IMG/VR virus record: IMGVR_UViG_3300032282_002676
Location: 1 to 64,000 of that record
Source of the DNA: a virus
DNA length: 64,000 nt
Reading direction: 5' to 3' (one strand)
A program made the translations under genes and the position numbers. The notes under the pieces are model-generated. The model did no database searches, was not told the DNA's origin, and saw nothing but the letters and a program-made list of their open reading frames with translations. Below are positions 1 to 64,000 of this stretch, piece after piece. Positions within the stretch are counted from its first letter, which is position 1. Each line of letters starts with the position of its first letter.

Positions 1-3000
1 GAGTTCGCAGAGTTGAATGCAGCATTCGTCTTATCATATATCGAATTGGCATACGGAAGTAAGTCAATGTTTTTGGTTAGTACATATGTTGCATGAAGAT
101 TTGCATTCAGTGTATCAATCTGAAATGAAGGATGATTGATATCAATGTTATTGTTTGCAGAAATCTCAGGCGTGTAACCTTTAAATAGTTGCCATTCTTT
201 TGTGCCAGAATCACGAATTAAACCCGTATGAGCATTTACACCATCATTATAATGTGAAGCAAAACCAATATCTAAAACATCAGCAGTGTAGTTACCTGTT
301 CCTAAAATGAATAATGTATCATTAGAAACCAATGAACCCGCATTGATTGAGAATGTATTACCTAGAACAAAAAGATTTCCCGAAACAGTGGTATCACGCA
401 AAACAATAAGGTTCTGTGTGATTGTTACATTACCCGTAACAGTACCACCATTGTTTGCATCTAATGAATTATTTGCACGAAGGAATGCAGCATTAGCATA
501 TTGTCCAGTTGCATTCTGACTTTGGTATGCTGAGTTTGCGTGAACAAACGCAGCATTTGCTTGGATGAATCCAGAGTTTGCTTGTGCATATGCAGCATTT
601 GAATATGCGTATGGCGCAGCCGCTGTTATCTGTATCGTTGAATCTGGAAATACTAAACTTCCTCCAGATGATAGTGTTACCTTATCAGCATTAATATATT
701 GACTATATGAAATAGCATTTAATGATGTGCCAGATAATGTAGAATTTGGTTTATCATAAACAGAATGAAGAATGGAATAAAATCCACCTAAATTTACTCT
801 TGCTACATTAGTTAAAGCAGGTATTAATATCTGACTGTTATTTAATGTTAATACTGACCCAACACTTTGAGTTATAGCATTAGATGAATTAGTGGCCGAA
901 TAAACAATCGTATCAGCAATCTGTAATGTTCCTGCTGTCAGAGTGATTGGACCCATCGTAATTACTGCTTTAGCCAAGACTCCAGCAGAAACATTATTTA
1001 CAGTAAGAGTACCATAGTTACCTCCAATCAAAATTGTGTTACCAGCACCAGTAACACTTAATGTTGCAGAAGATAAATCGCAACCCCTAAGAACGGTGTA
1101 TGCAGATGATGTTTTTGTTACTGCTGTAGTTACAGTACAACCAATTAAATCTACTGTTCCGTTTGCTGCTGTGGCACTAATAACAAGATTGGTCATCTTC
1201 AGACCGTCAACGGTACAACCTGTTGCAAGAGTTAAAGTGCCAGAAAGCGTTGTAGATTTACCTACTAGTTCATGTGATGTTAATACGGTAAATTGTGTAT
1301 CAATGGTCACATCTTCGGCATAATCACCTGGATGTAAAATGATTGTTTTTCTTTGACCAACAGCAGTAGTTTCAAATGCAAGAGCCAATAATTCTTTTGC
1401 TCTGGCAATTGTTTTTACTGGATCACCAATTGTACCTTTACCACTATCATTAAATGCAACAGGACTAACATGAATCTCAGAACTATATCCTGTTATGTAA
1501 GGATTAGAAGCATTAGGCGTACTAGAATATGAAAATTCTCTTGAAACAGGATTATATTCTACAAGATACTTTGTCGCATATGCTGACGTATTTCCATTTG
1601 CGGGAATAGATGTAAATAAATTTCCACTAACAGATATGTTTCCAGTAACAGTAAGATTCTGTGTGACTGTTACATTACCTGTGACTATTCCACCAACGTT
1701 TGCGTCTAACGAATTGTTGGCACGAATGAATGCGGCATTAGCATATTGACCAGTTGCATTCTGACTTTGATAACCGGAGTTTGCGTGATTGTAAGATAAG
1801 TTCGCAGCAGTAAATGCACCATTGGCATTTGCAAAGGCGGCATTCGCTTTGGCCAAAGCAGCGTTGGCATTTGCATATGCGTTAGAACTGTAGATGTATA
1901 AATCTACGTTACCATTTGCTGCAAAGATATAGTTGGTAAAGATGGCATTAGCACCAGAGATGCTACCATTCGAACCTGTTGTTGTCAGTGTGTTGGATGT
2001 AAGATTACCAATGATGACAACTTCACCAGTAACATTACCACCAACGTTTGCATTCAGTGAGTTATTAGCACGAATGAAAGCAGCATTGGCATATTGACCA
2101 GTTGCATTCTGTGATGTATATGCAGCGTTTGCTTGTATGAATCCAGAGTTCGCATGACCAAACGCAGCATTTGTCTGAATAAAACCAGAGTTTGCTACAT
2201 TACCAGTTGCATTCTGTGATTGATACGCAGCATTCGCATGAATGAATGTGGAGTTCGCTTGTATAAAAGCGGAGTTCGCATACTGACCAGTTGCATTCTG
2301 TGATTGATATGCCGAGTTTGCATGTATGAATGCTGAATTAGCATACTGACCTGTAGCATTCTGTGAATTATAAGCAGAGTTTGCATGTATGAATGCTGAG
2401 TTAGCATATTGACCTGTAGCATTCTGACTTATATAAGCAGCATTAGCATGACCAAACGCAGAATTAGATTTTATAAACGCAGAGTTGGCATATGCTTCAG
2501 CAGCATCAGAACCAATACCATAATAGTTTGTACCATCATTTGTGACAGTCCATTTATCAATTGTTTCATTCCACAATACATATACATTTGCAGAAGAACC
2601 ACGATCAATTTCAAGACCAGCATTTAGTATTGGTGCAGATGCCTGATTGATTGCAGCATTCAATGTTAGAATATTATCTGCAATTAATACCTGAGAAGTG
2701 TTTACATACGTTGTATTACCAGTGACAGTAAGATTACCCGTAATGAGAACATCACCAGTAACCGTACCACCAACGTTTGCACTAAGAGAATTATTTGCTC
2801 TTAGGAATGCAGCATTGGCATATTGACCTGTAGCATTCTGACTTAAATAAGCAGCATTTGCTTGAGCATATGCAGAGTTTGCTTGTATGAATCCAGAGTT
2901 TGCGTGACCAAATGCTGAATTGGTTTTTATGAATGCAGAGTTTGCTTGATTAAATGCTAAATTGGCAGCAGTGTATGCACCGTTGGCGTAAGAATACGCA

Positions 3001-3920
3001 GCATTTGCCATCGCCAATCCAGCGTTGGCATTTGCAAAAGCAGAGTTAGCATAGTAACTTGTAGCAACAGGAGATGTATTTTGAATTGTGCCATCAGGGA
3101 ATGTAAGTGTATTAGATAAACCACCAACACCATTACCTGTCATTACAATCGAACCAGTATATACATTACCTTTAATACCAACACCACCCGCAACAATCAA
3201 AGCACCCGAAGTGTTTGTTATTGCCGCAGTTGTTGCGGTGATTGTGCCACCTAAGTTTGCATCAACAGAATTGTTAGCACGAATGGATGCGGCATTAGCA
3301 ACAATAAAAGCAGCATTTGATTTTGCAAATGCACCATTAGCATTACCGAATGCTAAGTTAGCAGATAAAGCAATTGCATCAGGTGAAGTATTTTGTGTGG
3401 TACCGTCACCAAATACGATGGCATTTAATGTGCCACTTAGACCATTACCTGTAATGTAAATTGAACCTGTGTATACATTACCTTTGATTGCGGCACCACC
3501 AACGACAACTAAATCACCTGTTGTATTTGATGTTGCTCTTGTGTTAGAATTGAATGTTGTAACGCCAGTAACTTGACCACCAAGATTGGCATTAAGAGAA
3601 TTGTTTGCACGAATGAATGCAGCATTGGCATATTGACCACTTGAGTTCTGTGATTCATAACCAGAGTTCGCTTTGATGAATGCAGCATTAGCATGAAGAA
3701 AACCTGAATTTGCTTGTATGAATCCAGAATTGGCATGATTGAATGCTGCATCATATCTGAGTAAAGAACTGAAACCACCGATGTTAATATAACCAGAGTT
3801 TCCTGGTGAACCAATAAACAGACTATTACTTACATACGAGTAGGCAAGTTCACCAACATTTAGTGATACAGGAACAGTGTTTGTAAACGACTGCTTTATT
3901 TGGATAAGAGAATTAGCCAT
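1..3920 (-). CDS. Giant tail fibre protein, C-terminus cut by left window edge
   Basis: The minus frame opens at ATG 3920 (MANSLIQIKQSFTN) and was read open at several places through to base 1, giving about 1306 visible codons with no stop. The N-terminal part is followed by long runs of the motif A-[FY]-x-x-A-N-[SA], often written as SAYQSQNATGQYANAAF, which look like a trimeric coiled or fibrous shaft. These alternate with beta-rich segments such as VTGNVTVTGNLTV and ALIVAGGVGIKGNVYTGSI. Around bases 1390-1520 there is a right-handed beta-helix style stretch (EIHVSPVAFNDSGKGTIGDP, then TIILHPGDYAEDVTI), typical of phage fibre and tailspike helices. It lies at the promoter-distal end of the structural region, next to small virion proteins. 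The role as a fibre or receptor-binding protein is inferred from composition and position; the C-terminal tip is not visible. Confidence 0.8.
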   Translation of the reverse strand, partial: MANSLIQIKQSFTNTVPVSLNVGELAYSYVSNSLFIGSPGNSGYINIGGFSSLLRYDAAFNHANSGFIQANSGFLHANAAFIKANSGYESQNSSGQYANAAFIRANNSLNANLGGQVTGVTTFNSNTRATSNTTGDLVVVGGAAIKGNVYTGSIYITGNGLSGTLNAIVFGDGTTQNTSPDAIALSANLAFGNANGAFAKSNAAFIVANAASIRANNSVDANLGGTITATTAAITNTSGALIVAGGVGIKGNVYTGSIVMTGNGVGGLSNTLTFPDGTIQNTSPVATSYYANSAFANANAGLAMANAAYSYANGAYTAANLAFNQANSAFIKTNSAFGHANSGFIQANSAYAQANAAYLSQNATGQYANAAFLRANNSLSANVGGTVTGDVLITGNLTVTGNTTYVNTSQVLIADNILTLNAAINQASAPILNAGLEIDRGSSANVYVLWNETIDKWTVTNDGTNYYGIGSDAAEAYANSAFIKSNSAFGHANAAYISQNATGQYANSAFIHANSAYNSQNATGQYANSAFIHANSAYQSQNATGQYANSAFIQANSTFIHANAAYQSQNATGNVANSGFIQTNAAFGHANSGFIQANAAYTSQNATGQYANAAFIRANNSLNANVGGNVTGEVVIIGNLTSNTLTTTGSNGSISGANAIFTNYIFAANGNVDLYIYSSNAYANANAALAKANAAFANANGAFTAANLSYNHANSGYQSQNATGQYANAAFIRANNSLDANVGGIVTGNVTVTQNLTVTGNISVSGNLFTSIPANGNTSAYATKYLVEYNPVSREFSYSSTPNASNPYITGYSSEIHVSPVAFNDSGKGTIGDPVKTIARAKELLALAFETTAVGQRKTIILHPGDYAEDVTIDTQFTVLTSHELVGKSTTLSGTLTLATGCTVDGLKMTNLVISATAANGTVDLIGCTVTTAVTKTSSAYTVLRGCDLSSATLSVTGAGNTILIGGNYGTLTVNNVSAGVLAKAVITMGPITLTAGTLQIADTIVYSATNSSNAITQSVGSVLTLNNSQILIPALTNVARVNLGGFYSILHSVYDKPNSTLSGTSLNAISYSQYINADKVTLSSGGSLVFPDSTIQITAAAPYAYSNAAYAQANSGFIQANAAFVHANSAYQSQNATGQYANAAFLRANNSLDANNGGTVTGNVTITQNLIVLRDTTVSGNLFVLGNTFSINAGSLVSNDTLFILGTGNYTADVLDIGFASHYNDGVNAHTGLIRDSGTKEWQLFKGYTPEISANNNIDINHPSFQIDTLNANLHATYVLTKNIDLLPYANSIYDKTNAAFNSAN

Positions 3921-3928
3921 TTATATTC

Positions 3929-4159
3929 TTAGAAATATCCACCAAATATGGAGATAGATGCAGTTAGATTTGCTGCACTTTTAGTTTCATATCTATTATT
4001 TGCAGCACTGAAGATGATTGTGTAACCATCTTCTAAACCATCTGTTGATACATCATTAATCTCAGCAAAAGCAACGTTTGGTTTAGGACGATAATTCGGT
4101 GATGTTATTGTTGTTCTGTTAGGTTGATTAATTACAACCCTACCAATATCTATTGCCAT
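3929..4159 (-). CDS. Small virion-associated protein, unknown function
   Basis: A 76-residue protein beginning MAIDIGRVVINQPNRTTITS. It contains a segment DGLEDGYTIIFSAANNRYE that looks like a short beta hairpin. It starts 3 bases after the stop of the upstream gene and ends 8 bases before the giant fibre gene, so it is translationally packed with virion genes. I do not recognise a named family; position suggests a minor tail or fibre-attached component. Confidence 0.6.
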   Translation of the reverse strand: MAIDIGRVVINQPNRTTITSPNYRPKPNVAFAEINDVSTDGLEDGYTIIFSAANNRYETKSAANLTASISIFGGYF

Positions 4160-4162
4160 TTC

Positions 4163-4498
4163 TTACCTCGTAACGGATGGTAATACAACTGCCGTACCTT
4201 CTACTACACGGGTAACAGAATTGTCTACGGAATTACGAATAGTTAAATCATAGACATATCTACCTGGAGTAAGGTTAGCAGTGTTTGCTGCGGTCATTGT
4301 GAGAGTAATCTGACCATTGGCATTACCAGTAATGATTGCCGACATGGTGTTTGCAGATGAGGAATAATAAGACTTGCGTAGTTGAGAAGATGCAGAATAG
4401 GTTGCTAAATTTACTGCATCACCTTGATTGTCATTGACAGAAACAGTTGAAATTAAATTCGCACCTTGTTCTATTGTAAGTTCTACATAAGCAGCCAA
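4163..4498 (-). CDS. Beta-sandwich virion protein, likely fibre accessory
   Basis: A 111-residue protein, MAAYVELTIEQGANLISTVS at the start, with alternating hydrophobic strands, a run TITGNANGQITLTMTAANTA-like in the middle and TPGRYVYDLTIR before the end. The pattern (x-PGRYVYDL) is common in small phage immunoglobulin-like structural proteins found beside tail fibres. The start has a good ribosome site (AAGGAG at about 4505-4510). It heads the small set 4498-1 and is preceded by a possible late promoter. Function inferred only from fold-like pattern and neighbours. Confidence 0.6.
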   Translation of the reverse strand: MAAYVELTIEQGANLISTVSVNDNQGDAVNLATYSASSQLRKSYYSSSANTMSAIITGNANGQITLTMTAANTANLTPGRYVYDLTIRNSVDNSVTRVVEGTAVVLPSVTR

Positions 4499-4518
4499 GA
4501 TTTTCTCCTTTTAATAGT

Positions 4519-4526
4519 CTATTTAG
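4519..4526 (-). promoter_or_regulatory. Possible late promoter element CTAAATAG
   Basis: The minus strand reads CTAAATAG here, about 20 bases before the start at 4498, with an AAGGAG ribosome site between. It resembles the T4-type late element TATAAATA in its degenerate CTAAATA form reported for marine relatives. Only six or seven positions match, so this is tentative. Confidence 0.35.
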
Positions 4527-4545
4527 TCAATCTTATACCGCTAAT

Positions 4546-4569
4546 AAAAAACCCTGCCGCAGCAGGGTT
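4546..4569 (-). terminator. Rho-independent terminator after the cupin gene
   Basis: An 8-bp perfect stem (AACCCTGC at 4550-4557, GCAGGGTT at 4562-4569) with a 4-base loop. On the minus strand the stem is followed by a run of T (the A run at 4546-4551 on the given strand). It sits 18 bases after the stop at 4587 and separates the adhesin transcripts from the 4498 gene. Confidence 0.85.
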
Positions 4570-4586
4570 AAGTCGGTTTAAAACCT

Positions 4587-4973
4587 CTAAACATCTATTT
4601 TGTTACTTTGTTTCCAATAGTCTTTTTTAGCGCCAGGATGATTATATACCTCAGCACTTAAAGGATCATGCTCATCACTAAAAATAGGATCAAAAACTTC
4701 ACCTTCAAAATCCCTCAATGCAAAGATACAATAAAACTGCGTGTCATCTTCCAAAGCAGTAAATACATGCTCATATTCTTTCCTGATTACAACAAAGGTA
4801 GGTGCAACAAATTCTTTAATATTACCTTCTACTTCTACTTGCACCTTACCTTTTGTTATAAGTGATACGTGATCAAAGTTATGCTTATGACCTGGGGCAT
4901 AATCTCCAATTTTTTCTAATACTGTTTGTTTTATCCAAACATTTCCGAAATAACCAAGATTGGAACCAGGCAT
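4587..4973 (-). CDS. Cupin-domain protein
   Basis: A 128-residue protein, start chosen at ATG 4973 (MPGSNLGYFGNVWIKQ), which overlaps the stop of the upstream gene as TAATG. A single cupin barrel is visible: APGHKHNFDHVSLITKGKVQ supplies the H-x-H and following H typical of cupin motif 1 with a metal-binding look, followed by VEVEGN and a second half ending with the DDTQFYCIFALRD strand. It is expressed between a tail accessory gene and a terminator. Phage cupins in this place could be structural or could modify sugars; the sequence does not decide. The upstream in-frame start at 5018 would lie inside the neighbouring gene and is unlikely. Confidence 0.65.
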   Translation of the reverse strand: MPGSNLGYFGNVWIKQTVLEKIGDYAPGHKHNFDHVSLITKGKVQVEVEGNIKEFVAPTFVVIRKEYEHVFTALEDDTQFYCIFALRDFEGEVFDPIFSDEHDPLSAEVYNHPGAKKDYWKQSNKIDV

Positions 4974-5341
4974 TATGCTACAGTGGTTTCTACCCAAGAA
5001 GTTGTTGCTTCGTCCCAATGATACAACTTACCTTCAGTTGTAGGCATTGGTGTAGGTGCATCCCATGATGCGGTTTCACTATTCAGTGTCCACGATGGAA
5101 ATGGTTTCGGGGGAACAAACGCATCAAGATCAGCATTGTATGAATAGCCGATACCAGCATAACGTACACGCAATTTATGGTTGTACGATGTTTGTTTCCA
5201 GTTACCGCCAAACAGTCGTTGGCAAAACGCTACGCCAAGTTCTTCACGTTCTTGACCATTTGCGTCAAGTAGTTCATTGTTACTTACTACAATGACTTGA
5301 GTAACAACGTTATTTTCATCAAGTTGTGCAAAATGTGCCAT
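4973..5341 (-). CDS. Conserved phage tail-region protein
   Basis: A 122-residue protein with an N-terminal strand-rich part MAHFAQLDENNVVTQVIVVS, then CQRLFGGNWKQTSYN, YAGIGYSYNADLDAFVPPKP and a Trp-rich C-terminal tail ending YHWDEATTSWVETTVA. This layout (W-x-Q-T-S-Y-N, then Y-A-G-I-G, then F-x-P-P-K-P) is familiar from many T4-like aquatic phages, where the protein is of unknown function and often encoded near fibre genes. It has an AGGAGA ribosome site at about 5349-5354 and a late promoter upstream. A role in fibre assembly or as a small virion protein is inference. Confidence 0.7.
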   Translation of the reverse strand: MAHFAQLDENNVVTQVIVVSNNELLDANGQEREELGVAFCQRLFGGNWKQTSYNHKLRVRYAGIGYSYNADLDAFVPPKPFPSWTLNSETASWDAPTPMPTTEGKLYHWDEATTSWVETTVA

Positions 5342-5385
5342 GTAATACTCTCCTAAGTTAAAACAATTTAATCTATTTAGTTATT

Positions 5386-5393
5386 TATTTATG
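5386..5393 (-). promoter_or_regulatory. Late promoter element CATAAATA
   Basis: The minus strand reads GGACATAAATA, seven of eight bases of the T4 late element TATAAATA, 45 bases before the start at 5341. It overlaps the last codons of the adhesin gene 5389-7917. The same GACATAAATA string recurs at 13384 and 40362. Confidence 0.6.
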
Positions 5394-7917
5394 TCCATTT
5401 AAGGATGACAATTCCTGAACCGCCTGAACCTCCAAAACGAGTTGTTGATGCACCAGGAGTTAAAGGTGATAAACCACCACCGCCACCTCCACCTCCAAGA
5501 TTAGCAGTTCCATTAGTTACATTTTGTCCGGGACCAGGAGCAGGTGAACCACCCAGTCCTCCACCTCCAACACCACCAATACCTCCAGGAACGTTAGGTG
5601 CTTTTTCAACTCCACCACCACCGCCGCCAGCATAAGCAACATTTGCGCCTGTAATTGTGGAATATACTCCAATTCCTCCAGCGCCCGCAGGATTATCAAC
5701 TACACTAGGAGCACTGCTACCTACACCACCAGCACCACCGCCACCGCCACCAGCAGTTGCACCAAGCGGTGCTGGAGAAGAAGGTGTATCAGTACCAGTA
5801 CCACCGTTGTTGCCTTCGCCTGGCGTTCCTGCTCCTGCTGGACCAGTAGTGAATCCACCACCACCACCACCCCCAGACCCACCAGTAGCGCCAGCAGAAG
5901 GTGATACGTCACGTGATCCACCTCTACCTCCACCAGTTGACCAAAGTGATGTTGACACATTCCAGAATCCACTATTACTTCCGTTTGTACCTAATCCATT
6001 ACCACCCGGTGCACGTGAACCACCAGAACCAACAATAACATTATAGGTACCATCTACATTAATTGTTCCCGTTTTAAGTCCACCAGCACCACCTCCGCCG
6101 CCAGCATTACCACCACCACCACCACCTCCAGCGACAACAAGATAATCTACTGTTGTTACACCTGCAGGAACAATCCAAGTTGACGTATTATTAAATACTG
6201 CAATTTTTAAAGCATTCTGTATTGATGAAACTTTAAGGACTACTACACCCGAACCACCACGACCTCCACCACCAGGTGCAGCCGCTGGACCAGCACCACC
6301 ACCACCACCCGTACTTGTATTTCCTGATACTCCTGATGTGGATGTACCATCACCTCCACCACCAAGACCACCTATTTTAGGAGAAAAACCAGGACTACCA
6401 TAAGAACCACCACCGCCAGCATAGTATGTTAATACGCCAGACATAGAAGATGTTAGTCCTATGCCGCCGTTACCTGATTTAGTACCACCAATTCCACTTT
6501 CACCATTAGCACCAGCACCACCACCGCCTCCATTAAAGTTGCCTACTCCTGGTGTACTTGTTGCGCCACCGCCATTGTTACCTTGTCCGGGTGCTCCTGT
6601 GCCGCCGCCGTATGGACCGCCGCCAGTTGATGCTCCTGCGCCACCACCTGAACCACCGTTATTTGCTCCACCATTTCCAAAACTGCCACCGTATCCACCA
6701 CCAAGAGAAAGGATTGTACCAAACGATGAATTTCCACCATTGGTGCCATTAAGTGGTGATAGATAACCTGAACCACCAGCACCTACAGTAACAGTATATG
6801 TTTCTTTTGGTATTACTTGAAAACTTGTACCTGTTAAAAAACCACCAGCACCGCCACCACCTCCAGCACCGCCGCCACCACCACCGCCAACAACAAGATA
6901 ATCGACTGTTGTGATATCATCAGGTACCGACCATTGTTGAGTGCTTGCAAATGTGTATATAAGATTTATTGAACTTCTATTGTATCTAAGAATAACAACG
7001 CCTGAACCTCCTGCGCCACCTGCGCCACCACCAGTGGAACCACCACCACCTCCACCACCAGTGTTTGTATTTGCAGCGACTACTGAACCAGAAACTACAC
7101 CATCTGCGCCACCACCTTTATTTGCTATAACTGGTGTGCCACCACCATAACCAAATGCTGAACCAGGAGAAGAACCACCACCTCCACCACCAGCATATGA
7201 AATATTTGCTCCAGTGAATGGAGAAAATAATGCAAGACCTCCACTACCACTTGCTGTAGTTGTTGTTGGTCCTGCCGACACTCCTGCACCACCAGCACCA
7301 CCTCCACCGCCAGCATATGCTACACCAGGTTGTGCGACTCCATTACCGCCATTATTACCTTGACCTGGTGTGCCTAATCCACCTACACCAAAACCTCCAG
7401 GTGCACCGCCGCCACCACCACCAGAACCACCAGAATAACCCACACCTCCAGATGATGCTCCATTATTATAACCGCCACCGCCACCACCAAGTGACCAAGA
7501 AGTTAATGCTGTGCCTGTACTTGTGACAAATAATCCTGAATTTGTTCCGTTACTTCCTGCTCCCGAAGGCGCACCTGCGCCTCCCGAACCAACAACAATT
7601 GTATATGATGTTCCTGGTGTTACAGATACACTAGAACCTGTTTGCACTCCACCTGCACCACCACCACCACCCCAGTTTGCACCACCGCCGCCACCACCAC
7701 CGACAATAAAATAATCTATTTGTTTAACACCATCAGGAAAAATTACTGATTGAGTTGTTGTGAATATTTGTACAACAGGCAAATCGTCACGTGGCCACAA
7801 TCCAGCAAGTTTATTCAGATTAACTTCGTTTGGTGTCCAAAACCCAGTGGTATCACCTGCCAAGAATTTAGCAGTATTGACTACACCAATTAATCCACCG
7901 TTAAATCTTTTTGCCAT
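5389..7917 (-). CDS. Glycine-rich adhesin-like tail protein, three repeat bodies
   Basis: An 842-residue protein. The N-terminus MAKRFNGGLIGVVNTAKFLA followed by GFWTPNEVNLNKLAGLWP is a likely anchor; it is shared with the next gene. Three tandem bodies of about 260 residues follow, each opening with V-D-Y-[FL]-[IV]-V-(A/G)GGGGGG and closing GGSGIVIL-K-[WY], and each rich in GGGGG blocks with NNGG, YAGGGGGG and ITGAN motifs between. The composition resembles glycine-rich phage tip adhesins (the T4-like S16 gp38 type with polyglycine-II helices is the known structural precedent). Receptor binding is inferred, not shown. The proline-rich reading on the other strand is only the mirror of the GGN codons. 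Confidence 0.85.
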   Translation of the reverse strand: MAKRFNGGLIGVVNTAKFLAGDTTGFWTPNEVNLNKLAGLWPRDDLPVVQIFTTTQSVIFPDGVKQIDYFIVGGGGGGGANWGGGGGAGGVQTGSSVSVTPGTSYTIVVGSGGAGAPSGAGSNGTNSGLFVTSTGTALTSWSLGGGGGGYNNGASSGGVGYSGGSGGGGGGAPGGFGVGGLGTPGQGNNGGNGVAQPGVAYAGGGGGAGGAGVSAGPTTTTASGSGGLALFSPFTGANISYAGGGGGGSSPGSAFGYGGGTPVIANKGGGADGVVSGSVVAANTNTGGGGGGGSTGGGAGGAGGSGVVILRYNRSSINLIYTFASTQQWSVPDDITTVDYLVVGGGGGGGAGGGGGAGGFLTGTSFQVIPKETYTVTVGAGGSGYLSPLNGTNGGNSSFGTILSLGGGYGGSFGNGGANNGGSGGGAGASTGGGPYGGGTGAPGQGNNGGGATSTPGVGNFNGGGGGAGANGESGIGGTKSGNGGIGLTSSMSGVLTYYAGGGGSYGSPGFSPKIGGLGGGGDGTSTSGVSGNTSTGGGGGAGPAAAPGGGGRGGSGVVVLKVSSIQNALKIAVFNNTSTWIVPAGVTTVDYLVVAGGGGGGGNAGGGGGAGGLKTGTINVDGTYNVIVGSGGSRAPGGNGLGTNGSNSGFWNVSTSLWSTGGGRGGSRDVSPSAGATGGSGGGGGGGFTTGPAGAGTPGEGNNGGTGTDTPSSPAPLGATAGGGGGGAGGVGSSAPSVVDNPAGAGGIGVYSTITGANVAYAGGGGGGVEKAPNVPGGIGGVGGGGLGGSPAPGPGQNVTNGTANLGGGGGGGGLSPLTPGASTTRFGGSGGSGIVILKWT

Positions 7918-7920
7918 TTA

Positions 7921-10446
7921 TTATACCCACTTAATAACTACAATTCCTGAACCGCCAGCACCACCGCCAGAATATAATGGTACACCCGCATTACCACCAC
8001 CGCCTCCGCCTCCTGACGCATAACGAGCATTACCAACATAAGGTATAGCACCTGCTACAGTAGGATCCATTCTTCCGCCACCAAACTGAGGATGAGGAGT
8101 TCCGGAAGTTGTAGAAGCACCAGGATAAGGTGCTGCACCACCACCCGAACCACCACCAGCATAACCTGTATTTGATCCTGTTAATGATGAGAATAATCCT
8201 AAACCTCCAGCACCGCCAGAAGCAGGAGCAGGAGTATCATAATTCCTTCCTGCACCACCGGCACCACCACCGCCACCACCTCTTTCACTAGCAGATCCAA
8301 GAAAGCCAGTTCCACCCAAATATGTTGGAGTTGACCATCCCATACCAGAAGAACCACCTCGTGATATACTTAATGGTCCGTTGTAAGTTGCTTGACCTTG
8401 ACCGCCCATACCGTAACGTGCAGTCAAAGATGAGAATACTGAATTTGATCCATTTGAACCAAAACTTACAAATCCTGGAGGAGCGGGTGTTCCTGTTACC
8501 CAACCCGCACCACCTCCACCAACTGTAACTGTAACTTGTGCTCCTGGCGTTACTGGGAAAGCAGTTCCTGTTATCACTTCACCGCCACCGCCACCGTGTC
8601 CACCAGAACCATCAGCACCACCTCCACCACCACCAACAAGTAAATAGTCAACTAATGTGACACCTGTAGGCACTGTCCACGATGCCGTATTAGTGAACAA
8701 TGCTATTTTATTTTGTACTGCTGAAACTTTAATGTAAATAACGCCCGAACCACCATTTGCTCCGTTACCAAAACCACCGCCGCCACCGCCAGTATTGTTA
8801 TTCGCTGATGTTTGAGGAACAGTTGGTGTTCCTGGTCCACCTCCACTGCCACCACCATATGGTGTACCTAACCAAGGTGATGAGGTTGAGTAAGAAACAT
8901 AACCATTACCACCCCATCCACCTCTACCATTTACAGTAACTCCACCACCGCCACCACCAGCATATGCTGTATTTGATCCAGTAATTGATGAAAAAATACC
9001 TATACCACCATTACCACCTAATTGAGAAGCGGCATTAGCACCTATACCACCAGCACCACCACCTCCACCTCCAGCAGCAGAAGTACCAGCATCAGGTGCA
9101 GTACCAATACCTCCATTAAATCCTTGTCCAGATAAACCTACTCCCGCAAGATAACCTGGACCATTCGTAGACGCAGCACCACTGCCACCACCACCAGAAC
9201 CTCCTGCACATCCTGCACCACCACCGTCCCGTGAAGCACCGCCGCCGCCGCCGATAGCAGTTAAAGTGCCGAATGTTGAATTACTTCCATTTGCTCCACG
9301 ACCAGGTGAATTAACTCCTGAACCACCAGCACCCACAATTACATTCATCGTAATATTTGATTGTATTGCTAATCCAGAACCTGATAAGACACCACCAGCA
9401 CCACCGCCACCGCCACCGTTACCACCTCCGCCACCACCACCACCAATGATAAGATAATCAATTGTTGTTATGCCATCAGGTACAGTAAATTGAGTTGTGT
9501 TAGCAAATGTGAATAATGTATTTGTTGTTGGAGTAATATAATATTTAAGAATAATAGTACCAGAACCTCCAGCACCACCTAATCCGACACCACCACCACC
9601 TTGGCCGCCACCGCCGCCACCAGATCCTGTATTAATACTAGCACTTGCTCCTGATTGGGCAGGAGGAAAATCGTTTCTTCCTCCATCACCACCATATCCA
9701 TAATAAGTATTTGAACCACTCAGTGAATTATAAACTCCTATACCACCAGGAAGAGTTGTAAAGTTACCGCTTCCAGGAGTACCAGCACCGCCTGCACCAC
9801 CACCTGCGCCGCCTGCTGTACCACCAGTTCCACCATCATAACCTTGTCTAGCAGCATTTACAAAACTAGAACCGGGATAAACACCTTTACCTGCTGCAGG
9901 ACCCGCAGCATTACCACCACCGCCAGACCCACCAGAATAACCTATACCTGTAGCATCACCGCCAGCACCACCACCTCCACCATATGCCCAAGGAATTACA
10001 GTTGTTCCCGATGATGTAACAAATATGCCAGAATTTGTGCCGTTACTTCCGTAGTTACTGAAATTACCAGGAGGTGATGTGCCTCCTGCTCCACCAGAAC
10101 CAATAACAAGAGTGCAAACTTGTCCAGATGTTACTGGTAAATTGGTACCTATGATAAAACCACCTGCACCGCCTCCGCCACAACCACCAGCAAAGGCGGG
10201 TCCAGCAGCGCCAGAGGCACCACCAGCACCACCACCAATGACAAGATAGTCAACTGATGTAACGCCTTGAGGAAATGTTAAAGGTTGAGATGATTTGAAT
10301 ATTTGAGTTACGGTATAAGGATCAGGCCATAATCCAGCAAGACTGTTTATACCTGCTTCACTTAATGACCAAACTCCTGCGGCACCACCAAATCTTGTAG
10401 ATGAATTAACAAGACCGATAATCCCGCCATTCAATCCTAAAGGCAT
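7921..10446 (-). CDS. Glycine-rich adhesin-like tail protein, three repeat bodies
   Basis: An 841-residue paralogue of the gene at 5389, separated by only 3 bases. The anchor MPLGLNGGIIGLVNSSTRFG and GVWSLSEAGINSLAGLWPDP align with that of its neighbour. Three tandem bodies start with VDYLVIGGGAGG, IDYLIIGGGGGGGG and VDYLLVGGGGGGAD and end GSGTIILKYY, GSGVIYIKV and GSGIVVIKWV. Between glycine blocks, the loops (for example STSSPWLGTPYGGG) vary and are the natural candidates for specificity. Near-equal length and identical architecture suggest gene duplication followed by loop divergence. Confidence 0.85.
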   Translation of the reverse strand: MPLGLNGGIIGLVNSSTRFGGAAGVWSLSEAGINSLAGLWPDPYTVTQIFKSSQPLTFPQGVTSVDYLVIGGGAGGASGAAGPAFAGGCGGGGAGGFIIGTNLPVTSGQVCTLVIGSGGAGGTSPPGNFSNYGSNGTNSGIFVTSSGTTVIPWAYGGGGGAGGDATGIGYSGGSGGGGNAAGPAAGKGVYPGSSFVNAARQGYDGGTGGTAGGAGGGAGGAGTPGSGNFTTLPGGIGVYNSLSGSNTYYGYGGDGGRNDFPPAQSGASASINTGSGGGGGGQGGGGVGLGGAGGSGTIILKYYITPTTNTLFTFANTTQFTVPDGITTIDYLIIGGGGGGGGNGGGGGGAGGVLSGSGLAIQSNITMNVIVGAGGSGVNSPGRGANGSNSTFGTLTAIGGGGGASRDGGGAGCAGGSGGGGSGAASTNGPGYLAGVGLSGQGFNGGIGTAPDAGTSAAGGGGGGAGGIGANAASQLGGNGGIGIFSSITGSNTAYAGGGGGGVTVNGRGGWGGNGYVSYSTSSPWLGTPYGGGSGGGPGTPTVPQTSANNNTGGGGGGFGNGANGGSGVIYIKVSAVQNKIALFTNTASWTVPTGVTLVDYLLVGGGGGGADGSGGHGGGGGEVITGTAFPVTPGAQVTVTVGGGGAGWVTGTPAPPGFVSFGSNGSNSVFSSLTARYGMGGQGQATYNGPLSISRGGSSGMGWSTPTYLGGTGFLGSASERGGGGGGAGGAGRNYDTPAPASGGAGGLGLFSSLTGSNTGYAGGGSGGGAAPYPGASTTSGTPHPQFGGGRMDPTVAGAIPYVGNARYASGGGGGGGNAGVPLYSGGGAGGSGIVVIKWV

Positions 10447-10829
10447 TAACTTATCTCTTCAAACGATGTGATAAGATGCAGACGATTGTTTGAATCTGCT
10501 TTTGCTTTGAGGTGATCACCCTCTTCAAGATAGAGTGATTTAGAAAGAACATCTAATGAAGATTTAGCAGGTACAGTCATAGTATTGGCAATAGCATATG
10601 TTGCATTACCTAAACCTGTTGAAGTATTCTGTGCGCCAAACTTAAACAATTCTACTGAGACATTACCCGCACTTGTGCCATCAACATTCGAAATCATAAT
10701 TGTATTAATCTTAAACACTTGTCCAGAATTTACAGGATTCACAATAACAGAAGATGATGTCGTAGTAAGGTTAGCGACATTCGATTTGCCACGAATCGTA
10801 GTTACTCCGACTATATTAGGTGCTGCCAT
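10446..10829 (-). CDS. Small beta-sandwich virion protein
   Basis: A 127-residue protein, MAAPNIVGVTTIRGKSNVAN at the start, with strand-like segments VFKINTIMISNVDG, VSVELFK and MTVPAKSSLDVLSKSLYLEE-type motif near the end followed by GDHLKAKAD. It belongs to a set with the proteins at 15890, 17905 and 19090, which share the order strand, I-x-I-A-N, strand, V-P-x-x-x, L-x-x-G. Its stop overlaps the start of the adhesin gene by one base. Probably a tail or fibre decoration protein; function unknown. Confidence 0.65.
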   Translation of the reverse strand: MAAPNIVGVTTIRGKSNVANLTTTSSSVIVNPVNSGQVFKINTIMISNVDGTSAGNVSVELFKFGAQNTSTGLGNATYAIANTMTVPAKSSLDVLSKSLYLEEGDHLKAKADSNNRLHLITSFEEIS

Positions 10830-10855
10830 TTATTTTTTTCTCCGATAAATTCTTT

Positions 10856-11983
10856 TTATGGGTCTATGGAAGTTCCAGGACTAAATCCTATAGTTCCACT
10901 TCCTTGGAATGTATAATATCTATAACTTGCATCTTCAGAATATATTGGACTTCCGGAAACTAAAAATGCATTTGCTCTGGCATAAGAAAGTGGATAACGA
11001 ATGATAACAACACCAGAAGCACCAGATGTACCACCAGCACCACCTCCACCGCCAGTGTATGCATCGCCATTGCCTGGATGTCCTCCAGTTAAAACTCCCG
11101 AAGGATTTGCATACTGGCGTCTTCCAACCGGACTGTTTGGCGCAGCACCACCGCCACCACCACCTAGACCTCCAACAGCATGTATGTTTGTTTGATTTGT
11201 TCCACCATCACCACCGCCACCACCGCCGCCAGAATACCCAAGAGTTGCACCAGTAATCGTTGATGTTGTGCCATTACCACCATTGCCGCCCCATGCTGAA
11301 GCATATTTGATAGAATCAGGTGTGCTTGGTGCTGGATATGAACCTCCATAAAGATACGATGTTACAGTATCTCCACCATTTTCTCCTGCGCCAGATGCAC
11401 CACCACCGCCGCCTCCACCACCGCCATATTGCGGTTCACCATCATGACCTAATGGACCAGTATTTGTTGGAGTTTTTCCACCGCCACCACCATTACGGCC
11501 TTGATCACTAGCATATCCACCAAAAGTATAATCTCCTGGACCAAGAGGGGGTACTCCGCCTAGTGGTCGATTGCCGCCACCACCACCGCCGCCATAACCA
11601 TCAGGATTTGCTGGAGGATATGGACCACCCCACATACCATTACCAGGAGCATTTTGGCCACCTCCTGAACCACCGCCTCTTGCCCAAGAAACTGCTGCAC
11701 CAGATACTGTAGCAAAAATTCCAGAATTTGTTCCATTACCACCACCACCGCCGCCAACTCTAATTGTATATTGTAATAATGGCGTTACTCCATAACTAGG
11801 AGATGCTTGAAATCCACCAGAACCACCGCCACCGCCATTACCTGGACCACCACCAGAACCACCACCTCCAATAACAAGATACTCAATCGTACCTGTTCCT
11901 GGCAAATTTACCGGTTTTTGGCGATCAATTAATGTTCCATAACTTCGCAAAGAACCATTACCAAATCCACTAATAATAGGCAT
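10856..11983 (-). CDS. Glycine-rich adhesin-like tail protein, one repeat body
   Basis: A 375-residue protein. The short anchor MPIISGFGNGSLRSYGTLID is of the same class as those at 56255 and 58135. One glycine-rich body (IEYLVIGGGGSGGGPG to GASGVVIIRYPLS) follows, with long aromatic-containing loops such as PYPPANPDGYGG. After the body there is a C-terminal extension (SGSPIYSEDASYRYYTFQGS then GTIGFSPG) that is repeated at the end of the proteins at 16243 and 56255, so it is a recurring C-terminal module. Likely an adhesin or fibre tip component. Confidence 0.82.
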   Translation of the reverse strand: MPIISGFGNGSLRSYGTLIDRQKPVNLPGTGTIEYLVIGGGGSGGGPGNGGGGGSGGFQASPSYGVTPLLQYTIRVGGGGGGNGTNSGIFATVSGAAVSWARGGGSGGGQNAPGNGMWGGPYPPANPDGYGGGGGGGNRPLGGVPPLGPGDYTFGGYASDQGRNGGGGGKTPTNTGPLGHDGEPQYGGGGGGGGGASGAGENGGDTVTSYLYGGSYPAPSTPDSIKYASAWGGNGGNGTTSTITGATLGYSGGGGGGGDGGTNQTNIHAVGGLGGGGGGAAPNSPVGRRQYANPSGVLTGGHPGNGDAYTGGGGGAGGTSGASGVVIIRYPLSYARANAFLVSGSPIYSEDASYRYYTFQGSGTIGFSPGTSIDP

Positions 11984-12928
11984 TTATGCAGTTCCAAAAA
12001 TTGTATTTGATGCAAAAACTCTATATGTTGATGCCGCAGTTTTCAAGATAGACCACGTGAAGATATTTGTTTCAGTAGATGCAATCATTGTTGTTGTACA
12101 ACCTGGTTTACCATTAGCAGCATAAACAATAGTTGGTGATGAACCATCAATTGTTAGGAAACAAACAAAACGACCAGTTCCAGAAACATTTTTAACAATC
12201 GCTGCTACGGATGTTGTTTGACCAATTGATGTAACTGAATCAAACGAATAAGAAGCATTACCTCTAACATTGAAAGTAGTATTTGATGAAGTTGTTCCAT
12301 CATAATAGTGAACAGAACGATCTGTAACATCAATGTTAATTGTACCGCTTGCACCAGAAGAACTAACTAATGCAGTCTCTTTTGTTCTGGAAACAGATAC
12401 TGTTAAATTTGGTGATAATGTTTCAGAAGTAACTCCACCGCCAGAGAAATGATTAGCACTAATAGCACCAGTACCAATATTATTACCAGAAACAGAATTT
12501 AGTCCTAATTGGTTACCAGATATAGCACCAGTTGCAATTAAATTAGTTGTGATAGCACCTAAAGTAATATGATTTGATGTGACCGCAGTTACTCCAATAC
12601 TATTACCTCTAACTGCGCCATCAAGAATTGAAGTAGTAGTAACAGAACTGGTAACAGGAACTTGTGTTGCCATTACGCCATTACCTATATGATGGACAAC
12701 AATGTTATTAGTACCTGATGCTGGTGCTGAAACAAATGAAACATAGTTACCGCTACTTATACTATAATCAAGAGTTGGACGTTGATAGACACCTGCCACA
12801 AACACCATAATAGATGCTGCTGTGGCAGGTGAACGGAGTAACGGCCCAAAAAGAGTTTGCGCCGCTGTTCCACTAAAAACGTCTGTGCTAAATGGTACAG
12901 ATGTAACTTGATTTCCAATGTATGACAT
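11984..12928 (-). CDS. Tail fibre protein with decapeptide-like repeats and C-terminal beta domain
   Basis: A 314-residue protein. The first part (MSYIGNQVTSVPFSTDVFSG, YSISSGNYVSFVSAP) is the usual N-terminal domain of small T4-like fibre proteins, also seen at 18269. Residues about 130-190 hold GAI-[ST]-x-N-x-[IL] repeats (ITTNLIATGAISGNQLGLNS), which suggest a small beta-helix. The last 125 residues (SGTINIDVTDRSVHYYDG to ASTYRVFASNTIFG) match the free-standing protein at 55760, so this protein looks like a fusion of a fibre stalk to that domain. It sits between two adhesin genes. Confidence 0.75.
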   Translation of the reverse strand: MSYIGNQVTSVPFSTDVFSGTAAQTLFGPLLRSPATAASIMVFVAGVYQRPTLDYSISSGNYVSFVSAPASGTNNIVVHHIGNGVMATQVPVTSSVTTTSILDGAVRGNSIGVTAVTSNHITLGAITTNLIATGAISGNQLGLNSVSGNNIGTGAISANHFSGGGVTSETLSPNLTVSVSRTKETALVSSSGASGTINIDVTDRSVHYYDGTTSSNTTFNVRGNASYSFDSVTSIGQTTSVAAIVKNVSGTGRFVCFLTIDGSSPTIVYAANGKPGCTTTMIASTETNIFTWSILKTAASTYRVFASNTIFGTA

Positions 12929-12939
12929 TTATTTTCCTA

Positions 12940-13353
12940 TTATTCTGGTCTTACTGGTGCATTGCCGTCTGGTTTAGGAAACTCGTCGTTCACTTCTTTG
13001 ATCATGTTATAAAACTTTGTTCCTTTACCTGGTATCTCACTATTGTCCATTGCTTCCCAAAGTGAGTTCACAAGAACTGTGATATCAGGATAATGTGATG
13101 CACGATCTAAAAAGTATTGATGATGCTCAATAAACTTATTCTGATATTCCAACTCAGCCATAATTTCTGCTTTTGTTGGTGCTTCGGTATTAGCATCATC
13201 TTCCCAACGTGTGAACTCAAAATGTCCACCTGAAGCAGACATATCATATCGTGCTGTTGGACGTAATGCTTTAATTGCTGTATCAATGCCACAAACTAAT
13301 TTGTTATTGCTGCCAATTAAAAAGTGTGCATATTCAATTTCTTTGTTATTCAT
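12940..13353 (-). CDS. Tail-region protein, possible fibre chaperone
   Basis: A 137-residue acidic, helix-rich protein (MNNKEIEYAHFLIGSNNKLV, then FTRWEDDANTEAPTKAEIMA and a helical C-terminus). The W-x-D-x-x-x-x-x-A-P-T-x-x-E-I string is shared with many small phage proteins encoded just after fibre genes. It is unlike the glycine-rich and beta-rich neighbours, which fits a non-virion helper, but this is inference. AGGGGTGA serves as ribosome site and a late element lies 31 bases upstream. Confidence 0.6.
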   Translation of the reverse strand: MNNKEIEYAHFLIGSNNKLVCGIDTAIKALRPTARYDMSASGGHFEFTRWEDDANTEAPTKAEIMAELEYQNKFIEHHQYFLDRASHYPDITVLVNSLWEAMDNSEIPGKGTKFYNMIKEVNDEFPKPDGNAPVRPE

Positions 13354-13383
13354 TCAATCACCCCTATAAAAAGTTATACTCAG

Positions 13384-13391
13384 TATTTATG
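13384..13391 (-). promoter_or_regulatory. Late promoter element CATAAATA
   Basis: The minus strand reads GGACATAAATACTGAG here, matching the T4 late element at seven of eight positions. Transcription would begin about 25 bases before the start at 13353, leaving room for the AGGGGTGA ribosome site. Confidence 0.65.
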
Positions 13392-13403
13392 TCCATGTTA
13401 GGA

Positions 13404-15890
13404 TCAAGTTGAGTGTTTGAGTATAAGTATACCTGAACCACCTGCCGCAGCATTTGGGGTAGCAGGATTACCACCACCAGCACCACCGCCACCGCCGCCA
13501 GTTGACACTCCTCCTATTGTTCCATCAACACCAGTGCTTCCACCAATACCTCCACCTCCACTACCTCCAACAGCATTCCCACTAAATGCGCCACCACCTC
13601 CACCACCAGCAAAATATGTTAATGTACCTGTTAGTGTTGTTGATTGTCCTGCACCACCAACACCTCCAACATTTGGTACAGTATTTCCTCCTGTACCTCC
13701 AGCACCACCGCCACCACCACCAGCATTATGATTTGCTGCGCCTGGACTAAATCCACCATTGTTTCCTTGACCTGGTGTTCCTAATCCTGCACCAGCAGAA
13801 ATTTGTGCTGCACCACCACCAGAACCACCCGACCTACCATTAGTAGTTTCTGCACCACCGCCACCACCACCACCAATTGCAGTAAGTGAAGAGAATGTTG
13901 AATTTGAACCGTTAGCACCTGCACCACCAACAGGACTTGAAACTCCTGCGGTACCACCTGAACCGATGGTAATAGGATATGTTTGTCCTGGTGATACTGG
14001 AAAACTTGTACCTGATAGATAACCACCAGCACCGCCGCCACCGCCACCGCCATAAGCGCCTGGAGTTATATTTCTGCCACCGCCACCACCACCCGCAACT
14101 AACACATAATCAACCGCAGCAATTCCTGGCGGTGCTGTCCACTGACCTGATGCCGTGTAAAGATATCTATCTACAGTTGATTGTGTAGTAGGAATAAAAA
14201 CGATAACGATACCTGAACCGCCTGCACCGCCATTACCTTGCGGTGAATTAGAACCGCCACCACCACCACCTCCAGTATTATTATTTGCAGAAGCACCCGC
14301 TTGACCTCCCGATGTTCCACCATTACCACCACCATATGGAGTTCCTAACCAAGGTGATCCTGATGAATAAACTGCATAACCGCCGCCGCCAAAACCACCT
14401 CCAGCATTACCTAAATCAACAGCATTACCTGCTGCACCACCTCCAGCATATGCTACGTTAGCACCAGAAATAGTTGAAAAAATTCCTATACCACCATTAC
14501 CACCACGGGCTGGAGTTCCTTGTCCTATACCACCACCACCGCCGCCACCAGTTCCATAAGGTCCAGCATATGTTCCTCCAGCAAAACCTTGACCAGGAGT
14601 TCCAGCACCACCAGCAGAACCACCACCTGAACCAGCACCGCCACCAGAGCCACCTACTCGTCCAATTGCTCCGGGACCACCTGATGTACCACCACCAAGT
14701 GCAACAATACTGGCAAATACAGAATTACTTCCATTGCCACCGAAATTAGGTGCACCAGCACCACCAGCACCACCTGCGCCAACTGTGATTGATATTGCAG
14801 AATTTGAACCTACTGGATATCCTGTGCCAGATAATACACCACCTGCGCCACCGCCACCTCCACGATCCCAACCACCTCCACCGCCACCAGCAACGACAAG
14901 ATAATCTACTTGTGATACGCCAGTAGGTACAATGAATACACTTGTATTATTGTAGACGAATATATTATTTGTTGATGTGCTTACTGTGTATTTGAGAATG
15001 ATAACGCCAGAACCACCAGCACCACCAGTGCCAGCATAACCTCCTGGTGAATCTGGATAAGTGCCTCCACCTCCAGCACCTCCCGTCAATATTGTACCAT
15101 TTGCACCAGCACCAAAAGCAGGACTAGGAACTCCACCTACACCACCACCTCCATCGCCAGCAAGTCCTACAATCGATGGATAAAAAGCACTACCACCACC
15201 GCCGCCACCGCCAGCATAACCTGTATTTGCACCAGTAATCGTTGAAAAAATTCCTACACCACCATTGCCACTCCTTCCAGATACACCAGTTACACCTATG
15301 GCACCAGCACCGCCACCACCACCCACTGTATAAGGAGAAGAAGAAAAATTACTACCACCAGCAAATCCTTGACCGGGTGTTCCTGAACCTCCCGCTTTAC
15401 CAGCGCCAGAGTGTCCACCGCCACCACCAGAACCACCACTGAGTCCAGCATTTTCGGCACCACCCGGCGCAATACCACCACCACCTCCACCACCAATCGA
15501 CCAATTAATTAAAATTGAACCTGTACTTGTGACAAAAATTCCTGAATTACCTCCATTACCACCATTAACAGTTGTAGAACCCGCAGTACCACCGGCACCA
15601 ACTGCCATAGTATATGATGTTCCTGGTGTTACACTGAGTCCTGTTCCTGCTTGATATCCACCTGCACCACCGCCACCACCTGATCTACCTCCACCAGCAC
15701 CACCACCAACAACTAACCAATCAACTGATGTTACGCCAGTAGGAGGTGTCCATAATGTTGAACCTCCAAACACTTGTATTACGGAACGTGTTGTTGGTGC
15801 AGCAGGTGTAGAACCACCACTTCCACCAGTACCTGGCACGGTCATGCGCTTGAGTGAAACTTTGTTTAGTGCTATTCTATTGAGTGCCAT
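13404..15890 (-). CDS. Glycine-rich adhesin-like tail protein, three repeat bodies
   Basis: An 828-residue paralogue of the genes at 5389 and 7921 but with a different, short N-terminus (MALNRIALNKVSLKRMTVPG). Three bodies begin VDWLVVGGGAGGG, VDYLVVAGGGGGGW and VDYVLVAGGGGGGR and end GSGVIILKYTV, GSGIVIVFIP and GSGILILKHS. The second body shares the loop SPWLGTPYGGG with the second body of the protein at 7921, evidence of recombination or recent duplication between them. Start overlaps the stop of the upstream small virion gene as TAATG. Confidence 0.85.
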   Translation of the reverse strand: MALNRIALNKVSLKRMTVPGTGGSGGSTPAAPTTRSVIQVFGGSTLWTPPTGVTSVDWLVVGGGAGGGRSGGGGGAGGYQAGTGLSVTPGTSYTMAVGAGGTAGSTTVNGGNGGNSGIFVTSTGSILINWSIGGGGGGGIAPGGAENAGLSGGSGGGGGHSGAGKAGGSGTPGQGFAGGSNFSSSPYTVGGGGGAGAIGVTGVSGRSGNGGVGIFSTITGANTGYAGGGGGGGSAFYPSIVGLAGDGGGGVGGVPSPAFGAGANGTILTGGAGGGGTYPDSPGGYAGTGGAGGSGVIILKYTVSTSTNNIFVYNNTSVFIVPTGVSQVDYLVVAGGGGGGWDRGGGGGAGGVLSGTGYPVGSNSAISITVGAGGAGGAGAPNFGGNGSNSVFASIVALGGGTSGGPGAIGRVGGSGGGAGSGGGSAGGAGTPGQGFAGGTYAGPYGTGGGGGGGIGQGTPARGGNGGIGIFSTISGANVAYAGGGAAGNAVDLGNAGGGFGGGGYAVYSSGSPWLGTPYGGGNGGTSGGQAGASANNNTGGGGGGGSNSPQGNGGAGGSGIVIVFIPTTQSTVDRYLYTASGQWTAPPGIAAVDYVLVAGGGGGGRNITPGAYGGGGGGGAGGYLSGTSFPVSPGQTYPITIGSGGTAGVSSPVGGAGANGSNSTFSSLTAIGGGGGGGAETTNGRSGGSGGGAAQISAGAGLGTPGQGNNGGFSPGAANHNAGGGGGGAGGTGGNTVPNVGGVGGAGQSTTLTGTLTYFAGGGGGGAFSGNAVGGSGGGGIGGSTGVDGTIGGVSTGGGGGGAGGGNPATPNAAAGGSGILILKHST

Positions 15891-16228
15891 TAGTAGACTT
15901 CAGTGCCGAATGCTGAGAATGCTAGAAGAGATGTATTAGCGTTTACTGATATTTGTGAACCTGCTGCAAGAGTAATACCTAGTGTCAATGTAATTGCATC
16001 ACGACCTGGTACATTGATACCATAAGCAAGATAGTTTCCATTAGCAAGAGGAGAACCAGAAGTGTTTGCAGCAATTCTAAATGCTGCTCCATTTGCTGCA
16101 TTCTCATCTAAGTTAGCAATAGTAATCGATGAGATGATTGCAGAGTTACCTGCTGGAACGGTATACAAGTTCGTCAGAATATTTGCTGTTGAACTTTGTT
16201 GTCCTAATATTTTGTATGCTCTTGCCAT
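15890..16228 (-). CDS. Small beta-sandwich virion protein
   Basis: A 112-residue protein, MARAYKILGQQSSTANILTN followed by LYTVPAGNSAIISSITIANL, then YGINVPGRDAITLTLGITLA and SAFGTEVY. It is a clear paralogue of the protein at 17905 (same MARAYKILGQ start, same VP-GRD/AKD-xxTLTLGITL core and FGxE end). It alternates with adhesin genes, which suggests that each adhesin operon copy carries a small partner. Function unknown. Confidence 0.7.
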   Translation of the reverse strand: MARAYKILGQQSSTANILTNLYTVPAGNSAIISSITIANLDENAANGAAFRIAANTSGSPLANGNYLAYGINVPGRDAITLTLGITLAAGSQISVNANTSLLAFSAFGTEVY

Positions 16229-16242
16229 TTTTTTTCTTTAAA

Positions 16243-17898
16243 TTAGAGTGGGAAATCAAAATTGATTGAACCTGAACCTGTAAATTTATAACTGATAAAT
16301 CCTGTAGGCGATACAGACACATCAGGTGAACCCGAATTAGATACATTACCAAACACTGCTGGATATCGAATGATTACAACTCCAGAACCACCCGCACCAC
16401 TTGTATCTCCATAACTACGACCACCTCTTGTTGGTGATGCTGGTCCTGTAGCAGGACTCCAAATATTAGTGCCGAATGGTGCCCAAAGAAAACCACCACC
16501 AGACGATACAGACTCATATCGTCCACCGCCACCGCCACCACGATTTATTTGTCCCTGTATACTATTATCATTACCATCAGTGCCACCATATCCTGATTTA
16601 TAACCAAATGGTGGTAATGGTGGTCCTGTTGGTGCGGTAGAGGGTGTCACAGGTCCATAACCACCATCACCTATTTGATCACCGCCCCGATAAACTGTGC
16701 CAAAACCTCCTTCTCCGTTGCCTCCAGGAGAAGGATTATTAGTTGGATTATATGATGAACCACCGCCACCAGAACCATAACTTAAAGGACTTGTATAGGG
16801 CCAAATATATCCATTTCCGCCATCACCGCCTCGTCCAGCATCTGAGGGTGATGGTGAATCCCATCCTCCTGCACCGCCACCGCCACCACCATAACCTTGC
16901 AACAATGAAGGTGTTGCTGGCATTGTTACTGGCGAATTTGGATATCCAGGAAACGGAGCATCATTGGCACGATCACCACCTCCGCCATTCCTAACATCAA
17001 CCGATGGTGCACCTGGTCGCCATGATGCTCCACCATAGCCGCCTTGATATCCACCAGCAACAAAATTATATGGTGCACTTGCTAACCATTGTTTATGACC
17101 TGATTGTCCTCCTGCTCCAGCAACTCCAGCATTAGGTAAGTCTGCGCCCTGACCGTGAATAGAACTATTACTTTCGCCACTACCGCCAGGTTTTATTTGT
17201 CCTCCGCCACCACCACCACCATATGCAAGATATTCACTGGAACTACCTATGTAAGATTGATTACCAGTTCCACCTCTACCATTGTTTGTTGGTGAACCAC
17301 CGCCACCCACTGAGACACTTACTGGTGTATTATAGGTAAAACCACCAGTTGATGTAACTGCTCTGGGGGTTAATACATTTGCTTGAACTGGAGTTGCGGT
17401 TGGTGAAGCAGTGCCTGGATATGTTGGTTGCGATGGCGTTGATGCGGAAACTGTTGTGGATACAGAATAGTTTCCTACCCCACCATTACCACCACGATCT
17501 GTAAGAATGTATGTTGCAGGTGGAATACCTGATCCAGAAATTCTTTGTCCTACTTTTATTCTTCCTGATGATACCGCAGAAACTTGCATCTCATTTCGAT
17601 TAGTGCCAGGAGTTGGTTGATACCAAAAACTTGCAGTGAATGATGCACCAGTGTAATCAGGATTATTAGTTAAACCTGCTGTTCCCGTAACAATACCGCC
17701 ACCACCACCACCGCCACCACCAGAAGCACCGCCTGCACCGCCACCTCCAACTATAAGATAATCAAAAGTGAAAACAGGTTTACCGAAACCTTGAATTGCT
17801 CCAGCGATTGATTTACGTTTAGTTAAATTCTGCGTAACTTTATCGTTACTCGTAAATTTGTAAGAATTGACAGTTCGTGTAGTGGACCTGGTTGTCAT
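16243..17898 (-). CDS. Glycine-rich adhesin-like tail protein with inserted domain
   Basis: A 551-residue protein with its own N-terminus (MTTRSTTRTVNSYKFTSNDK). The glycine-rich body starts FDYLIVGGGGAGGASGG but is interrupted after about 75 residues by a non-glycine insert of some 100 residues (NNPDYTGASFTASFWYQPTP to TPRAVTSTGGFTYN), before the glycine pattern resumes and ends GSGVVIIRYPAVFG. The C-terminal tail (SPTGFISYKFTGSGSINFDF) is the same module seen at 10856 and 56255. The insert may be a specificity domain placed on the scaffold; that is inference. Confidence 0.8.
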   Translation of the reverse strand: MTTRSTTRTVNSYKFTSNDKVTQNLTKRKSIAGAIQGFGKPVFTFDYLIVGGGGAGGASGGGGGGGGGIVTGTAGLTNNPDYTGASFTASFWYQPTPGTNRNEMQVSAVSSGRIKVGQRISGSGIPPATYILTDRGGNGGVGNYSVSTTVSASTPSQPTYPGTASPTATPVQANVLTPRAVTSTGGFTYNTPVSVSVGGGGSPTNNGRGGTGNQSYIGSSSEYLAYGGGGGGGQIKPGGSGESNSSIHGQGADLPNAGVAGAGGQSGHKQWLASAPYNFVAGGYQGGYGGASWRPGAPSVDVRNGGGGDRANDAPFPGYPNSPVTMPATPSLLQGYGGGGGGAGGWDSPSPSDAGRGGDGGNGYIWPYTSPLSYGSGGGGSSYNPTNNPSPGGNGEGGFGTVYRGGDQIGDGGYGPVTPSTAPTGPPLPPFGYKSGYGGTDGNDNSIQGQINRGGGGGGRYESVSSGGGFLWAPFGTNIWSPATGPASPTRGGRSYGDTSGAGGSGVVIIRYPAVFGNVSNSGSPDVSVSPTGFISYKFTGSGSINFDFPL

Positions 17899-17904
17899 AA
17901 TTTA

Positions 17905-18252
17905 TTAAGAAATTTCTGCGCCAAAAACGTTGAAAGAAACGGTTGCATTATTTGATGCGGCTTGGACAACTGCCAAAGCATCTAATGTGATGCCTAAAGT
18001 CAGAGTAACAGTATCTTTTGCTGGTATATTTACATCATAGCAAAGATAATGTTGTTGTGCTAAAGCAGTACCTGATGTTGGTTTAACTGCAATTCGGGCA
18101 GTAGAACCTACACCCGCAGCACCAGTACCACCAGCAATAACTATAGATGAAACTACTGCTTGAGTTGCGGCTGGTACTGTATATAGAGTGACCATAGTTG
18201 TACCATCACCCGATGTTATACCTTGACCTAAAATTTTATATGCTCTTGCCAT
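17905..18252 (-). CDS. Small beta-sandwich virion protein
   Basis: A 115-residue paralogue of the protein at 15890. Both start MARAYKILGQ, have LYTVPA early, a middle strand YDVNIPAKDTVTLTLGITLD and end F-x-V/A-FGAE. It starts 16 bases after the fibre gene at 18269 and ends 6 bases before the adhesin at 16243, matching the arrangement seen at 15890. Likely a virion component; no named family. Confidence 0.7.
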   Translation of the reverse strand: MARAYKILGQGITSGDGTTMVTLYTVPAATQAVVSSIVIAGGTGAAGVGSTARIAVKPTSGTALAQQHYLCYDVNIPAKDTVTLTLGITLDALAVVQAASNNATVSFNVFGAEIS

Positions 18253-18268
18253 TTGTTATTTTCCTTTT

Positions 18269-19090
18269 TTACATTCCACCGAGTAGAAACATATCATCAA
18301 AACCTTGTGCGTCATTAGACATATTATTTGCACTGATTGCAGATAAACCTAAATTATTGCCAGATATTGCAGCAATCGCTATTAAATTGCCTGAAATAGC
18401 AGTTGTACCTATTTGATTTCCTGCCACTGCACCTGTAGCAATTAAGTTTGTTGTAATTGAACTGAGTGCATGATGATTTGCACTAATAGAACCAGCGGCA
18501 ATTAAATTACCTGTTATAGTAGAAACACTTATTTGATTTCCTGCCACTGCGCCTGTAGCAATTAAATTAGTTGTAATTGAACCAAGTGCATGGTGATTCG
18601 CACTAATGGCGCCTGCAGGAATCAAGTTACCAGTAATAGCACCAACAGCAATATGATTACTCAATACAACTGTTGGTTTGATGTTATTAGCACTAACTGA
18701 ATTCAATGCTAAATCATTTCCTAAAACCGCACCATCAGCAATCTTATCTGCCGTTACTGCACCTGATGCTAGTGCTGTTTGTGTTACTGAACCTGGTTGT
18801 AATTGACCAGCATAAACTTGAGCATACGTAACCATTGAAGTTACACGATATATGACTTGAATATTATTGGTACTCAATGCAGGAGGTTCAGTAAATGTTA
18901 TAACGCCATTGGTCACAGAAAAAGAACTATTTGGTTCTTGTTGAACATTATTAACTAAAACTTCTATCGCATTAGGATCACTTATATTTTTTGTTAAAGT
19001 GAATTGAGTACATGCTCCTGTTCCATTAAAACGATCAATCGTTCCAACGGTATAAAAGTTTAAATCAGGAGTATTTCCAATATAGGCCAT
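18269..19090 (-). CDS. Tail fibre protein with 10-residue beta-helix-like repeats
   Basis: A 273-residue protein. The N-terminal domain (MAYIGNTPDLNFYTVGTIDR, then LTKNISDPNAIEVLVNNVQQ) is widespread in T4-like aquatic phage fibres. From about residue 115 to 260, near-identical units repeat, such as GAISANHHALGSITTNLIAT and GAVAGNQI, with N and I/L at fixed spacing every ten residues, the pattern expected for a narrow beta-helix. At DNA level two stretches (about 18420-18480 and 18540-18600) are almost the same, so the repeat number could change by slippage or recombination. It ends DAQGFDDMFLLGGM. Confidence 0.78.
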   Translation of the reverse strand: MAYIGNTPDLNFYTVGTIDRFNGTGACTQFTLTKNISDPNAIEVLVNNVQQEPNSSFSVTNGVITFTEPPALSTNNIQVIYRVTSMVTYAQVYAGQLQPGSVTQTALASGAVTADKIADGAVLGNDLALNSVSANNIKPTVVLSNHIAVGAITGNLIPAGAISANHHALGSITTNLIATGAVAGNQISVSTITGNLIAAGSISANHHALSSITTNLIATGAVAGNQIGTTAISGNLIAIAAISGNNLGLSAISANNMSNDAQGFDDMFLLGGM

Positions 19091-19437
19091 TAACTAATCT
19101 CCAGAACCGATACAATAACATCAGCAGATGATGCTACTGAAGTGTTTACTTGCAGATAGTCACCCGCTTCCAATACTAATTTTTGATCTCCACCAATAGG
19201 AACTAATGCACCACCAGGAGCAATAGTTGCATTCAAAACCATATAAACATTTTGTCCTTGACCAACACCGTTTTGTTGGCCGGTATTTAAAATAATATTA
19301 GCCGAAATTGGTGTGGTAATCAAGTTTGCTATGGTTAATCCAATAACAGTTGCTTGAACACCAGTACCAGCAGCAAAAACATTTTGTGCTGTTGTTCCAG
19401 CAGACTTTAGAAAATAATTTTTAAAATTGTTAGCCAT
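19090..19437 (-). CDS. Small beta-sandwich virion protein
   Basis: A 115-residue protein, MANNFKNYFLKSAGTTAQNV at the start, then VIGLTIANLITTPISANIIL, GGALVPIGGDQKLVLEAGDY and DVIVSVLEIS. The order of strands and the E-x-G-D-x-L-x-V near the end match the protein at 10446 and similar small structural proteins of T4-like phages. The stop overlaps the start of the fibre gene at 18269-19090 by one base. A late promoter lies 30 bases upstream. Confidence 0.7.
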   Translation of the reverse strand: MANNFKNYFLKSAGTTAQNVFAAGTGVQATVIGLTIANLITTPISANIILNTGQQNGVGQGQNVYMVLNATIAPGGALVPIGGDQKLVLEAGDYLQVNTSVASSADVIVSVLEIS

Positions 19438-19466
19438 TAAAACCTCTGAGTGATTTGTAATTCATT

Positions 19467-19474
19467 TATTTATC
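19467..19474 (-). promoter_or_regulatory. Late promoter element GATAAATA
   Basis: The minus strand reads GAGATAAATAAATG, seven of eight bases of TATAAATA, 29 bases before the start at 19437. It overlaps the end of the coding region at 19476, so it would start a new late transcript for the 19437-to-left genes. Confidence 0.6.
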
Positions 19475-19475
19475 T

Positions 19476-20459
19476 CTATCCTAGGGCGATTGCAAAAGCA
19501 ATGGACGAATCAATGGCAGCAGAAATTGTACTATAGATTGCAGTATTTACCGCACCACCCAACGATGCTGTTAGAATAAGAGTATTGGCAGTAGCATAGT
19601 TTATATTTGCATTTGAAAGTGTGCTGTTACCAGATACAGTAAGATTACCAAAAACAGATGCATTAGCACCTACAGCCAAATTACTTGTAACATTAACAGT
19701 TGCAATATTACCATTAACAGTAGCATTACGAGTAACAAGAATATTGCCAGTAACAGTATTGGTTGTAACAACCACGTTTGATATAGTTGCATTCGTACCA
19801 ACTACCAAATATGATGTTATGGTATTACCTTGAACGTTCAAATTGCTGGTAACTGTAACATTACCTGTCGTAACATTCGATGGTACAGTAATGTTACCGC
19901 TTGCAAAAGTAACTGTTGCTAAAGATGCATAAGTTGTAACCGTAGCATTACCAGTTGTTATGTTGCCTGTGAGTGAAACATTTCCACCAAGAACATCGCC
20001 AGACAGTGTTGAGCCTTGTGCTACATTTAAAACTGTGCCAATAGAAGCACCGCCAGCAATCGACAACTCATCGAATCCAATGGCATCTAGTGTAACATTT
20101 CCAGATACGATAAGGTTACCTGAAATAAATGTATCGCCACCAATATAAGCATTACTGGTAACTTGAGCAATTGCAATGTTACCACCAATAATACTTCCAG
20201 AAGGTGTTATATACAAATTACTGGTAGCAAATGAAATATTCGCTATATTTCCTGTGTTTGCCTGAAGCGTATTAATGTTGGCAAGAGTTCTTACATTCAA
20301 CGATGCTTGAGTGCCTTCAATATACAATGAGGTATTAGCAAGAAAACCTGCGCCACCTATGTTATCAGTAAGTGCATTTGACTTTGTGACTAACGTCGAA
20401 GTCGCCGACAACCATTCCTGAAAGGTGTTTGCAGTCGAAAGATTACCTATTGTTGACAT
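19476..20459 (-). CDS. Tail fibre or stalk protein with beta repeats
   Basis: A 327-residue protein, MSTIGNLSTANTFQEWLSAT at the start with a short helical N-terminus. From about residue 95 on it is a run of repeats of the form G-N-[VI]-x-V-x-[ST]-N (ISGNLIVSGNVTLD, VTTGNVTVTSNLNVQGN, VSGNSTLSNANIN), the same pattern found in parts of the giant fibre gene at 1-3920. The C-terminus (SLGGAVNTAIYSTISAAIDS) is a short helix. Such proteins are common virion components next to the baseplate genes of T4-like phages; attachment role inferred. Confidence 0.72.
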   Translation of the reverse strand: MSTIGNLSTANTFQEWLSATSTLVTKSNALTDNIGGAGFLANTSLYIEGTQASLNVRTLANINTLQANTGNIANISFATSNLYITPSGSIIGGNIAIAQVTSNAYIGGDTFISGNLIVSGNVTLDAIGFDELSIAGGASIGTVLNVAQGSTLSGDVLGGNVSLTGNITTGNATVTTYASLATVTFASGNITVPSNVTTGNVTVTSNLNVQGNTITSYLVVGTNATISNVVVTTNTVTGNILVTRNATVNGNIATVNVTSNLAVGANASVFGNLTVSGNSTLSNANINYATANTLILTASLGGAVNTAIYSTISAAIDSSIAFAIALG

Positions 20460-20461
20460 GT

Positions 20462-20686
20462 TTATGTTCTCTTATCTACAAGTTGACGAAGCATATCTTT
20501 AATGTCCGTAATATCTTGTTCTAGTTTATTTACTTTTTGTTCCATCATATACTTCTCTTCCAATTCTTGTATCTTCTGATCCCTTTGAGCATAATATGAT
20601 TTCAACTCTTCCACGTCAGTATTTAATATTGCCATATTTGATGTATCACGAAGTAAATTGCGATTATCTTTAATTGGTACGTACAT
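20462..20686 (-). CDS. Small coiled-coil protein
   Basis: A 74-residue protein (MYVPIKDNRNLLRDTSNMAI at the start) whose C-terminal 50 residues form one charged heptad-like helix (KIQELEEKYMMEQKVNKLEQ, then DITDIKDMLRQLVD). The N-terminal motif D-N-x-x-L-x-R-D-x-x-x-x-A-[IL] is seen in small T4-like phage proteins located between fibre and baseplate genes. It is packed within 2 and 9 bases of its neighbours. Probably a structural linker or trimerisation helper; function unknown. Confidence 0.65.
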   Translation of the reverse strand: MYVPIKDNRNLLRDTSNMAILNTDVEELKSYYAQRDQKIQELEEKYMMEQKVNKLEQDITDIKDMLRQLVDKRT

Positions 20687-20695
20687 GATTCTCCA

Positions 20696-23600
20696 TTAAG
20701 TCGTTGAGTAACTTGGAATTGTTGAAGCAGGTAACGCTATAACACGAAGGTTAGCAAACTTAGGAACATCAACGGTACTTGAACCATACATCACAACTTT
20801 AACTGCAAATGTTGTAAAGTCTTTGTAGAATCCACCTGATGCTGATTGGTATGATATCTTATTTTCCGCATTACCAGAACCATACACTCCAGGAGCAAAT
20901 GTTAATTCTGTCCAATCAGTTGTAGTTGTAGCACTGTATGCCAAATCATTTACCTGTGTCATTAGATTCCAACTATTATCTTCAATTTCACTTGGATCAG
21001 AGTGTGACATTAGTTTATAAAATACTAGAATATTGGAATCAACTGGTTTGTATGCATCCATATAGACACGCAAATCACCAGCATCAAAACCTGTTGCAAG
21101 TTGAACTTTTTTGGTAATATAACGAATGTTGGAATTACCACCTACTGCCTTATCTTCTCCATTATACGTAATCACAGCAGAACCTGAAATTCCTATCGTT
21201 GGTGATGTGATATAACCAGTACCACCATTCGTTACCACAATTCTATCAACAACACCAGCACCAGTAACGTTTGCATATGCAGCAGCACCTGATCCTGAAC
21301 CACCAGTAATAGTTAAACTTACTGGAGTTCCAACACCACCAACAACAGTATATGCCGAACCCGGACTAGAAATTACAAATCCTGTATTGGTTACTGGCAT
21401 ATTATTGATGAAGTTTTCAATCGTCAATAAGTTCAAACGATTTAAATCAATCATTGGCGAAATATCTGGATTAGAACTTGCCATTGTTGCTCTAAGTTGG
21501 AATGTAGTGTTACCAGTTGAAGTGCTTAGTATTCTACGTCCATAGCCATCATCCATAGGATAATCAATATTTGGAATTACATTCAATAAAGTATGTTGAC
21601 CGCCAGAATTCATTTCAGAAATAAAGTCATAGTTGATTGATGTGTTGGCAACAATTGCATCTGTTGTCATAACTTGCATAACATCATATACTGTGTTTGC
21701 AGTTTTCTGTGACATATCAGTTTCAAACAATGCCACGCCAGCACCAGTTGTAAATACTCTTTTCTGGATAGTGAACATTAAATCTCTGGTTTGATCTGGT
21801 GTCCAAGTTGATCCATTCTGCGATAAGAATAGAGAACCTGTATACGGTTGTTCTGAAATCTTAACACTTGTTTTCAAATCAGTAGCACCAATTTCAGCAA
21901 CGAATGCTTCGTATCCATTACTGTTAGACACAAGAACAAATGAATGTTCTCCTGGTAACAATAGAATAGGTACATCAAACTTAAACTCAGTATACTTATT
22001 TGGATCGGTAATATCCGGAATAGTAGATACTTTAACTTTATCCGGCGTTAATGTTTTTTCCGCAAACGGATATACCGTAGATGAAGATGGATATCCATTA
22101 ATAACAGGACGAAGTTGTAGAGAAACTGGTGTGGTAATATCTTTTGTTTTGAAACACACACGAATACTATCAATCACAACACCTTGTGGATATTGATTTG
22201 GATTAATCAGGAACGTTTGTGCAAGAGGATCATAATAACCAACAACCACGTTCTTTTGAACATCAACACTTGAACTTGTTTTAACTGAAGTTGTTGATGC
22301 GGAGAACGATTCTGTTACTGTGCTTCTTTGTACTGTTGGCGTGAATACTGTTACAGAAGTTTCTTGTTTAGTTTCAATAATACCTTGTGCGAAGAAACTT
22401 GCGTCACCATTGGTACGAGAGTTTTCAATGTTACCAAACTCATCATCAATCAGACGAAGAAGTTTTTCACCTGTGCGGAATGTGTCAGCAGGTATACGGA
22501 AAACACCAGCACATGCGCCCGCTTGATCAGTTTCCAATAAACCTATAGTGTACACCGAAGTAGTATCTGGAGTTACTGACCACGTTCCATCAATTGTAAC
22601 AACTCTTGTACTTGGATTATATCCACTTGTAGAAATTGTAGCAGATTGACCTTTACCTGTACCATTTACAATATAGATTTTTTGACCAGAATAATCAGCA
22701 GTACCGGATGCACCACCTGCACTATAAGCAAGGGTAATAGTGTTTGTAGTACCAGCGAGGGCAACACCTGTCGAATGATACCATTCTGTTGTTGTGTACG
22801 ACAAACCAGTAATACTACCAACAACTTTGATGCCAGCAGTTGCAGTACTCCATGTCAAATAAGCAGAACGGGGATTCATATTTACAACATACGCATTATT
22901 ATTGGACGTTAAAACTACACCACCAGTGCCCATTACTTCATTCGTAGTTGCATTATAGAATGTAACTGTTTCAGCATTTGACATTGTGGTTTGATAACCT
23001 AATCCATTATTGGCAAATGTGAATCGATTTACTTTTGCAATCTTATTATCAATATTCACATTATCAAAGAATGCATGTAGTGTGGTATAAGGTTTGAATT
23101 TTTCAGCAACAACTAGAATTGCCGATTCTCTCATGTAGGTAACGATACTCAAATCAAGCATACGATCACCAAACGATTGCGTTAATGATTGTGGTATGAT
23201 CTGTGCAAGAGTACCTGAGCGATTTGCCGAAAGAGATTGTGATGTGGTAGTTTGTGTTGTAGTAGTAGTTGCAACATCACCACGTGTCACTAATGCTTGA
23301 CCTTTACCTCCTCCGGATTTTTCTTTCGTATTAACACGATTTAAAACTTCACTAGATTTACCAACAACTTCATCTCTTGAACTAGATGTCCATTGTGTAT
23401 TCCAAGCACCCCATGTGGTACTTTGAATTGATGACCACGCATCACGTGCCGCTTCACCACCAGATAAATCAATGTTTTGTGCTTCTAAACGATTTACTGA
23501 AGTCCAAACATCAGAAGGTGGATCCAGTTTAACTGTACCAAGATAATTAACTACATTGAATGGATTAATATTTAAAGTAGTTGATGATTTATTTTGTGAA

Positions 23601-26600
23601 ACAAATGTGGTATTTGAAGATGACAGCATCAATAAAGGACCATTTACCTCAACATTATAATTTCCAATACTATTATTTGAGAAAATTTTAGTTGAAGCAA
23701 TGTTATATGATCCTCGGCAAAGTCTACTAATAACATCGATAGATGCATTAAAGTCTGGTGCGGTAATTGCAGCAACACCTTTATCACTGAACGAATCAAC
23801 AAATACACCATTTTTGGGACGTGACAGTCCAACTTGATCACGAACTGTTCTATCACTCTTACTTAATGTCTGAAGTTCAGCCATCGAAAGTGATGTGTAA
23901 AGTTCCAAATTGATAATACGTTTTTCAAGTCCACCAATATCTTTCATCGTATAACGTTTATTATTAAACGATTGAATGGAAGTTGAAGATGGATATGTCA
24001 AATATGCTGGATATGTCAGAATATACATTGTCATTGAGTCGTCGGGTTCAACTGGAGTAATAGGATTAACTCCTGGAACACCTTGCAATACGTTAAACTG
24101 ACGATTCTTATTCAGAACAACACGATCAATACGTGGTAAATAATAAGCATAATCAGTAAGTATATCTTGACCAGGTTCAGCAATCTTTGGTCCAAGGCCT
24201 GCCTCTTCAACATCTAAGACAAAATTGGTACCTGTAGCAATGTTAGTTGCATCTTTACGTACTGGTCTATAATCCAGAAAATCTTTCAGTGGAAATAATA
24301 TACCGTCTTGTGATCTAAAAATAGGTACTTGGCCATAATCAATACCTGAACCACCATTTTCTTGTGAACCCAAACGAGTATAAGAATCCACTGTGAAGAA
24401 ACCTGCACCAGTTGATTTGAAACGATTGTAACGAACAAGCAATGGACCTTTCGGTGATGTTTGTCCAGGTTTCAAAGAAATTGAACCCCAATCATAATAC
24501 GAGTCTTTTTGGCCTGTATTGAAGTTGTAACGTGATGTTACGTTTGCAGAAGAACCTTCAGCCTTATCAAGATTATTATAGTTTACTGTGCTTACAGTTG
24601 AACCATTAAAATCAAAAATAGCATTAATAGAATGTACATCTGATGCAAACAAATAGTTTGGTGCGCCAGCAGTCTTTCTCAAGAATGTATCAGCAATAAC
24701 TGTTTGTCCATCCAAAGATGACATATAAACAGCAGCATTACCAAAGATGTTATTTGTGCCAGCACCAGCAGGATCAACTAAAATTGTATTTGCTTTAATG
24801 AATGTTTTAGTCTTTGAACCTGGATTTGAAGCACTGATTGTAGCATAAATGTTTGCATACATTGCACCACCACCATCAACAGTAATGGTACGAGCAGTAT
24901 CGGAAATTGTAACCGCTTGTGATGGTACTGTTTGTCCTGTAACAAAATAGGTACCACTTCCTACAGTAGTTACTACAACAGTATAATATTGTTGTTTAGC
25001 GGTTGTAGTTGTTGCTGCCAATAAAGTTTCGCCTGAACCAATAGGTAAAACGGGTGATACGCCAGCGGTAAAAGGTCCAACAGTTTGGTAGAGCCTTCTA
25101 TAAGAATAACTAAAATCAGCAATCGTATTATCAGCAACATTAACATCACCTATTTGAATAAGTAACGGTTCTAATTTCACATCTTGAATAAAAGTTGGTT
25201 GAAATGAACCGCCCGTTGAAATAATTGATGTTGGTGGTAATCCAATTGCTTGATTCTTCGATTGTGGTGCAATATTGGCTGAAGCAATTCTTACGGAATT
25301 TGTTGCACTCCGCACTACTAAAGATTCCGCACTTTCAAAACCAGTATTAACAATAAATTTCCAATTAGAAGTTGGTGAAGTTGAAAATGGAGGATTTATT
25401 GTAGCGGTTAATGTTGATCCAACATAATCAGTAATAATTCTTGTTGTATTATCGCCGGGAGAATTGAATGGTGCACCACCAATAATTCTAAGAGTACATC
25501 CTTTATAAACATCGTTGTTTGCAGCAAATCCTGTTGGAAAGGTAATAGTTGTAGTTGAACCGCCAGTTGCTCGGATATCTAATCCATTATTGATACCAAT
25601 TGGATTTGTGTTTATGTCAGTTAAGAATACCCTATAGATGTAGTTATTGGCTTCTGATGTATTACCGGATGCACTGCTAAATGTTATCAATTTAATTTTA
25701 GCATTACCTATAACTGTATTGGCATAGATTGCAGTATTGCCAGCAACAGTCGGACCTGTACCAGAAATATATGAATTTGCTGTACCAGTATCTAAAAGAG
25801 AAATTTCCACATTTGAATATTGATTGGTTGCAAAATTACCATAAAGACCATTGGCATAAACATAATAACCATAATCAGAATTAATTCTTTTATTGTTTAC
25901 GGATTGTGTAGTTCTTGGTTTTGGAACTGAAATTATAGTAGGTGCACCAGTGCCAAATTCGTAACCTTTAATATATGCTTTACCAGCACCCAAAGAAATA
26001 TTGGCATAAGCGGAGTTTGCAACACTATCTGTTAGCGTAATTGGGAAATTCTTAATAATATAATCACCAGATTCATCAAATGTACGACGAGCAAGTTCAT
26101 CTCCAATTGCAGCATAGATTGGTGTCTCAACAATCTTTAATGGAACACCACCTTTAATTTGTGCAATCTCAACAAATTGCGTCAAGTCGGTACTTGTAAG
26201 ATCACGATTGACCAAAGTCATTTCAATGTTGTAACGATCTGCACCAGGTGCTTGGAAGTTGGATGAACTTTGAGCAGGATCCAACAGTGTCGTATCTTGT
26301 GTGTAATCGACAATAGATTCCGAAACTTGGAGACCAATTAAACTACTACCTGTACGAGAATATTTGTCAATCGCTACAGATTGAGGTTGAACTTTTACAA
26401 AGAAACCATCATAATAAATGACTCCTGTATTTACTGAAAATACCTGGCAGTTACCATTGGAGAATGTTGAATCCGTATTTGCAAAATATGTGACAGAATT
26501 TACATCAGTGTTTGATGTATAGATTGTTTCACCCGCTTCAAATTGATCCCCATATAGGTTATTAATAATTAATGTAGCAGGTTCACCACGAACTTGTGAT

Positions 26601-26941
26601 GCACCATAAGATTTTAAAACATACGCACGTTTGGTATTGGCAGCATTATAAATTACTTCTTGGTCAAAATTAATATAATTAACATCTGTACCAGAATACG
26701 TTGAAGCAATATTAAGATATGCACAGTTTTGAATTGTGACTTGGGCACCAGATACAATTGATCCAGTTTTAAAAATGTGATCACCAAACTTTTTAATTTG
26801 GTCTTGAAGTATTGTTTGTGTTTGTGTTAATTCACGGGCTTGAACAGCAAAACCTGGTTTATAAAGAACACGATAAAAGTTTTTGTTGTCATCAAAATCA
26901 TCGTAATAAGGATCAACATTAAAATTTGTATTAAGCGTCAT
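20696..26941 (-). CDS. Very large virion structural protein (DUF4815-like), baseplate/fibre connector
   Basis: A 2081-residue protein. The N-terminus (MTLNTNFNVDPYYDDFDDNK, FYRVLYKPGFAVQARELTQT, then Q-D-Q-I-x-x-F-G-D-H-I-F) is the hallmark of the large structural proteins called DUF4815 in cyanophages and relatives. Later parts include SYTRLGSQENGGSG and a C-terminal region with GGSGSGAAAYANV and GGTGYITSP, a domain that recurs in gp6 and gp7 here. It lies just downstream of gp8 in the wedge operon. In related phages it is a virion protein; a role joining fibres to the baseplate is inferred from position and size. Confidence 0.82.
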   Translation of the reverse strand: MTLNTNFNVDPYYDDFDDNKNFYRVLYKPGFAVQARELTQTQTILQDQIKKFGDHIFKTGSIVSGAQVTIQNCAYLNIASTYSGTDVNYINFDQEVIYNAANTKRAYVLKSYGASQVRGEPATLIINNLYGDQFEAGETIYTSNTDVNSVTYFANTDSTFSNGNCQVFSVNTGVIYYDGFFVKVQPQSVAIDKYSRTGSSLIGLQVSESIVDYTQDTTLLDPAQSSSNFQAPGADRYNIEMTLVNRDLTSTDLTQFVEIAQIKGGVPLKIVETPIYAAIGDELARRTFDESGDYIIKNFPITLTDSVANSAYANISLGAGKAYIKGYEFGTGAPTIISVPKPRTTQSVNNKRINSDYGYYVYANGLYGNFATNQYSNVEISLLDTGTANSYISGTGPTVAGNTAIYANTVIGNAKIKLITFSSASGNTSEANNYIYRVFLTDINTNPIGINNGLDIRATGGSTTTITFPTGFAANNDVYKGCTLRIIGGAPFNSPGDNTTRIITDYVGSTLTATINPPFSTSPTSNWKFIVNTGFESAESLVVRSATNSVRIASANIAPQSKNQAIGLPPTSIISTGGSFQPTFIQDVKLEPLLIQIGDVNVADNTIADFSYSYRRLYQTVGPFTAGVSPVLPIGSGETLLAATTTTAKQQYYTVVVTTVGSGTYFVTGQTVPSQAVTISDTARTITVDGGGAMYANIYATISASNPGSKTKTFIKANTILVDPAGAGTNNIFGNAAVYMSSLDGQTVIADTFLRKTAGAPNYLFASDVHSINAIFDFNGSTVSTVNYNNLDKAEGSSANVTSRYNFNTGQKDSYYDWGSISLKPGQTSPKGPLLVRYNRFKSTGAGFFTVDSYTRLGSQENGGSGIDYGQVPIFRSQDGILFPLKDFLDYRPVRKDATNIATGTNFVLDVEEAGLGPKIAEPGQDILTDYAYYLPRIDRVVLNKNRQFNVLQGVPGVNPITPVEPDDSMTMYILTYPAYLTYPSSTSIQSFNNKRYTMKDIGGLEKRIINLELYTSLSMAELQTLSKSDRTVRDQVGLSRPKNGVFVDSFSDKGVAAITAPDFNASIDVISRLCRGSYNIASTKIFSNNSIGNYNVEVNGPLLMLSSSNTTFVSQNKSSTTLNINPFNVVNYLGTVKLDPPSDVWTSVNRLEAQNIDLSGGEAARDAWSSIQSTTWGAWNTQWTSSSRDEVVGKSSEVLNRVNTKEKSGGGKGQALVTRGDVATTTTTQTTTSQSLSANRSGTLAQIIPQSLTQSFGDRMLDLSIVTYMRESAILVVAEKFKPYTTLHAFFDNVNIDNKIAKVNRFTFANNGLGYQTTMSNAETVTFYNATTNEVMGTGGVVLTSNNNAYVVNMNPRSAYLTWSTATAGIKVVGSITGLSYTTTEWYHSTGVALAGTTNTITLAYSAGGASGTADYSGQKIYIVNGTGKGQSATISTSGYNPSTRVVTIDGTWSVTPDTTSVYTIGLLETDQAGACAGVFRIPADTFRTGEKLLRLIDDEFGNIENSRTNGDASFFAQGIIETKQETSVTVFTPTVQRSTVTESFSASTTSVKTSSSVDVQKNVVVGYYDPLAQTFLINPNQYPQGVVIDSIRVCFKTKDITTPVSLQLRPVINGYPSSSTVYPFAEKTLTPDKVKVSTIPDITDPNKYTEFKFDVPILLLPGEHSFVLVSNSNGYEAFVAEIGATDLKTSVKISEQPYTGSLFLSQNGSTWTPDQTRDLMFTIQKRVFTTGAGVALFETDMSQKTANTVYDVMQVMTTDAIVANTSINYDFISEMNSGGQHTLLNVIPNIDYPMDDGYGRRILSTSTGNTTFQLRATMASSNPDISPMIDLNRLNLLTIENFINNMPVTNTGFVISSPGSAYTVVGGVGTPVSLTITGGSGSGAAAYANVTGAGVVDRIVVTNGGTGYITSPTIGISGSAVITYNGEDKAVGGNSNIRYITKKVQLATGFDAGDLRVYMDAYKPVDSNILVFYKLMSHSDPSEIEDNSWNLMTQVNDLAYSATTTTDWTELTFAPGVYGSGNAENKISYQSASGGFYKDFTTFAVKVVMYGSSTVDVPKFANLRVIALPASTIPSYSTT

Positions 26942-26951
26942 TTACTAACCT

Positions 26952-28526
26952 TTAAAATCTAACAATAAGTTTTATGTTTTCTGCCTGACCATCTGCTCTG
27001 GTCGTCTTTACTGCATTTTCTGTATACAACAAATCGCCACTATATGGTTGAAGTGTTGGAGGTGTTGTATTGATAACAAGTCTTGAAGTGCCACTATTTG
27101 CTCCAATAAGTGGAGAACCAGCAATAAATCTACCTTTTACGTTTGTCAGTTTAACCACATTTGTGACTGTACTTTGTGTAATCAAGGATCCATATGCATT
27201 TGCAGTAGTCGGTGAGGTACCTTGATATACAAATTCGTCATAATCATACGAAAGCCCAGAACCTAATTGTACGTCAGTGGTTTGAGATATGACGGAATCA
27301 GCGTTTACTGATGTTATTGTGTTGGCATCACCGTATTTATGCGGGTTTACCAATATACCATACTGGCGGAATGTTGTATTTGCCGAGATTATATCACCTT
27401 CAGTTGAGTCAATTTCACCCATTCTGACTGCTACCATAACATTGGAAGCACCTAATTCCCTGGCTGGATTATAAGCATGACCATATTTCATATCCAAAAT
27501 TGGTCTAGCAGTCGCACCTGTACCAGTTCCATACACGAAGGCATTCGCTCGACTATAACTAATACCGATTGTGGAAACTGTTATTTTGGATACGTTTGTA
27601 TTACTAAGAGTTGGAGTAGCAACAACACCAGTTCCATCACCCTCAACATATACCCGAGTGGTTAATGATAATTGTTTTTCTGCTGTAACTCCACCACCAA
27701 CTGCAACAGTTGGAGTGGATATTGTTATCTTAGTGTTTTGTGTATCAACTGCGGTAACATAAGTTCCTGGAGCAATACCAACTCCAGACAGAGACATATT
27801 TGCAGAGATATTCACAAAAGGTAAATCAATTGTAGTGTAAATTGTCAGTGATGAACATCCAATATTGAATGTTGGAGAAGCATATAAACTTCTCTCATAG
27901 TAGTTTGCACCAGTGTTTGACACTACGATTGTTGTCAATTCACCATCAACAACATCAATAGGATTAACACCATAATCTAACTGTGAAGTGGATGTTGGTA
28001 CTGGAATCCAATCAGCAGAAAGAAACTTGTTGGAAGGTTTAACGTTATACATATACTTCCAAAAATAACCATCAGAAGTTGCAATATTACCATTCGAAGA
28101 TGTATAATCTCCAGTTGGTTCAACTGTAGAATTTGCTGATGCATTATTGGACAAACACTTATACACATTACGCTGAGATGTAATAACATACATCGGCTTA
28201 ACATTTAATGAAGTGTTGCCTGTCAAAAGGTCACTTAACGTTACTTGATCATCATATTGTTTGTATTTGGTATTTGATGTCCATATAACTTTAGGAATAA
28301 CGAGTTCAACATCATTGCCTGTAATTCTTTTGGCGGCATACATGTTATCCCACGAGGTTTTTTCATCAAAGACAGAATCGGTAATAATTGGTGGATTACT
28401 CTCATTAGCATAAGCCAAATGATTGCCAATGAATACATATCCAACTTCCGGCGATGGTTCATAGAAAGATTCTTTGAACTGAACGGCAGTGATATAAGAT
28501 AATTTTTTAGAAGTTACTGAAGTCAT
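26952..28526 (-). CDS. 8: Baseplate wedge protein gp8 homologue
   Basis: A 524-residue protein, longer than T4 gp8 (334). The N-terminal half shows the gp8 layout: YVFIGNHLAYANESNPPIIT, then DNMYAAKRITGNDVELVIPK, W-x-x-x-x-K-Y-x-x-Y-D, then YVITSQRNVYKCLSNNASAN and the typical SDGYFWKYMYNVKP. The C-terminal part carries strand-rich additions (TIVVSNTGANYYE, ITVSTIGISYSRANAFVYGT) of the same type as repeats in gp7. It follows gp7 directly, as wedge genes do. The wedge complex links hub and fibres and changes shape on infection. Confidence 0.82.
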   Translation of the reverse strand: MTSVTSKKLSYITAVQFKESFYEPSPEVGYVFIGNHLAYANESNPPIITDSVFDEKTSWDNMYAAKRITGNDVELVIPKVIWTSNTKYKQYDDQVTLSDLLTGNTSLNVKPMYVITSQRNVYKCLSNNASANSTVEPTGDYTSSNGNIATSDGYFWKYMYNVKPSNKFLSADWIPVPTSTSQLDYGVNPIDVVDGELTTIVVSNTGANYYERSLYASPTFNIGCSSLTIYTTIDLPFVNISANMSLSGVGIAPGTYVTAVDTQNTKITISTPTVAVGGGVTAEKQLSLTTRVYVEGDGTGVVATPTLSNTNVSKITVSTIGISYSRANAFVYGTGTGATARPILDMKYGHAYNPARELGASNVMVAVRMGEIDSTEGDIISANTTFRQYGILVNPHKYGDANTITSVNADSVISQTTDVQLGSGLSYDYDEFVYQGTSPTTANAYGSLITQSTVTNVVKLTNVKGRFIAGSPLIGANSGTSRLVINTTPPTLQPYSGDLLYTENAVKTTRADGQAENIKLIVRF

Positions 28527-28548
28527 AGTCTTTATTTATTCGTTGTTC

Positions 28549-31500
28549 CTATTGGATTATAATCAATGGTTTATCATTGGCAGTCTGAGTGAAAATGCCT
28601 TTGCTGTTTACATTCAAAATTGCACCTGTTCCAGCACCAGTTCGAATAACATTTGGTGGATAGAAGTATTCACCTACTGTATTAATTGTGATGTTTTGAA
28701 TTGCTCCAGTAGAATTCACTGTAGCATAAGCATTTGCTATAGTATTCACTTCATTAAAGTTGACATCAAACACAGCAATTGTTTGTACGTTTCCAGATGC
28801 ATTAACTGTAAACACAGAATTAGTTTGTACGTTACTATTTGCAGTAAAGTAAACATTTGCCGTATACAACGTATTTGCTGCGGTTGTTGCAATTAAATTG
28901 GCAATGTTCGTTGTATTGGCATTATATGATAATCTAAATGTAACGCCTCTGCCGCCCTGTACATTACCAGTTGCAGATATTAACGTTGGACCCATACCAA
29001 GAGTAAACACTGCATTACCGGTATTTGGAGTTGCAATAGGTGCGGTGGTATAGATACCGCCGGATGCTAATACATTAACATTTTCAATGTATCCTCTACT
29101 ATCAACTCTAATAATTGCATTTGCCACATTTATACTAGAGAATGGTCCACCGCCTGTAAATATAACATAACTATTTACAGCAGTTGGTGGATTAGCATTC
29201 ATCGTTATTGCAAATGAAGCATTCCCAGCATTTGCGTTTGCAACAGGAACTCCCCAATACGAACCAGAATATTGAAGAACCACGTTTTGAATATAGCCAG
29301 CAGTGTTCACATAGATTCTAGCATTCGCAGCAGTATTACCATCACCGCCACCTTTAAATATTACAAAACTATTTACACCTACAGCACCAGAATTAGCATT
29401 AATACTCGATACAGTTACTACATTTGGATAAACATTTAAAACTGCCGTATCAATATTAATATTACCACTATTTGCAAACAGACCAGCATTGTTTATAATT
29501 GTTCGAATAACTGCACCCGATGCACTTGTAACAAAACGAATATTAGCATTTGTTAAAGGTCGTGAGTTTGCTAGTTGTGATGCATTTGCAGTCAACGAAG
29601 TATTGACAAGTGGTGATCCACCCATAACAATAATATAACCATCTGTGTATCCTGCACCACCTGCTGTTGGCAAAACTTCAGTAATAGAAACTGCGGTATT
29701 ATCCACACCGATTTTTGGCACAGTACGATAAAGACCTGAGTTAATAATTCTAATTGAAGTGGCATCAACAACACCATTCGCATCTACCGTATAAGTAGCA
29801 TTTGCATTGATGACTGGATCACCTCCAGTAAATCTAATATAACCATTTTGATGAGCACGACCGTAGTATGTTACAGTGTTTGCGGCAATCGAAGATATGT
29901 TTATTGGTGATGTGTTCAACACACCATTTGCTTTTACCGCTAAATCATTCAAGAGAACATTTGCCGTATTTGGATATAATCCAGAATCCAAAATAGTCAG
30001 TTTACGAATTGCACCGTTTGAAGAATATACTTCAACAGCAACTTGTGCGGAACGATTTGCAGTACCTCCACCTGAAACAATCAGAATACCATTTGAATGT
30101 GCTCTTCCATGATTGGGTTGAGTATTCATTGTAAACAATGCATTACCGGAGTTTGCAGTTGCTATAACGGTATTAACATTCGTATATGCGCCAAATGATG
30201 AGAATAAAACGTTTACGATAGCACCAGTGGAATCAACAAATATTCTAGCATTTGCTGGTTTAATTGTAGTTCCACCGCCAGTAAAGACAACAAAACTATT
30301 TACTCCATATGCGCCAGCGTTTATAGCCAATCCTCTAATTCCGCCCGTCATAGTAACAGTAGAAATCACGAGATTTGGACTCGGATCAGGAGTAATTCCT
30401 GGATTGGCAACATATAAACCACCATCAATAACATTCACACTTCTAATAGCACCATTTGATGGATAAACTTCAAACGATACGTTTGCTGCTCTATATGGCG
30501 CACCACCAACTATAGTTAGATAACCGTTTGCATAACCTGCGCCAGTGTTGGCAATAGTAATTGAACTGTTCGTTAATACTTTATGTGAAGAATAGAAAGG
30601 TCGAGCGCCTGGTTTCTGTGAAAATAATCCGCCATTTGTAACCGAGGTACCAACAATAGCACCTGATCCATTTACAGTTACTGTACCAAATGCAGTAATT
30701 GCTTGATCGGCATCATACCATACAATTGGACCATTTTGATAACCAGAACCGGGATTTAAAATTGTAACTGATTGGATTGTTCCACCACCACCAGAGAATG
30801 TTAGATAACCATTTGAATAACCTGAACCCGCTTTTGTAATTTTTATTTCAGATACATTCGATGATGTGATTAATGTTGTGTTAGAGTTGATTGATGCGAC
30901 CTTTCTTATCTCACCATTTACGGCAACATAAGAACCTACAGACAAAGCACCTCGTTGTACTGCTAAATTAAATTTAGTATTTGAGCCTGTAATAACAATA
31001 CTACCATTACCGACACTTACTCTACCAGAAATTGTTACATCACTTATATTTGAAACCGTAATATTATTTGCATTAATTGTGCTAGTTTGCTTGAAGTCTG
31101 CATAGTTTACAAATCCTACAGGATGCAGAAGTTCTTTCAACATACTCTTATACCGGTAAAATTCGGTCTGTGAAGAAATAATATAAGAATAATCTACATA
31201 ATACTCTTTACCAGCAATCTTTCTTTCGGTTGATGAAAGAATAGAATCTGAAGTTGTCCAACGGCCTGGCGAAGAAAGATAGGAACGTTCAATTTCAACT
31301 TGAGTAATTGCACCAGTACCTTGATTGGTAATAATTTGTGCAATAGGTGCATACTGATAACCAGAGCCTGCAACTAAAACTTGTGATGAAAGAATGGAAC
31401 CAGGAGCAGAATTAGTTGTTGCTTGTAGTCTCTCGTTATCCGATGCAATCGAATCAATTTCAACATTTGCTCCAACGCCAGTTGCAGATGAAACTGTTAT

Positions 31501-33348
31501 TATTGGAAAATTATTTTGTACATAACCTTCTCCTCCTAAAGGATAACGGTTAAAAACTTCTACACGATAAGAATCGGAAGTTGTAAATGGAAGAGTAACT
31601 TCCAATACTGTTGGACTCGATACTGATGCAATAGTACGAGACTGATTATTGATGTTGATTATGTCTTTAGGACCTAATAGCATAAAATCAGTTCCAACAC
31701 CAGTCACAATAGTACAAGCAGCAACAACAGTTGCTATACCGGATATTGTGGCATTAGATACAGCAATTCTGGTAATTGCACCTGTAGTATTTGCATTTGC
31801 CACTTTAGCATAAGCATGTTGACCATGTGTTCCAAGTGGATTCCTACCAAAAACAATTGTGTCACCTATCGCATAATCTCTACCGCCATCATTAATTTTA
31901 AATCGTGCTATTGAACCTAAACTTCTTGGAGTTCTTGGTGTATTTGGTTCACCGTAAAGTGCTCCAAACACATCCAATGTTGGAGTAACTGTTGTAGTTT
32001 CAGTCGAACCTGGAAGAATTTTAACGTTCGAAATTGGACCAACTTGTAACGTGATATATGATAGAGCATCAACAATTCGAGTGCTTACATTTTCACCAGT
32101 TGGATTATTCGCATTTGGAAATCCATAATCCGCGGCACTAATTAAAGTATTTCCAGCATGTATAGAACCATTAAATTTTGCAACGGTATCTGTTGAAACT
32201 ATGAATGTGTTAGCAGCATTTTTACCAGTTAAATCAATTCCATCAACAACAATGGTTAAAGGAAAAGTATTACCAATAAGTCTGACTGGATCACCATTCG
32301 CAAATACTGCGCCGCCATGATAAATTAAAACACGATCTGGAGTTCCTCTATAGATGTCTGTGACAACACCTACAGCATTTGATGTTGGAAAACCACCAAA
32401 CACCAAAATAGGATCACCAATGTTATAGTTAATACCACCATCAAGTATATTAATTTTTTTGACAATTGAGAACGTTGTCGCACGAACTTCAATGAATACT
32501 CCATTAGCATCAACGATAGGAATAGAAACTTCTTCGCCGTTTAAAAAATTACCTACTAATGAATCGTTATTAACACGAAGTTCAATAGGTAAACCTAAAT
32601 TCAAAGTATCGGAAACAATTCTTGTACTTGCTTGTTCTATAATAGCCGATGCACCAGAAGTTAATCCTGTAACTTTTCGATTATACAATATATCGGGATT
32701 AATTGTGTCATAATTAACCAGAATGACTGCATTGTTTGCTGGTGGTGTCGTAAACCTTAATTTTCTATACTCACGATTTACAAGATAGTTTCCAGTTTGC
32801 AATTCACCATTTACATATACCGTTATCTCATCTTGCCCGGAAATTTGTGCAAGAACGAATGTATTGTTTAGACCATCACCAATATAACGTGATGCGACTT
32901 GAGTGTTAATTCGAAGTTTTTGATCTGTTATCCAACCACTACTAGATGATTTAAGGACATTATTTTTAGGTAAAATAATATCAATATCTTCACCGAATAT
33001 CAAACGGAAAAGAAGTTTGAAAGAACTATCGCTACCTTTAGACTTATATAATGAAACTAGATGTTTAAACAGTAGTGCTTTATCTGCTTGTACTTCCAAT
33101 GGCACAAGCGTAGCATACATGTTATAAAAACTATTTTCAAAGGCTTCAATTGAATCATCTACATCAGAAATTGTGCGTAGACTTTTTGATACACTTATAA
33201 GATCATTATTTGCTGATGCTTGTTTTGTTTCCAGAAACTGATAATATGCTTCAAGGAAATTAACAAACGTAGGATATTCGTCCCGAACAAATTCAGGAAC
33301 TTGACGATCAATTAAAACTGATGTTTTTAAATCTGTATTTGCTGACAT
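28549..33348 (-). CDS. 7: Baseplate wedge protein gp7 homologue, greatly extended
   Basis: A 1599-residue protein against 1032 in T4. The N-terminus (VPEFVRDEYPTFVNFLEAYY, KALLFKHLVSLYKSKGSDSS, FKLLFRLIFGEDIDIILPK) is the region shared by gp7-type wedge proteins of marine T4-like phages. A middle part follows with DGGINYNIGDPILVFGG. Residues about 835-1450 are a tandem array of 60-75 residue units of the form G-x-x-x-x-[GN]-[SG]-[FY]-[VI]-x-F-x-GGG, then a strand, then N-A-x-x-x-V-x-S-x-G-x-I-x-x-[VI]. The stop of gp6 region is adjacent: its start overlaps the gp6 stop by one base. Function in the wedge is by homology; the array is extra. Confidence 0.82.
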   Translation of the reverse strand: MSANTDLKTSVLIDRQVPEFVRDEYPTFVNFLEAYYQFLETKQASANNDLISVSKSLRTISDVDDSIEAFENSFYNMYATLVPLEVQADKALLFKHLVSLYKSKGSDSSFKLLFRLIFGEDIDIILPKNNVLKSSSSGWITDQKLRINTQVASRYIGDGLNNTFVLAQISGQDEITVYVNGELQTGNYLVNREYRKLRFTTPPANNAVILVNYDTINPDILYNRKVTGLTSGASAIIEQASTRIVSDTLNLGLPIELRVNNDSLVGNFLNGEEVSIPIVDANGVFIEVRATTFSIVKKINILDGGINYNIGDPILVFGGFPTSNAVGVVTDIYRGTPDRVLIYHGGAVFANGDPVRLIGNTFPLTIVVDGIDLTGKNAANTFIVSTDTVAKFNGSIHAGNTLISAADYGFPNANNPTGENVSTRIVDALSYITLQVGPISNVKILPGSTETTTVTPTLDVFGALYGEPNTPRTPRSLGSIARFKINDGGRDYAIGDTIVFGRNPLGTHGQHAYAKVANANTTGAITRIAVSNATISGIATVVAACTIVTGVGTDFMLLGPKDIININNQSRTIASVSSPTVLEVTLPFTTSDSYRVEVFNRYPLGGEGYVQNNFPIITVSSATGVGANVEIDSIASDNERLQATTNSAPGSILSSQVLVAGSGYQYAPIAQIITNQGTGAITQVEIERSYLSSPGRWTTSDSILSSTERKIAGKEYYVDYSYIISSQTEFYRYKSMLKELLHPVGFVNYADFKQTSTINANNITVSNISDVTISGRVSVGNGSIVITGSNTKFNLAVQRGALSVGSYVAVNGEIRKVASINSNTTLITSSNVSEIKITKAGSGYSNGYLTFSGGGGTIQSVTILNPGSGYQNGPIVWYDADQAITAFGTVTVNGSGAIVGTSVTNGGLFSQKPGARPFYSSHKVLTNSSITIANTGAGYANGYLTIVGGAPYRAANVSFEVYPSNGAIRSVNVIDGGLYVANPGITPDPSPNLVISTVTMTGGIRGLAINAGAYGVNSFVVFTGGGTTIKPANARIFVDSTGAIVNVLFSSFGAYTNVNTVIATANSGNALFTMNTQPNHGRAHSNGILIVSGGGTANRSAQVAVEVYSSNGAIRKLTILDSGLYPNTANVLLNDLAVKANGVLNTSPINISSIAANTVTYYGRAHQNGYIRFTGGDPVINANATYTVDANGVVDATSIRIINSGLYRTVPKIGVDNTAVSITEVLPTAGGAGYTDGYIIVMGGSPLVNTSLTANASQLANSRPLTNANIRFVTSASGAVIRTIINNAGLFANSGNINIDTAVLNVYPNVVTVSSINANSGAVGVNSFVIFKGGGDGNTAANARIYVNTAGYIQNVVLQYSGSYWGVPVANANAGNASFAITMNANPPTAVNSYVIFTGGGPFSSINVANAIIRVDSRGYIENVNVLASGGIYTTAPIATPNTGNAVFTLGMGPTLISATGNVQGGRGVTFRLSYNANTTNIANLIATTAANTLYTANVYFTANSNVQTNSVFTVNASGNVQTIAVFDVNFNEVNTIANAYATVNSTGAIQNITINTVGEYFYPPNVIRTGAGTGAILNVNSKGIFTQTANDKPLIIIQ
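29000..30840. repeat. Tandem protein-level repeat array inside gp7
   Basis: About nine or ten diverged units are read in the minus frame. Typical pieces are GYSNGYLTFSGGGG, GYANGYLTIVGGAP, AYGVNSFVVFTGGGTT, SNGILIVSGGGTANRS, AVNSYVIFTGGGPF. Each is followed by an S-x-G-x-I-x-x-V-x-x-x-x-x-G-x-Y stretch. Boundaries are approximate. The DNA copies are diverged, so this is an old expansion. Confidence 0.7.
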
Positions 33349-35405
33349 TATGCAGTTTCTAATGTTGTAGTAATTGAGACAGGATCATCTTCATCAATCG
33401 TAATAATGGTATTTTTAGATGTGCTGACAATACCTTTTTCGGATTCCATAGTTAAACGTATTAGTCCATCAATAGATGAGACTGAATTGATCAATATATT
33501 ATTAATGAAAATAACACCAGAATTATAATCAATTGTGCCGGCAGTCTCATCAATAATTTGTCGTTCTGCATTTGTGTCATAATAGACTGTTCGTATTGTA
33601 CCTGTACGTGCGTCAACAATCGCTTCTGCCGAGGCGCCAGAACCATTGCCACCAGTAATAGTAACAACAGCACGGGTATATTCAATACCACGATTAACAA
33701 TACTAATATTTTGAATTGAGCCATTTACAATAGTGGCCACGGCAGTTGCTCCTGCACCATCACCGGTAATAGTAACTGTTGGTGCAGTTGTATAACCTGA
33801 ACCAGGACTCAACACATTAATTGCCGAAATGCCAGAGTATGACTGAGGTATCTCTTCAAACTGCACTTCTCTCTCAGCACCTAACGAATCAAAAACTTTA
33901 AAGAATGTAGAAGTCATCTTATTCGAAATAGTACCACGATGGAGAGGAGCATTAAAATTAATTGTATAGTTTGCTGCTGAACCTAACGTGGGTTCAAATC
34001 GTTTTTGAAGTCTTAATGTTACTGCTGAACCAATAATAGCATTCTTTTCTGTAGCATCAATATCATCTTGCACTTTAGAAAGAACCAATTTTGAGTCAAA
34101 CTTATCCAATGTTCTAACTTTATAATTAATAACGGCATTACGAATGGAAGTTTTAAGTTGATCTGACGTTAATATAGTTTTCTTTGAATCATAAGTAATG
34201 TTTGAAGAAATCAACAGGTACAAAAATTCAGGATCACGAATAACTGTTTGCACTGCCACAACTGCTTTTGGTGTAATAATCTCATCAATGATTCTTTGCT
34301 TCTCTGTGTCAGAAAGGTAATAATTAACTTTTGGTTTAATGGAAACAAACACACGACCAAAAATTGGAGGCACTTCTTGTTCACCACCCCAAACAGATAC
34401 CGAATCTGCTGCAGGATAATTTTTCATTATGTATGATTCATAATCTTTATAGGTGATCAAACGATTCTGTGTAGTAAACTGAAGAGGCGCAGCAAACTTA
34501 ATACCATCCACACTCTCACGTTCAGAACCGCCCGCTGCTTCACCAACAGGATCAATAGTAAAATTGGTTTGTGAATTACCTAATGAATCAACTAAAGTTC
34601 CAGTTGCAACAAAATTATTTGCTTTATTGGCCTCGGTGCCATTTGTAATCAAATATGAAATTGAAACTGTTGAACCGTCAGATATACTTTTACCAATAAC
34701 ATCATTACCAAAGTAAATATCATATTTCTGACCTTTACTTTCCTGGAGAAAGAATACCTCAGATGCAGTCGTAGTTGCACCAGCATCTGGAGCATAAGAA
34801 TAAATTCTAGTTTCTGTATTTGTTGTTGATGGTTGAACTGATACTGATATTGTGGATGTATCTACATCAGGATCAGGTAATGTGAAGATTTGTTTTGGAT
34901 TGGTTGATTGGTTATGTGTATAATTATAACTTACCAATTGACCTTCGTGTATCTCCAAACCTTCAAACGAAAAATTAGTATTCGATTTAGTTACGGTAGA
35001 TTCGGCAAGAGTTACAAATCCATAACTGACTCCATCAATCTCATTTGATAGAAAACGAAATCCTTTAGGTATAGTCAATGTTGCTACAGTATTTGAACCG
35101 GAGTTAGCAGTAAAATTAATTGTAGCAACGGGTGCTTTGTTTGAATGTGGAGTATAACCTAAAACTTTGGCATGAGAAGCAACAGAATCACGAAGTAAAG
35201 CGGTATCCATAAATGCTTCATTTGCCACCATGTTTAGGTAGTATGCTTGATAGTGGGTATTATAAGCAAGAATGTCCAGCAGAACACTTAGTCCAGAACC
35301 TTCAAAATCATAGTCGGAAAACTGTGATTGCTGATTTAGGAATGTTTTTAAATTTTGCTTGATCGTATCAAAATCAAGTTCGGTAACTCTTAAACGGTCT
35401 GCCAT
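33348..35405 (-). CDS. 6: Baseplate wedge protein gp6 homologue
   Basis: A 685-residue protein (T4 gp6 is 660). The N-terminal motif RVTELDFDTIKQNLKTFLNQ, QFSDYDFEGSGLSVLLDILA, YNTHYQAYYLNMVANEAFMD is the recognised start of gp6/J-type baseplate proteins. NRLITYKDYESYIMKNYPAA and VFVSIKPKVNYYLSDTEKQR follow in the expected order. A two-unit GSGY domain is inserted near residues 525-600 (LSPGSGYTTAPTVTITGDGA). gp6 dimers form the continuous ring that ties the wedges. It sits between gp25 and gp7 as in related phages. Confidence 0.92.
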   Translation of the reverse strand: MADRLRVTELDFDTIKQNLKTFLNQQSQFSDYDFEGSGLSVLLDILAYNTHYQAYYLNMVANEAFMDTALLRDSVASHAKVLGYTPHSNKAPVATINFTANSGSNTVATLTIPKGFRFLSNEIDGVSYGFVTLAESTVTKSNTNFSFEGLEIHEGQLVSYNYTHNQSTNPKQIFTLPDPDVDTSTISVSVQPSTTNTETRIYSYAPDAGATTTASEVFFLQESKGQKYDIYFGNDVIGKSISDGSTVSISYLITNGTEANKANNFVATGTLVDSLGNSQTNFTIDPVGEAAGGSERESVDGIKFAAPLQFTTQNRLITYKDYESYIMKNYPAADSVSVWGGEQEVPPIFGRVFVSIKPKVNYYLSDTEKQRIIDEIITPKAVVAVQTVIRDPEFLYLLISSNITYDSKKTILTSDQLKTSIRNAVINYKVRTLDKFDSKLVLSKVQDDIDATEKNAIIGSAVTLRLQKRFEPTLGSAANYTINFNAPLHRGTISNKMTSTFFKVFDSLGAEREVQFEEIPQSYSGISAINVLSPGSGYTTAPTVTITGDGAGATAVATIVNGSIQNISIVNRGIEYTRAVVTITGGNGSGASAEAIVDARTGTIRTVYYDTNAERQIIDETAGTIDYNSGVIFINNILINSVSSIDGLIRLTMESEKGIVSTSKNTIITIDEDDPVSITTTLETA

Positions 35406-35406
35406 T

Positions 35407-35829
35407 TTATCTAATTCTCTCTAAGAAGAAATCTATGCTAATTGGGTTAGGATTATTAATAATAAAAAATTCCAATTTTATACTGTATAAATTTTCATCA
35501 GGTGATGCTATCGCAGAGATATTGGACACACTAACTCTAGGTTCATAATTCGAAATCGTTTCAACAATTGCTCTTTCTAACCGAGCAGCAACCAATGGAT
35601 CAACATTCTCAAACAGCAAATTGCGAACACCCGAACCAATTTCTGGTCGGAATGGACGTTCATAATAGTTTGTAGATACCAGGTTTTTAACCGAGTTTAT
35701 GATAGCATATTCGTTTACATGTTTGGTAATATCTTTCTTGACCGGATGAATATTGAAATTCAAATCCAGATCACTGAATGATCTTTCAGACTGTATACGT
35801 GGATTATTGGATGTTATTGTTGTTGACAT
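35407..35829 (-). CDS. 25: Baseplate wedge protein gp25
   Basis: A 140-residue protein (T4 gp25 is 132). It shows the gp25 core: YAIINSVKNLVSTNYYERPF, RPEIGSGVRNLLFENVDPL, ERAIVETISNYEPRVSVSNI. The gp25 family forms the inner wedge core with gp6 and gp53 and resembles TssE of type VI secretion. It starts 11 bases after the PAAR gene. Ribosome site GGAGG lies about 14 bases from the start. Confidence 0.93.
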   Translation of the reverse strand: MSTTITSNNPRIQSERSFSDLDLNFNIHPVKKDITKHVNEYAIINSVKNLVSTNYYERPFRPEIGSGVRNLLFENVDPLVAARLERAIVETISNYEPRVSVSNISAIASPDENLYSIKLEFFIINNPNPISIDFFLERIR

Positions 35830-35840
35830 TGTTTATTTAT

Positions 35841-36146
35841 TCAGCCTCCAGCGAAAACATTACCTGAACCTGACGTTACGGTATGTCCAGAATACGCATC
35901 CCCTAATCGTCCAATACCTTTACTATTAACAAAAACTGAACCGGAATATGAAGTCAACGGTACAGTATGTGGTACACAAGAATCTCCGACAAGAATCAAA
36001 TGTACTTGACACAGGTCTCCTGCACGAACTGCACCAATACTATTCACACGAACGTCCGAAGAACCCTGATCGGTTACCGTTGTAGCATCACAACCATGTC
36101 CGGTGGATACAGTATCAGTTCCAGATTTACGAGCAACTGCTGGCAT
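35841..36146 (-). CDS. PAAR-repeat spike tip protein
   Basis: A 101-residue PAAR-type protein: MPAVARKSGTDTVSTGHGCD at the start, GAVRAGDLCQVH, then DSCVPHTVPLTSYSGSVFVN and RLGDAYSGHTVTSGSGNVF. The spaced H and C residues (H17, C19, C46, H49, C57, H60 by approximate count) fit the metal site at the tip of the cone. T4 gp5.4 plays this role on the spike. The start overlaps the last base of gp5, fitting a spike and tip pair made together. Confidence 0.88.
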   Translation of the reverse strand: MPAVARKSGTDTVSTGHGCDATTVTDQGSSDVRVNSIGAVRAGDLCQVHLILVGDSCVPHTVPLTSYSGSVFVNSKGIGRLGDAYSGHTVTSGSGNVFAGG

Positions 36147-37012
36147 TATGGATTCAAATCAATCTTAGGTGCTTTGAGTGTCATATTTCCACCCGATGTT
36201 ATCTTACAAGTACCACCAATATCTGCTTGATAGTTACCACCAACAGTCATTTGTACATTCCCATCAACATAAATGGTAACATCGCCCTTAACATAAACTT
36301 GTTCGCTACCAACAACAACTTCAAACTTGTTTCTCTGTATTCTTTCGGAACGGTCACCTAATGGACCATATTCAACATAAGAACCTGATCGATGATATAG
36401 ATGGATTCGTTCAGCATCTTTAGTATCATCAAACTCTAGTGCATGACCTGATTCGGATTCATACACATTATTATATGGGTACTTGGCATTGTAGTATGAA
36501 CTCGGTTCAACTTTGCTTGCCTTCTTTGTTTTCTTTGCAGTATTAATTGGCGATGGATAATCTGAATCGTTTCTTGCCAACCGTGATGTTGTTGGTTCAT
36601 CCAGTTTGCGTGGATAGTTTGTAGCAGACTCGTCAGGTTTAACTGGTGCCGATGACAACTCACCTGATGTACGAGGATCAGAAAATGGTTCTTGACGATT
36701 ACCTGCTTTTAATGGAATGCTAGGAAATGATCCAAGCATTACAGGTTCTTGTGCATGTTCACCATCAACAAAGAAACCAAATACCATATCGCCTTCTCTT
36801 GGCGCATACACATTGGACATATTTACTGGTATGCTAGGTGTTGCCCACGGTAACATGTTTGTTGGTAATTGCATCTTGTTGGGTGAATGCCAACCAACAC
36901 ATCGAACACGACACCGACCAAGTTTCAATGGATCTTGGCGATCTTCAACAGTACCCATCCACCAAGTGAATCCATTTTTACCAGCGAAGTCTTTATTTTC
37001 GTAATCAGCCAT
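36146..37012 (-). CDS. 5: Baseplate hub/spike protein gp5, without lysozyme domain
   Basis: A 288-residue protein, half of T4 gp5 (575). The N-terminal OB-fold is clear (GTVEDRQDPLKLGRCRVRCV, then AHEPVMLGSFPSIP-like segment EHAQEPVMLGSFP). A linker follows, then ESESGHALEFDDTKDAERIH and a VgrG-like beta-prism (IYVDGNVQMTVGGNYQADIG, ending LKAPKIDLNP). The central lysozyme domain of T4 gp5 is absent. The only lysozyme-like domain in this window is in the protein at 43078. The C-terminus feeds into the PAAR gene. Confidence 0.88.
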   Translation of the reverse strand: MADYENKDFAGKNGFTWWMGTVEDRQDPLKLGRCRVRCVGWHSPNKMQLPTNMLPWATPSIPVNMSNVYAPREGDMVFGFFVDGEHAQEPVMLGSFPSIPLKAGNRQEPFSDPRTSGELSSAPVKPDESATNYPRKLDEPTTSRLARNDSDYPSPINTAKKTKKASKVEPSSYYNAKYPYNNVYESESGHALEFDDTKDAERIHLYHRSGSYVEYGPLGDRSERIQRNKFEVVVGSEQVYVKGDVTIYVDGNVQMTVGGNYQADIGGTCKITSGGNMTLKAPKIDLNP

Positions 37013-38339
37013 TTACCGCTTTCAACACTTCATTTTGTTTGGGACTGCTTGTTGTTGGTTTAGTCTTACTCGAATCTGTTACGATTTCAATTAAAGTTTC
37101 ATGTTTATTATTTGTGATGATATGTCTAGTTGCAATAATTATATACTTACCACTAATTGAACTATCATCATTATCATCACCTTTTGTCTTTGCACCAAAT
37201 CCAGGTATAGTTAAGTCAACATTTAAACCTGAAGTCAATTGAAAATTGCCCGGCATAACTAACTTTACTTTTTTAGAAACAAGATTCTTCAACAATGATT
37301 TTCTTTGAAATGCATAGTTCTCATATGTTTCCACTTTTGAAATGGAAGATGGATCGTTTTTCTTTATATAATTACTGTTCTTTCGACCGGCACCGTTTAT
37401 ACTTAACACTTTTCTGGAATCATGTGTCGTTAAAGTGGAAGTATTGTCACGGTTAAAAACTTCCACAGCATTAGGATTCTTATTACCATGGTCCATTGCA
37501 GAATACACATCTTCATGTGTGATTTGTTTTTGTCCAAACGAACGTGTGATTGGATCAAAACCAATAAACGTACCTGCATTTACACCAGCCCGTGTCTTTT
37601 CTATAATATCATCTTGCTGTAGAATTTCAAATGCTCTTGCGCTGCTCATCTCTTGCAGCGAGTTCTTTGATGACAAATTTTTAGGATCAAAGTTAATATT
37701 CAGTATAGACTGTTTAGTTAAAAGTGTGGAAAGAGTAACAAAGTTAAATCCTAAGTTATTACGGAAAAACATATAGTTTGGAGAATTCTTAGCATCAATT
37801 GACCTCTTAGCACACCATTCAATTGCATCCAAAGGAGTCAGATTAGGTACCACAATCTTCTTTATACCGTAAGTCTTTTCAATTAATCCACGATTGGCAG
37901 GTTCAACCTTCAAGTAATTTTTCATTATTTTATCCACAATATCCGAATACGTGGACTCATAACTCTGTGTTATTCTTTGTTGTTCGGAAAAGAAAAATTC
38001 ATCCGAAACAAAGTGGAGAACATAACGTTCACTATTTTGATTTATATTCCTGCGATCAGTTTGTTTGTATATACGAAATGACTTTTTAAATGAACCAATA
38101 TCTGAACCGTCACTCTTTTCAAAAGCCATTGCTATGACTTCCGAACCATCAAATGCCAGTTTATCGGAAAGATTGTTTGCATCCGTAATCAATATATTAC
38201 CAGACATTACAGGAAGAAACATAGAATCAAAGATATTCAATTCTTCATATAACGAAGTTACCTCTATTGAACCGCCTTTGGAAACAATCGTAATATTCTT
38301 AACATAAAACTGTGTTGATTCGGTTATCTTAAAACTCAT
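37005..38339 (-). CDS. 27: Baseplate hub protein, gp27-like
   Basis: A 444-residue protein (T4 gp27 is 391). It opens MSFKITESTQFYVKNITIVS with SMFLPVMSGNILITDANNLS, followed by an F-R-I-Y-K strand and an R-Y-V-L-H-F-V-S segment, features of the gp27/VgrG-N hub ring that sits on top of the gp5 spike. It overlaps gp5 by 8 bases and gp53 by 4. The assignment rests on order and strand pattern rather than a strong motif, so it could be annotated only as tail hub protein. Confidence 0.72.
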   Translation of the reverse strand: MSFKITESTQFYVKNITIVSKGGSIEVTSLYEELNIFDSMFLPVMSGNILITDANNLSDKLAFDGSEVIAMAFEKSDGSDIGSFKKSFRIYKQTDRRNINQNSERYVLHFVSDEFFFSEQQRITQSYESTYSDIVDKIMKNYLKVEPANRGLIEKTYGIKKIVVPNLTPLDAIEWCAKRSIDAKNSPNYMFFRNNLGFNFVTLSTLLTKQSILNINFDPKNLSSKNSLQEMSSARAFEILQQDDIIEKTRAGVNAGTFIGFDPITRSFGQKQITHEDVYSAMDHGNKNPNAVEVFNRDNTSTLTTHDSRKVLSINGAGRKNSNYIKKNDPSSISKVETYENYAFQRKSLLKNLVSKKVKLVMPGNFQLTSGLNVDLTIPGFGAKTKGDDNDDSSISGKYIIIATRHIITNNKHETLIEIVTDSSKTKPTTSSPKQNEVLKAVNG

Positions 38340-39013
38340 TTGGTAATAATGTCCTTAAATTCTTCAATAACATCTTTAACAAATTCTGGTTTTAATAAAC
38401 GGATTGTCCTCTTATCCTCATTCAATTGAACTTCATAGTCATAATAGGATATTTTTTCTTTTGTGGTAGTTTCGGTAATTTTAGTATTGCTTTGTAATGT
38501 TGCATTGTTTGTACCAACGATCACATTAGCATAAGTGTTTCCATCAATTTCAATTTTTTCAATAATAGTCTTAGCATCAATCGACACACCAGATACTGAA
38601 GTGTTTGCTTTTCTGGTAATAATTTTATAGTATGCTTTAGTGTGAGTGTCACTCATTGCCCAAGACAAACCACTCACATGTGTATTTGCAGTGTCGGCAT
38701 AACTTGGTTTTGAATACTTCTGATCAATGTATTTTACTAGAGTATCGTACTGTAAAGGCCAATCGTATTGTGGATCCATAATATCATTGAACATCAATAC
38801 AATCCAATGGCGCTCAGGACTGCCATAAATTTTTGATGCAATAATTTCTGGAGTATCAGATTCTTTAATTAGATACTCATAAAATGCCGATGAGTTTTGT
38901 TTTAACGATTTTTCAAAACCAAACCGAGCAATAATGTTTGTAACAATATTTAAACTGGTTGTATTTGAACCAGAGTAATACGTTAGAGGAAAGTGATTAA
39001 AATAATTTGCCAT
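38336..39013 (-). CDS. 53: Baseplate wedge protein gp53
   Basis: A 225-residue protein (T4 gp53 is 196). It shows the family pattern MANYFNHFPLTYYSG, NIIARFGFEKSLKQNSSAFY, SDTPEIIASKIYGSPERHWI, VLMFNDIMDPQYDWPL. The segment E-x-I-A-x-x-x-Y-G-x-x-x-x-x-W-I-x-x-x-x-N is LysM-like and shared with gp53 of T4. It completes the wedge core with gp25 and gp6. It overlaps the hub gene start by 4 bases. Confidence 0.9.
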   Translation of the reverse strand: MANYFNHFPLTYYSGSNTTSLNIVTNIIARFGFEKSLKQNSSAFYEYLIKESDTPEIIASKIYGSPERHWIVLMFNDIMDPQYDWPLQYDTLVKYIDQKYSKPSYADTANTHVSGLSWAMSDTHTKAYYKIITRKANTSVSGVSIDAKTIIEKIEIDGNTYANVIVGTNNATLQSNTKITETTTKEKISYYDYEVQLNEDKRTIRLLKPEFVKDVIEEFKDIITK

Positions 39014-39019
39014 TATTCT

Positions 39020-40333
39020 TTAACTAAAAGTATTCTTCTGACCACCAGCATAAGATGCTGATACACCTTGCATCGATGCACCGCCAATTTTCTGATCACC
39101 AAAGTCACTCTTTGTGATGTATGTTGTTTCTTTAAACTGTAATGACATTTGAATACCTACTGGCATACCTGTGCGACCTAACAACGGATCATTTTCGCCA
39201 GGAACTTCATATGCTGACCATCCATTTGGTGCATAGTTCACTTGGATACTTTGCAGTACGCAAGTTGCTATAGATGGTATGTTTGGATTCTGTTTACCTG
39301 CATAGAAGAACTTAATATCAAATTCAGAAGGAGGTATTAATAAACCAGACTGCCGACCTGCTTCACCAATAACATCCAGTTCTGGTGCTTGATGAAATCT
39401 AAAACGATCAATAATCTTCTGTACTTCTAATGCTTCCGCTTCACTTCTAGGATAAAAGAAGAACTCAAACTGAAATGAGCGAAAGTCTGGCGCTGAGTAA
39501 ATCAACTCAATCATTGGATTGGTAACTTTGCCAGTGAATCCAAAAACGCCTAATCTTGCGGTATCTCCACCAAGATTAAACTTATCTAATACTTTCTGAC
39601 CAACATTCTGTAAAGCACCTGACTTTTTAAGTGCATTCAGGGCTGCTGTACCACCACCTCTTCTATATTCATCAACAATTGCTGGTGCTGCAACCAGTGC
39701 TTGACCTAACAATTCTTTACCTGGATTCAACCCATCATATGATGCTGTACTATCAAAGTTGATGGTATCTGGCATGTACAGTGCAATAGCATCTGTGGTT
39801 AATTGTGTTGTGTTTAAAAATCCAAATGGACTTTTATCACTTATGCTTTTGATTGAATACTCAACTGCTTGATCATACTTCTGTTCACTTGATGATTGCT
39901 TAGGACCAGAAACAAAATTGTCAATTGCTCCACTCACTTTGCTTCCAATTTTACCACCTTTTTGGCTTAGATAAGCAGAACCTTTACTGATTGCATTTGT
40001 TAAAGCACCATTAATCTCTTGTGCAAAAACATTTTTAAGTTTAGAAGTTGAAGTCCTATTCGATACACTAATTCCTGTTGCCAGTTGTTGTTGTATTGCC
40101 TGTTCGGTCTTTTCATCAAATGTGCTGCCACCTCGCTGTGCTGCACTAAATCTAGTTTCTTTCTGCTCACGGACAAAAAACACCATATAGTGACCTTTGT
40201 CATAATTGCCAACATCAGAAGGATATCTTAAAGAAGTTTGTTTGTACGGAGTGTTTTCCAGAGCGGAAAGAGGACCAAAAGTTCGTTTAGTATCCGGATT
40301 AAAATTTATATCAGAAAGACCGAAAAATGCCAT
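39020..40333 (-). CDS. 48: Baseplate tail-tube cap protein gp48
   Basis: A 437-residue protein (T4 gp48 is 364). The N-terminus is MAFFGLSDINFNPDTKRTFG with YMVFFVREQ; a glycine and serine rich middle follows. The C-terminal half has the tube-like fold signature: NPMIELIYSAPDFRSFQFEF, FYPRSEAEALEVQKIIDRFR, FHQAPELD, then NIPSIATCVLQSIQVNYAPN, GWSAYEVPGENDPLLGR. This is the region that stacks on the hub to start the tail tube with gp54. It is the first gene of the large minus-strand wedge operon. Confidence 0.85.
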   Translation of the reverse strand: MAFFGLSDINFNPDTKRTFGPLSALENTPYKQTSLRYPSDVGNYDKGHYMVFFVREQKETRFSAAQRGGSTFDEKTEQAIQQQLATGISVSNRTSTSKLKNVFAQEINGALTNAISKGSAYLSQKGGKIGSKVSGAIDNFVSGPKQSSSEQKYDQAVEYSIKSISDKSPFGFLNTTQLTTDAIALYMPDTINFDSTASYDGLNPGKELLGQALVAAPAIVDEYRRGGGTAALNALKKSGALQNVGQKVLDKFNLGGDTARLGVFGFTGKVTNPMIELIYSAPDFRSFQFEFFFYPRSEAEALEVQKIIDRFRFHQAPELDVIGEAGRQSGLLIPPSEFDIKFFYAGKQNPNIPSIATCVLQSIQVNYAPNGWSAYEVPGENDPLLGRTGMPVGIQMSLQFKETTYITKSDFGDQKIGGASMQGVSASYAGGQKNTFS

Positions 40334-40361
40334 GGTTGTCCTAAGTAGGTTAACTAGATAG

Positions 40362-40369
40362 TATTTATG
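40362..40369 (-). promoter_or_regulatory. Late promoter element CATAAATA for the baseplate operon
   Basis: The minus strand reads TGACATAAATACTATC, seven of eight matches to TATAAATA. Transcription would start about 22 bases before the gp48 start at 40333. The element overlaps the start codon of the divergent gp4 gene, so both directions share a 33-base spacer. Confidence 0.6.
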
Positions 40370-40798
40370 TCATATTCAGGTAAATTTACGCCCAAAAATC
40401 CACAAAAATACAAAGGTGATCCCAAGAATATCATCTATAGGTCGTCGTGGGAAGTCAAGGTAATGAAATATTTAGATGATCATCCTGACGTTATCTGGTG
40501 GGGTTCCGAAGAACTGGTTATACCATACTGGAGTCCAGTGGACAACAAGAAACATAGGTACTTTCCAGACTTCGTTGCCAAGATTAGGCAAAAGAATGGC
40601 ATAATCAAGACGTTTGTAATTGAAGTCAAACCAGAAGCACAGACTAAACCTCCAACTCAAAAACGTAAGACTAAACGCTACATTCAAGAAGCGGCAACTT
40701 ATATCGTCAATCAATCTAAATGGAAAGCAGCAACCGAATTCTGCAAAGACCACGGTTGGGAATTTCAAGTTATCACAGAAAAACACCTTGGTATTTGA
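40367..40798 (+). CDS. 4: Head completion nuclease-like protein gp4
   Basis: A 143-residue protein (T4 gp4 is 150). It carries a TnsA-like PD-(D/E)xK core: IIYRSSWEVKVMKYLDDHPD supplies the early Glu, HRYFPDFVAKI the Asp, and FVIEVKPEAQTKP the E-x-K. T4 gp4 (gp50/65) acts on packaged heads before tail joining. It is the first gene of the plus-strand block, transcribed away from gp48. Confidence 0.9.
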   Translation: MSYSGKFTPKNPQKYKGDPKNIIYRSSWEVKVMKYLDDHPDVIWWGSEELVIPYWSPVDNKKHRYFPDFVAKIRQKNGIIKTFVIEVKPEAQTKPPTQKRKTKRYIQEAATYIVNQSKWKAATEFCKDHGWEFQVITEKHLGI

Positions 40799-40810
40799 GA
40801 TAAATACTAA

Positions 40811-41395
40811 ATGGCTACCAGAACACTCATAGACAGAATCAAAGACTCTCTTGCCAAGCAAGGTTTCGAACCACGTTCCCGTGAAGCACGTAACTGGTTG
40901 AAAGCAAAGACTGGCGCACTGAAACCTACCAAAGGTGACTTGATGCGTGACAGACAGAGACTCAAAGAAAAGTCTATAATTGGTAGAATGTACTTTTACT
41001 TTTATGATCCGAAAACGAAGGATACGTTGCCATATTACGATAAGTTCCCATTGGTTATACCAATAGAACGATACCCAGACGGTTTTTTAGGACTTAACTT
41101 GCATTACATTAGTCCAAAGCAGCGTGTACTTCTTTTAGATAAGTTAAGCACATTACTCACTGACCATAACTACGATGAGAAAACTAGACTCAGAATCAGT
41201 TATGATTACCTAGCACGGGCATCAAAAATGTATCAGGCTAAACCTTGTATTAAGAGGTACTTATACAGTCATGTGCAATCTAGGTTTTTAGAAATTACAG
41301 CAGATGAATGGGATATTGCCGTCATGTTGCCTGTTGAATCATTTGCTAAAGCAAAGAAAAACAAAGTATGGTCAGAATCAGAGGATAAATTTTAA
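40811..41395 (+). CDS. Conserved T4-like phage protein of unknown function
   Basis: A 194-residue basic protein. The recognisable strings are SIIGRMYFYFYDPKTKDTLP, YYDKFPLVIPIERYPDGFLG, LNLHYISPKQRVLLLDKL, and RYLYSHVQSRFLEITADEWD. They are strongly conserved in T4-like phages of cyanobacteria and pelagibacteria, always beside tail-tube and baseplate genes. The N-terminal 60 residues are basic (RDRQRLKEKS), compatible with DNA contact. I know no proven function. The stop overlaps the next start by one base (TAATG), so the pair is translationally coupled. Confidence 0.8.
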   Translation: MATRTLIDRIKDSLAKQGFEPRSREARNWLKAKTGALKPTKGDLMRDRQRLKEKSIIGRMYFYFYDPKTKDTLPYYDKFPLVIPIERYPDGFLGLNLHYISPKQRVLLLDKLSTLLTDHNYDEKTRLRISYDYLARASKMYQAKPCIKRYLYSHVQSRFLEITADEWDIAVMLPVESFAKAKKNKVWSESEDKF

Positions 41396-42135
41396 TGGCG
41401 TTTTCACCTAATCTATTTCTTTCAAACATTAAAGGTAAGGATGGTCTAGCACGTCCTTGTCGTTTTGAAGTTGTATTACCTATTCCATCATATATTGGTC
41501 AATCAGTAAGTAACTCCTTAATAGAGAAGATACTGAACTTTCCTAATTCAGCATTTAGTGATATAAGTGATGCTATTAATTCTGCACTACCACAAAGTCT
41601 TAAAGGTAGTGATAGTGGAATGAAGTCTGCAAATCCAGCAATGTCTAGGTATCTTGCCCTTCAATGTGAAGCAGCAGAACTACCCGGTAAAACATTAGAA
41701 ACTGCCGACGTTAGAATATATGGTCCATCATTCAAAGTTCCATATCGTTCACAGTATGCAGAATCCTCGTTTACCTTTATATGTACCAACGAATTCTATG
41801 AGCGTAAGTTGTTCGATAAATGGTTAGATGCAATCAATCCACCAGATACAAATAACTTACGTTTTCCTAAAGGTATCAAATCAAGTTATATGACACGAAT
41901 CAAAGTCATTCAATATGATGACTTTATTAAACAAATCTATGCAGTAGAATTTATCGATGCTTTTCCTATCGGCGTTTCACCACAACAAGTGACTTGGTCT
42001 GACGAAGGATTCCATCGTTTAACAGTAAACTTTGCCTATCAAAAATATGAACCCATCTTTGAAGGCAACTATGATCTTGGCGCAGCAGCAGCAACTTTAT
42101 TTGGAACTGGCGCTACGAGATTACTTTCAATTTAA
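41395..42135 (+). CDS. 54: Baseplate tail-tube initiator, gp54-like
   Basis: A 246-residue tube-fold protein (T4 gp54 is 320, tube gp19 is 163). Key strings are RPCRFEVVLPIPSYIGQSVS, YLALQCEAAELPGKTLETAD, VRIYGPSFKVPYRSQYAESS, FTFICTNEFYERKLFDKWLD, and QIYAVEFIDAFPIGVSPQQV. The E-x-x-x-L-P-G then F-x-x-W-x-x-x-I pattern is that of gp19/gp54. Length, position and partnering with gp48 favour the initiator rather than the main tube protein, but the tube assignment cannot be ruled out from this alone. Confidence 0.75.
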   Translation: MAFSPNLFLSNIKGKDGLARPCRFEVVLPIPSYIGQSVSNSLIEKILNFPNSAFSDISDAINSALPQSLKGSDSGMKSANPAMSRYLALQCEAAELPGKTLETADVRIYGPSFKVPYRSQYAESSFTFICTNEFYERKLFDKWLDAINPPDTNNLRFPKGIKSSYMTRIKVIQYDDFIKQIYAVEFIDAFPIGVSPQQVTWSDEGFHRLTVNFAYQKYEPIFEGNYDLGAAAATLFGTGATRLLSI

Positions 42136-42151
42136 TTAATGTGAGGATATT

Positions 42152-42886
42152 ATGTTACCAAAAATAGATGTACCCATTTATGAAACTAAATTAATTTCGA
42201 GTGGCAAAACAATTCGTTACCGTCCGTTTCTAGTTAAAGAACAAAAAATATTTTTAATGGCTTCCGAATCTGAAGATGTTAAAGATGTTATTGGTGCAAT
42301 CAAGCAAGTGATTAATAACTGTGTAATTGACGACATTGATGTGGACAATTTAGCCACTTTTGATATTGAATATTTGTTCATACAACTTCGTGCAAGATCG
42401 GTTGGTGAAATTGTCAATCTTAAATTTAATTGTAACAATAAAATAAAAGATGATATAGGTGGAGAACATACTTGTGGAAACTTGGTTAAATTTGATTTAA
42501 ATCTGTTGGAAATACAACCAACTTTAAACGAAGAACATACAAGTAAAATTGAAATAACTGATAAGTTAGGATTAGTTTTAAAATATCCTACATTCAATGC
42601 AATTAATAAATTAGATATTAATTCAAACGATATTAATCAAGTTTTAGAAGTTATTATTAACTGTATTGATTACATTTATGATGATGAGCAATTATATTAT
42701 GCCAAAGATGCATCCAAAAAAGAACTGTCGGAATTTGTTGAGAACTTAAAACAATCTGACTTAGAAAAGTTCCAAAAATTTTTTGATACGTTGCCAAAAA
42801 TTAAACAACAACTAAATTTTGATTGTGATAAATGTGGCTATACCGAAAAGATTGATGTTGAAGGCATACAAAATTTTTTCGTTTAA
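42152..42886 (+). CDS. 26: Baseplate hub assembly protein gp26
   Basis: A 244-residue protein (T4 gp26 is 208). It begins MLPKIDVPIYETKLISSGKT, then IRYRPFLVKEQKIFLMASES, the signature of the T4 baseplate gp26 family. Two cysteine pairs, FNCNNK with HTCGN in the middle and FDCDKCGYTEK near the end, could bind zinc. The last codons run over AAATTTT, a slippery heptamer, and the next open frame continues the gp51-like part (see the separate entries). The gene sits directly before the tape-measure candidate, the place of tail-assembly chaperones. Confidence 0.85.
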   Translation: MLPKIDVPIYETKLISSGKTIRYRPFLVKEQKIFLMASESEDVKDVIGAIKQVINNCVIDDIDVDNLATFDIEYLFIQLRARSVGEIVNLKFNCNNKIKDDIGGEHTCGNLVKFDLNLLEIQPTLNEEHTSKIEITDKLGLVLKYPTFNAINKLDINSNDINQVLEVIINCIDYIYDDEQLYYAKDASKKELSEFVENLKQSDLEKFQKFFDTLPKIKQQLNFDCDKCGYTEKIDVEGIQNFFV

Positions 42887-43071
42887 ATCTTAATCATGAA
42901 ACCTTAGGTAATTACTTTCAGACTAATTTTGCATTGATGCAACACCACAAATATAGTTTGACAGAATTGGATAATTTAGTGCCTTGGGAAAGACAAGTAT
43001 ATATTGATCTACTGATGAAATACCTAGAAGAAGAAAATGAAAAAATAAAAGAACAAAATAGAGGTAGATAA
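42152..43071 (+). CDS. 26-51: Probable gp26-gp51 fusion made by -1 ribosomal frameshift
   Basis: After codon 242 (TTT, 42875-42877) of gp26, a shift into the -1 frame would add 64 residues from 42877 to the stop at 43069, giving about 306 residues. The added part reads FRLNLNHETLGNYFQTNFAL, then MQHHKYSLTELDNLVPWERQ, VYIDLLMKYLEEENEKIKEQ. The W-E-R-x-x-Y followed by a charged helix is typical of the C-terminal part of gp51 or T-like tail chaperones. This frame has a stop at 42859 and its first ATG is at codon 21 of the extension, so it lacks a good start of its own. Either frameshifting or weak re-initiation is needed; the first is favoured. Confidence 0.7.
42871..42877 (+). promoter_or_regulatory. 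Slippery heptamer A_AAT_TTT for -1 frameshifting
   Basis: The bases AAATTTT lie in gp26 phase as A AAT TTT, the X XXY YYZ form required for simultaneous slippage. Two further T bases follow (T run 42874-42879). The zero-frame stop TAA is 7 bases downstream at 42884. I see no strong hairpin after it. Confidence 0.7.
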
Positions 43072-43077
43072 AATAAA

Positions 43078-45249
43078 ATGGCAAATAATGCAGATAGTTT
43101 TTTAAACAGTTTAAATAAATCTCAACCTAAAAGGAAAGACGTTCCTACTTTGGAGAGAATTTTACCTGTTATGGCAAGAGATATGAATGTTATGAAAAGT
43201 AACATGGTAAAACTCGTATCAATTCAAGGAGGAACTCCAAAAACTAAAGCGGATCAATTTTTTTCTAAGGCAGAAAGTAAAGAAAACGCACTTGAAGCCA
43301 ACTTTAAAAAAGGTTCAAGTCCATCAAAAGCATCTGGACCCGATATTGTATCTAGGGTAGGAAAAGGATTAGGTTTTGGCAGCGACACTTCTATAAAAGA
43401 CTTTGTTGGAAATATATTGAAGTTTATTATTAAAGGTGGTCTTGCTTCCCTCGGCGTCATGGGTATTTCCAAGTTATTAGAAAATGATGATATAAAAGGT
43501 TCGATTAAAGACTTTATCAAAAACTTATTCGTATCCGTTTTAAACATTATTAAATCTGGTGCAGAAATGATATCCAGCATTATGAAAGATGATGATGGAA
43601 AAATAAAAGAAGGAATCATAGGTGCATTTGTTGCTATCAAAGATTTGTTAGTTCAATCAATAAAAAATATTGGCGAATTGCTTTCCGATCCTAGAGTGAT
43701 GAAAGGTATTGTTGATATTGTATTTGCAATTTCTGATGCAATTAAAAAGATATTTGAAGCAGAAGTTGATTTATCCGAATATGGTATGGGTAAAACATCT
43801 TTAGGAAAAATATTAGCCGACATGGCACTTGCATTTGGAGCAGTTTACACAGCAGCGTTGATAGCGGCAGGTGCGTTGAGACAAGTTGGAGCAAATCTTG
43901 TTGGTGGAGCGGGTGGTGGTGCTGGCGTTCCGGGTGTTGCAGGCGCAGTTCTTCCCGGTGCAATGGCAGCAGCAAGCATAGCAACAGGAACCTTTGTCGC
44001 ATATGAAGCATTAACTGCGGCAGATAGACAGAGGGCAAAATCTGATGCTGAAGAAAAAGCAAGAAAAGCAGGAAAATCTCCACAAGAAGTTGCAAAAGCA
44101 GGTCAAGAAGCCTACAATAAAGCAGGAGAAAATCAAAACCAAGAATTTTTGGGAGCAATGGATGAATCAAGTATGGGTTCTGCTATCATGGAAGCATCTG
44201 GTGGTAAAAGAGATGCTGCCACTATCACAAATCCAAGAGAACCTGGTTATCAATCAAAAGAAAATCAAAAACGTCTAAAAGAATTAGAAGGTAAAGCCAC
44301 ACCAGCAAAACCCGATACAACTAAACCCTTAACCCCAACCCAAATTAGTGGCGTTCAATCCGAAGCGAAAAAATTCTTAGGTAAAAATTCAGCAGAATAT
44401 CTTGCAGCAAAAGAAGGATTCAGTGCGATTGCTTATTTGGATCCTCCTGGAAATGCAAAAAATCAATACTCAATTGGTCATGGACATCTTATTCAACCAC
44501 AAGAAATTGCACAAGGATATATTCTTCTTGCTGATGGTAAAAAACTTCCAGTTAGTGGTCTTGGAGGTAAAGATACAAAAATTACTAAAGAACAAGCAAA
44601 ACTATTACTGCAAAGTGATTTGCCAAAATATGAAAAACTTGCTGCGGATCCATTAGGACCAGAAGCATGGGCTAAACTAAGTGACGATCAAAAGACAGCA
44701 TTAATTTCTTATGCTTATAATACTGGCAGTACAGCATCACTTGTAAAAGCAGGACTAAAAGATGCTATACTTAAAGGTGATATGGAAAAAGCAGCAGAGA
44801 TTATTTCAAGTAAAGGAATAAAAACTGCTGGTGGTAAATTCCATGCTGGTTTAGAAGCACGTAGAATGTCTGAGTCTACATTGTTTGCTGGCGGTCAATT
44901 TCCAAATCCATCTGGTACAGAATCGCCAACAATGCTGGCTAAAAATGAAACTAAAGCACCAGATTCTGGCAAATCCGAAACAAAATCCATGTTAAGTACA
45001 TTGCTTGACGACATGACAGGACAACTTGCAGCATTAGATCAAATGATGGGTGGCAAATTAGGTATCGATTCTATCGGATTACAAACAGCATTCAGACAAA
45101 TGGATAAAGAGTTTATGAACAATCCAACGTTTGTAGATTCATCAACCAATGTAAGTAACGCATCTGGACCTACACCTGGTACCGCAGTATCAGCATCAGT
45201 ATGGGATAGCCAGATGACCAGTTTGTTTGTTGACCGAGTAGCATCATAA
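43078..45249 (+). CDS. Tape-measure candidate with C-terminal lysozyme (GH24-like) domain
   Basis: A 723-residue protein. Residues 1-90 are basic and polar; residues about 120-310 hold amphipathic helices and glycine/alanine-rich hydrophobic segments (FIIKGGLASLGVMGISKLLE, GALRQVGANLVGGAGGGAGV), typical of tape-measure proteins. Residues about 430-620 form a lysozyme domain: AAKEGFSAIAYLD has Glu446 and Asp455 at the T4 lysozyme spacing, and YSIGHGHLI has Ser465 where T4 has Thr26. Position after the gp26/51 unit equals that of T4 gp29 (590 residues). The lysozyme would open peptidoglycan on entry, replacing the one lost from gp5. Assignment as gp29-like is inference. Confidence 0.72.
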   Translation: MANNADSFLNSLNKSQPKRKDVPTLERILPVMARDMNVMKSNMVKLVSIQGGTPKTKADQFFSKAESKENALEANFKKGSSPSKASGPDIVSRVGKGLGFGSDTSIKDFVGNILKFIIKGGLASLGVMGISKLLENDDIKGSIKDFIKNLFVSVLNIIKSGAEMISSIMKDDDGKIKEGIIGAFVAIKDLLVQSIKNIGELLSDPRVMKGIVDIVFAISDAIKKIFEAEVDLSEYGMGKTSLGKILADMALAFGAVYTAALIAAGALRQVGANLVGGAGGGAGVPGVAGAVLPGAMAAASIATGTFVAYEALTAADRQRAKSDAEEKARKAGKSPQEVAKAGQEAYNKAGENQNQEFLGAMDESSMGSAIMEASGGKRDAATITNPREPGYQSKENQKRLKELEGKATPAKPDTTKPLTPTQISGVQSEAKKFLGKNSAEYLAAKEGFSAIAYLDPPGNAKNQYSIGHGHLIQPQEIAQGYILLADGKKLPVSGLGGKDTKITKEQAKLLLQSDLPKYEKLAADPLGPEAWAKLSDDQKTALISYAYNTGSTASLVKAGLKDAILKGDMEKAAEIISSKGIKTAGGKFHAGLEARRMSESTLFAGGQFPNPSGTESPTMLAKNETKAPDSGKSETKSMLSTLLDDMTGQLAALDQMMGGKLGIDSIGLQTAFRQMDKEFMNNPTFVDSSTNVSNASGPTPGTAVSASVWDSQMTSLFVDRVAS

Positions 45250-45251
45250 AA

Positions 45252-45275
45252 AAACGCCACCCGAAGGTGGCGTTT
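45252..45275. terminator. Hairpin terminator between convergent genes
   Basis: A 10-bp perfect stem AAACGCCACC (45252-45261) and GGTGGCGTTT (45266-45275) around a CGAA loop. On the minus strand it ends in seven T, a strong terminator for gp32. On the plus strand only TTT follows, so it may work weakly for the tape-measure transcript. Confidence 0.88.
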
Positions 45276-45282
45276 GCAGAGT

Positions 45283-46152
45283 TTAATCTTCTGCTAGAGA
45301 CCTAAAATAATCTAGTTCTTCATCATTCTCATTCAAACTAGGTGCTGATTTTGCTGGAGTCAAAATCGTATCTTCCGCTTTAGTCTTTACTGGTGCAACA
45401 CCATCAAGACCTAAAACTTTGTCCAACTTTGCTTTCAATGTATCATATGGTTTGAATTGTTTTGGATCAAGAAACTCTTTGAGTGAGTATTCTTTCTTCC
45501 AAATTGCTTCAAGTTTTTCGTCATCACCATCAACTGGAGTGATAGAATCAAACTCAGACTTGTCATAGTTGCGATAACCTTCAACTTGACGAATCTTGAT
45601 TTTGAAGTTGGCACCTTCCCAGAAGTCGAAAGGATTCAACGGTGTCTCATCAGCAAACTCTGGATTCATTGCTTCAGAGATTTTATCAAAGATTTTCTTA
45701 CCAAACTTATACAGCCTAATTTGACCTTCATTCTCTGGATTTTTTGGGTCAGAGACTACTAGAATGTTTGAGATATACGTCAAACGGCGTTTTTGTTTAC
45801 GGGCGATTTCTTTGTTTGCTTCAATGCCTGAGTTCCACAGAATAGAGTTGTATTCTGATACTGGATCTTTTTGATTGAGTGTAGTCAAAGAGTTTTCGAT
45901 GTACCAACCACCTGGGCCTTGAAAGCCATGATTGAATACACGAACCCATGGGAGTGCATCGTCACCATCTGCTGCTGGTGCTGGCAGAAAACGAATCACT
46001 GCCATACCATTACCTGCTTTGTCTACTTCGGGTTGCCAGAAACGGGTATCATCTTTTGAACCTGCTTCTGCTGTTGATGAAGGAACTTCCATTGCTTTTT
46101 TGAGCGAATCGAAGGCGTTACGATTGCGCTTGAGTGCTGAAAAATCAGACAT
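45283..46152 (-). CDS. 32: Single-stranded DNA-binding protein gp32
   Basis: A 289-residue protein (T4 gp32 is 301). The N-terminal basic LAST-like region (FSALKRNRNAFDSLKKAMEV), the OB core (FWQPEVDKAGNGMAVIRFLP, FNHGFQGPGGWYIENSLTTL, RKQKRRLTYISNILVVSDP) and the acidic tail (NENDEELDYFRSLAED) are all present. The zinc site of T4 gp32 (His64, Cys77, Cys87, Cys90) is not kept: the usual C-P-V-C-E is D96-P-V-S99-E here, though the His at position 75 remains. The protein has no cysteine in this region. It binds replication intermediates and is highly expressed; a sigma70-type promoter and a strong terminator flank it. Confidence 0.95.
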   Translation of the reverse strand: MSDFSALKRNRNAFDSLKKAMEVPSSTAEAGSKDDTRFWQPEVDKAGNGMAVIRFLPAPAADGDDALPWVRVFNHGFQGPGGWYIENSLTTLNQKDPVSEYNSILWNSGIEANKEIARKQKRRLTYISNILVVSDPKNPENEGQIRLYKFGKKIFDKISEAMNPEFADETPLNPFDFWEGANFKIKIRQVEGYRNYDKSEFDSITPVDGDDEKLEAIWKKEYSLKEFLDPKQFKPYDTLKAKLDKVLGLDGVAPVKTKAEDTILTPAKSAPSLNENDEELDYFRSLAED

Positions 46153-46167
46153 ATATTACCTCGTATG

Positions 46168-46716
46168 TTAGTTGTTTATCGTATGTGCATCTTGTTCACA
46201 TGATTCATTATATACTTTTATATATGTATCGTCAAGAACCGATTGAACAATTTTTATCGTTTTTGCCGTATCAGTGTGAAGTATTCCAATTCCACCTGCC
46301 ATATTAAAATCATCAATGACATCTTGCGTATCATCAATAAGGATAATATCCGGTTTCGCATAGTCTACTTTCAATGCACGACCAGGTACGATGTTGGCAG
46401 AAAAATCGATGTAATGTTTTTTCAACCATACCTTTTTTTGTTTCTTTACTGCTTCATGATGATCTCTACCACCTGACGATGATAGAATCTCAATTGGTAT
46501 ATCTAATGACAGAACATACTTCAATAGTTCTTTACCACCAGGATACCAATCAAGTGTCTCAAAATTATTACCATCTACAAACTCATCCCACTTATAATCA
46601 CGTTTCTCACCTCTTTCACGACTAGGACTCGGTGCGACTTTCCATAATTCTTCATATCGTTTGGTAAAGTCGGACAGAACACCGTCCATGTCAAGGTAGA
46701 GTTTCTGTATTTTCAT
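46168..46716 (-). CDS. HAD-family phosphatase, 5'(3')-deoxyribonucleotidase-like
   Basis: A 182-residue protein with HAD motif I at the start (LYLDMDGVLSDFTKRYEELW, Asp9 and Asp11 as nucleophile and acid/base), a motif II Ser region (IEILSSSGGRDHH), a Lys in KQKKVWLKKHY and motif IV IILIDDTQDVIDDF. The DMDGVLxDF form and size fit phage nucleotidases that act on dNMPs. A role in nucleotide recycling during replication is inferred. The gene overlaps gp59 by 26 bases and contains the gp32 promoter in its 3' end. Confidence 0.78.
   Translation of the reverse strand: MKIQKLYLDMDGVLSDFTKRYEELWKVAPSPSRERGEKRDYKWDEFVDGNNFETLDWYPGGKELLKYVLSLDIPIEILSSSGGRDHHEAVKKQKKVWLKKHYIDFSANIVPGRALKVDYAKPDIILIDDTQDVIDDFNMAGGIGILHTDTAKTIKIVQSVLDDTYIKVYNESCEQDAHTINN
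46207..46235 (-). promoter_or_regulatory. Sigma70-type promoter for gp32
   Basis: The minus strand reads TTGACG, 17 bases, TATAAT (five of six and six of six consensus). It lies inside the end of the HAD gene. Transcription would begin near 46200, about 48 bases before the gp32 start. Confidence 0.75.
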
Positions 46717-47305
46717 GTAGTTCTTTCTTCAGTATGAGTTTGTATTTTGTTGGATCAAATTGTATAAACGGTGTGTACTTCTTTATCTTCAGACTTGTAT
46801 TTGGATAGTGAATCGTATCATCAATCTTTTTATCCCACATAGGCAAGAAATTCAATATTGAGTTTAAAATACATACAGTTTCAATCGATACTTCACCATA
46901 TAACAACTTGGACAATAATAAAGGATATGGACTATTATCCCGCATCATTAACAAGTCATTTGGGTTTCCGTGAGTCATTAATGATGCAATCTCATTCGTG
47001 AAGGTATACGATAATGATTGTAGCACTTTCTGTCGAGCACGATAATGGACATCAGAATCTTCTCTTAGTAAATTTCCAATCCATACATCACGATCATGCA
47101 AAAAATTAGCAACAAGAAAATCTCTAGCCTGGTCATCATTAGAAAATCTCCTACTCAATTTATAAAAAAACCATTTATCTTTCCTATTCTCAAATGCATC
47201 TATACTCGTTCTTGATTTACCACCATACTTAAAGTAGTCATAAGATTCTTGTGTAAAATGCAGTTTGAGTGAGGAGAATAAACAGAAGGCCTCATATCCA
47301 GTCAT
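46691..47305 (-). CDS. 59: Helicase loader gp59
   Basis: A 204-residue all-helical protein (T4 gp59 is 217). Matching strings to T4 are RKDKWFFYKLSRRFSNDDQA, FLVANFLHDRDVWIGNLL (T4 FISNLVANQDAWIGDI) and the C-terminal YPNTSLKIKKYTPFIQFDP (T4 NNYSIKLKAYRKIL). gp59 loads the gp41 helicase on gp32-coated DNA, and the gene lies one gene from gp32 as in T4. The start overlaps the gp33 stop by four bases. Confidence 0.88.
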   Translation of the reverse strand: MTGYEAFCLFSSLKLHFTQESYDYFKYGGKSRTSIDAFENRKDKWFFYKLSRRFSNDDQARDFLVANFLHDRDVWIGNLLREDSDVHYRARQKVLQSLSYTFTNEIASLMTHGNPNDLLMMRDNSPYPLLLSKLLYGEVSIETVCILNSILNFLPMWDKKIDDTIHYPNTSLKIKKYTPFIQFDPTKYKLILKKELHENTETLP

Positions 47306-47526
47306 ATAGGTAATCTATTACTTTTAGTTTTCAACATATTCAATCTTTCGGCCTGTTCATGTATTTTAGACTTCAGGTTTGGAGTGATAAGTGTTGCTGC
47401 GACTTCCATCTCCAAACCTGTGCCTTTACAATGTTCAACGATTGCCTCAAGATAAGTATAATCCGTTTTTGCCACCAAATCTTCAATTTCTAGTGTGAAC
47501 TTCATCATCTCATCTTTTGTTGGCAT
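47302..47526 (-). CDS. 33: Late transcription co-activator gp33
   Basis: A 74-residue protein; start chosen at ATG 47526 (MPTKDEMMKFTLEIEDLVAK), which falls directly after the stop of the upstream gene, rather than the longer frame from 47595 that overlaps it. The pattern M-P-T-K-x-E-M-x-x-F-x-x-x-I-E then TYLEAIVEHCKGTGLEMEVA and LNMLKTKSNRLPI is that of marine phage gp33. gp33 bridges host RNA polymerase and the sliding clamp to open late promoters, matching the N-ATAAATA elements in the virion region. T4 gp33 is 112 residues, so this is a short form. Confidence 0.82.
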   Translation of the reverse strand: MPTKDEMMKFTLEIEDLVAKTDYTYLEAIVEHCKGTGLEMEVAATLITPNLKSKIHEQAERLNMLKTKSNRLPI

Positions 47527-47527
47527 C

Positions 47528-48145
47528 TTAGAATTTAACCTTTGCACCACCAAGTGTTCCTGGTGCATCCATTTTCCATGTTGAGAGATCAGCAACAGTC
47601 AATGATTGAATGCCTTTAGTATCCAAAGTCCACGATTGAACTTGTTGTGAGGTCAATGGTGCCATGGTTGGAAATTTACCATATGTATCTTTGTATGAGT
47701 ATGTTTGATTCGTATCAAGATTAGTTACAGTCAATGGTGCCAAATCAGCAGTGGTCAATGCAGCAATACTGGCAGTTGTCAAACCACCAAATGGCCATCC
47801 GTTATTAGGAAAATGATCCATCGAGAACTTATCTGCTGATTGAGATTGCTCCATTGCATGTATTGATTCTAATAGAATGTCATCTGCTTCTTTACCCCAA
47901 CTTTGTGAATAATTATCATCGTCATCTCCATCTTCATAACTTCCACCATCGATACCTAATTCACCAATATCACCTTGAATATCATGACCAGATGCAATCA
48001 GAAAGTTTTTGATCTCAGCAAAGATAATATCCAAATCATAATCTGGGTCTGCACGAAATTGTATGTTTACATGCTTATCATCATTAGTGTGGAAGTTAAA
48101 ACTATAATTGCTACGATCATCATTATATTGACCAAGTGTATTCAT
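47528..48145 (-). CDS. Unknown protein with Leu-Thr-Thr repeat region
   Basis: A 205-residue acidic protein. The first 60 residues look folded (YSFNFHTNDDKHVNIQFRAD, LDIIFAEIKNFLIASGHDI). An acidic run (DGGSYEDGDDDDNY) leads to a short helix. The second half holds units of the form [LI]-x-x-L-[TS]-[TV]-A-[DS]-[IL] (GLTTASIAALTTADLAPLTV, then PLTSQQVQSWTL, IQSLTVADLSTW), reminiscent of short phage structural repeats with T-T-A-[QD]. It is encoded directly before gp33, with AAGGAG upstream. I do not recognise the function. Confidence 0.6.
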   Translation of the reverse strand: MNTLGQYNDDRSNYSFNFHTNDDKHVNIQFRADPDYDLDIIFAEIKNFLIASGHDIQGDIGELGIDGGSYEDGDDDDNYSQSWGKEADDILLESIHAMEQSQSADKFSMDHFPNNGWPFGGLTTASIAALTTADLAPLTVTNLDTNQTYSYKDTYGKFPTMAPLTSQQVQSWTLDTKGIQSLTVADLSTWKMDAPGTLGGAKVKF

Positions 48146-48163
48146 AATATATCTCCTTAATAA

Positions 48164-48403
48164 TTAAAATTTACGACCGCTTGCTGCGGCATGTGCTATA
48201 CAAATAGTATCATAATCACGAACATAAGAACATCGTACAGTCAGTGGATCAATACCTTTAGCAATTGCATTTTCAATGTTTGCTGCCATAAGTTTACGGT
48301 CATTCATTGCATAATAACATACTGCTATAATAGTTGTAAGAATAACGAATGTAATTGCCAAAACAACTAAATCGTTGGATCTTTTTTGTTTCACTTCTTC
48401 CAT
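48164..48403 (-). CDS. Small single-pass membrane protein
   Basis: A 79-residue protein when started at ATG 48403, which has AAGGAG nine bases upstream. One membrane span is clear (LVVLAITFVILTTIIAVCYY), followed by a periplasmic-looking part with three Cys residues counting the span (YAMNDRKLMAANIENAIAKG, then TVRCSYVRDYDTICIAHAAA). A longer start at 48436 overlaps the stop of the hydrolase gene as ATGA and is possible. Being directly downstream of the cell wall hydrolase it could take part in lysis, for example as a holin or spanin-like factor, but sequence alone does not show this. Confidence 0.65.
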   Translation of the reverse strand: MEEVKQKRSNDLVVLAITFVILTTIIAVCYYAMNDRKLMAANIENAIAKGIDPLTVRCSYVRDYDTICIAHAAASGRKF

Positions 48404-48432
48404 AACCAACTTCTCCTTTTTGCTCGATAAAA

Positions 48433-48975
48433 TCATATGTTCCTTTGCTTAACCCTGTTGTAGAAAATGTGTCTGCCAATATAAGCAGTTCTTTTCATAT
48501 TATTCCAAGTAGGTTTCACATAGTCTGCATGAAAAAATAATGCACCTTTCGTTGGGTCATCAAATTCATTCGTGTACAAATAAAATCTCAATGCTAAGTC
48601 AGTAATATCATTATACAATGCATTGTTGGTTATTGTCAAGAGTTTTTTACGTGCCGTTGCTTCACAATACCATGAAAACTGGCATACGTTACCTGTTTTT
48701 TGTTTTACCACTCCACAATAACTTGTTGGGTAATTACCATTCATCATTCTATTGTGTGTGACAAATGCCACACCGAGTTGTCCTTCTTTAGGTTCATGGC
48801 CTGCTTCAAAGTACATGTTCTGTGCCAGACATTCAACTTCTTTTCTGGCATCTTTTGTTAGGTCTTGCAGTTCAACATTCATTTTAGTCGGCACAACAAC
48901 CTGCGCCATAGAGTGACTAAAGAATAAAACGAAACTTGCAAATGCGGCACATAGTGCCAATGTTAGAAAACGCAT
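48433..48975 (-). CDS. Exported cell wall hydrolase, SleB family endolysin candidate
   Basis: A 180-residue protein with a signal peptide (MRFLTLALCAAFASFVLFFS, likely cut after SMA24). The Hydrolase_2/SleB core is clear: VECLAQNMYFEAGHEPKEGQ with the catalytic Glu57, then LGVAFVTHNRMMNGNYPTSY, CGVVKQK, CQFSWYC. This family cleaves peptidoglycan glycan strands. A signal sequence means host Sec export rather than holin-dependent release. It probably serves in lysis late in infection; the lysozyme domain in the protein at 43078 would serve in entry. Confidence 0.85.
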   Translation of the reverse strand: MRFLTLALCAAFASFVLFFSHSMAQVVVPTKMNVELQDLTKDARKEVECLAQNMYFEAGHEPKEGQLGVAFVTHNRMMNGNYPTSYCGVVKQKTGNVCQFSWYCEATARKKLLTITNNALYNDITDLALRFYLYTNEFDDPTKGALFFHADYVKPTWNNMKRTAYIGRHIFYNRVKQRNI

Positions 48976-49023
48976 AATTTCTCCTTGTTAGTTAGAGAGG
49001 TGCCGAAGCACCTCCGGTCCCAA

Positions 49024-49296
49024 TCAGGTAGATGATTTTGATTTTGGTTTATCTACTGAAATATTTGAAACGAATCCATTCAAGACTTGTGCCTTGGATA
49101 TGATTTCATTTTCTGAGGGATACGATGGGAAACCAGGATGATCTGGTATTGTTCCACCATTTAGTTTTGCAGATTCGACTTTTGTTGCCCAGTCGTTACT
49201 GATTGATTCACGCTTACCGTAATACTCATCGGATAGCATGTCTTTCGCCATTTTTAATAGTTCAAGGCGAATCTCGAACGGTGTCAAGTTGCTCAT
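49024..49296 (-). CDS. Conserved small phage protein
   Basis: A 90-residue protein, MSNLTPFEIRLELLKMAKDM followed by LSDEYYGKRESISNDW, PSENEIISKAQVLNGFVSNI and a polar Ser/Lys tail. The start string (L-T-P-F-E-[IV]-R-L-x-L-L) occurs in many T4-like marine phages as a hypothetical protein. It has GGAG seven bases before the start. A regulatory or DNA metabolism role is possible; nothing in the sequence decides. Confidence 0.65.
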   Translation of the reverse strand: MSNLTPFEIRLELLKMAKDMLSDEYYGKRESISNDWATKVESAKLNGGTIPDHPGFPSYPSENEIISKAQVLNGFVSNISVDKPKSKSST

Positions 49297-49362
49297 AGTT
49301 ACTCCTGTGTGTGTATAATACTGGCGGATTGTGTGTGATGCCAGTATCTTTATTTAGTCAAT

Positions 49363-49923
49363 TTAATCCCAGAGGCCTTGGTAATATTTGCCAAATAGAC
49401 GGAATCCATTCTCCATGCGTTGACACTCTTCCCAAGTTGCCGCCCAATCGGTGTCCTTTACTTTCATCTCAAATGCGAATATCATTTCATTCATTATCCA
49501 ATCCCATCGAGCATGGATATCATTTATACCCTCATTTATTTTATGCTCACTATAAAAATTAAAAGTAAGTTGAGCATCCCAATCTTCGGTAGTTGTGCCA
49601 CGGAGATGTTCTGGTACATCTTCCATGTCTGTGAATGGTGAACCGTGTTTTGTTTCTTTCAACTGTTTCAGCATTGGTAGAATGATATCTGCTAGTGTGT
49701 GATCCATCGACCATGTATCATAACGGTCAATCTTCACATAGTTGATTCGTGGATGAACAAAGTCGAGAAAACTTTGCCATGCTACGCAGATCGGATTTAA
49801 ACGACTAGACCACTTCTCTATGATAGGTTCATCGTAATCAATCTCACGCCAAAAGAAAACTTTCTCCAGTATGGTGTATGGAGAAAGCCAATGACTACGA
49901 TAACATGATTTATAAATTTTCAT
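49363..49923 (-). CDS. Conserved phage protein of unknown function
   Basis: A 186-residue protein rich in Trp, His and acidic residues. Start chosen at ATG 49923 (MKIYKSCYRSHWLSPYTILE); a longer GTG start at 49965 would run into the tmRNA 3' region. Conserved strings are YVKIDRYDTWSMDHTLADII, LPMLKQLKETKHGSPFTDME, DVPEHLRGTTTEDWD and RWDWIMNEMIFAFEMK. They are very widely kept in marine T4-like and other phages, yet no role is known to me. No clear ribosome site is visible. Confidence 0.75.
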   Translation of the reverse strand: MKIYKSCYRSHWLSPYTILEKVFFWREIDYDEPIIEKWSSRLNPICVAWQSFLDFVHPRINYVKIDRYDTWSMDHTLADIILPMLKQLKETKHGSPFTDMEDVPEHLRGTTTEDWDAQLTFNFYSEHKINEGINDIHARWDWIMNEMIFAFEMKVKDTDWAATWEECQRMENGFRLFGKYYQGLWD

Positions 49924-49940
49924 AGTGTATAGAATTAGGT

Positions 49941-50237
49941 GGGAGTGATTGGTTAATAAGGACACTCCCGAAACCCCAAGTGAGTTACGCTGCTAGGCGA
50001 TCCTCACCATAAAATGCGTCATTTGCATTTATAGATTTTGCTTGATTAACGGTCATCGCCTACCGTGTTGCCGTCTCCACTATCTCACGCTGTCGAAGCC
50101 TGGTCATCCCCATCAGGAGCACTCTCACGGTTTATCTGTCCGTTCCTAAATACATAGACAAGAATGCTCCTGGTGGAGATGGAGGGAATCGAACCCTCGT
50201 CCAACATGCCTTCGCTTTGAAGGAATATACAACAATT
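49941..50237 (-). ncRNA. ssrA: Circularly permuted two-piece tmRNA
   Basis: On the minus strand the acceptor piece comes first: T-arm GAGGG-TTCGATT-CCCTC (50198-50182), acceptor strand CATCTCC, A, then encoded CCA ending at 50171. A spacer follows, then the coding piece begins at 50111 with GGGGATGACCAGGCTTCGAC. GGGGATG (50111-50105) pairs with CATCTCC (7 pairs, one G-U), and CAGCGTG (50092-50086) pairs with CATGTTG (50208-50202) as helix P2. The tag frame runs from GCA at 50026 to the stop at 49985 and encodes ANDAFYGEDRLAA. A 7-bp stem GGGAGTG/CACTCCC (49969-49941) probably closes the 3' side. Outer ends are approximate. It rescues stalled ribosomes with SmpB. Confidence 0.93.
50114..50172 (-). 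repeat. Inverted repeat bracketing the tmRNA spacer
   Basis: CAGGAGCA (50114-50121) and TGCTCCTG (50165-50172) form a perfect 8-bp stem around the roughly 59-base segment that must be removed between acceptor and coding pieces. The stem starts inside the CCA end, so it would present the junction to the RNases that trim tRNA 3' and 5' ends. Confidence 0.8.
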
Positions 50238-50366
50238 CTATCTTATGTAATTGCCAGTGACAACCACATAAATGAACAAACACCAACCAAATCTTAATGC
50301 TATATCAAACCAACGTTCGAAATGATCGAGTGGTGTTTTATTTTCTTTTTTCGGTTCTATCATCAT
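50238..50366 (-). CDS. Tiny membrane-type protein
   Basis: A 42-residue frame from ATG 50366 (or 50363): MMIEPKKENKTPLDHFERWF, then a hydrophobic span FGWCLFIYVVVTG and a short end. The start overlaps the stop of the upstream gene as ATGA, and the frame ends just before the tmRNA acceptor piece. Coupling to the upstream gene and the single span support it as real; function unknown. Confidence 0.55.
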   Translation of the reverse strand: MMIEPKKENKTPLDHFERWFDIALRFGWCLFIYVVVTGNYIR

Positions 50367-50668
50367 TTTAATTTTCTTTCCAATTCACTTAAACGATTCA
50401 TACCAGTTTGTTTTAATTCATAGTGGTGAAGTTTTTCAATTGGATCTTCAATCACTTTAAATTTCAGTTTATCAAACTCTTTATGGAACTCGTTTCGTCT
50501 TTCGGCATCCCAACCCATACACTGAAAGAATCCACTTTTTGGATTAGCAGAAACATTTTTATCATAGTAGTCCATGTATCTTGCACGATACTTAGACAAT
50601 TCTGAAAATAGCAAAGAACTCTTATGAGTTTTCTTTATCTCATCAATCAATTCTTTCAAGTAACTCAT
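50363..50668 (-). CDS. Small helical protein, unknown function
   Basis: A 101-residue charged protein (MSYLKELIDEIKKTHKSSLL, KYRARYMDYYDKNVSANPKS, CMGWDAERRNEFHKEFDKLK) that looks all-helical, with a coiled C-terminus (MNRLSELERKL). It has no family I recognise. It is followed by a coupled tiny membrane protein and the tmRNA. Confidence 0.6.
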   Translation of the reverse strand: MSYLKELIDEIKKTHKSSLLFSELSKYRARYMDYYDKNVSANPKSGFFQCMGWDAERRNEFHKEFDKLKFKVIEDPIEKLHHYELKQTGMNRLSELERKLK

Positions 50669-50682
50669 TATATAATATTCCT

Positions 50683-51222
50683 TTACTTATATGCTGTAAA
50701 AGTTTGATTTGCGCCAAGTCTTGTTCTACCTTTACCTTTTTCCTCACTTGGTTTTACTTTGACGTTGTAATGCACTTTACCTTGATTTTCAACTTTACCT
50801 GATTTAGCAGAAGCATCAAGATGGTGCCAACTGCCCTCATGTGATTTGTGGTGAACAGCCAGAATAGATTCTTGCTTATGTTTATTGCCAACATTTTTTA
50901 AAGCATGGACCATTTTATTGTGACCTTCTTTACCTTTTTTAGCAGCATGGACTAAGTATGATCCTTCATGACTCACTTCATGTTCACCACCATACTGATA
51001 TTCACCTTTGTGTGGTCCAGACCAACCACCAATATGTCCAGATTTATGTGCATGTTCTAAGTCTTTCTTCATCTCTGCGTGTGCTGCCTTTTTTTTCTCT
51101 GGAGTATTCGTATGAGGACCTTCAGGAGATAATGCGCCTATACTGTGTCCAGAAGCCAAATGTTTATTTACCTTTTGCTGAAGTGGATTGCCTTCTACAA
51201 TGTACTGTTTTAATGATAGCAT
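50683..51222 (-). CDS. His-rich conserved phage protein, DUF3293-like pattern
   Basis: A 179-residue protein from ATG 51222 (MLSLKQYIVEGNPLQQ), chosen because AAAGGAGG lies four bases upstream. GHSIGALSPEGPHTNTPEKK, HAEMKKDLEHAHKSGHIGGW and HEGSYLVHAAKKGKEGHNKM resemble the N-x-x-x-x-x-L-x-x-D-L-x-x-x-G-x-x layout of DUF3293-type phage proteins. It is strikingly rich in His and Lys. The short N-terminal L-x-x-Y-[IL]-x-E string is a common leader of such phage proteins. Function unknown. Confidence 0.6.
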   Translation of the reverse strand: MLSLKQYIVEGNPLQQKVNKHLASGHSIGALSPEGPHTNTPEKKKAAHAEMKKDLEHAHKSGHIGGWSGPHKGEYQYGGEHEVSHEGSYLVHAAKKGKEGHNKMVHALKNVGNKHKQESILAVHHKSHEGSWHHLDASAKSGKVENQGKVHYNVKVKPSEEKGKGRTRLGANQTFTAYK

Positions 51223-51232
51223 GATGCCTCCT

Positions 51233-51898
51233 TTAGGCATATTTATCAATATACTGCATCAGAGGTTTCCGATAATCGTCAATCTGACGTTCAAATAACT
51301 GTGCTTCACCTTCACCAGTAGCAATCAATACTACTATATCATCAATCCACATTCCTGTCAACTCTGAGAACATCAAAGCATATGCGGTACATTGCATGAA
51401 GTAGTTCTGGATGTAACTTTCTTCCTTTTGCTTGGCAGAAGTCTTAAAGTCGATTACCGATAACTTACCGTTCCACACACCAATCAAGTCTACTCGGCCA
51501 GCGATTTTCAACTTATGTGAATATAGTGCTTGCTCTTGGGAATATACGTCACCAAGTTTCTCATCGATGATTGGTTTGATTTTGAAAAACATTTCCTTCA
51601 AATCTGGCATCATCGTTTGCAATCTAAATTCATTTGTTGCGTTGTTGATATAATCTTCACAAATTTTATGAACTCTAGTACCACGACCTGCCGCTTTGGT
51701 TGATATCTTGTTTGCTTCTTCAGCACCAATACGTTCACGCCATTCCATGATTGCTTGTTTGTTGTAATTACCAAGTACCGTAGTGATAGACTTATACTGT
51801 TCTCCTGTGGGAGTAGTATATCGTCTACCACTATCGGTTGTTACTGCTTTCAAGTCAAAGTCAAGTGCTGGCAGTTTTACATGATTAAAAGTTCGCAT
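51233..51898 (-). CDS. RecB/Cas4-like PD-(D/E)xK exonuclease
   Basis: A 221-residue protein with the full nuclease layout: GRGTRVHKICEDYI (the N-terminal H motif), IAGRVDLIGVWNGKLSVIDF (Asp in GRVDL and Asp in VIDFKTS, followed by Lys), and the Q-x-x-x-Y helix MQCTAYALMFSELTG. The family cleaves DNA ends in a metal-dependent way. In T4-like phages it probably acts in recombination or processing of replicating DNA. There is no CRISPR array here, so the Cas4 resemblance is only of fold. Confidence 0.82.
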   Translation of the reverse strand: MRTFNHVKLPALDFDLKAVTTDSGRRYTTPTGEQYKSITTVLGNYNKQAIMEWRERIGAEEANKISTKAAGRGTRVHKICEDYINNATNEFRLQTMMPDLKEMFFKIKPIIDEKLGDVYSQEQALYSHKLKIAGRVDLIGVWNGKLSVIDFKTSAKQKEESYIQNYFMQCTAYALMFSELTGMWIDDIVVLIATGEGEAQLFERQIDDYRKPLMQYIDKYA

Positions 51899-52081
51899 CT
51901 ACGTTATATAATGGTTTCTACTGTGGTGTGGGTAATTTTGTCGGATAAACTTCTTTTCGTTCTTTGCAGTTAGATTGTCTTTTTCCATGTTGTCAATTTC
52001 AGTTGACATTTCTCGCTCTAGTTCTTTGGTAATATAATCATTTAGAATTGCTACTTTTTTCTGCAATGAACGTTTTGCCAT
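51899..52081 (-). CDS. Small basic helical protein
   Basis: A 60-residue protein, MAKRSLQKKVAILNDYITKE then MSTEIDNMEKDNLTAKNEKK, ending RQNYPHHSRNHYIT. It looks like one long helix with basic ends. It is directly coupled to the nuclease gene (adjacent stop and start) and has GGAG ahead. Function unknown; DNA or nuclease partner is a guess. Confidence 0.5.
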   Translation of the reverse strand: MAKRSLQKKVAILNDYITKELEREMSTEIDNMEKDNLTAKNEKKFIRQNYPHHSRNHYIT

Positions 52082-52113
52082 GTGTGCTCCTCTACAGGGT
52101 TCACATAATATAA

Positions 52114-52416
52114 TTAGTACCCAAATTTTCCGATATGTTTAGTGACTAAATTTTGTGTTTTGATTTCTTTCATCGACTTCCGACCATGAGCATTAGCAAC
52201 AGCAGACTGCTTATGATTTTCCGAAACTTTAGATAGAACTTCTTTGAAGCCGTCTGGTATTTTACCAGTGATTGATACACCAGAGACCGTTGATGTGGCC
52301 CCTAGCATTTGTTGAATATGTGGATTTTCTTTGAGATATTGTTCACGTGCTGCCATGCTCATGAACTCCTCAAACTCCTCACCTGTTTCAGTGTTTACAA
52401 AATCATAGGTTGGCAT
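52114..52416 (-). CDS. Conserved phage protein, FmdB-like start without zinc cysteines
   Basis: A 100-residue protein from ATG 52416 (MPTYDFVNTETGEEFEEFMS). MPTYDF-x-x-x-x-T-G-E is the opening of FmdB-type zinc-ribbon proteins, but the Cys pairs are missing. The remainder (AREQYLKENPHIQQMLGATS, IPDGFKEVLSKVSENHKQSA) matches the small protein common in T4-like phages. The longer frame starting at 52527 overlaps the neighbour and is rejected. Function unknown. Confidence 0.72.
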   Translation of the reverse strand: MPTYDFVNTETGEEFEEFMSMAAREQYLKENPHIQQMLGATSTVSGVSITGKIPDGFKEVLSKVSENHKQSAVANAHGRKSMKEIKTQNLVTKHIGKFGY

Positions 52417-52420
52417 AATT

Positions 52421-52987
52421 TTATTTAGTAATATACCATTCTGGAATTTCACGTTTCTTCCAGTTGGCCAAGTGTGTCTTATTCTGTATATAGTAGTTAC
52501 GATAAGACGCCAACGAATCCAACTCATATCGATCCGTGTGTACTTCTTTCAGAACTTTCACATCTTCAGGCATAGCAGGTGTCGGTTCAGTAAATGGTGC
52601 TTGTGGAATATTCTCAGGTATCCTAGCAAGATACATTTCCAATCTTGAACATGCATGAACTTTGCCATACCGATGTGTATATTCATCCATCAGTGCTTGG
52701 AATAAACTAAACAACCAATCATAGTTTTTATCTGATTGTCTTACCCATACCGCAGACGGATGGTTAATGTGAGTAGCAGAATAAAGAACGGTATCACGGT
52801 TATCGGCAAGAACATATATAACTTTCTTCCGACCAGACTGACTGACGCCAAAAGAAAGAACACCGTCAAGAATACGGTGAGCAGTAGAAAGAAGTTGAGC
52901 ATATTCAAGGATCATTTTGACCACGTGTTTATCGTTGTGCATTTCCGCACACTTGCGAACATCGTGGTCGAGATAAAAGATATTCAT
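52421..52987 (-). CDS. Conserved phage protein of unknown function
   Basis: A 188-residue protein with widely kept strings: MNIFYLDHDVRKCAEMHNDK, HVVKMILEYAQLLSTAHRIL, INHPSAVWVRQSDKNYDWLF, ARIPENIPQAPFTEPTPAMP, and YRNYYIQNKTHLANWKKREI ending PEWY. It is a hallmark hypothetical protein of T4-like and other large phages. The many His, Asp and Cys residues at the start could suggest an enzyme, but no reaction is known. It sits 4 bases from the next gene and 1 base after the lipoprotein gene. Confidence 0.78.
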   Translation of the reverse strand: MNIFYLDHDVRKCAEMHNDKHVVKMILEYAQLLSTAHRILDGVLSFGVSQSGRKKVIYVLADNRDTVLYSATHINHPSAVWVRQSDKNYDWLFSLFQALMDEYTHRYGKVHACSRLEMYLARIPENIPQAPFTEPTPAMPEDVKVLKEVHTDRYELDSLASYRNYYIQNKTHLANWKKREIPEWYITK

Positions 52988-52988
52988 A

Positions 52989-53267
52989 TTAGAAGCAGAA
53001 GAATTTGCATTGAGTATTCACTGTCTGTGGAACTTGTTGTGCATGTTTCACTTGCACAGTTTGCAATTCTTTTAAGTGTTGATATTTCAATTCTTGCTCA
53101 CGTTTTTCCATATCACGTTCAAGTTTTTCCATTTTTTCAATTTGAGACTTTAGAAGGTCATTCGTTGAAAGCATTTGTGGATTAACACGTGGATCGTTTG
53201 CTAATGGAGGTGTTGACGTACACGCCGTCAACAGAGTCAACAATAATAAAGGTATAATCGTTTTCAT
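52989..53267 (-). CDS. Small lipoprotein with coiled coil, outer-spanin candidate
   Basis: A 92-residue protein with a lipoprotein signal: MKTIIPLLLLTLLTAC, lipobox L-T-A-C with Cys16 as lipid site. A proline-containing linker follows, then one long charged helix (KSQIEKMEKLERDMEKREQE) and a Cys-containing end (NTQCKFFCF). Size and layout fit the outer-membrane member of a spanin pair. The start overlaps the upstream membrane protein as ATGA, supporting a joint lysis or envelope role. A separate inner spanin is not evident. Confidence 0.65.
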   Translation of the reverse strand: MKTIIPLLLLTLLTACTSTPPLANDPRVNPQMLSTNDLLKSQIEKMEKLERDMEKREQELKYQHLKELQTVQVKHAQQVPQTVNTQCKFFCF

Positions 53268-53497
53268 TTCTGATCCTCATCAGGAGTAATTTTATTCATC
53301 ACATAAACAAAGGCAATAAATTCAACAGCACCTCTTGATCCAACGATTGCAAGAAGTGCCATAATAATCACCAACATATAAAACTTTTGTCGTTCAGTAA
53401 ACAGTGCACTATAAAAATGTGCAGAGTCAATTGCCTTGAGTGAACGATCCTCAAGTGCTGACCACTTTTTTGAAGCCCAACTTGTAAATTTAGACAT
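53264..53497 (-). CDS. Small membrane protein, holin-like candidate
   Basis: A 77-residue protein from ATG 53497 (MSKFTSWASKKWSALEDRSL), with AAGG five bases upstream. A basic, amphipathic N-terminal helix is followed by two closely spaced hydrophobic segments (FYMLVIIMALLAIVGSRG and AVEFIAFVYVM) and an acidic end PDEDQK. A hairpin of two spans with charged ends is seen in class II holins. Together with the lipoprotein it resembles a lysis pair, although the hydrolase gene is 4.5 kb away. Confidence 0.6.
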   Translation of the reverse strand: MSKFTSWASKKWSALEDRSLKAIDSAHFYSALFTERQKFYMLVIIMALLAIVGSRGAVEFIAFVYVMNKITPDEDQK

Positions 53498-53594
53498 GAT
53501 CACCTTAAAAAGAAAATGGGGCACGTGCCTGTCTCCCGACAGTCATTGTTGTTTAATGATAAGCCTAGAACGGCCATCACCCCGGAAACTTTAA

Positions 53595-53969
53595 TTAGGC
53601 GATTTCTTCAACTTCCGCCACATCAGCAACAGGTGCCGTCTTTGCTTTTAAATCGCCAAGTTTTTTGATTGATGTGTCAACAATAGGAATAATGTTGAAA
53701 CCACGATCAGTGAGATAGGGCATCATCTCAGCAACATTCATCAATTCGTAACCAACAACTTTACGACCGCTCTTGTGTGCTTTGATAACTGCACCACGAT
53801 ATTTCATATTCAGCAATTCAGCACCGATGCGATACATAGCATCATATTGCATGGTTGTTTGAATTTGCTCAAGGGTAACAACACCACCATTTGCGAGAAC
53901 CATCAGTAAGCGTTCCCAACGAACAGGTTTGCCGGCACGTTTGCCAGAAGATGTGGTTTTAATAGCCAT
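53595..53969 (-). CDS. Small winged-helix-like protein
   Basis: A 124-residue protein. After a basic N-terminus (MAIKTTSSGKRAGKPVRWER), the segment LLMVLANGGVVTLEQIQTTM, QYDAMYRIGAELLNMKYRGA and KAHKSGRKVVGYEL has the helix-helix-helix-beta-hairpin look of a winged helix. The C-terminus ends in an acidic tail. It follows a strong sigma70-type promoter, so an early regulator is possible. No named family recognised. Confidence 0.6.
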   Translation of the reverse strand: MAIKTTSSGKRAGKPVRWERLLMVLANGGVVTLEQIQTTMQYDAMYRIGAELLNMKYRGAVIKAHKSGRKVVGYELMNVAEMMPYLTDRGFNIIPIVDTSIKKLGDLKAKTAPVADVAEVEEIA

Positions 53970-54001
53970 AATATAAACTCCTAATTAATAGTAAGAATAA
54001 C

Positions 54002-54030
54002 AGTGTAACATGCTTGGAAGTATTTGTCAA
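54002..54030 (-). promoter_or_regulatory. Sigma70-type promoter for 53969 gene
   Basis: TTGACA, 17 bases, TACACT on the minus strand, with GC before the -35 box. A leader of about 30 bases with AGGAG follows. The same GCTTGACAA start occurs in the two promoters at 54461 and 54855. Confidence 0.8.
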
Positions 54031-54033
54031 GCA

Positions 54034-54423
54034 TCATAACACCTCATTTTTGCGACCGAGACTTGCAGGATTCATACCTTCGGTAACATAAACATAATTA
54101 CCTTTGTGTAATGGTGCCGTACAAGTTGCTACATAATCCACAATCTCACGGTCACTAGAATCGAGTTTGTGGTAATCTTTCATGATGCCAGTTTTTGTCA
54201 TAGCACCCTTAACTGTATCTGGCAAAGATTCTGCCCGTACAATGTCACGTGGTACACGATAAGAGAACACGGACTTTTTCTGTGCTTTTGCTTTGGGCGA
54301 CATATACTTGCCACCAGAAGGTAACGGGATAGCATTGATAGACCGCTCGAAATCTTGATGGTCTTGCAATTGCTTTTTAGTTACTTTCTTTTTCTTTGAT
54401 TTAAAGTATATACGAATCATCAT
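54034..54423 (-). CDS. Small basic early protein, unknown
   Basis: A 129-residue protein (MMIRIYFKSKKKKVTKKQLQ at the start, then HQDFERSINAIPLPSGGKYM, SVFSYRVPRDIVRAESLPDT). The first 20 residues are strongly basic. It lies just 9 bases after the -10 box of its promoter, so the transcript probably has almost no leader and begins at the AUGAUG. The pattern P-S-G-G-K-Y with later S-L-P-D-T occurs in other phage proteins of unknown role. Confidence 0.62.
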   Translation of the reverse strand: MMIRIYFKSKKKKVTKKQLQDHQDFERSINAIPLPSGGKYMSPKAKAQKKSVFSYRVPRDIVRAESLPDTVKGAMTKTGIMKDYHKLDSSDREIVDYVATCTAPLHKGNYVYVTEGMNPASLGRKNEVL

Positions 54424-54432
54424 AATATATCC

Positions 54433-54461
54433 AGTGTATCAGGTAGTGATCCAATTGTCAA
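54433..54461 (-). promoter_or_regulatory. Sigma70-type promoter for 54423 gene
   Basis: TTGACA, 17 bases, TACACT on the minus strand. The -35 box overlaps the stop codon of the upstream gene. Only 9 bases separate the -10 box from ATG. Confidence 0.8.
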
Positions 54462-54817
54462 GCGGCAATCTTTTGTTTTACCTTAGTGATATGTTTGCAT
54501 TTGCTGTGATATTTGAAACCTATGCAAGGGCAAGAATAATGATCACCAGAAAGTGTTACAATGTATTCATCATTCTTGGAACCTTTGACCTTGAACTTAC
54601 GAATGGTTGTTGTCGAACCAGAAAGTATTTTCAGGTCTATAACATTTGTAAGATTGATAACTGACACAGGAAATTCTTTGTTGCCAGTTTGTAAACAGAA
54701 CTCATTGGTAGATAACCAACGATAAGGATTGACCACTACGCCCTCGAACTTAGCGGCGCCAGTGTAATATTGACAATTTACGGATATTGTCGATCCAACG
54801 GTAGGCAAATTTGTCAT
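54458..54817 (-). CDS. SWIM-type zinc finger protein
   Basis: A 119-residue protein. The N-terminal part is strand-rich (MTNLPTVGSTISVNCQYYTG, FEGVVVNPYRWLSTNEFCLQ). The C-terminal SWIM finger is clear: YIVTLSGDHYSCPCIGFKYH followed by SKCKHITKVK, i.e. C-x-C-x(n)-C-x-H. SWIM domains bind DNA or protein. The same arrangement is seen in small T4-like phage proteins. The only promoter places transcription start two or three bases before the ATG. Confidence 0.75.
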   Translation of the reverse strand: MTNLPTVGSTISVNCQYYTGAAKFEGVVVNPYRWLSTNEFCLQTGNKEFPVSVINLTNVIDLKILSGSTTTIRKFKVKGSKNDEYIVTLSGDHYSCPCIGFKYHSKCKHITKVKQKIAA

Positions 54818-54826
54818 AGTATTACC

Positions 54827-54855
54827 ATTATACGATAATACTTAGAATTTGTCAA
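54827..54855 (-). promoter_or_regulatory. Perfect-consensus sigma70-type promoter
   Basis: TTGACA, exactly 17 bases, TATAAT on the minus strand. Nine bases lie between the -10 box and the ATG at 54817. It follows the last gene of the late adhesin cluster and probably starts an early transcript reading 54817 to the left. Confidence 0.9.
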
Positions 54856-54876
54856 GCGTGTTGTATTTTTACAACA

Positions 54877-55755
54877 CTATATTGCCCCTAAAACTATTTC
54901 GCCTGATCCTGTAAATGAATAAATCCAATCATTACCTACTTGTGTTTCTGTTGCACCACCAACTATATTTGATGCTCTTGCTATACAACGAAGAATTACA
55001 ATACCACTGCCGCCCGCAAAATCGCTTCCGGCGGTGCTATTACCGCCTGCTCCTCCACCACCATTTGCCGAAGCACTCTGATTGCCCAATCCACCAGGAG
55101 TCGCTGAAGCACCATTTACATTAGTTCCTACACCTTGACCTCCACCAGCATAGTTTACAGGAGTTCCTGTTATTGAAGATGCCAATGCTGCACCAGCATC
55201 TCCACCAGTCCAAACTCCAGGAACAGTAAAACCATTTGTTCCTGCACCTCCTGCACCACCACCGCCACCAGAGCCTCTGCCTGCAGCATTACCATAACCA
55301 CCACCGCCATTATTGCCTTGAGGAGTATATCCTAAACCTGCATTACCACCTCCGCTTCCTTGTTCAGCACCACCACCACCACCAGAACCTCCTGATTGTC
55401 CGGCAATCGATGAGCCTCCATAAAAACCTTTATTTCTTCCACCTTGACCACCACCATCAGAAATAACATTACTCCACACACGACTACCGTCTATAGAAAT
55501 GACAGATGAATTACTACCGTTAGCATCAAGTCCTCCAGCACCAACAACTATGAGTAGACGAGCGGCTTCAATTGTATTCTGTGTTCCTGTTCTTAAACCA
55601 CCTGCACCACCACCTCCACCAATTCCTGAAAAATAATATCCACTACCTCCGCCACCCGCAACAACTAGATACTGAACAGCAACATTTCCATATATTTTTT
55701 TTCTAAAATTGTTTACTGAAAGTCCACGTGTAATTACTGCTGATAATATTGGCAT
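54877..55755 (-). CDS. Glycine-rich adhesin-like tail protein, one repeat body
   Basis: A 292-residue protein; start chosen at ATG 55755 (MPILSAVITRGLSVNNFRKK), since the MPIL opening matches MPPIL and MPII of paralogues and the longer frame overlaps the neighbour. One body runs from VQYLVVAGGGGSGYYFSG to GGSGIVILRC and is followed by the short C-terminal module (DWIYSFTGSGEIVLG) also found at 10856, 16243 and 56255. It is the smallest of the eight adhesin-like proteins and lies in the second cluster. Confidence 0.82.
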   Translation of the reverse strand: MPILSAVITRGLSVNNFRKKIYGNVAVQYLVVAGGGGSGYYFSGIGGGGGAGGLRTGTQNTIEAARLLIVVGAGGLDANGSNSSVISIDGSRVWSNVISDGGGQGGRNKGFYGGSSIAGQSGGSGGGGGAEQGSGGGNAGLGYTPQGNNGGGGYGNAAGRGSGGGGGAGGAGTNGFTVPGVWTGGDAGAALASSITGTPVNYAGGGQGVGTNVNGASATPGGLGNQSASANGGGGAGGNSTAGSDFAGGSGIVILRCIARASNIVGGATETQVGNDWIYSFTGSGEIVLGAI

Positions 55756-55759
55756 TTTT

Positions 55760-56215
55760 TTATCCGAGTGCAAACAAAGTATTTGAACTAATCACAGTGT
55801 AATTTGTAGGATCAGTTTTAAATATAGTAAATGTTACAAGATTATATTCTGCATTTGCTATAGCAACACCGCCAGTTGGTTTAGTGTTTGCAGCATAGTA
55901 TACTGTTTGTGCAGCACCATCAATATTTAAAGATGATGTATATCTTGTAGTACCATTTCTAAGAAGAATAGCGAGTGATGTTGTTTGTCCTGGATTTATT
56001 GCACCACCAAATGTTGATGTTGCATTTGCACGAAGATTGAACGTTATATTTGCTGTGGTATTTGCAGTGAAGAAATATACTGTATTATTAGAAACATCAA
56101 TGTTAATAGTACCACCAATAGCGGTAGAATATACATTAGCGGTTTCTAACACTCTAACAAGTGAAAGTGTTTGATTTGCGGATATACCGTCATTTAAAAT
56201 TTTTGATAATGGCAT
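55760..56215 (-). CDS. Beta-rich virion protein, paralogue of a fibre C-terminal domain
   Basis: A 151-residue protein, MPLSKILNDGISANQTLSLV at the start. From residue about 30 it matches the last 125 residues of the protein at 11984: GGTINIDVSNNTVYFFTANT against GTINIDVTDRSVHYYDG, then PGQTTSLAILLRNGT, NIDGAAQTVYYAANTKPTGG and FTIFKTDPTNYTVISSNTLF. Here the domain stands alone, between two adhesin genes as in the other cluster. Likely a virion component. A perfect late element lies 19 bases upstream. Confidence 0.72.
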   Translation of the reverse strand: MPLSKILNDGISANQTLSLVRVLETANVYSTAIGGTINIDVSNNTVYFFTANTTANITFNLRANATSTFGGAINPGQTTSLAILLRNGTTRYTSSLNIDGAAQTVYYAANTKPTGGVAIANAEYNLVTFTIFKTDPTNYTVISSNTLFALG

Positions 56216-56224
56216 TAATGTCTC

Positions 56225-56248
56225 CTAATCGCTTATTTATACGATTAG
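56225..56248 (-). promoter_or_regulatory. Perfect late promoter TATAAATA inside a stem-loop
   Basis: The minus strand reads TATAAATA at 56241-56234, identical to the T4 late element. It is the loop of an inverted repeat CTAATCG (56225-56231) and CGATTAG (56242-56248). Transcription would start about 13 bases before the gene at 56215, with AGGAGA as ribosome site. Confidence 0.8.
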
Positions 56249-56254
56249 TTTTGA

Positions 56255-58132
56255 TTAAAAGGTTATTGTTCCCGCACTTGTAAATATGTAAATTTTATAA
56301 TTAGCGGCATATAAGAAATTTGGCGATCCTGTTGTAGATGTTGCATTCGAATAATTGTTAGGATATCGTATCATAACAATTCCTGATCCACCATTTCTAC
56401 CAAAATTACTAGCACCGCCACCACCAGAACCTCCACCACCACCAGTTCCATTTGCGCCAACAGTCGATACTGTATAAGCACCAGCACCATTTCCACCGCC
56501 ACAGTTATAGAAACCTACACCACCATAATGATTAGATGAGCCTGCTCCACCGCCAGCATAACCAACATTTGAACCTGTAAATGTTGAAAATAATCCTGTG
56601 CCACCCGATCCCGCTAAACGTGCATTGTATCGATCATCTGCACCATAACCATTTTCGCCAGCACCCGTTGCACCACCACCGCCACCACCACCAGAACCAC
56701 CAAATGGTCCACCACCGTCGGATCCTCCACCATTGCTACCTTCACGTGGAGTGTAACCACCAAGATTACCTGAACCACCAAATCTACCGAGAGGTGTACT
56801 GAATGGTGCACCACCACCTCCACCTCCGGAACCGCCAGGATTACCATTTACAACATATCCTCCACCACCACCGCCGCCAGATGACCATAATGAGAATGTT
56901 GAATTGTAAAAACCTGAATTGGCACCATTAGCACCATTAGCACTACTGTTTCCTGCAGCACCTCCACCAACAACAATCGTATATGCTACACCAGTGCCTA
57001 TGTCTAATGACAATCCTGTTCGTAAACCACCTGCTCCACCACCACCGCCACCATATCCTCCTAATTGACCACCAGCGCCACCACCACCAACAACAAAGTA
57101 TTCAACTGCTGGTGTAGCAGTAGATGGACCAGGATTCGCAGCACCACCTGAAGAAGGAAATATTATACTTCCTGAATTTGTAAATTTATATACTTTATAA
57201 TCAGAAGTTGTTGTATAGATTGGATTGCCAGTTACTGCCGCATCACCATATACGATAGGATATCTGAACATGATAATTCCAGAACCACCAGCATATGCTC
57301 TCGTATTATAATCATAGATTTGTGCAGCGGTACTGCCACCTCCTCCACCACCTGTCGATTGTGTTCCTGTTGATCCGAATGGACCACCCCACGCAAAACT
57401 GTATGTTGTGCCACCGTTACCACCACCGAAAGGTGTGGCAAGAATTGCACCGTTCGAACCATAATTAACATAACCACCACCACCAAAACCCGCATTACCA
57501 TATCTTGTGCCACCTCCACCGCCGCCAGCATATGCTGTATTTGTTCCATCAAATGTAGTGAAAATACCTATACCACCGTTACCGCCCCATTCAGCAGGTG
57601 CACCAGGATTAGTAAATGTAGCAGCACCTCCTGCACCACCTCCACCGCCGCCACCTACAGCACCAGAACCAGAACTGCCTATATTTCCTTCTGATGGTGT
57701 ATAACCACCAAGATTACCTAATCCATACGTATTTGGTCCAGGATTATATCCACCACCGCCACCACCATTACCTCCAGACATTCCTTGACTAGCATTAGGT
57801 AAACCACCAATATAACCGCCACCACCACCGCCGCCAGTGCTCCAATAAGAAAATGATGTGTTATAGAAACCAGAGTTTGCGCCGTTTGCTGAACCACCTC
57901 CGCCTGCACCTACACTAATATAATAAACAGAATCTTGTTTAATACTATTGGATAAAAAGAATTGTCTTACACCACCCGCACCACCGCCACCGCCACGACC
58001 ATTATTGCCACCGCCACCGCCACCTGCGACAACAAAATAATCAACTAAAAAAGGAGGTAACACTGTACCGGATGCTCTTATGAGACCATAAGATTTTATG
58101 GAACTTGAGAAAGATGCAAAGATAGGAGGCAT
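56255..58132 (-). CDS. Glycine-rich adhesin-like tail protein, two repeat bodies
   Basis: A 625-residue protein. Anchor MPPIFASFSSSIKSYGLIRA is close to that at 58135. Body one (VDYFVVAGGGGGGNNG to GGSGIIMFRYP) and body two (VEYFVVGGGGAGGQLGG to GGSGIVMIRYP) are each followed by the C-terminal module (TTTSDYKVYKFTNSGSIIFP and AANYKIYIFTSAGTITF). So this protein is an internal duplication of body plus module. FYNTSFSYWSTGGGGGGG and FYNSTFSLWSSGGGGGGG are nearly the same in both halves. Probably a tail tip adhesin. Confidence 0.84.
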   Translation of the reverse strand: MPPIFASFSSSIKSYGLIRASGTVLPPFLVDYFVVAGGGGGGNNGRGGGGGAGGVRQFFLSNSIKQDSVYYISVGAGGGGSANGANSGFYNTSFSYWSTGGGGGGGYIGGLPNASQGMSGGNGGGGGGYNPGPNTYGLGNLGGYTPSEGNIGSSGSGAVGGGGGGGAGGAATFTNPGAPAEWGGNGGIGIFTTFDGTNTAYAGGGGGGTRYGNAGFGGGGYVNYGSNGAILATPFGGGNGGTTYSFAWGGPFGSTGTQSTGGGGGGSTAAQIYDYNTRAYAGGSGIIMFRYPIVYGDAAVTGNPIYTTTSDYKVYKFTNSGSIIFPSSGGAANPGPSTATPAVEYFVVGGGGAGGQLGGYGGGGGGAGGLRTGLSLDIGTGVAYTIVVGGGAAGNSSANGANGANSGFYNSTFSLWSSGGGGGGGYVVNGNPGGSGGGGGGAPFSTPLGRFGGSGNLGGYTPREGSNGGGSDGGGPFGGSGGGGGGGATGAGENGYGADDRYNARLAGSGGTGLFSTFTGSNVGYAGGGAGSSNHYGGVGFYNCGGGNGAGAYTVSTVGANGTGGGGGSGGGGASNFGRNGGSGIVMIRYPNNYSNATSTTGSPNFLYAANYKIYIFTSAGTITF

Positions 58133-58134
58133 AG

Positions 58135-59733
58135 TTAGAAAGGTCCAAATCTAGTAACAATAGGTCCATTATCACCGCCACCAGTTCTAATGTATGGATG
58201 TCTATTGTTACCACTGTTATCTATAAGTGTGGCACTCTGTAATCCAAGAAATAAAGTTGTTGCAGCATTGGTGACTACACCCAATGGTGAGGTTGGTACA
58301 GTTAAGTCAGAGCCTGGTGTATATACTACACTATTTGTTATACGAAGATTAGAAATATAACCATTGTAACGACCTGAACCGTTTACGAAATTTCCAACAA
58401 CCCAGTTTGTTTGTGCATTACCATTAACGGCACCTTGACTACCTGCTTGTACTCCATTTATCCAATAATACTGTGTACCACTATTTCTTGAAATTACAAT
58501 ATGATTCCAAGAACCAGGTTTATAACGAAGTGACGCTAAACCACCACCGCCGCAATTGAAACATGACGCATCAATTCCTAATGGTGATGTACCATCAGTA
58601 TTACTTCTAGCATACAAATACCATGTATTATTTCCAGAATCTGGACCCATAAGGCAACCACCACCAGTATCATTACCAGTAGCAACAGGAAATATAAATG
58701 CTTCCCACGTAAAGTTTGCATTTGGAAATGTTGAACCGATTGGTGCATACAACCAAGTTGCATTATCAGTTGTAGTATCCGTACCGAAGAATTGTACCGA
58801 GTATGTGCCACTTGTCGTACCATAGTTATTTCCCGCAGGTAATGCTACATTCGCACCCGATCTTTGATATTTGAGAATAACAATACCTGTACCACCTTTG
58901 CCGCCTATATTACCGCCATGTGATCCACCTCCACCACCTCCAGTATTATCAGCACCAGCACCAGCAGCACCTTGACTTCCAGCAGCACCACCTCCAGGTG
59001 ATCCTACAGGACCACCGTTTGTACCACCAGCACCACCAGGATTTGATTCACCACCACCACCGCCGCCACCACAGTATGTTGTTGGTGTACCTGATATTGC
59101 TGAGAGTATTCCAGTACCACCAGCACCGCCACCAGAACCTGCATTAGCACCAACCGCACCAGCACCTCCACCACCTCCACCACCGCCACCAGCAGTACCA
59201 GCAGCATTACCGCCATTATTTCCTTGACCTGGCGTACCTTGTCCTACTACACCACCACCTTGAGGTTCAGCGCAACCTCCACCAGAACCGCCATTGCCGC
59301 CAGAACCTCCATTGTGTGCTCCACCACCACCACCTGTTGCCCAAATAGAAGAAGATGCATTTTGAATTCCAGAATTGGCACCGTTGAGTGAACGACCTTT
59401 CCCCCAATACGGTTGAAATGGTGATGGTTCTGGATATCCACCACCGCCAACAAATATTAGATACGGTGCACCCGGAGTAACTGCCCAATTTGTTCCTGAT
59501 TTATAACCGCCAGCACCTCCGCCACCAGCACCTGCACCACCCTGTAAAGAACCCCCCGCACCACCGCCAGCAACAACAAGATAGTCAACTGTAGTGGTAC
59601 CAGCAGGCGGTATCCATTGTGTAGTAAATGTGAATATTTGGACGGTGTTGATTAAACTAGCAACGCCGCTAGGTCTAATTAGTCCGTATGATCTGCTTGA
59701 ACCAGAACCAAGAGAGGAGAGAATAGGTGGCAT
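58135..59733 (-). CDS. Glycine-rich adhesin-like protein fused to a LamG/concanavalin-like lectin domain
   Basis: A 532-residue protein. Anchor MPPILSSLGSGSSRSYGLIR is followed by one glycine-rich body (VDYLVVAGGGAGGSLQ to GGTGIVILKYQRS, residues about 50-295). The last 220 residues form a LamG-like jelly roll: FTWEAFIFPVATGNDTGGGC, NNTWYLYARSNTDG, LRYKPGSWNHIVISRNSGTQ, YYWINGVQ, and RYNGYISNLRITNSVVYTPG. W-x-H-[IV]-[AV]-[IV]-x-R and Y-x-G-x-[IL]-x-x-[LM]-R-I-T are diagnostic of this carbohydrate-binding fold. This links the glycine-rich scaffold to glycan binding. It is first in its late operon. Confidence 0.85.
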   Translation of the reverse strand: MPPILSSLGSGSSRSYGLIRPSGVASLINTVQIFTFTTQWIPPAGTTTVDYLVVAGGGAGGSLQGGAGAGGGGAGGYKSGTNWAVTPGAPYLIFVGGGGYPEPSPFQPYWGKGRSLNGANSGIQNASSSIWATGGGGGAHNGGSGGNGGSGGGCAEPQGGGVVGQGTPGQGNNGGNAAGTAGGGGGGGGGAGAVGANAGSGGGAGGTGILSAISGTPTTYCGGGGGGGESNPGGAGGTNGGPVGSPGGGAAGSQGAAGAGADNTGGGGGGSHGGNIGGKGGTGIVILKYQRSGANVALPAGNNYGTTSGTYSVQFFGTDTTTDNATWLYAPIGSTFPNANFTWEAFIFPVATGNDTGGGCLMGPDSGNNTWYLYARSNTDGTSPLGIDASCFNCGGGGLASLRYKPGSWNHIVISRNSGTQYYWINGVQAGSQGAVNGNAQTNWVVGNFVNGSGRYNGYISNLRITNSVVYTPGSDLTVPTSPLGVVTNAATTLFLGLQSATLIDNSGNNRHPYIRTGGGDNGPIVTRFGPF

Positions 59734-59738
59734 AAAAT

Positions 59739-59769
59739 AAGTGAGTATTGGTTAACTCACTTATTTATA
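59739..59769 (-). promoter_or_regulatory. Perfect late promoter TATAAATA next to a hairpin
   Basis: The minus strand reads TATAAATA at 59769-59762, identical to the T4 late element, 28 bases before the start at 59733. Immediately after it comes an 8-bp inverted repeat AAGTGAGT (59739-59746) and ACTCACTT (59755-59762) in the transcript leader. The hairpin could also stop upstream transcripts. Confidence 0.8.
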
Positions 59770-59770
59770 C

Positions 59771-59944
59771 TTACCCTTTGAGGAGTTGTTGCGTAGATTC
59801 GTTCTGTTGACTTTCGCCGAAGTCGTGGACGGACAGTTTGATGAGTTCTCTTCGAAGATTTTCCAACTCAGTTCGGTCTTGCTCGGACGCTGCCATCTTT
59901 GCTTCTAGTGTGGCAATCCGTTTAAGTAATAGGTCTCTAAACAT
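59771..59944 (-). CDS. Small coiled-coil protein
   Basis: A 57-residue frame from ATG 59944: MFRDLLLKRIATLEAKMAAS, then EQDRTELENLRRELIKLSVH and a polar end. It has a good heptad pattern (L6, I10, L13, M17, and so on) and overlaps the upstream stop by eight bases. Such short helices are frequent in marine T4-like phages. Function unknown. Confidence 0.6.
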   Translation of the reverse strand: MFRDLLLKRIATLEAKMAASEQDRTELENLRRELIKLSVHDFGESQQNESTQQLLKG

Positions 59945-60089
59945 AATCCTTTTCCTGTTTCATTAGTCGGTACAGGGTCTTATCGTGGTGTTTCTGTTTT
60001 TGATTCTGTTGACCGTAATCATTAGCATCACGGTTCTTACGAAATTTAGTTCTTTCAGGTTTCTGAAACTTCTTGCCTCCAGACAACAT
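59937..60089 (-). CDS. Small basic protein
   Basis: A 50-residue protein from ATG 60089 (MLSGGKKFQKPERTKFRKNR), with AGGAGA ten bases before it. It is rich in Lys, Arg and Gln (QQNQKQKHHDKTLYRLMKQE). It may bind nucleic acid, but this is only from charge. The longer frame from 60122 would overlap the ClpP gene and is less likely. Confidence 0.6.
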   Translation of the reverse strand: MLSGGKKFQKPERTKFRKNRDANDYGQQNQKQKHHDKTLYRLMKQEKDYV

Positions 60090-60102
60090 ATTTATTACTC
60101 TC

Positions 60103-60645
60103 CTAGAAAATGATATCTGCAAATCCGAGTTCTATCAACTGCTCTGCCGTTAACCAAACATCGCTCGGTTTCAATAGTTTGGTTCCTACCTCTTGTTCAG
60201 TCAATCTGCTAGTCCGTGCTAGTTCTGCAACCATACGGTAATTGATTCTGTCAATCTCTTCAGAATATGCTCTCATGTCATGGTACTTGCCGGCATATTC
60301 GTGATTGAACTGGTGAATCATAATGCTAGTGTTTTTGGCGATTGCTCTCTGACCTTTTGTACCAGCAGCAAATATCATAAACGCAGAACTCATTAGATTG
60401 CCCATGCCGACAGTTGCGATAGGTACAGGAGAGGTACGCATCACATCCATCAAAGCAAATGCATCGGTTAAATTACCACCATCAGAATTGACATACATTT
60501 TCATCGGATGTTCTGGTGATGGATTCCTAGCACCCATCATTATCCAACGAATTGCTTTTTCTATACTTTCACCATCTACATTACCAGTAAAGAAGTGGTT
60601 GTAATCATCAAAAGGTAGTTCTTCAGTTTTTTTCATGCCAAGCAT
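60103..60645 (-). CDS. clpP: ClpP-like serine protease
   Basis: A 180-residue protein (bacterial ClpP is about 195-205). The fold order is kept: YVNSDGGNLTDAFALMDVMR matches the ClpP N-x-x-G-G-x-V/L-x-x-x-x-x-I stretch; TVGMGNLMSSAFMIFAAGTK holds nucleophile Ser86; MIHQF holds His111; KPSDVWLTAEQLIELGFADI holds Asp162. All three catalytic residues are therefore visible. Partner ATPase is not encoded in this window; host ClpX or ClpA might serve. Phage ClpP-like proteins may act on capsid precursors or tagged proteins. The start overlaps the galE stop by 23 bases; ATG 60636 is an alternative. Confidence 0.88.
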   Translation of the reverse strand: MLGMKKTEELPFDDYNHFFTGNVDGESIEKAIRWIMMGARNPSPEHPMKMYVNSDGGNLTDAFALMDVMRTSPVPIATVGMGNLMSSAFMIFAAGTKGQRAIAKNTSIMIHQFNHEYAGKYHDMRAYSEEIDRINYRMVAELARTSRLTEQEVGTKLLKPSDVWLTAEQLIELGFADIIF

Positions 60646-61561
60646 ACGCCGTTCGTAAGATAGATTTTAAGTCGTGTTTGGGTTTGAATTTGAGGTGCTT
60701 TTTAGCAAGGTCAGTGATAGCAACAAGGCGTGGTGGATCACCCTCACGCTTTTTACCAAATTTATGGGTTATAGTTATTCCCAGTTCTTCAGTCGCCGTG
60801 TTAATCACTTCTAATACCGAATATCCCTTGCCAGTTCCTAGATTGAATAGAGTTGGTTGATTTGCTACCTTTGTCTGCATGTAATTGTCAGCAGCAACAT
60901 GAGCATCAGCAACATCAGACACGTGTACATAGTCCCGAATACATGTACCGTCTGGTGTTCTGTAATCTTTACCATTGATGATAAAGTTATTTAGATTTTC
61001 GAACATTACTGGAATTAGATGAGTCTCTGGATTGTGCATCTCACCCATCTCACCATCTAGATCAGCACCAGCAAGATTGAAGAACCTAAAGATAATATGG
61101 TTCATCGTCGAATTGCGAATTGCACATTCCGCAGCATACTTACTGTTTGCATACGGATTGTTTTCTGCTATAGCGTCTTTTTCCGAAAGATCAGTGCCAG
61201 CAGACCGATATAAACCGGCAGTAGAAGAATAAACAATATTCCTAACATTATATTCCCTCATTAATTGGAGTAGGTTTGTTGTGCCACCCACATTGACATC
61301 CCAGAACAATTCGGGATGCTCCATTGATTCGCCAACTTCAATACGACCTGCTAAGTGAAATACCACATCAATATCATCACTTTTAAATGGTCGTTCTAAA
61401 ATTAAATCACGAATATCACCAATCACAGCATCATCCCAATAGAGCATGTTGCGTGGTGATTTTATATCAAAGCAGATCGTTTTATAACCTGCCTTCTTTA
61501 ATGCTTTTGCTAAATGACTACCAAGATACCCTGCACCGCCTGTCACCAATGCTGTTCTCAT
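60623..61561 (-). CDS. galE: UDP-glucose 4-epimerase family protein
   Basis: A 312-residue SDR protein; start chosen at ATG 61561 (MRTALVTGGAGYLGSHLAKA), which overlaps the upstream stop as ATGA. TGGAGYLGSH is the NAD-binding loop; IVYSSTAGLY provides the catalytic Ser/Thr region; NPYANSKYAAE supplies Y-x-x-x-K; FRFFNLAGADLDGEMGE, GTCIRDYVHVSDVADAHV and FNLGTGKGYSVLEVI are GalE hallmarks. It would interconvert UDP-glucose and UDP-galactose or a related sugar. It belongs to a sugar-nucleotide cluster with the next three genes. Confidence 0.9.
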   Translation of the reverse strand: MRTALVTGGAGYLGSHLAKALKKAGYKTICFDIKSPRNMLYWDDAVIGDIRDLILERPFKSDDIDVVFHLAGRIEVGESMEHPELFWDVNVGGTTNLLQLMREYNVRNIVYSSTAGLYRSAGTDLSEKDAIAENNPYANSKYAAECAIRNSTMNHIIFRFFNLAGADLDGEMGEMHNPETHLIPVMFENLNNFIINGKDYRTPDGTCIRDYVHVSDVADAHVAADNYMQTKVANQPTLFNLGTGKGYSVLEVINTATEELGITITHKFGKKREGDPPRLVAITDLAKKHLKFKPKHDLKSILRTAYAWHEKN

Positions 61562-62055
61562 GCATCTCTTTCCGAAAGAATAGGATGTTTTACTGGCCAA
61601 AAGAAGTTGTGCATCGGATCATTCCATTTGATTGTGAACTGTGATTCACGATCATAATATTCACTTAACTTGTAACTGAACACCGCTTCATCTGACATAA
61701 CCAAATGACCATTACCAAAACTTGATGGTATCAGGAGTTGATACTTATTGCGGTCTGATAATGTAATTGTAAACCACTGATTGTATTGTTTAGAACCTTG
61801 ATCACGATTGATAATGACCATGTGAATGGTACCATACAAACAAGTCACAAGTTTGGTCGTTTTATTATCGCCATGAATTCCACGTAGAACATGTTTGCGT
61901 GATGTTGAAATACTGTCTACAACAAATGGACTAAAAGGCAATTCATCACGATACATCACATCACAATATGATTCAAAGTTTGTGCCACGAAAATCTTCAT
62001 AGACAACAGGTTGAATTAATTTTACGCCATCAAGTGCTGTATCCAAAATTCTCAT
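61558..62055 (-). CDS. RmlC-like dTDP-4-dehydrorhamnose 3,5-epimerase
   Basis: A 165-residue cupin-type epimerase (bacterial RmlC about 180). HVLRGIHGDNKTTKLVTCLY has the catalytic His of L-R-G-x-H; QLLIPSSFGNGHLVMSDEAV aligns with the P-x-G-F-A-H-G-F-x-V-L-S-D block; FTIKWNDPMHNFFWPVKHPI then LSERDA matches the RmlC end W-x-D-P-x-x-x-I-x-W-P-x-x-x-P-I-L-S-x-x-D. The A-H-G of classic enzymes is N-G-H here, so substrate may differ. Coupled to galE on one side and the glycosyltransferase on the other. Confidence 0.82.
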   Translation of the reverse strand: MRILDTALDGVKLIQPVVYEDFRGTNFESYCDVMYRDELPFSPFVVDSISTSRKHVLRGIHGDNKTTKLVTCLYGTIHMVIINRDQGSKQYNQWFTITLSDRNKYQLLIPSSFGNGHLVMSDEAVFSYKLSEYYDRESQFTIKWNDPMHNFFWPVKHPILSERDA

Positions 62056-62808
62056 TTATGCTCCCACGATTGTTATGCCAGGTCCAACAACATATTCGGT
62101 ACTATTCTTTTGTTTCCAAGGAAAACCATTTGGATACTGTTTTTCGTTCTCAGCATTACCTTTGTCAAAGAACTCCTTATTGACAGAATTGTCATTACCA
62201 TCTAATCGATAATTCAAGGTATATTCTTTAGTACATGCAAAATTTGGAAAGTATTGTTTTAATGAACCGAAGAATTGACGATCTGCACCCCACTGGCCAT
62301 ACCATGTTTGACCAACACGAATAGCAATATCACGTTTCACCATGAATGATGAAGTATCAATATGATATTGATCTTTATTGAAATAAACTGGCCACTTGCC
62401 TAATGATTCACAGTTGTCCTCACAAAGATATTCACCGTCTTTGTCAACGATCTTTCTTAGTGAGTATGCCCAATCAGCACCTGCTTTGATTTTCTCAACC
62501 AGTGTCTCAACGTGATTAGGCTCCAACCAATTGTCCTCATCAAGGTAACAAATAACATCAGCATTGACAAGAAAACCACATGCAGCATATACACGATGAC
62601 CATACCAACCTTTACCAACATTCTCTTCAAGATGGACGGTTCTGATTCGTGATGCACCAACAATTTCTTTATTGACTGTATCAGCATATTGTTCACCGTC
62701 AACATAAATGTAATGTACTAAATCTTCATAGGTTTGATTATCAACCGACTCGATGCACTTCTTTAGTGTCTTTGCTCCGATTGTTGGAGTCACTACCGCT
62801 ACTTTCAT
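62056..62808 (-). CDS. Family 2 glycosyltransferase
   Basis: A 250-residue GT-A protein. MKVAVVTPTIGAKTLKKCIE and SVDNQTYEDLVHYIYVDGEQ are the nucleotide-binding first half; LVNADVICYLDEDNWLEPNH has the D-x-D metal motif (D-E-D) with Trp following; GQWGADRQFFGSLKQYFPNF is the acceptor side. The donor may be the sugar made by the neighbouring epimerases. It could decorate virion proteins, host surface glycans or DNA; there is no evidence to choose. The start overlaps a tiny conserved gene in another frame by 68 bases. Confidence 0.85.
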   Translation of the reverse strand: MKVAVVTPTIGAKTLKKCIESVDNQTYEDLVHYIYVDGEQYADTVNKEIVGASRIRTVHLEENVGKGWYGHRVYAACGFLVNADVICYLDEDNWLEPNHVETLVEKIKAGADWAYSLRKIVDKDGEYLCEDNCESLGKWPVYFNKDQYHIDTSSFMVKRDIAIRVGQTWYGQWGADRQFFGSLKQYFPNFACTKEYTLNYRLDGNDNSVNKEFFDKGNAENEKQYPNGFPWKQKNSTEYVVGPGITIVGA

Positions 62809-62899
62809 GTTTCACCTTTTTCTTAAAAATTGCATCCCAGTTAGCATCAAATTTTTTCATTGGTATTTCTATTGGTCTAGGTTTCGATCCCTTACTCAT
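62741..62899 (-). CDS. Tiny conserved phage protein overlapping the GT gene
   Basis: A 52-residue frame from ATG 62899: MSKGSKPRPIEIPMKKFDAN, then WDAIFKKKVKHESSG. The motif [GS]-K-G-S-x-P-R-P-I then F-x-x-N-W-D-x-I-F is one of the most common small proteins in aquatic T4-like phages, so I trust it in spite of its size. Its last third overlaps the start of the glycosyltransferase in a different frame, and its start overlaps the upstream stop by 8 bases. Function unknown. Confidence 0.72.
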   Translation of the reverse strand: MSKGSKPRPIEIPMKKFDANWDAIFKKKVKHESSGSDSNNRSKDTKEVHRVG

Positions 62900-63317
62900 T
62901 CCACGCTTTCAATATTAAAGATGATGAGTTCTTTTTATCGGAACCACCAATACCATATATAAATTTCCAACCATGAGCATTTGCTTCTGCATTGTTTGTT
63001 TCATTTCTATCACCACCATTTGCAAATACATATTCACTTGCTCTAGTATAATAGTATGTTCGCACTTTGTCAAGGAAATCATAAGCGGTACCATCAGAGT
63101 CATTAAACTCCCATACAGAATCAACCCACTTGATGGCCAATAGAATACCCTTACGTTCCTCAATATGCATAAATGGTTTACCCTTCTTACGAGTCAACCA
63201 TGCATCGGAATTTACACCAACAACTAATCTATCACCTAACGCTGCCGCTTGACGAAGCATAGCAAGATGACCAGAATGAATTGGATCAAATCCACCAGAT
63301 ACCGCAACTATTCTCAT
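62892..63317 (-). CDS. Cytidylyltransferase-like nucleotidyltransferase
   Basis: A 141-residue protein. VSGGFDPIHSGHLAMLRQAA has the H-x-G-H motif (HSGH), and LVVGVNSDAWLTRKKGKPFM, HIEERKGILLAIKWVDSVWE complete the small RfaE/TagD-type nucleotidyltransferase fold with R-x-x-x-L near the end of it. These enzymes activate sugar or alcohol phosphates as CDP or ADP derivatives. Next to galE, RmlC-like and GT2 genes it probably supplies an activated building block. Confidence 0.85.
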   Translation of the reverse strand: MRIVAVSGGFDPIHSGHLAMLRQAAALGDRLVVGVNSDAWLTRKKGKPFMHIEERKGILLAIKWVDSVWEFNDSDGTAYDFLDKVRTYYYTRASEYVFANGGDRNETNNAEANAHGWKFIYGIGGSDKKNSSSLILKAWNE

Positions 63318-63745
63318 ATGTTTATTCCTGGAAATGCTTCTTTCACTAAAGCGGCAGTTAAACCTTTTACTTTAAATTTACCACGAATTAAATCTGCCAT
63401 AATAGCAGCCTCATCTTTGTGAAGTGCTTCTAATACTACCTGAAGTTGTGGTGTTGTTTTTTCCGCAGTAAATTCTTTTGGACGATTAGGATGATTTTTG
63501 ATAAACCGATACATCTTAGGCATTTCGGTATCAAGATAAGCATAGTTCAGTCCAGCAGGTTCTACTGCAGGTCGATATTTGTATGGTAGTTGAATATCCC
63601 ATTCGACATTAGGATTCAATGCTAGTTCCAAAAAGAATCGGAATCTAGGATCATCATTTCTACGGAGAATGTTTATTTTATCCTCCTTTGTTGTTGCGTG
63701 TGTAAATTGTTCCAATATTTCGGAATATAATATTTCAGAACTCAT
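63314..63745 (-). CDS. Conserved T4-like phage protein (DUF6433-like)
   Basis: A 143-residue helical protein. ILEQFTHATTKEDKINILRR, DDPRFRFFLELALNPNVEWD, PYKYRPAVEPAGLNYAYLDT and ALHKDEAAIMADLIRGKFKV, ending GLTAALVKEAFPG. This arrangement is well kept in marine T4-like phages and is listed there as a family of unknown function; I recall it as DUF6433 but could not check. F-P-x-[IL] at the end and many charged helices suggest a nucleic-acid or packaging-related protein. Overlaps the next gene by 4 bases. Confidence 0.68.
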   Translation of the reverse strand: MSSEILYSEILEQFTHATTKEDKINILRRNDDPRFRFFLELALNPNVEWDIQLPYKYRPAVEPAGLNYAYLDTEMPKMYRFIKNHPNRPKEFTAEKTTPQLQVVLEALHKDEAAIMADLIRGKFKVKGLTAALVKEAFPGINI

Positions 63746-64000
63746 CGATAATTTCCAATAAATTTTTCAAGCGGTTAGCAATCATATAATTCATAAAAAC
63801 CTGCTTTGTTTTAGCAGAGGTATTTTCATATGTATCTATGATTGTTTTCTGCAATGATACAGGTATTTGTGTTAGATCAATTAGCAATTCATTTCGTTTG
63901 TAATTGCGAAGCATATCTTCATTACAGAACTCAGTCGGTTCTTGATTCAACCAAACAATGATCTTTGCTTCAGTAATAGGTTTCTGACGGCCACCTTCAG
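63735..64000 (-). CDS. Unknown helical protein, N-terminus cut by right window edge
   Basis: The frame is open from base 64000 to the stop at 63735 and shows 88 residues, starting EGGRQKPITEAKIIVWLNQE and continuing CNEDMLRNYKRNELLIDLTQ, then FMNYMIANRLKNLLEIIDEF. There is no need to assume the TTG at 63950 as start, since coding continues beyond it without a stop. It looks all-helical. It overlaps the following gene by 11 bases. Not recognised. Confidence 0.65.
   Translation of the reverse strand, partial: EGGRQKPITEAKIIVWLNQEPTEFCNEDMLRNYKRNELLIDLTQIPVSLQKTIIDTYENTSAKTKQVFMNYMIANRLKNLLEIIDEF

Follow-up and report, generated by a model that had tools for sequence, protein, structure and literature searches.

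tmRNA is an RNA that frees stuck ribosomes and marks their products for degradation by a tag, and in gammaproteobacteria it is a one-piece molecule. Two-piece tmRNAs are already known from phages, including T4-like ones: one has been described in the T4-like phage Melnitz, and 53 of 133 distinct phage tmRNA structures were of the two-piece type (PMC9004378). A further study built the Rfam model RF04321 and lists 79 phage sequences (PMC11915505). The gene described here is located in a window of 64,000 nucleotides, the whole stretch analysed, from an IMG/VR virus record of 69,646 bases. As in the Methylophilales phage Melnitz and the pelagimyophages (PMC9004378), it is a permuted ssrA gene in a T4-like myophage, but unlike the Melnitz gene, which belongs to an alphaproteobacterial lineage and is linked to a glutamine riboswitch, it is of the beta type, shows no riboswitch match and carries a YGExRLAA tag. 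With the betaproteobacterial permuted tmRNAs (RF01850/RF04321, PMC11915505) it shares the order of the parts, the intervening hairpin, the architecture of P2 and acceptor stem and a hairpin after the tag; it differs from them in being viral, in its class of tag, in lacking the last helix of the model and in a stop-codon stem that begins in the Gly-Glu codons.

Beta-type permuted genes are also present in the Stenotrophomonas Menderavirus and the phages Xanthomonas XacN1, Pseudomonas SM1 and Acinetobacter BUCT628, which differ from the virus studied here by tags ending in RIAA, ALAA, RLAA and TLAA, by other neighbourhoods and by their gammaproteobacterial hosts. Several permuted tmRNAs in phages of these four host genera are unannotated, among them those of SM1 (L135:1977-2397) and BUCT628 (L136:1950-2283), and in XacN1 a GOLLD RNA (L134:3359-3772, 227 bits) lies about 1 kb downstream of the unannotated permuted tmRNA. 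Phage-borne tmRNAs or tmRNA-like RNAs are further represented by the one-piece tmRNAs of the mycobacteriophage Bxz1 group and phage G and by the RNA of phage DS6A (PMC4131195). However, the Bxz1 group and phage G have the standard gene order and the DS6A RNA consists of a tRNA domain only, without a tag, whereas the window gene contains a conserved tag frame.

Gene form and pairing of the two pieces

The minus strand from about 50234 to 49941 was recognised as a circularly permuted tmRNA gene by ARAGORN and by two Rfam models (Table 1). This agrees with the preliminary description, which had proposed such a gene from the sequence and had placed its elements correctly to within a few bases. ARAGORN reported a permuted tmRNA with the tag ANDAFYGEDRLAA. 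The locus scored 140.6 bits with RF04321 tmRNA_permuted (E 1.4e-27; gathering threshold 47 bits) and 136.4 bits with RF01850 beta_tmRNA (E 1.8e-41; gathering threshold 84 bits), the sole clan member retained there. The order on the minus strand runs from the T stem-loop through CATCTCC-A-CCA, a 59-nt spacer, GGGGATG, a TTCGA motif and P2 to the tag frame, i.e. the T-arm, the acceptor 3' strand and CCA are encoded upstream of GGGGATG and the tag. The predicted fold includes the acceptor pairing and has a z-score of -3.6, with none of 100 shuffled sequences equally stable. Because 20 model positions of the last helix after the tag are deleted in the RF01850 alignment, this helix is absent here, and the gene is called beta-type by score and lineage, not by a complete structural match. 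By these sequence models, the phage carries a beta-type ssrA gene in circularly permuted form, which implies that the mature RNA would consist of two pieces. The segment between the pieces is 24-209 nt long in the viral relatives; it measures about 209 and 156 nt in L010 and L048, respectively, and 24-115 nt in most others.

Table 1. Parts of the permuted tmRNA gene and adjoining genes (positions in the window)
Feature	Position	Strand	Basis
tRNA-like 3' piece: P2b and P2a 3' strands, T stem-loop, acceptor 3' strand, A73-CCA	50171..50234	-	models, covariation
T stem-loop GAGGG-TTCGATT-CCCTC	50182..50198	-	model match; covariation
Acceptor stem 3' strand CATCTCC, pairs with 50111-50105, contains U70 of G3-U70	50175..50181	-	
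A73	50174	-	
CCA	50173-50171	-	
Intervening 59-nt hairpin segment (GGAGCA/TGCTCC), removal expected	50112..50170	-	sequence, fold
mRNA-like 5' piece, G1 through 3' hairpin	49941..50111	-	ARAGORN, Rfam
Acceptor stem 5' strand GGGGATG	50105..50111	-	
P2a 5' strand CAGCGTG, pairs with 50208-50202	50086..50092	-	covariation
P2a 3' strand CATGTTG	50202..50208	-	covariation
P2b CAACA, pairs with TGTTG 50234-50230 (5 bp extending P2)	50066..50070	-	Rfam, covariation
Tag frame ANDAFYGEDRLAA, resume codon GCA, stop TAA	49985..50026	-	ARAGORN; purifying selection
Cassette stem 5' strand GGTGAG, pairs with CTCACT 49984-49979	50003..50008	-	compensatory synonymous changes
Cassette stem 3' strand, directly after the stop codon	49979..49984	-	
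3' terminal hairpin of the mRNA-like piece, GGGAGTG...CACTCCC	49941..49969	-	Rfam, fold
Downstream neighbour gene phrog_11543, start probably ATG at 49923	49363..49923	-	conserved
42-aa ORF ending 4 nt ahead of the tmRNA gene	50238..50366	-	kept in nearest relatives

Both 7-bp helices claimed at the outset, the acceptor stem including G3-U70 and P2 (CAGCGTG/CATGTTG), form, and their strands covary in a set of 52 distinct viral permuted tmRNAs (47 environmental and five from isolate phages). In P2a, 99.5% of the cells are paired, with two-sided changes at six of the seven pairs; when the partners were dealt anew, which leaves the relatedness among the sequences in place, the value fell to 86% (maximum 91%). 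P2b is paired in 100% of the cases, and three of the five T-stem pairs show two-sided changes. The acceptor pairs G1-C72, G2-C71 and G3-U70, the last being the alanine identity pair, are constant, and pairs 4-6 switch type jointly on both strands (94.8% paired vs. 77%, maximum 84%, after re-dealing). The acceptor value is lowered, and a single apparent exception to G3-U70 appears, because six rows are misaligned by one base. Substitutions to more than one pair type speak for genuine helices joining the two pieces. Positions 73-76 read ACCA in 50 of the 52 sequences and ACTG in the 3' pieces of L007 and L100, where CCA is not encoded and would therefore need to be added afterwards.

Viral neighbourhood

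The preliminary description had also assigned the gene to a phage with a T4-like gene map, and the viral record indeed carries genes for a gp32-like single-strand binding protein, a baseplate wedge, a tail tube and tail proteins. Because these surround the tmRNA gene, we regard the virus as a T4-like myovirus. The idea that a permuted tmRNA is unusual in such a phage did not hold, since two-piece phage tmRNAs are published (PMC9004378) and a permuted one was present on the fetched stretch in 56 of 80 viral loci, the nearest 80 of at least 597 relatives of the neighbour gene phrog_11543 in IMG/VR. The tmRNA gene and phrog_11543 occur together at 87 loci, a number in which some contigs count twice; they were within about 30 nt of each other in 68 of these, and within 1.7 kb in nearly all others. 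Upstream of the tmRNA, the closest relatives have an ORF of 40-45 amino acids that ends a few bases before it. No tmRNA was found beside the neighbour gene in the isolate phages Limnohabitans DC31, Nitrincola 1M3-16, Atu_ph07 and phiM12.

SmpB was found neither in the window's record nor in 14 related or tmRNA-bearing virus records, which comprise five complete isolate genomes and also L052, a record included for its neighbour gene with no tmRNA in its fetched stretch; outside the five isolate genomes, this is weak evidence because neither the window record nor most of its relatives are complete. The window contains no Rfam riboswitch match, and riboswitch control as in Melnitz was therefore dismissed. 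The T4-type late promoter TATAAATA was likewise rejected, with only two occurrences in the window, below chance and none close to the tmRNA gene. A sigma-70-like site is present at 50263-50235, in a region with no more such sites than shuffled sequences. Slightly upstream of the tmRNA (50683-51249, minus strand), a protein of the S-adenosylmethionine lyase family (PF23780) is encoded, possibly with an anti-restriction function.

Tag frame, distribution and exchange

Translation of the frame from GCA to TAA gives the tag ANDAFYGEDRLAA. Among 24 distinct coding versions, the numbers of variable sites at codon positions 1, 2 and 3 are 2, 2 and 11, and the codon differences are 78 synonymous vs. 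12 nonsynonymous ones, the latter all conservative (A/S, F/Y, D/E). This codon pattern shows purifying selection on the tag frame, which is presumably translated. Tags of the YGE class additionally have a stem that joins the Gly-Glu codons to the bases right after the stop codon: GGTGAR pairs with CTYAC and GGAGAA mostly with TCTC, with compensation via synonymous codons, and three of 34 versions (GGAGAA with ACTCCAC) are out of register.

The pattern ND.[FY]YGE[DE].LAA, representing the ED/EE form, was found in 50 IMG/VR contigs and in none of 84,980 species genomes. With codon 9 left free, it matched 16 of 64 genomes of one betaproteobacterial family, 6 of 399 genomes sampled in the order, all from that same family, and none of 398 sampled across the phylum. 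The closest cellular tag is ANDSFYGESRLAA, which accounts for nearly all cellular matches and is located on one-piece genes. A strictly viral tag class, as considered at one stage, was dropped after a sampled genome with ANDSFYGESRLAA had been encountered, followed by the 16 of 64 in the one family. On these counts, the class of ANDAFYGEDRLAA appears to be new and almost confined to viruses, a restriction that could stem from hosts missing in the genome databases and not from viral adaptation. Because the unusual residues coincide in position, the data suggest that the viruses and the bacterial family share the YGE cassette through descent or transfer, not convergence. In one gene of the ANDSFYGESRLAA family (L181:1510-1530, minus strand), the codons for YGESR have the sequence ACGGC-GAAA-GCCGT and could form a GAAA-loop hairpin inside the tag frame.

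Near-identical viral genes differ sharply in this segment. L027 and L034 show a single mismatch in the approximately 237 nt before the cassette, few after it and about 50% identity inside, with the tags ANDAFYGEDRLAA and ANDETFALAA, respectively. The same pattern separates L014 (ANDERYALAA) from L016 (ANDAFYGEERLAA), contigs from separate datasets whose intervening segments differ too, and the occurrence of both tag states in separate contigs argues against chimaeric assembly. Between L007 and L100, 188 nt of the tmRNA are 94% identical, although their other stretches align only at 65-71%. Phages that differ by such swaps are 89-91% identical across several kb. A quick tree of the neighbour protein, built from 52 rows, requires at least 8 changes of tag class, at least 5 of these being forced by well-supported branches, vs. 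15.8 changes for shuffled tag labels; thus, tags are exchanged, though less often than expected by chance. Clean swapping of cassettes within near-identical tmRNAs, at least 5-8 times on this tree, appears to be new; neither tag exchange among phage tmRNAs nor the YGE tag class is reported in the literature searched, a set with most subscription papers and preprints outside it.

Proposed function and origin

Candidate reasons for a phage to carry a tmRNA are rescue, a decoy function and reprogrammed proteolysis. We consider it likely that the gene encodes a functional phage tmRNA which uses the SmpB, AlaRS and proteases of the host and whose tag is under selection. After transcription, the host tRNA-processing enzymes would trim the RNA (RNase P at G1 and 3' processing at CCA), the 59-nt hairpin would be lost, and acceptor stem and P2 would hold the two pieces together. 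Host AlaRS would charge the molecule via G3-U70, and during infection host SmpB would bring it to ribosomes that have stalled on broken mRNA. Translation would resume at GCA and append ANDAFYGEDRLAA, whose LAA end should direct the tagged product to host ClpXP. The phage would thereby keep ribosomes free while choosing which tag is used. Expression, cleavage, charging, tagging and an advantage of the tag are all predictions.

The repeated switching between YGExRLAA and bacterial-type ALAA tags suggests that the tag, not rescue alone, is probably selected. In E. coli, ClpX recognises the LAA end of the tag, whereas the residue preceding LAA matters for ClpA; many of the phage tags considered here have R or T at that preceding position (RLAA, RIAA, RMAA, TLAA), which, as a guess, may redirect proteolysis. 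We tentatively propose that the virus-associated class YGE[D/E]RLAA, together with the stem it carries, is an exchangeable cassette which, within a two-piece tmRNA that is conserved elsewhere, recombines with bacterial-type ALAA tags because the tag alters the fate of rescued proteins; the choice of tag would then set, e.g., which host protease or adaptor meets them. Natural phage tmRNA pairs that differ in the tag alone are ready-made experiments for separating rescue from tagging.

That the gene call itself is a false positive or a mistaken tRNA gene is exceedingly improbable: the T-arm taken by itself looks like that of any tRNA, but the covariance-model matches are full-length and far above threshold, the distant halves covary and the tag frame is conserved. 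We also regard it as very unlikely that the RNA is a decoy or inhibitor of host trans-translation that titrates SmpB or AlaRS. Such a role was put forward for the DS6A phage tmRNA, which lacks a tag, and in E. coli the expression of a molecule restricted to the tRNA-like domain inhibits tmRNA (PMC11915505, PMC4131195), but a decoy needs neither the tag frame nor the resume context nor the stop codon, all of which are present here under purifying selection. Among functional readings, the tag may mirror that of unsampled hosts, with its exchange tracking host switches and not a tuning of proteolysis. We rate this as conceivable, if somewhat doubtful: one betaproteobacterial family has the close tag ANDSFYGESRLAA and many environmental hosts have no genomes, but the genes with ANDSFYGESRLAA in that family are one-piece and distant from the phage scaffold, the ED/EE form is missing from the species genomes searched, and the swaps separate closely related phages.

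The same comparisons bear on the origin of the gene. In a short scaffold tree, a long branch separates all permuted sequences, those of viruses as well as those of bacteria, from the one-piece ones, the one-piece genes of the ANDSFYGESRLAA family lie far from the phage scaffold, and the window gene groups with the betaproteobacterial permuted tmRNAs (161 columns; weak support inside the permuted group). This grouping makes the earlier proposal of capture from a host with a split tmRNA plausible, but few bacteria of the order sampled, that of Herbaspirillum, have the permuted form: only 5 of 120 genomes scored above the cut-off of the permuted model, and ARAGORN called four of these five permuted. 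On the 161 columns, transfer may have run from host to phage, from phage to host or between phages. Because the beta-type permuted gene is common in one virus group and rare in the bacterial order sampled, phages may have helped to spread it. A recently captured host gene carried as a passenger without a selected role could likewise group with betaproteobacterial permuted tmRNAs, away from the one-piece ones, and the ALAA-class tags of sister phages resemble tags in Herbaspirillum's order. We disfavour this as quite improbable, since the best DNA match in six bacterial genomes tested spans only about 77 nt at 78%. In addition, the gene occurs widely and with conserved synteny across the virus group, its helices covary and its tag is under purifying selection, which suggests that the phage tmRNA gene is old and maintained. 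Two Herbaspirillum genomes contain permuted tmRNA-like elements without a normal tag (L138:6235-6732, minus strand; L141:1757-2102, plus strand), which may be mobile or decayed copies. The L141 genome also carries a one-piece tmRNA (L152, tag ANDNSYAQAA), and the L138 element adjoins a small DNA-binding regulator and a gene resembling a filamentous-phage gene.
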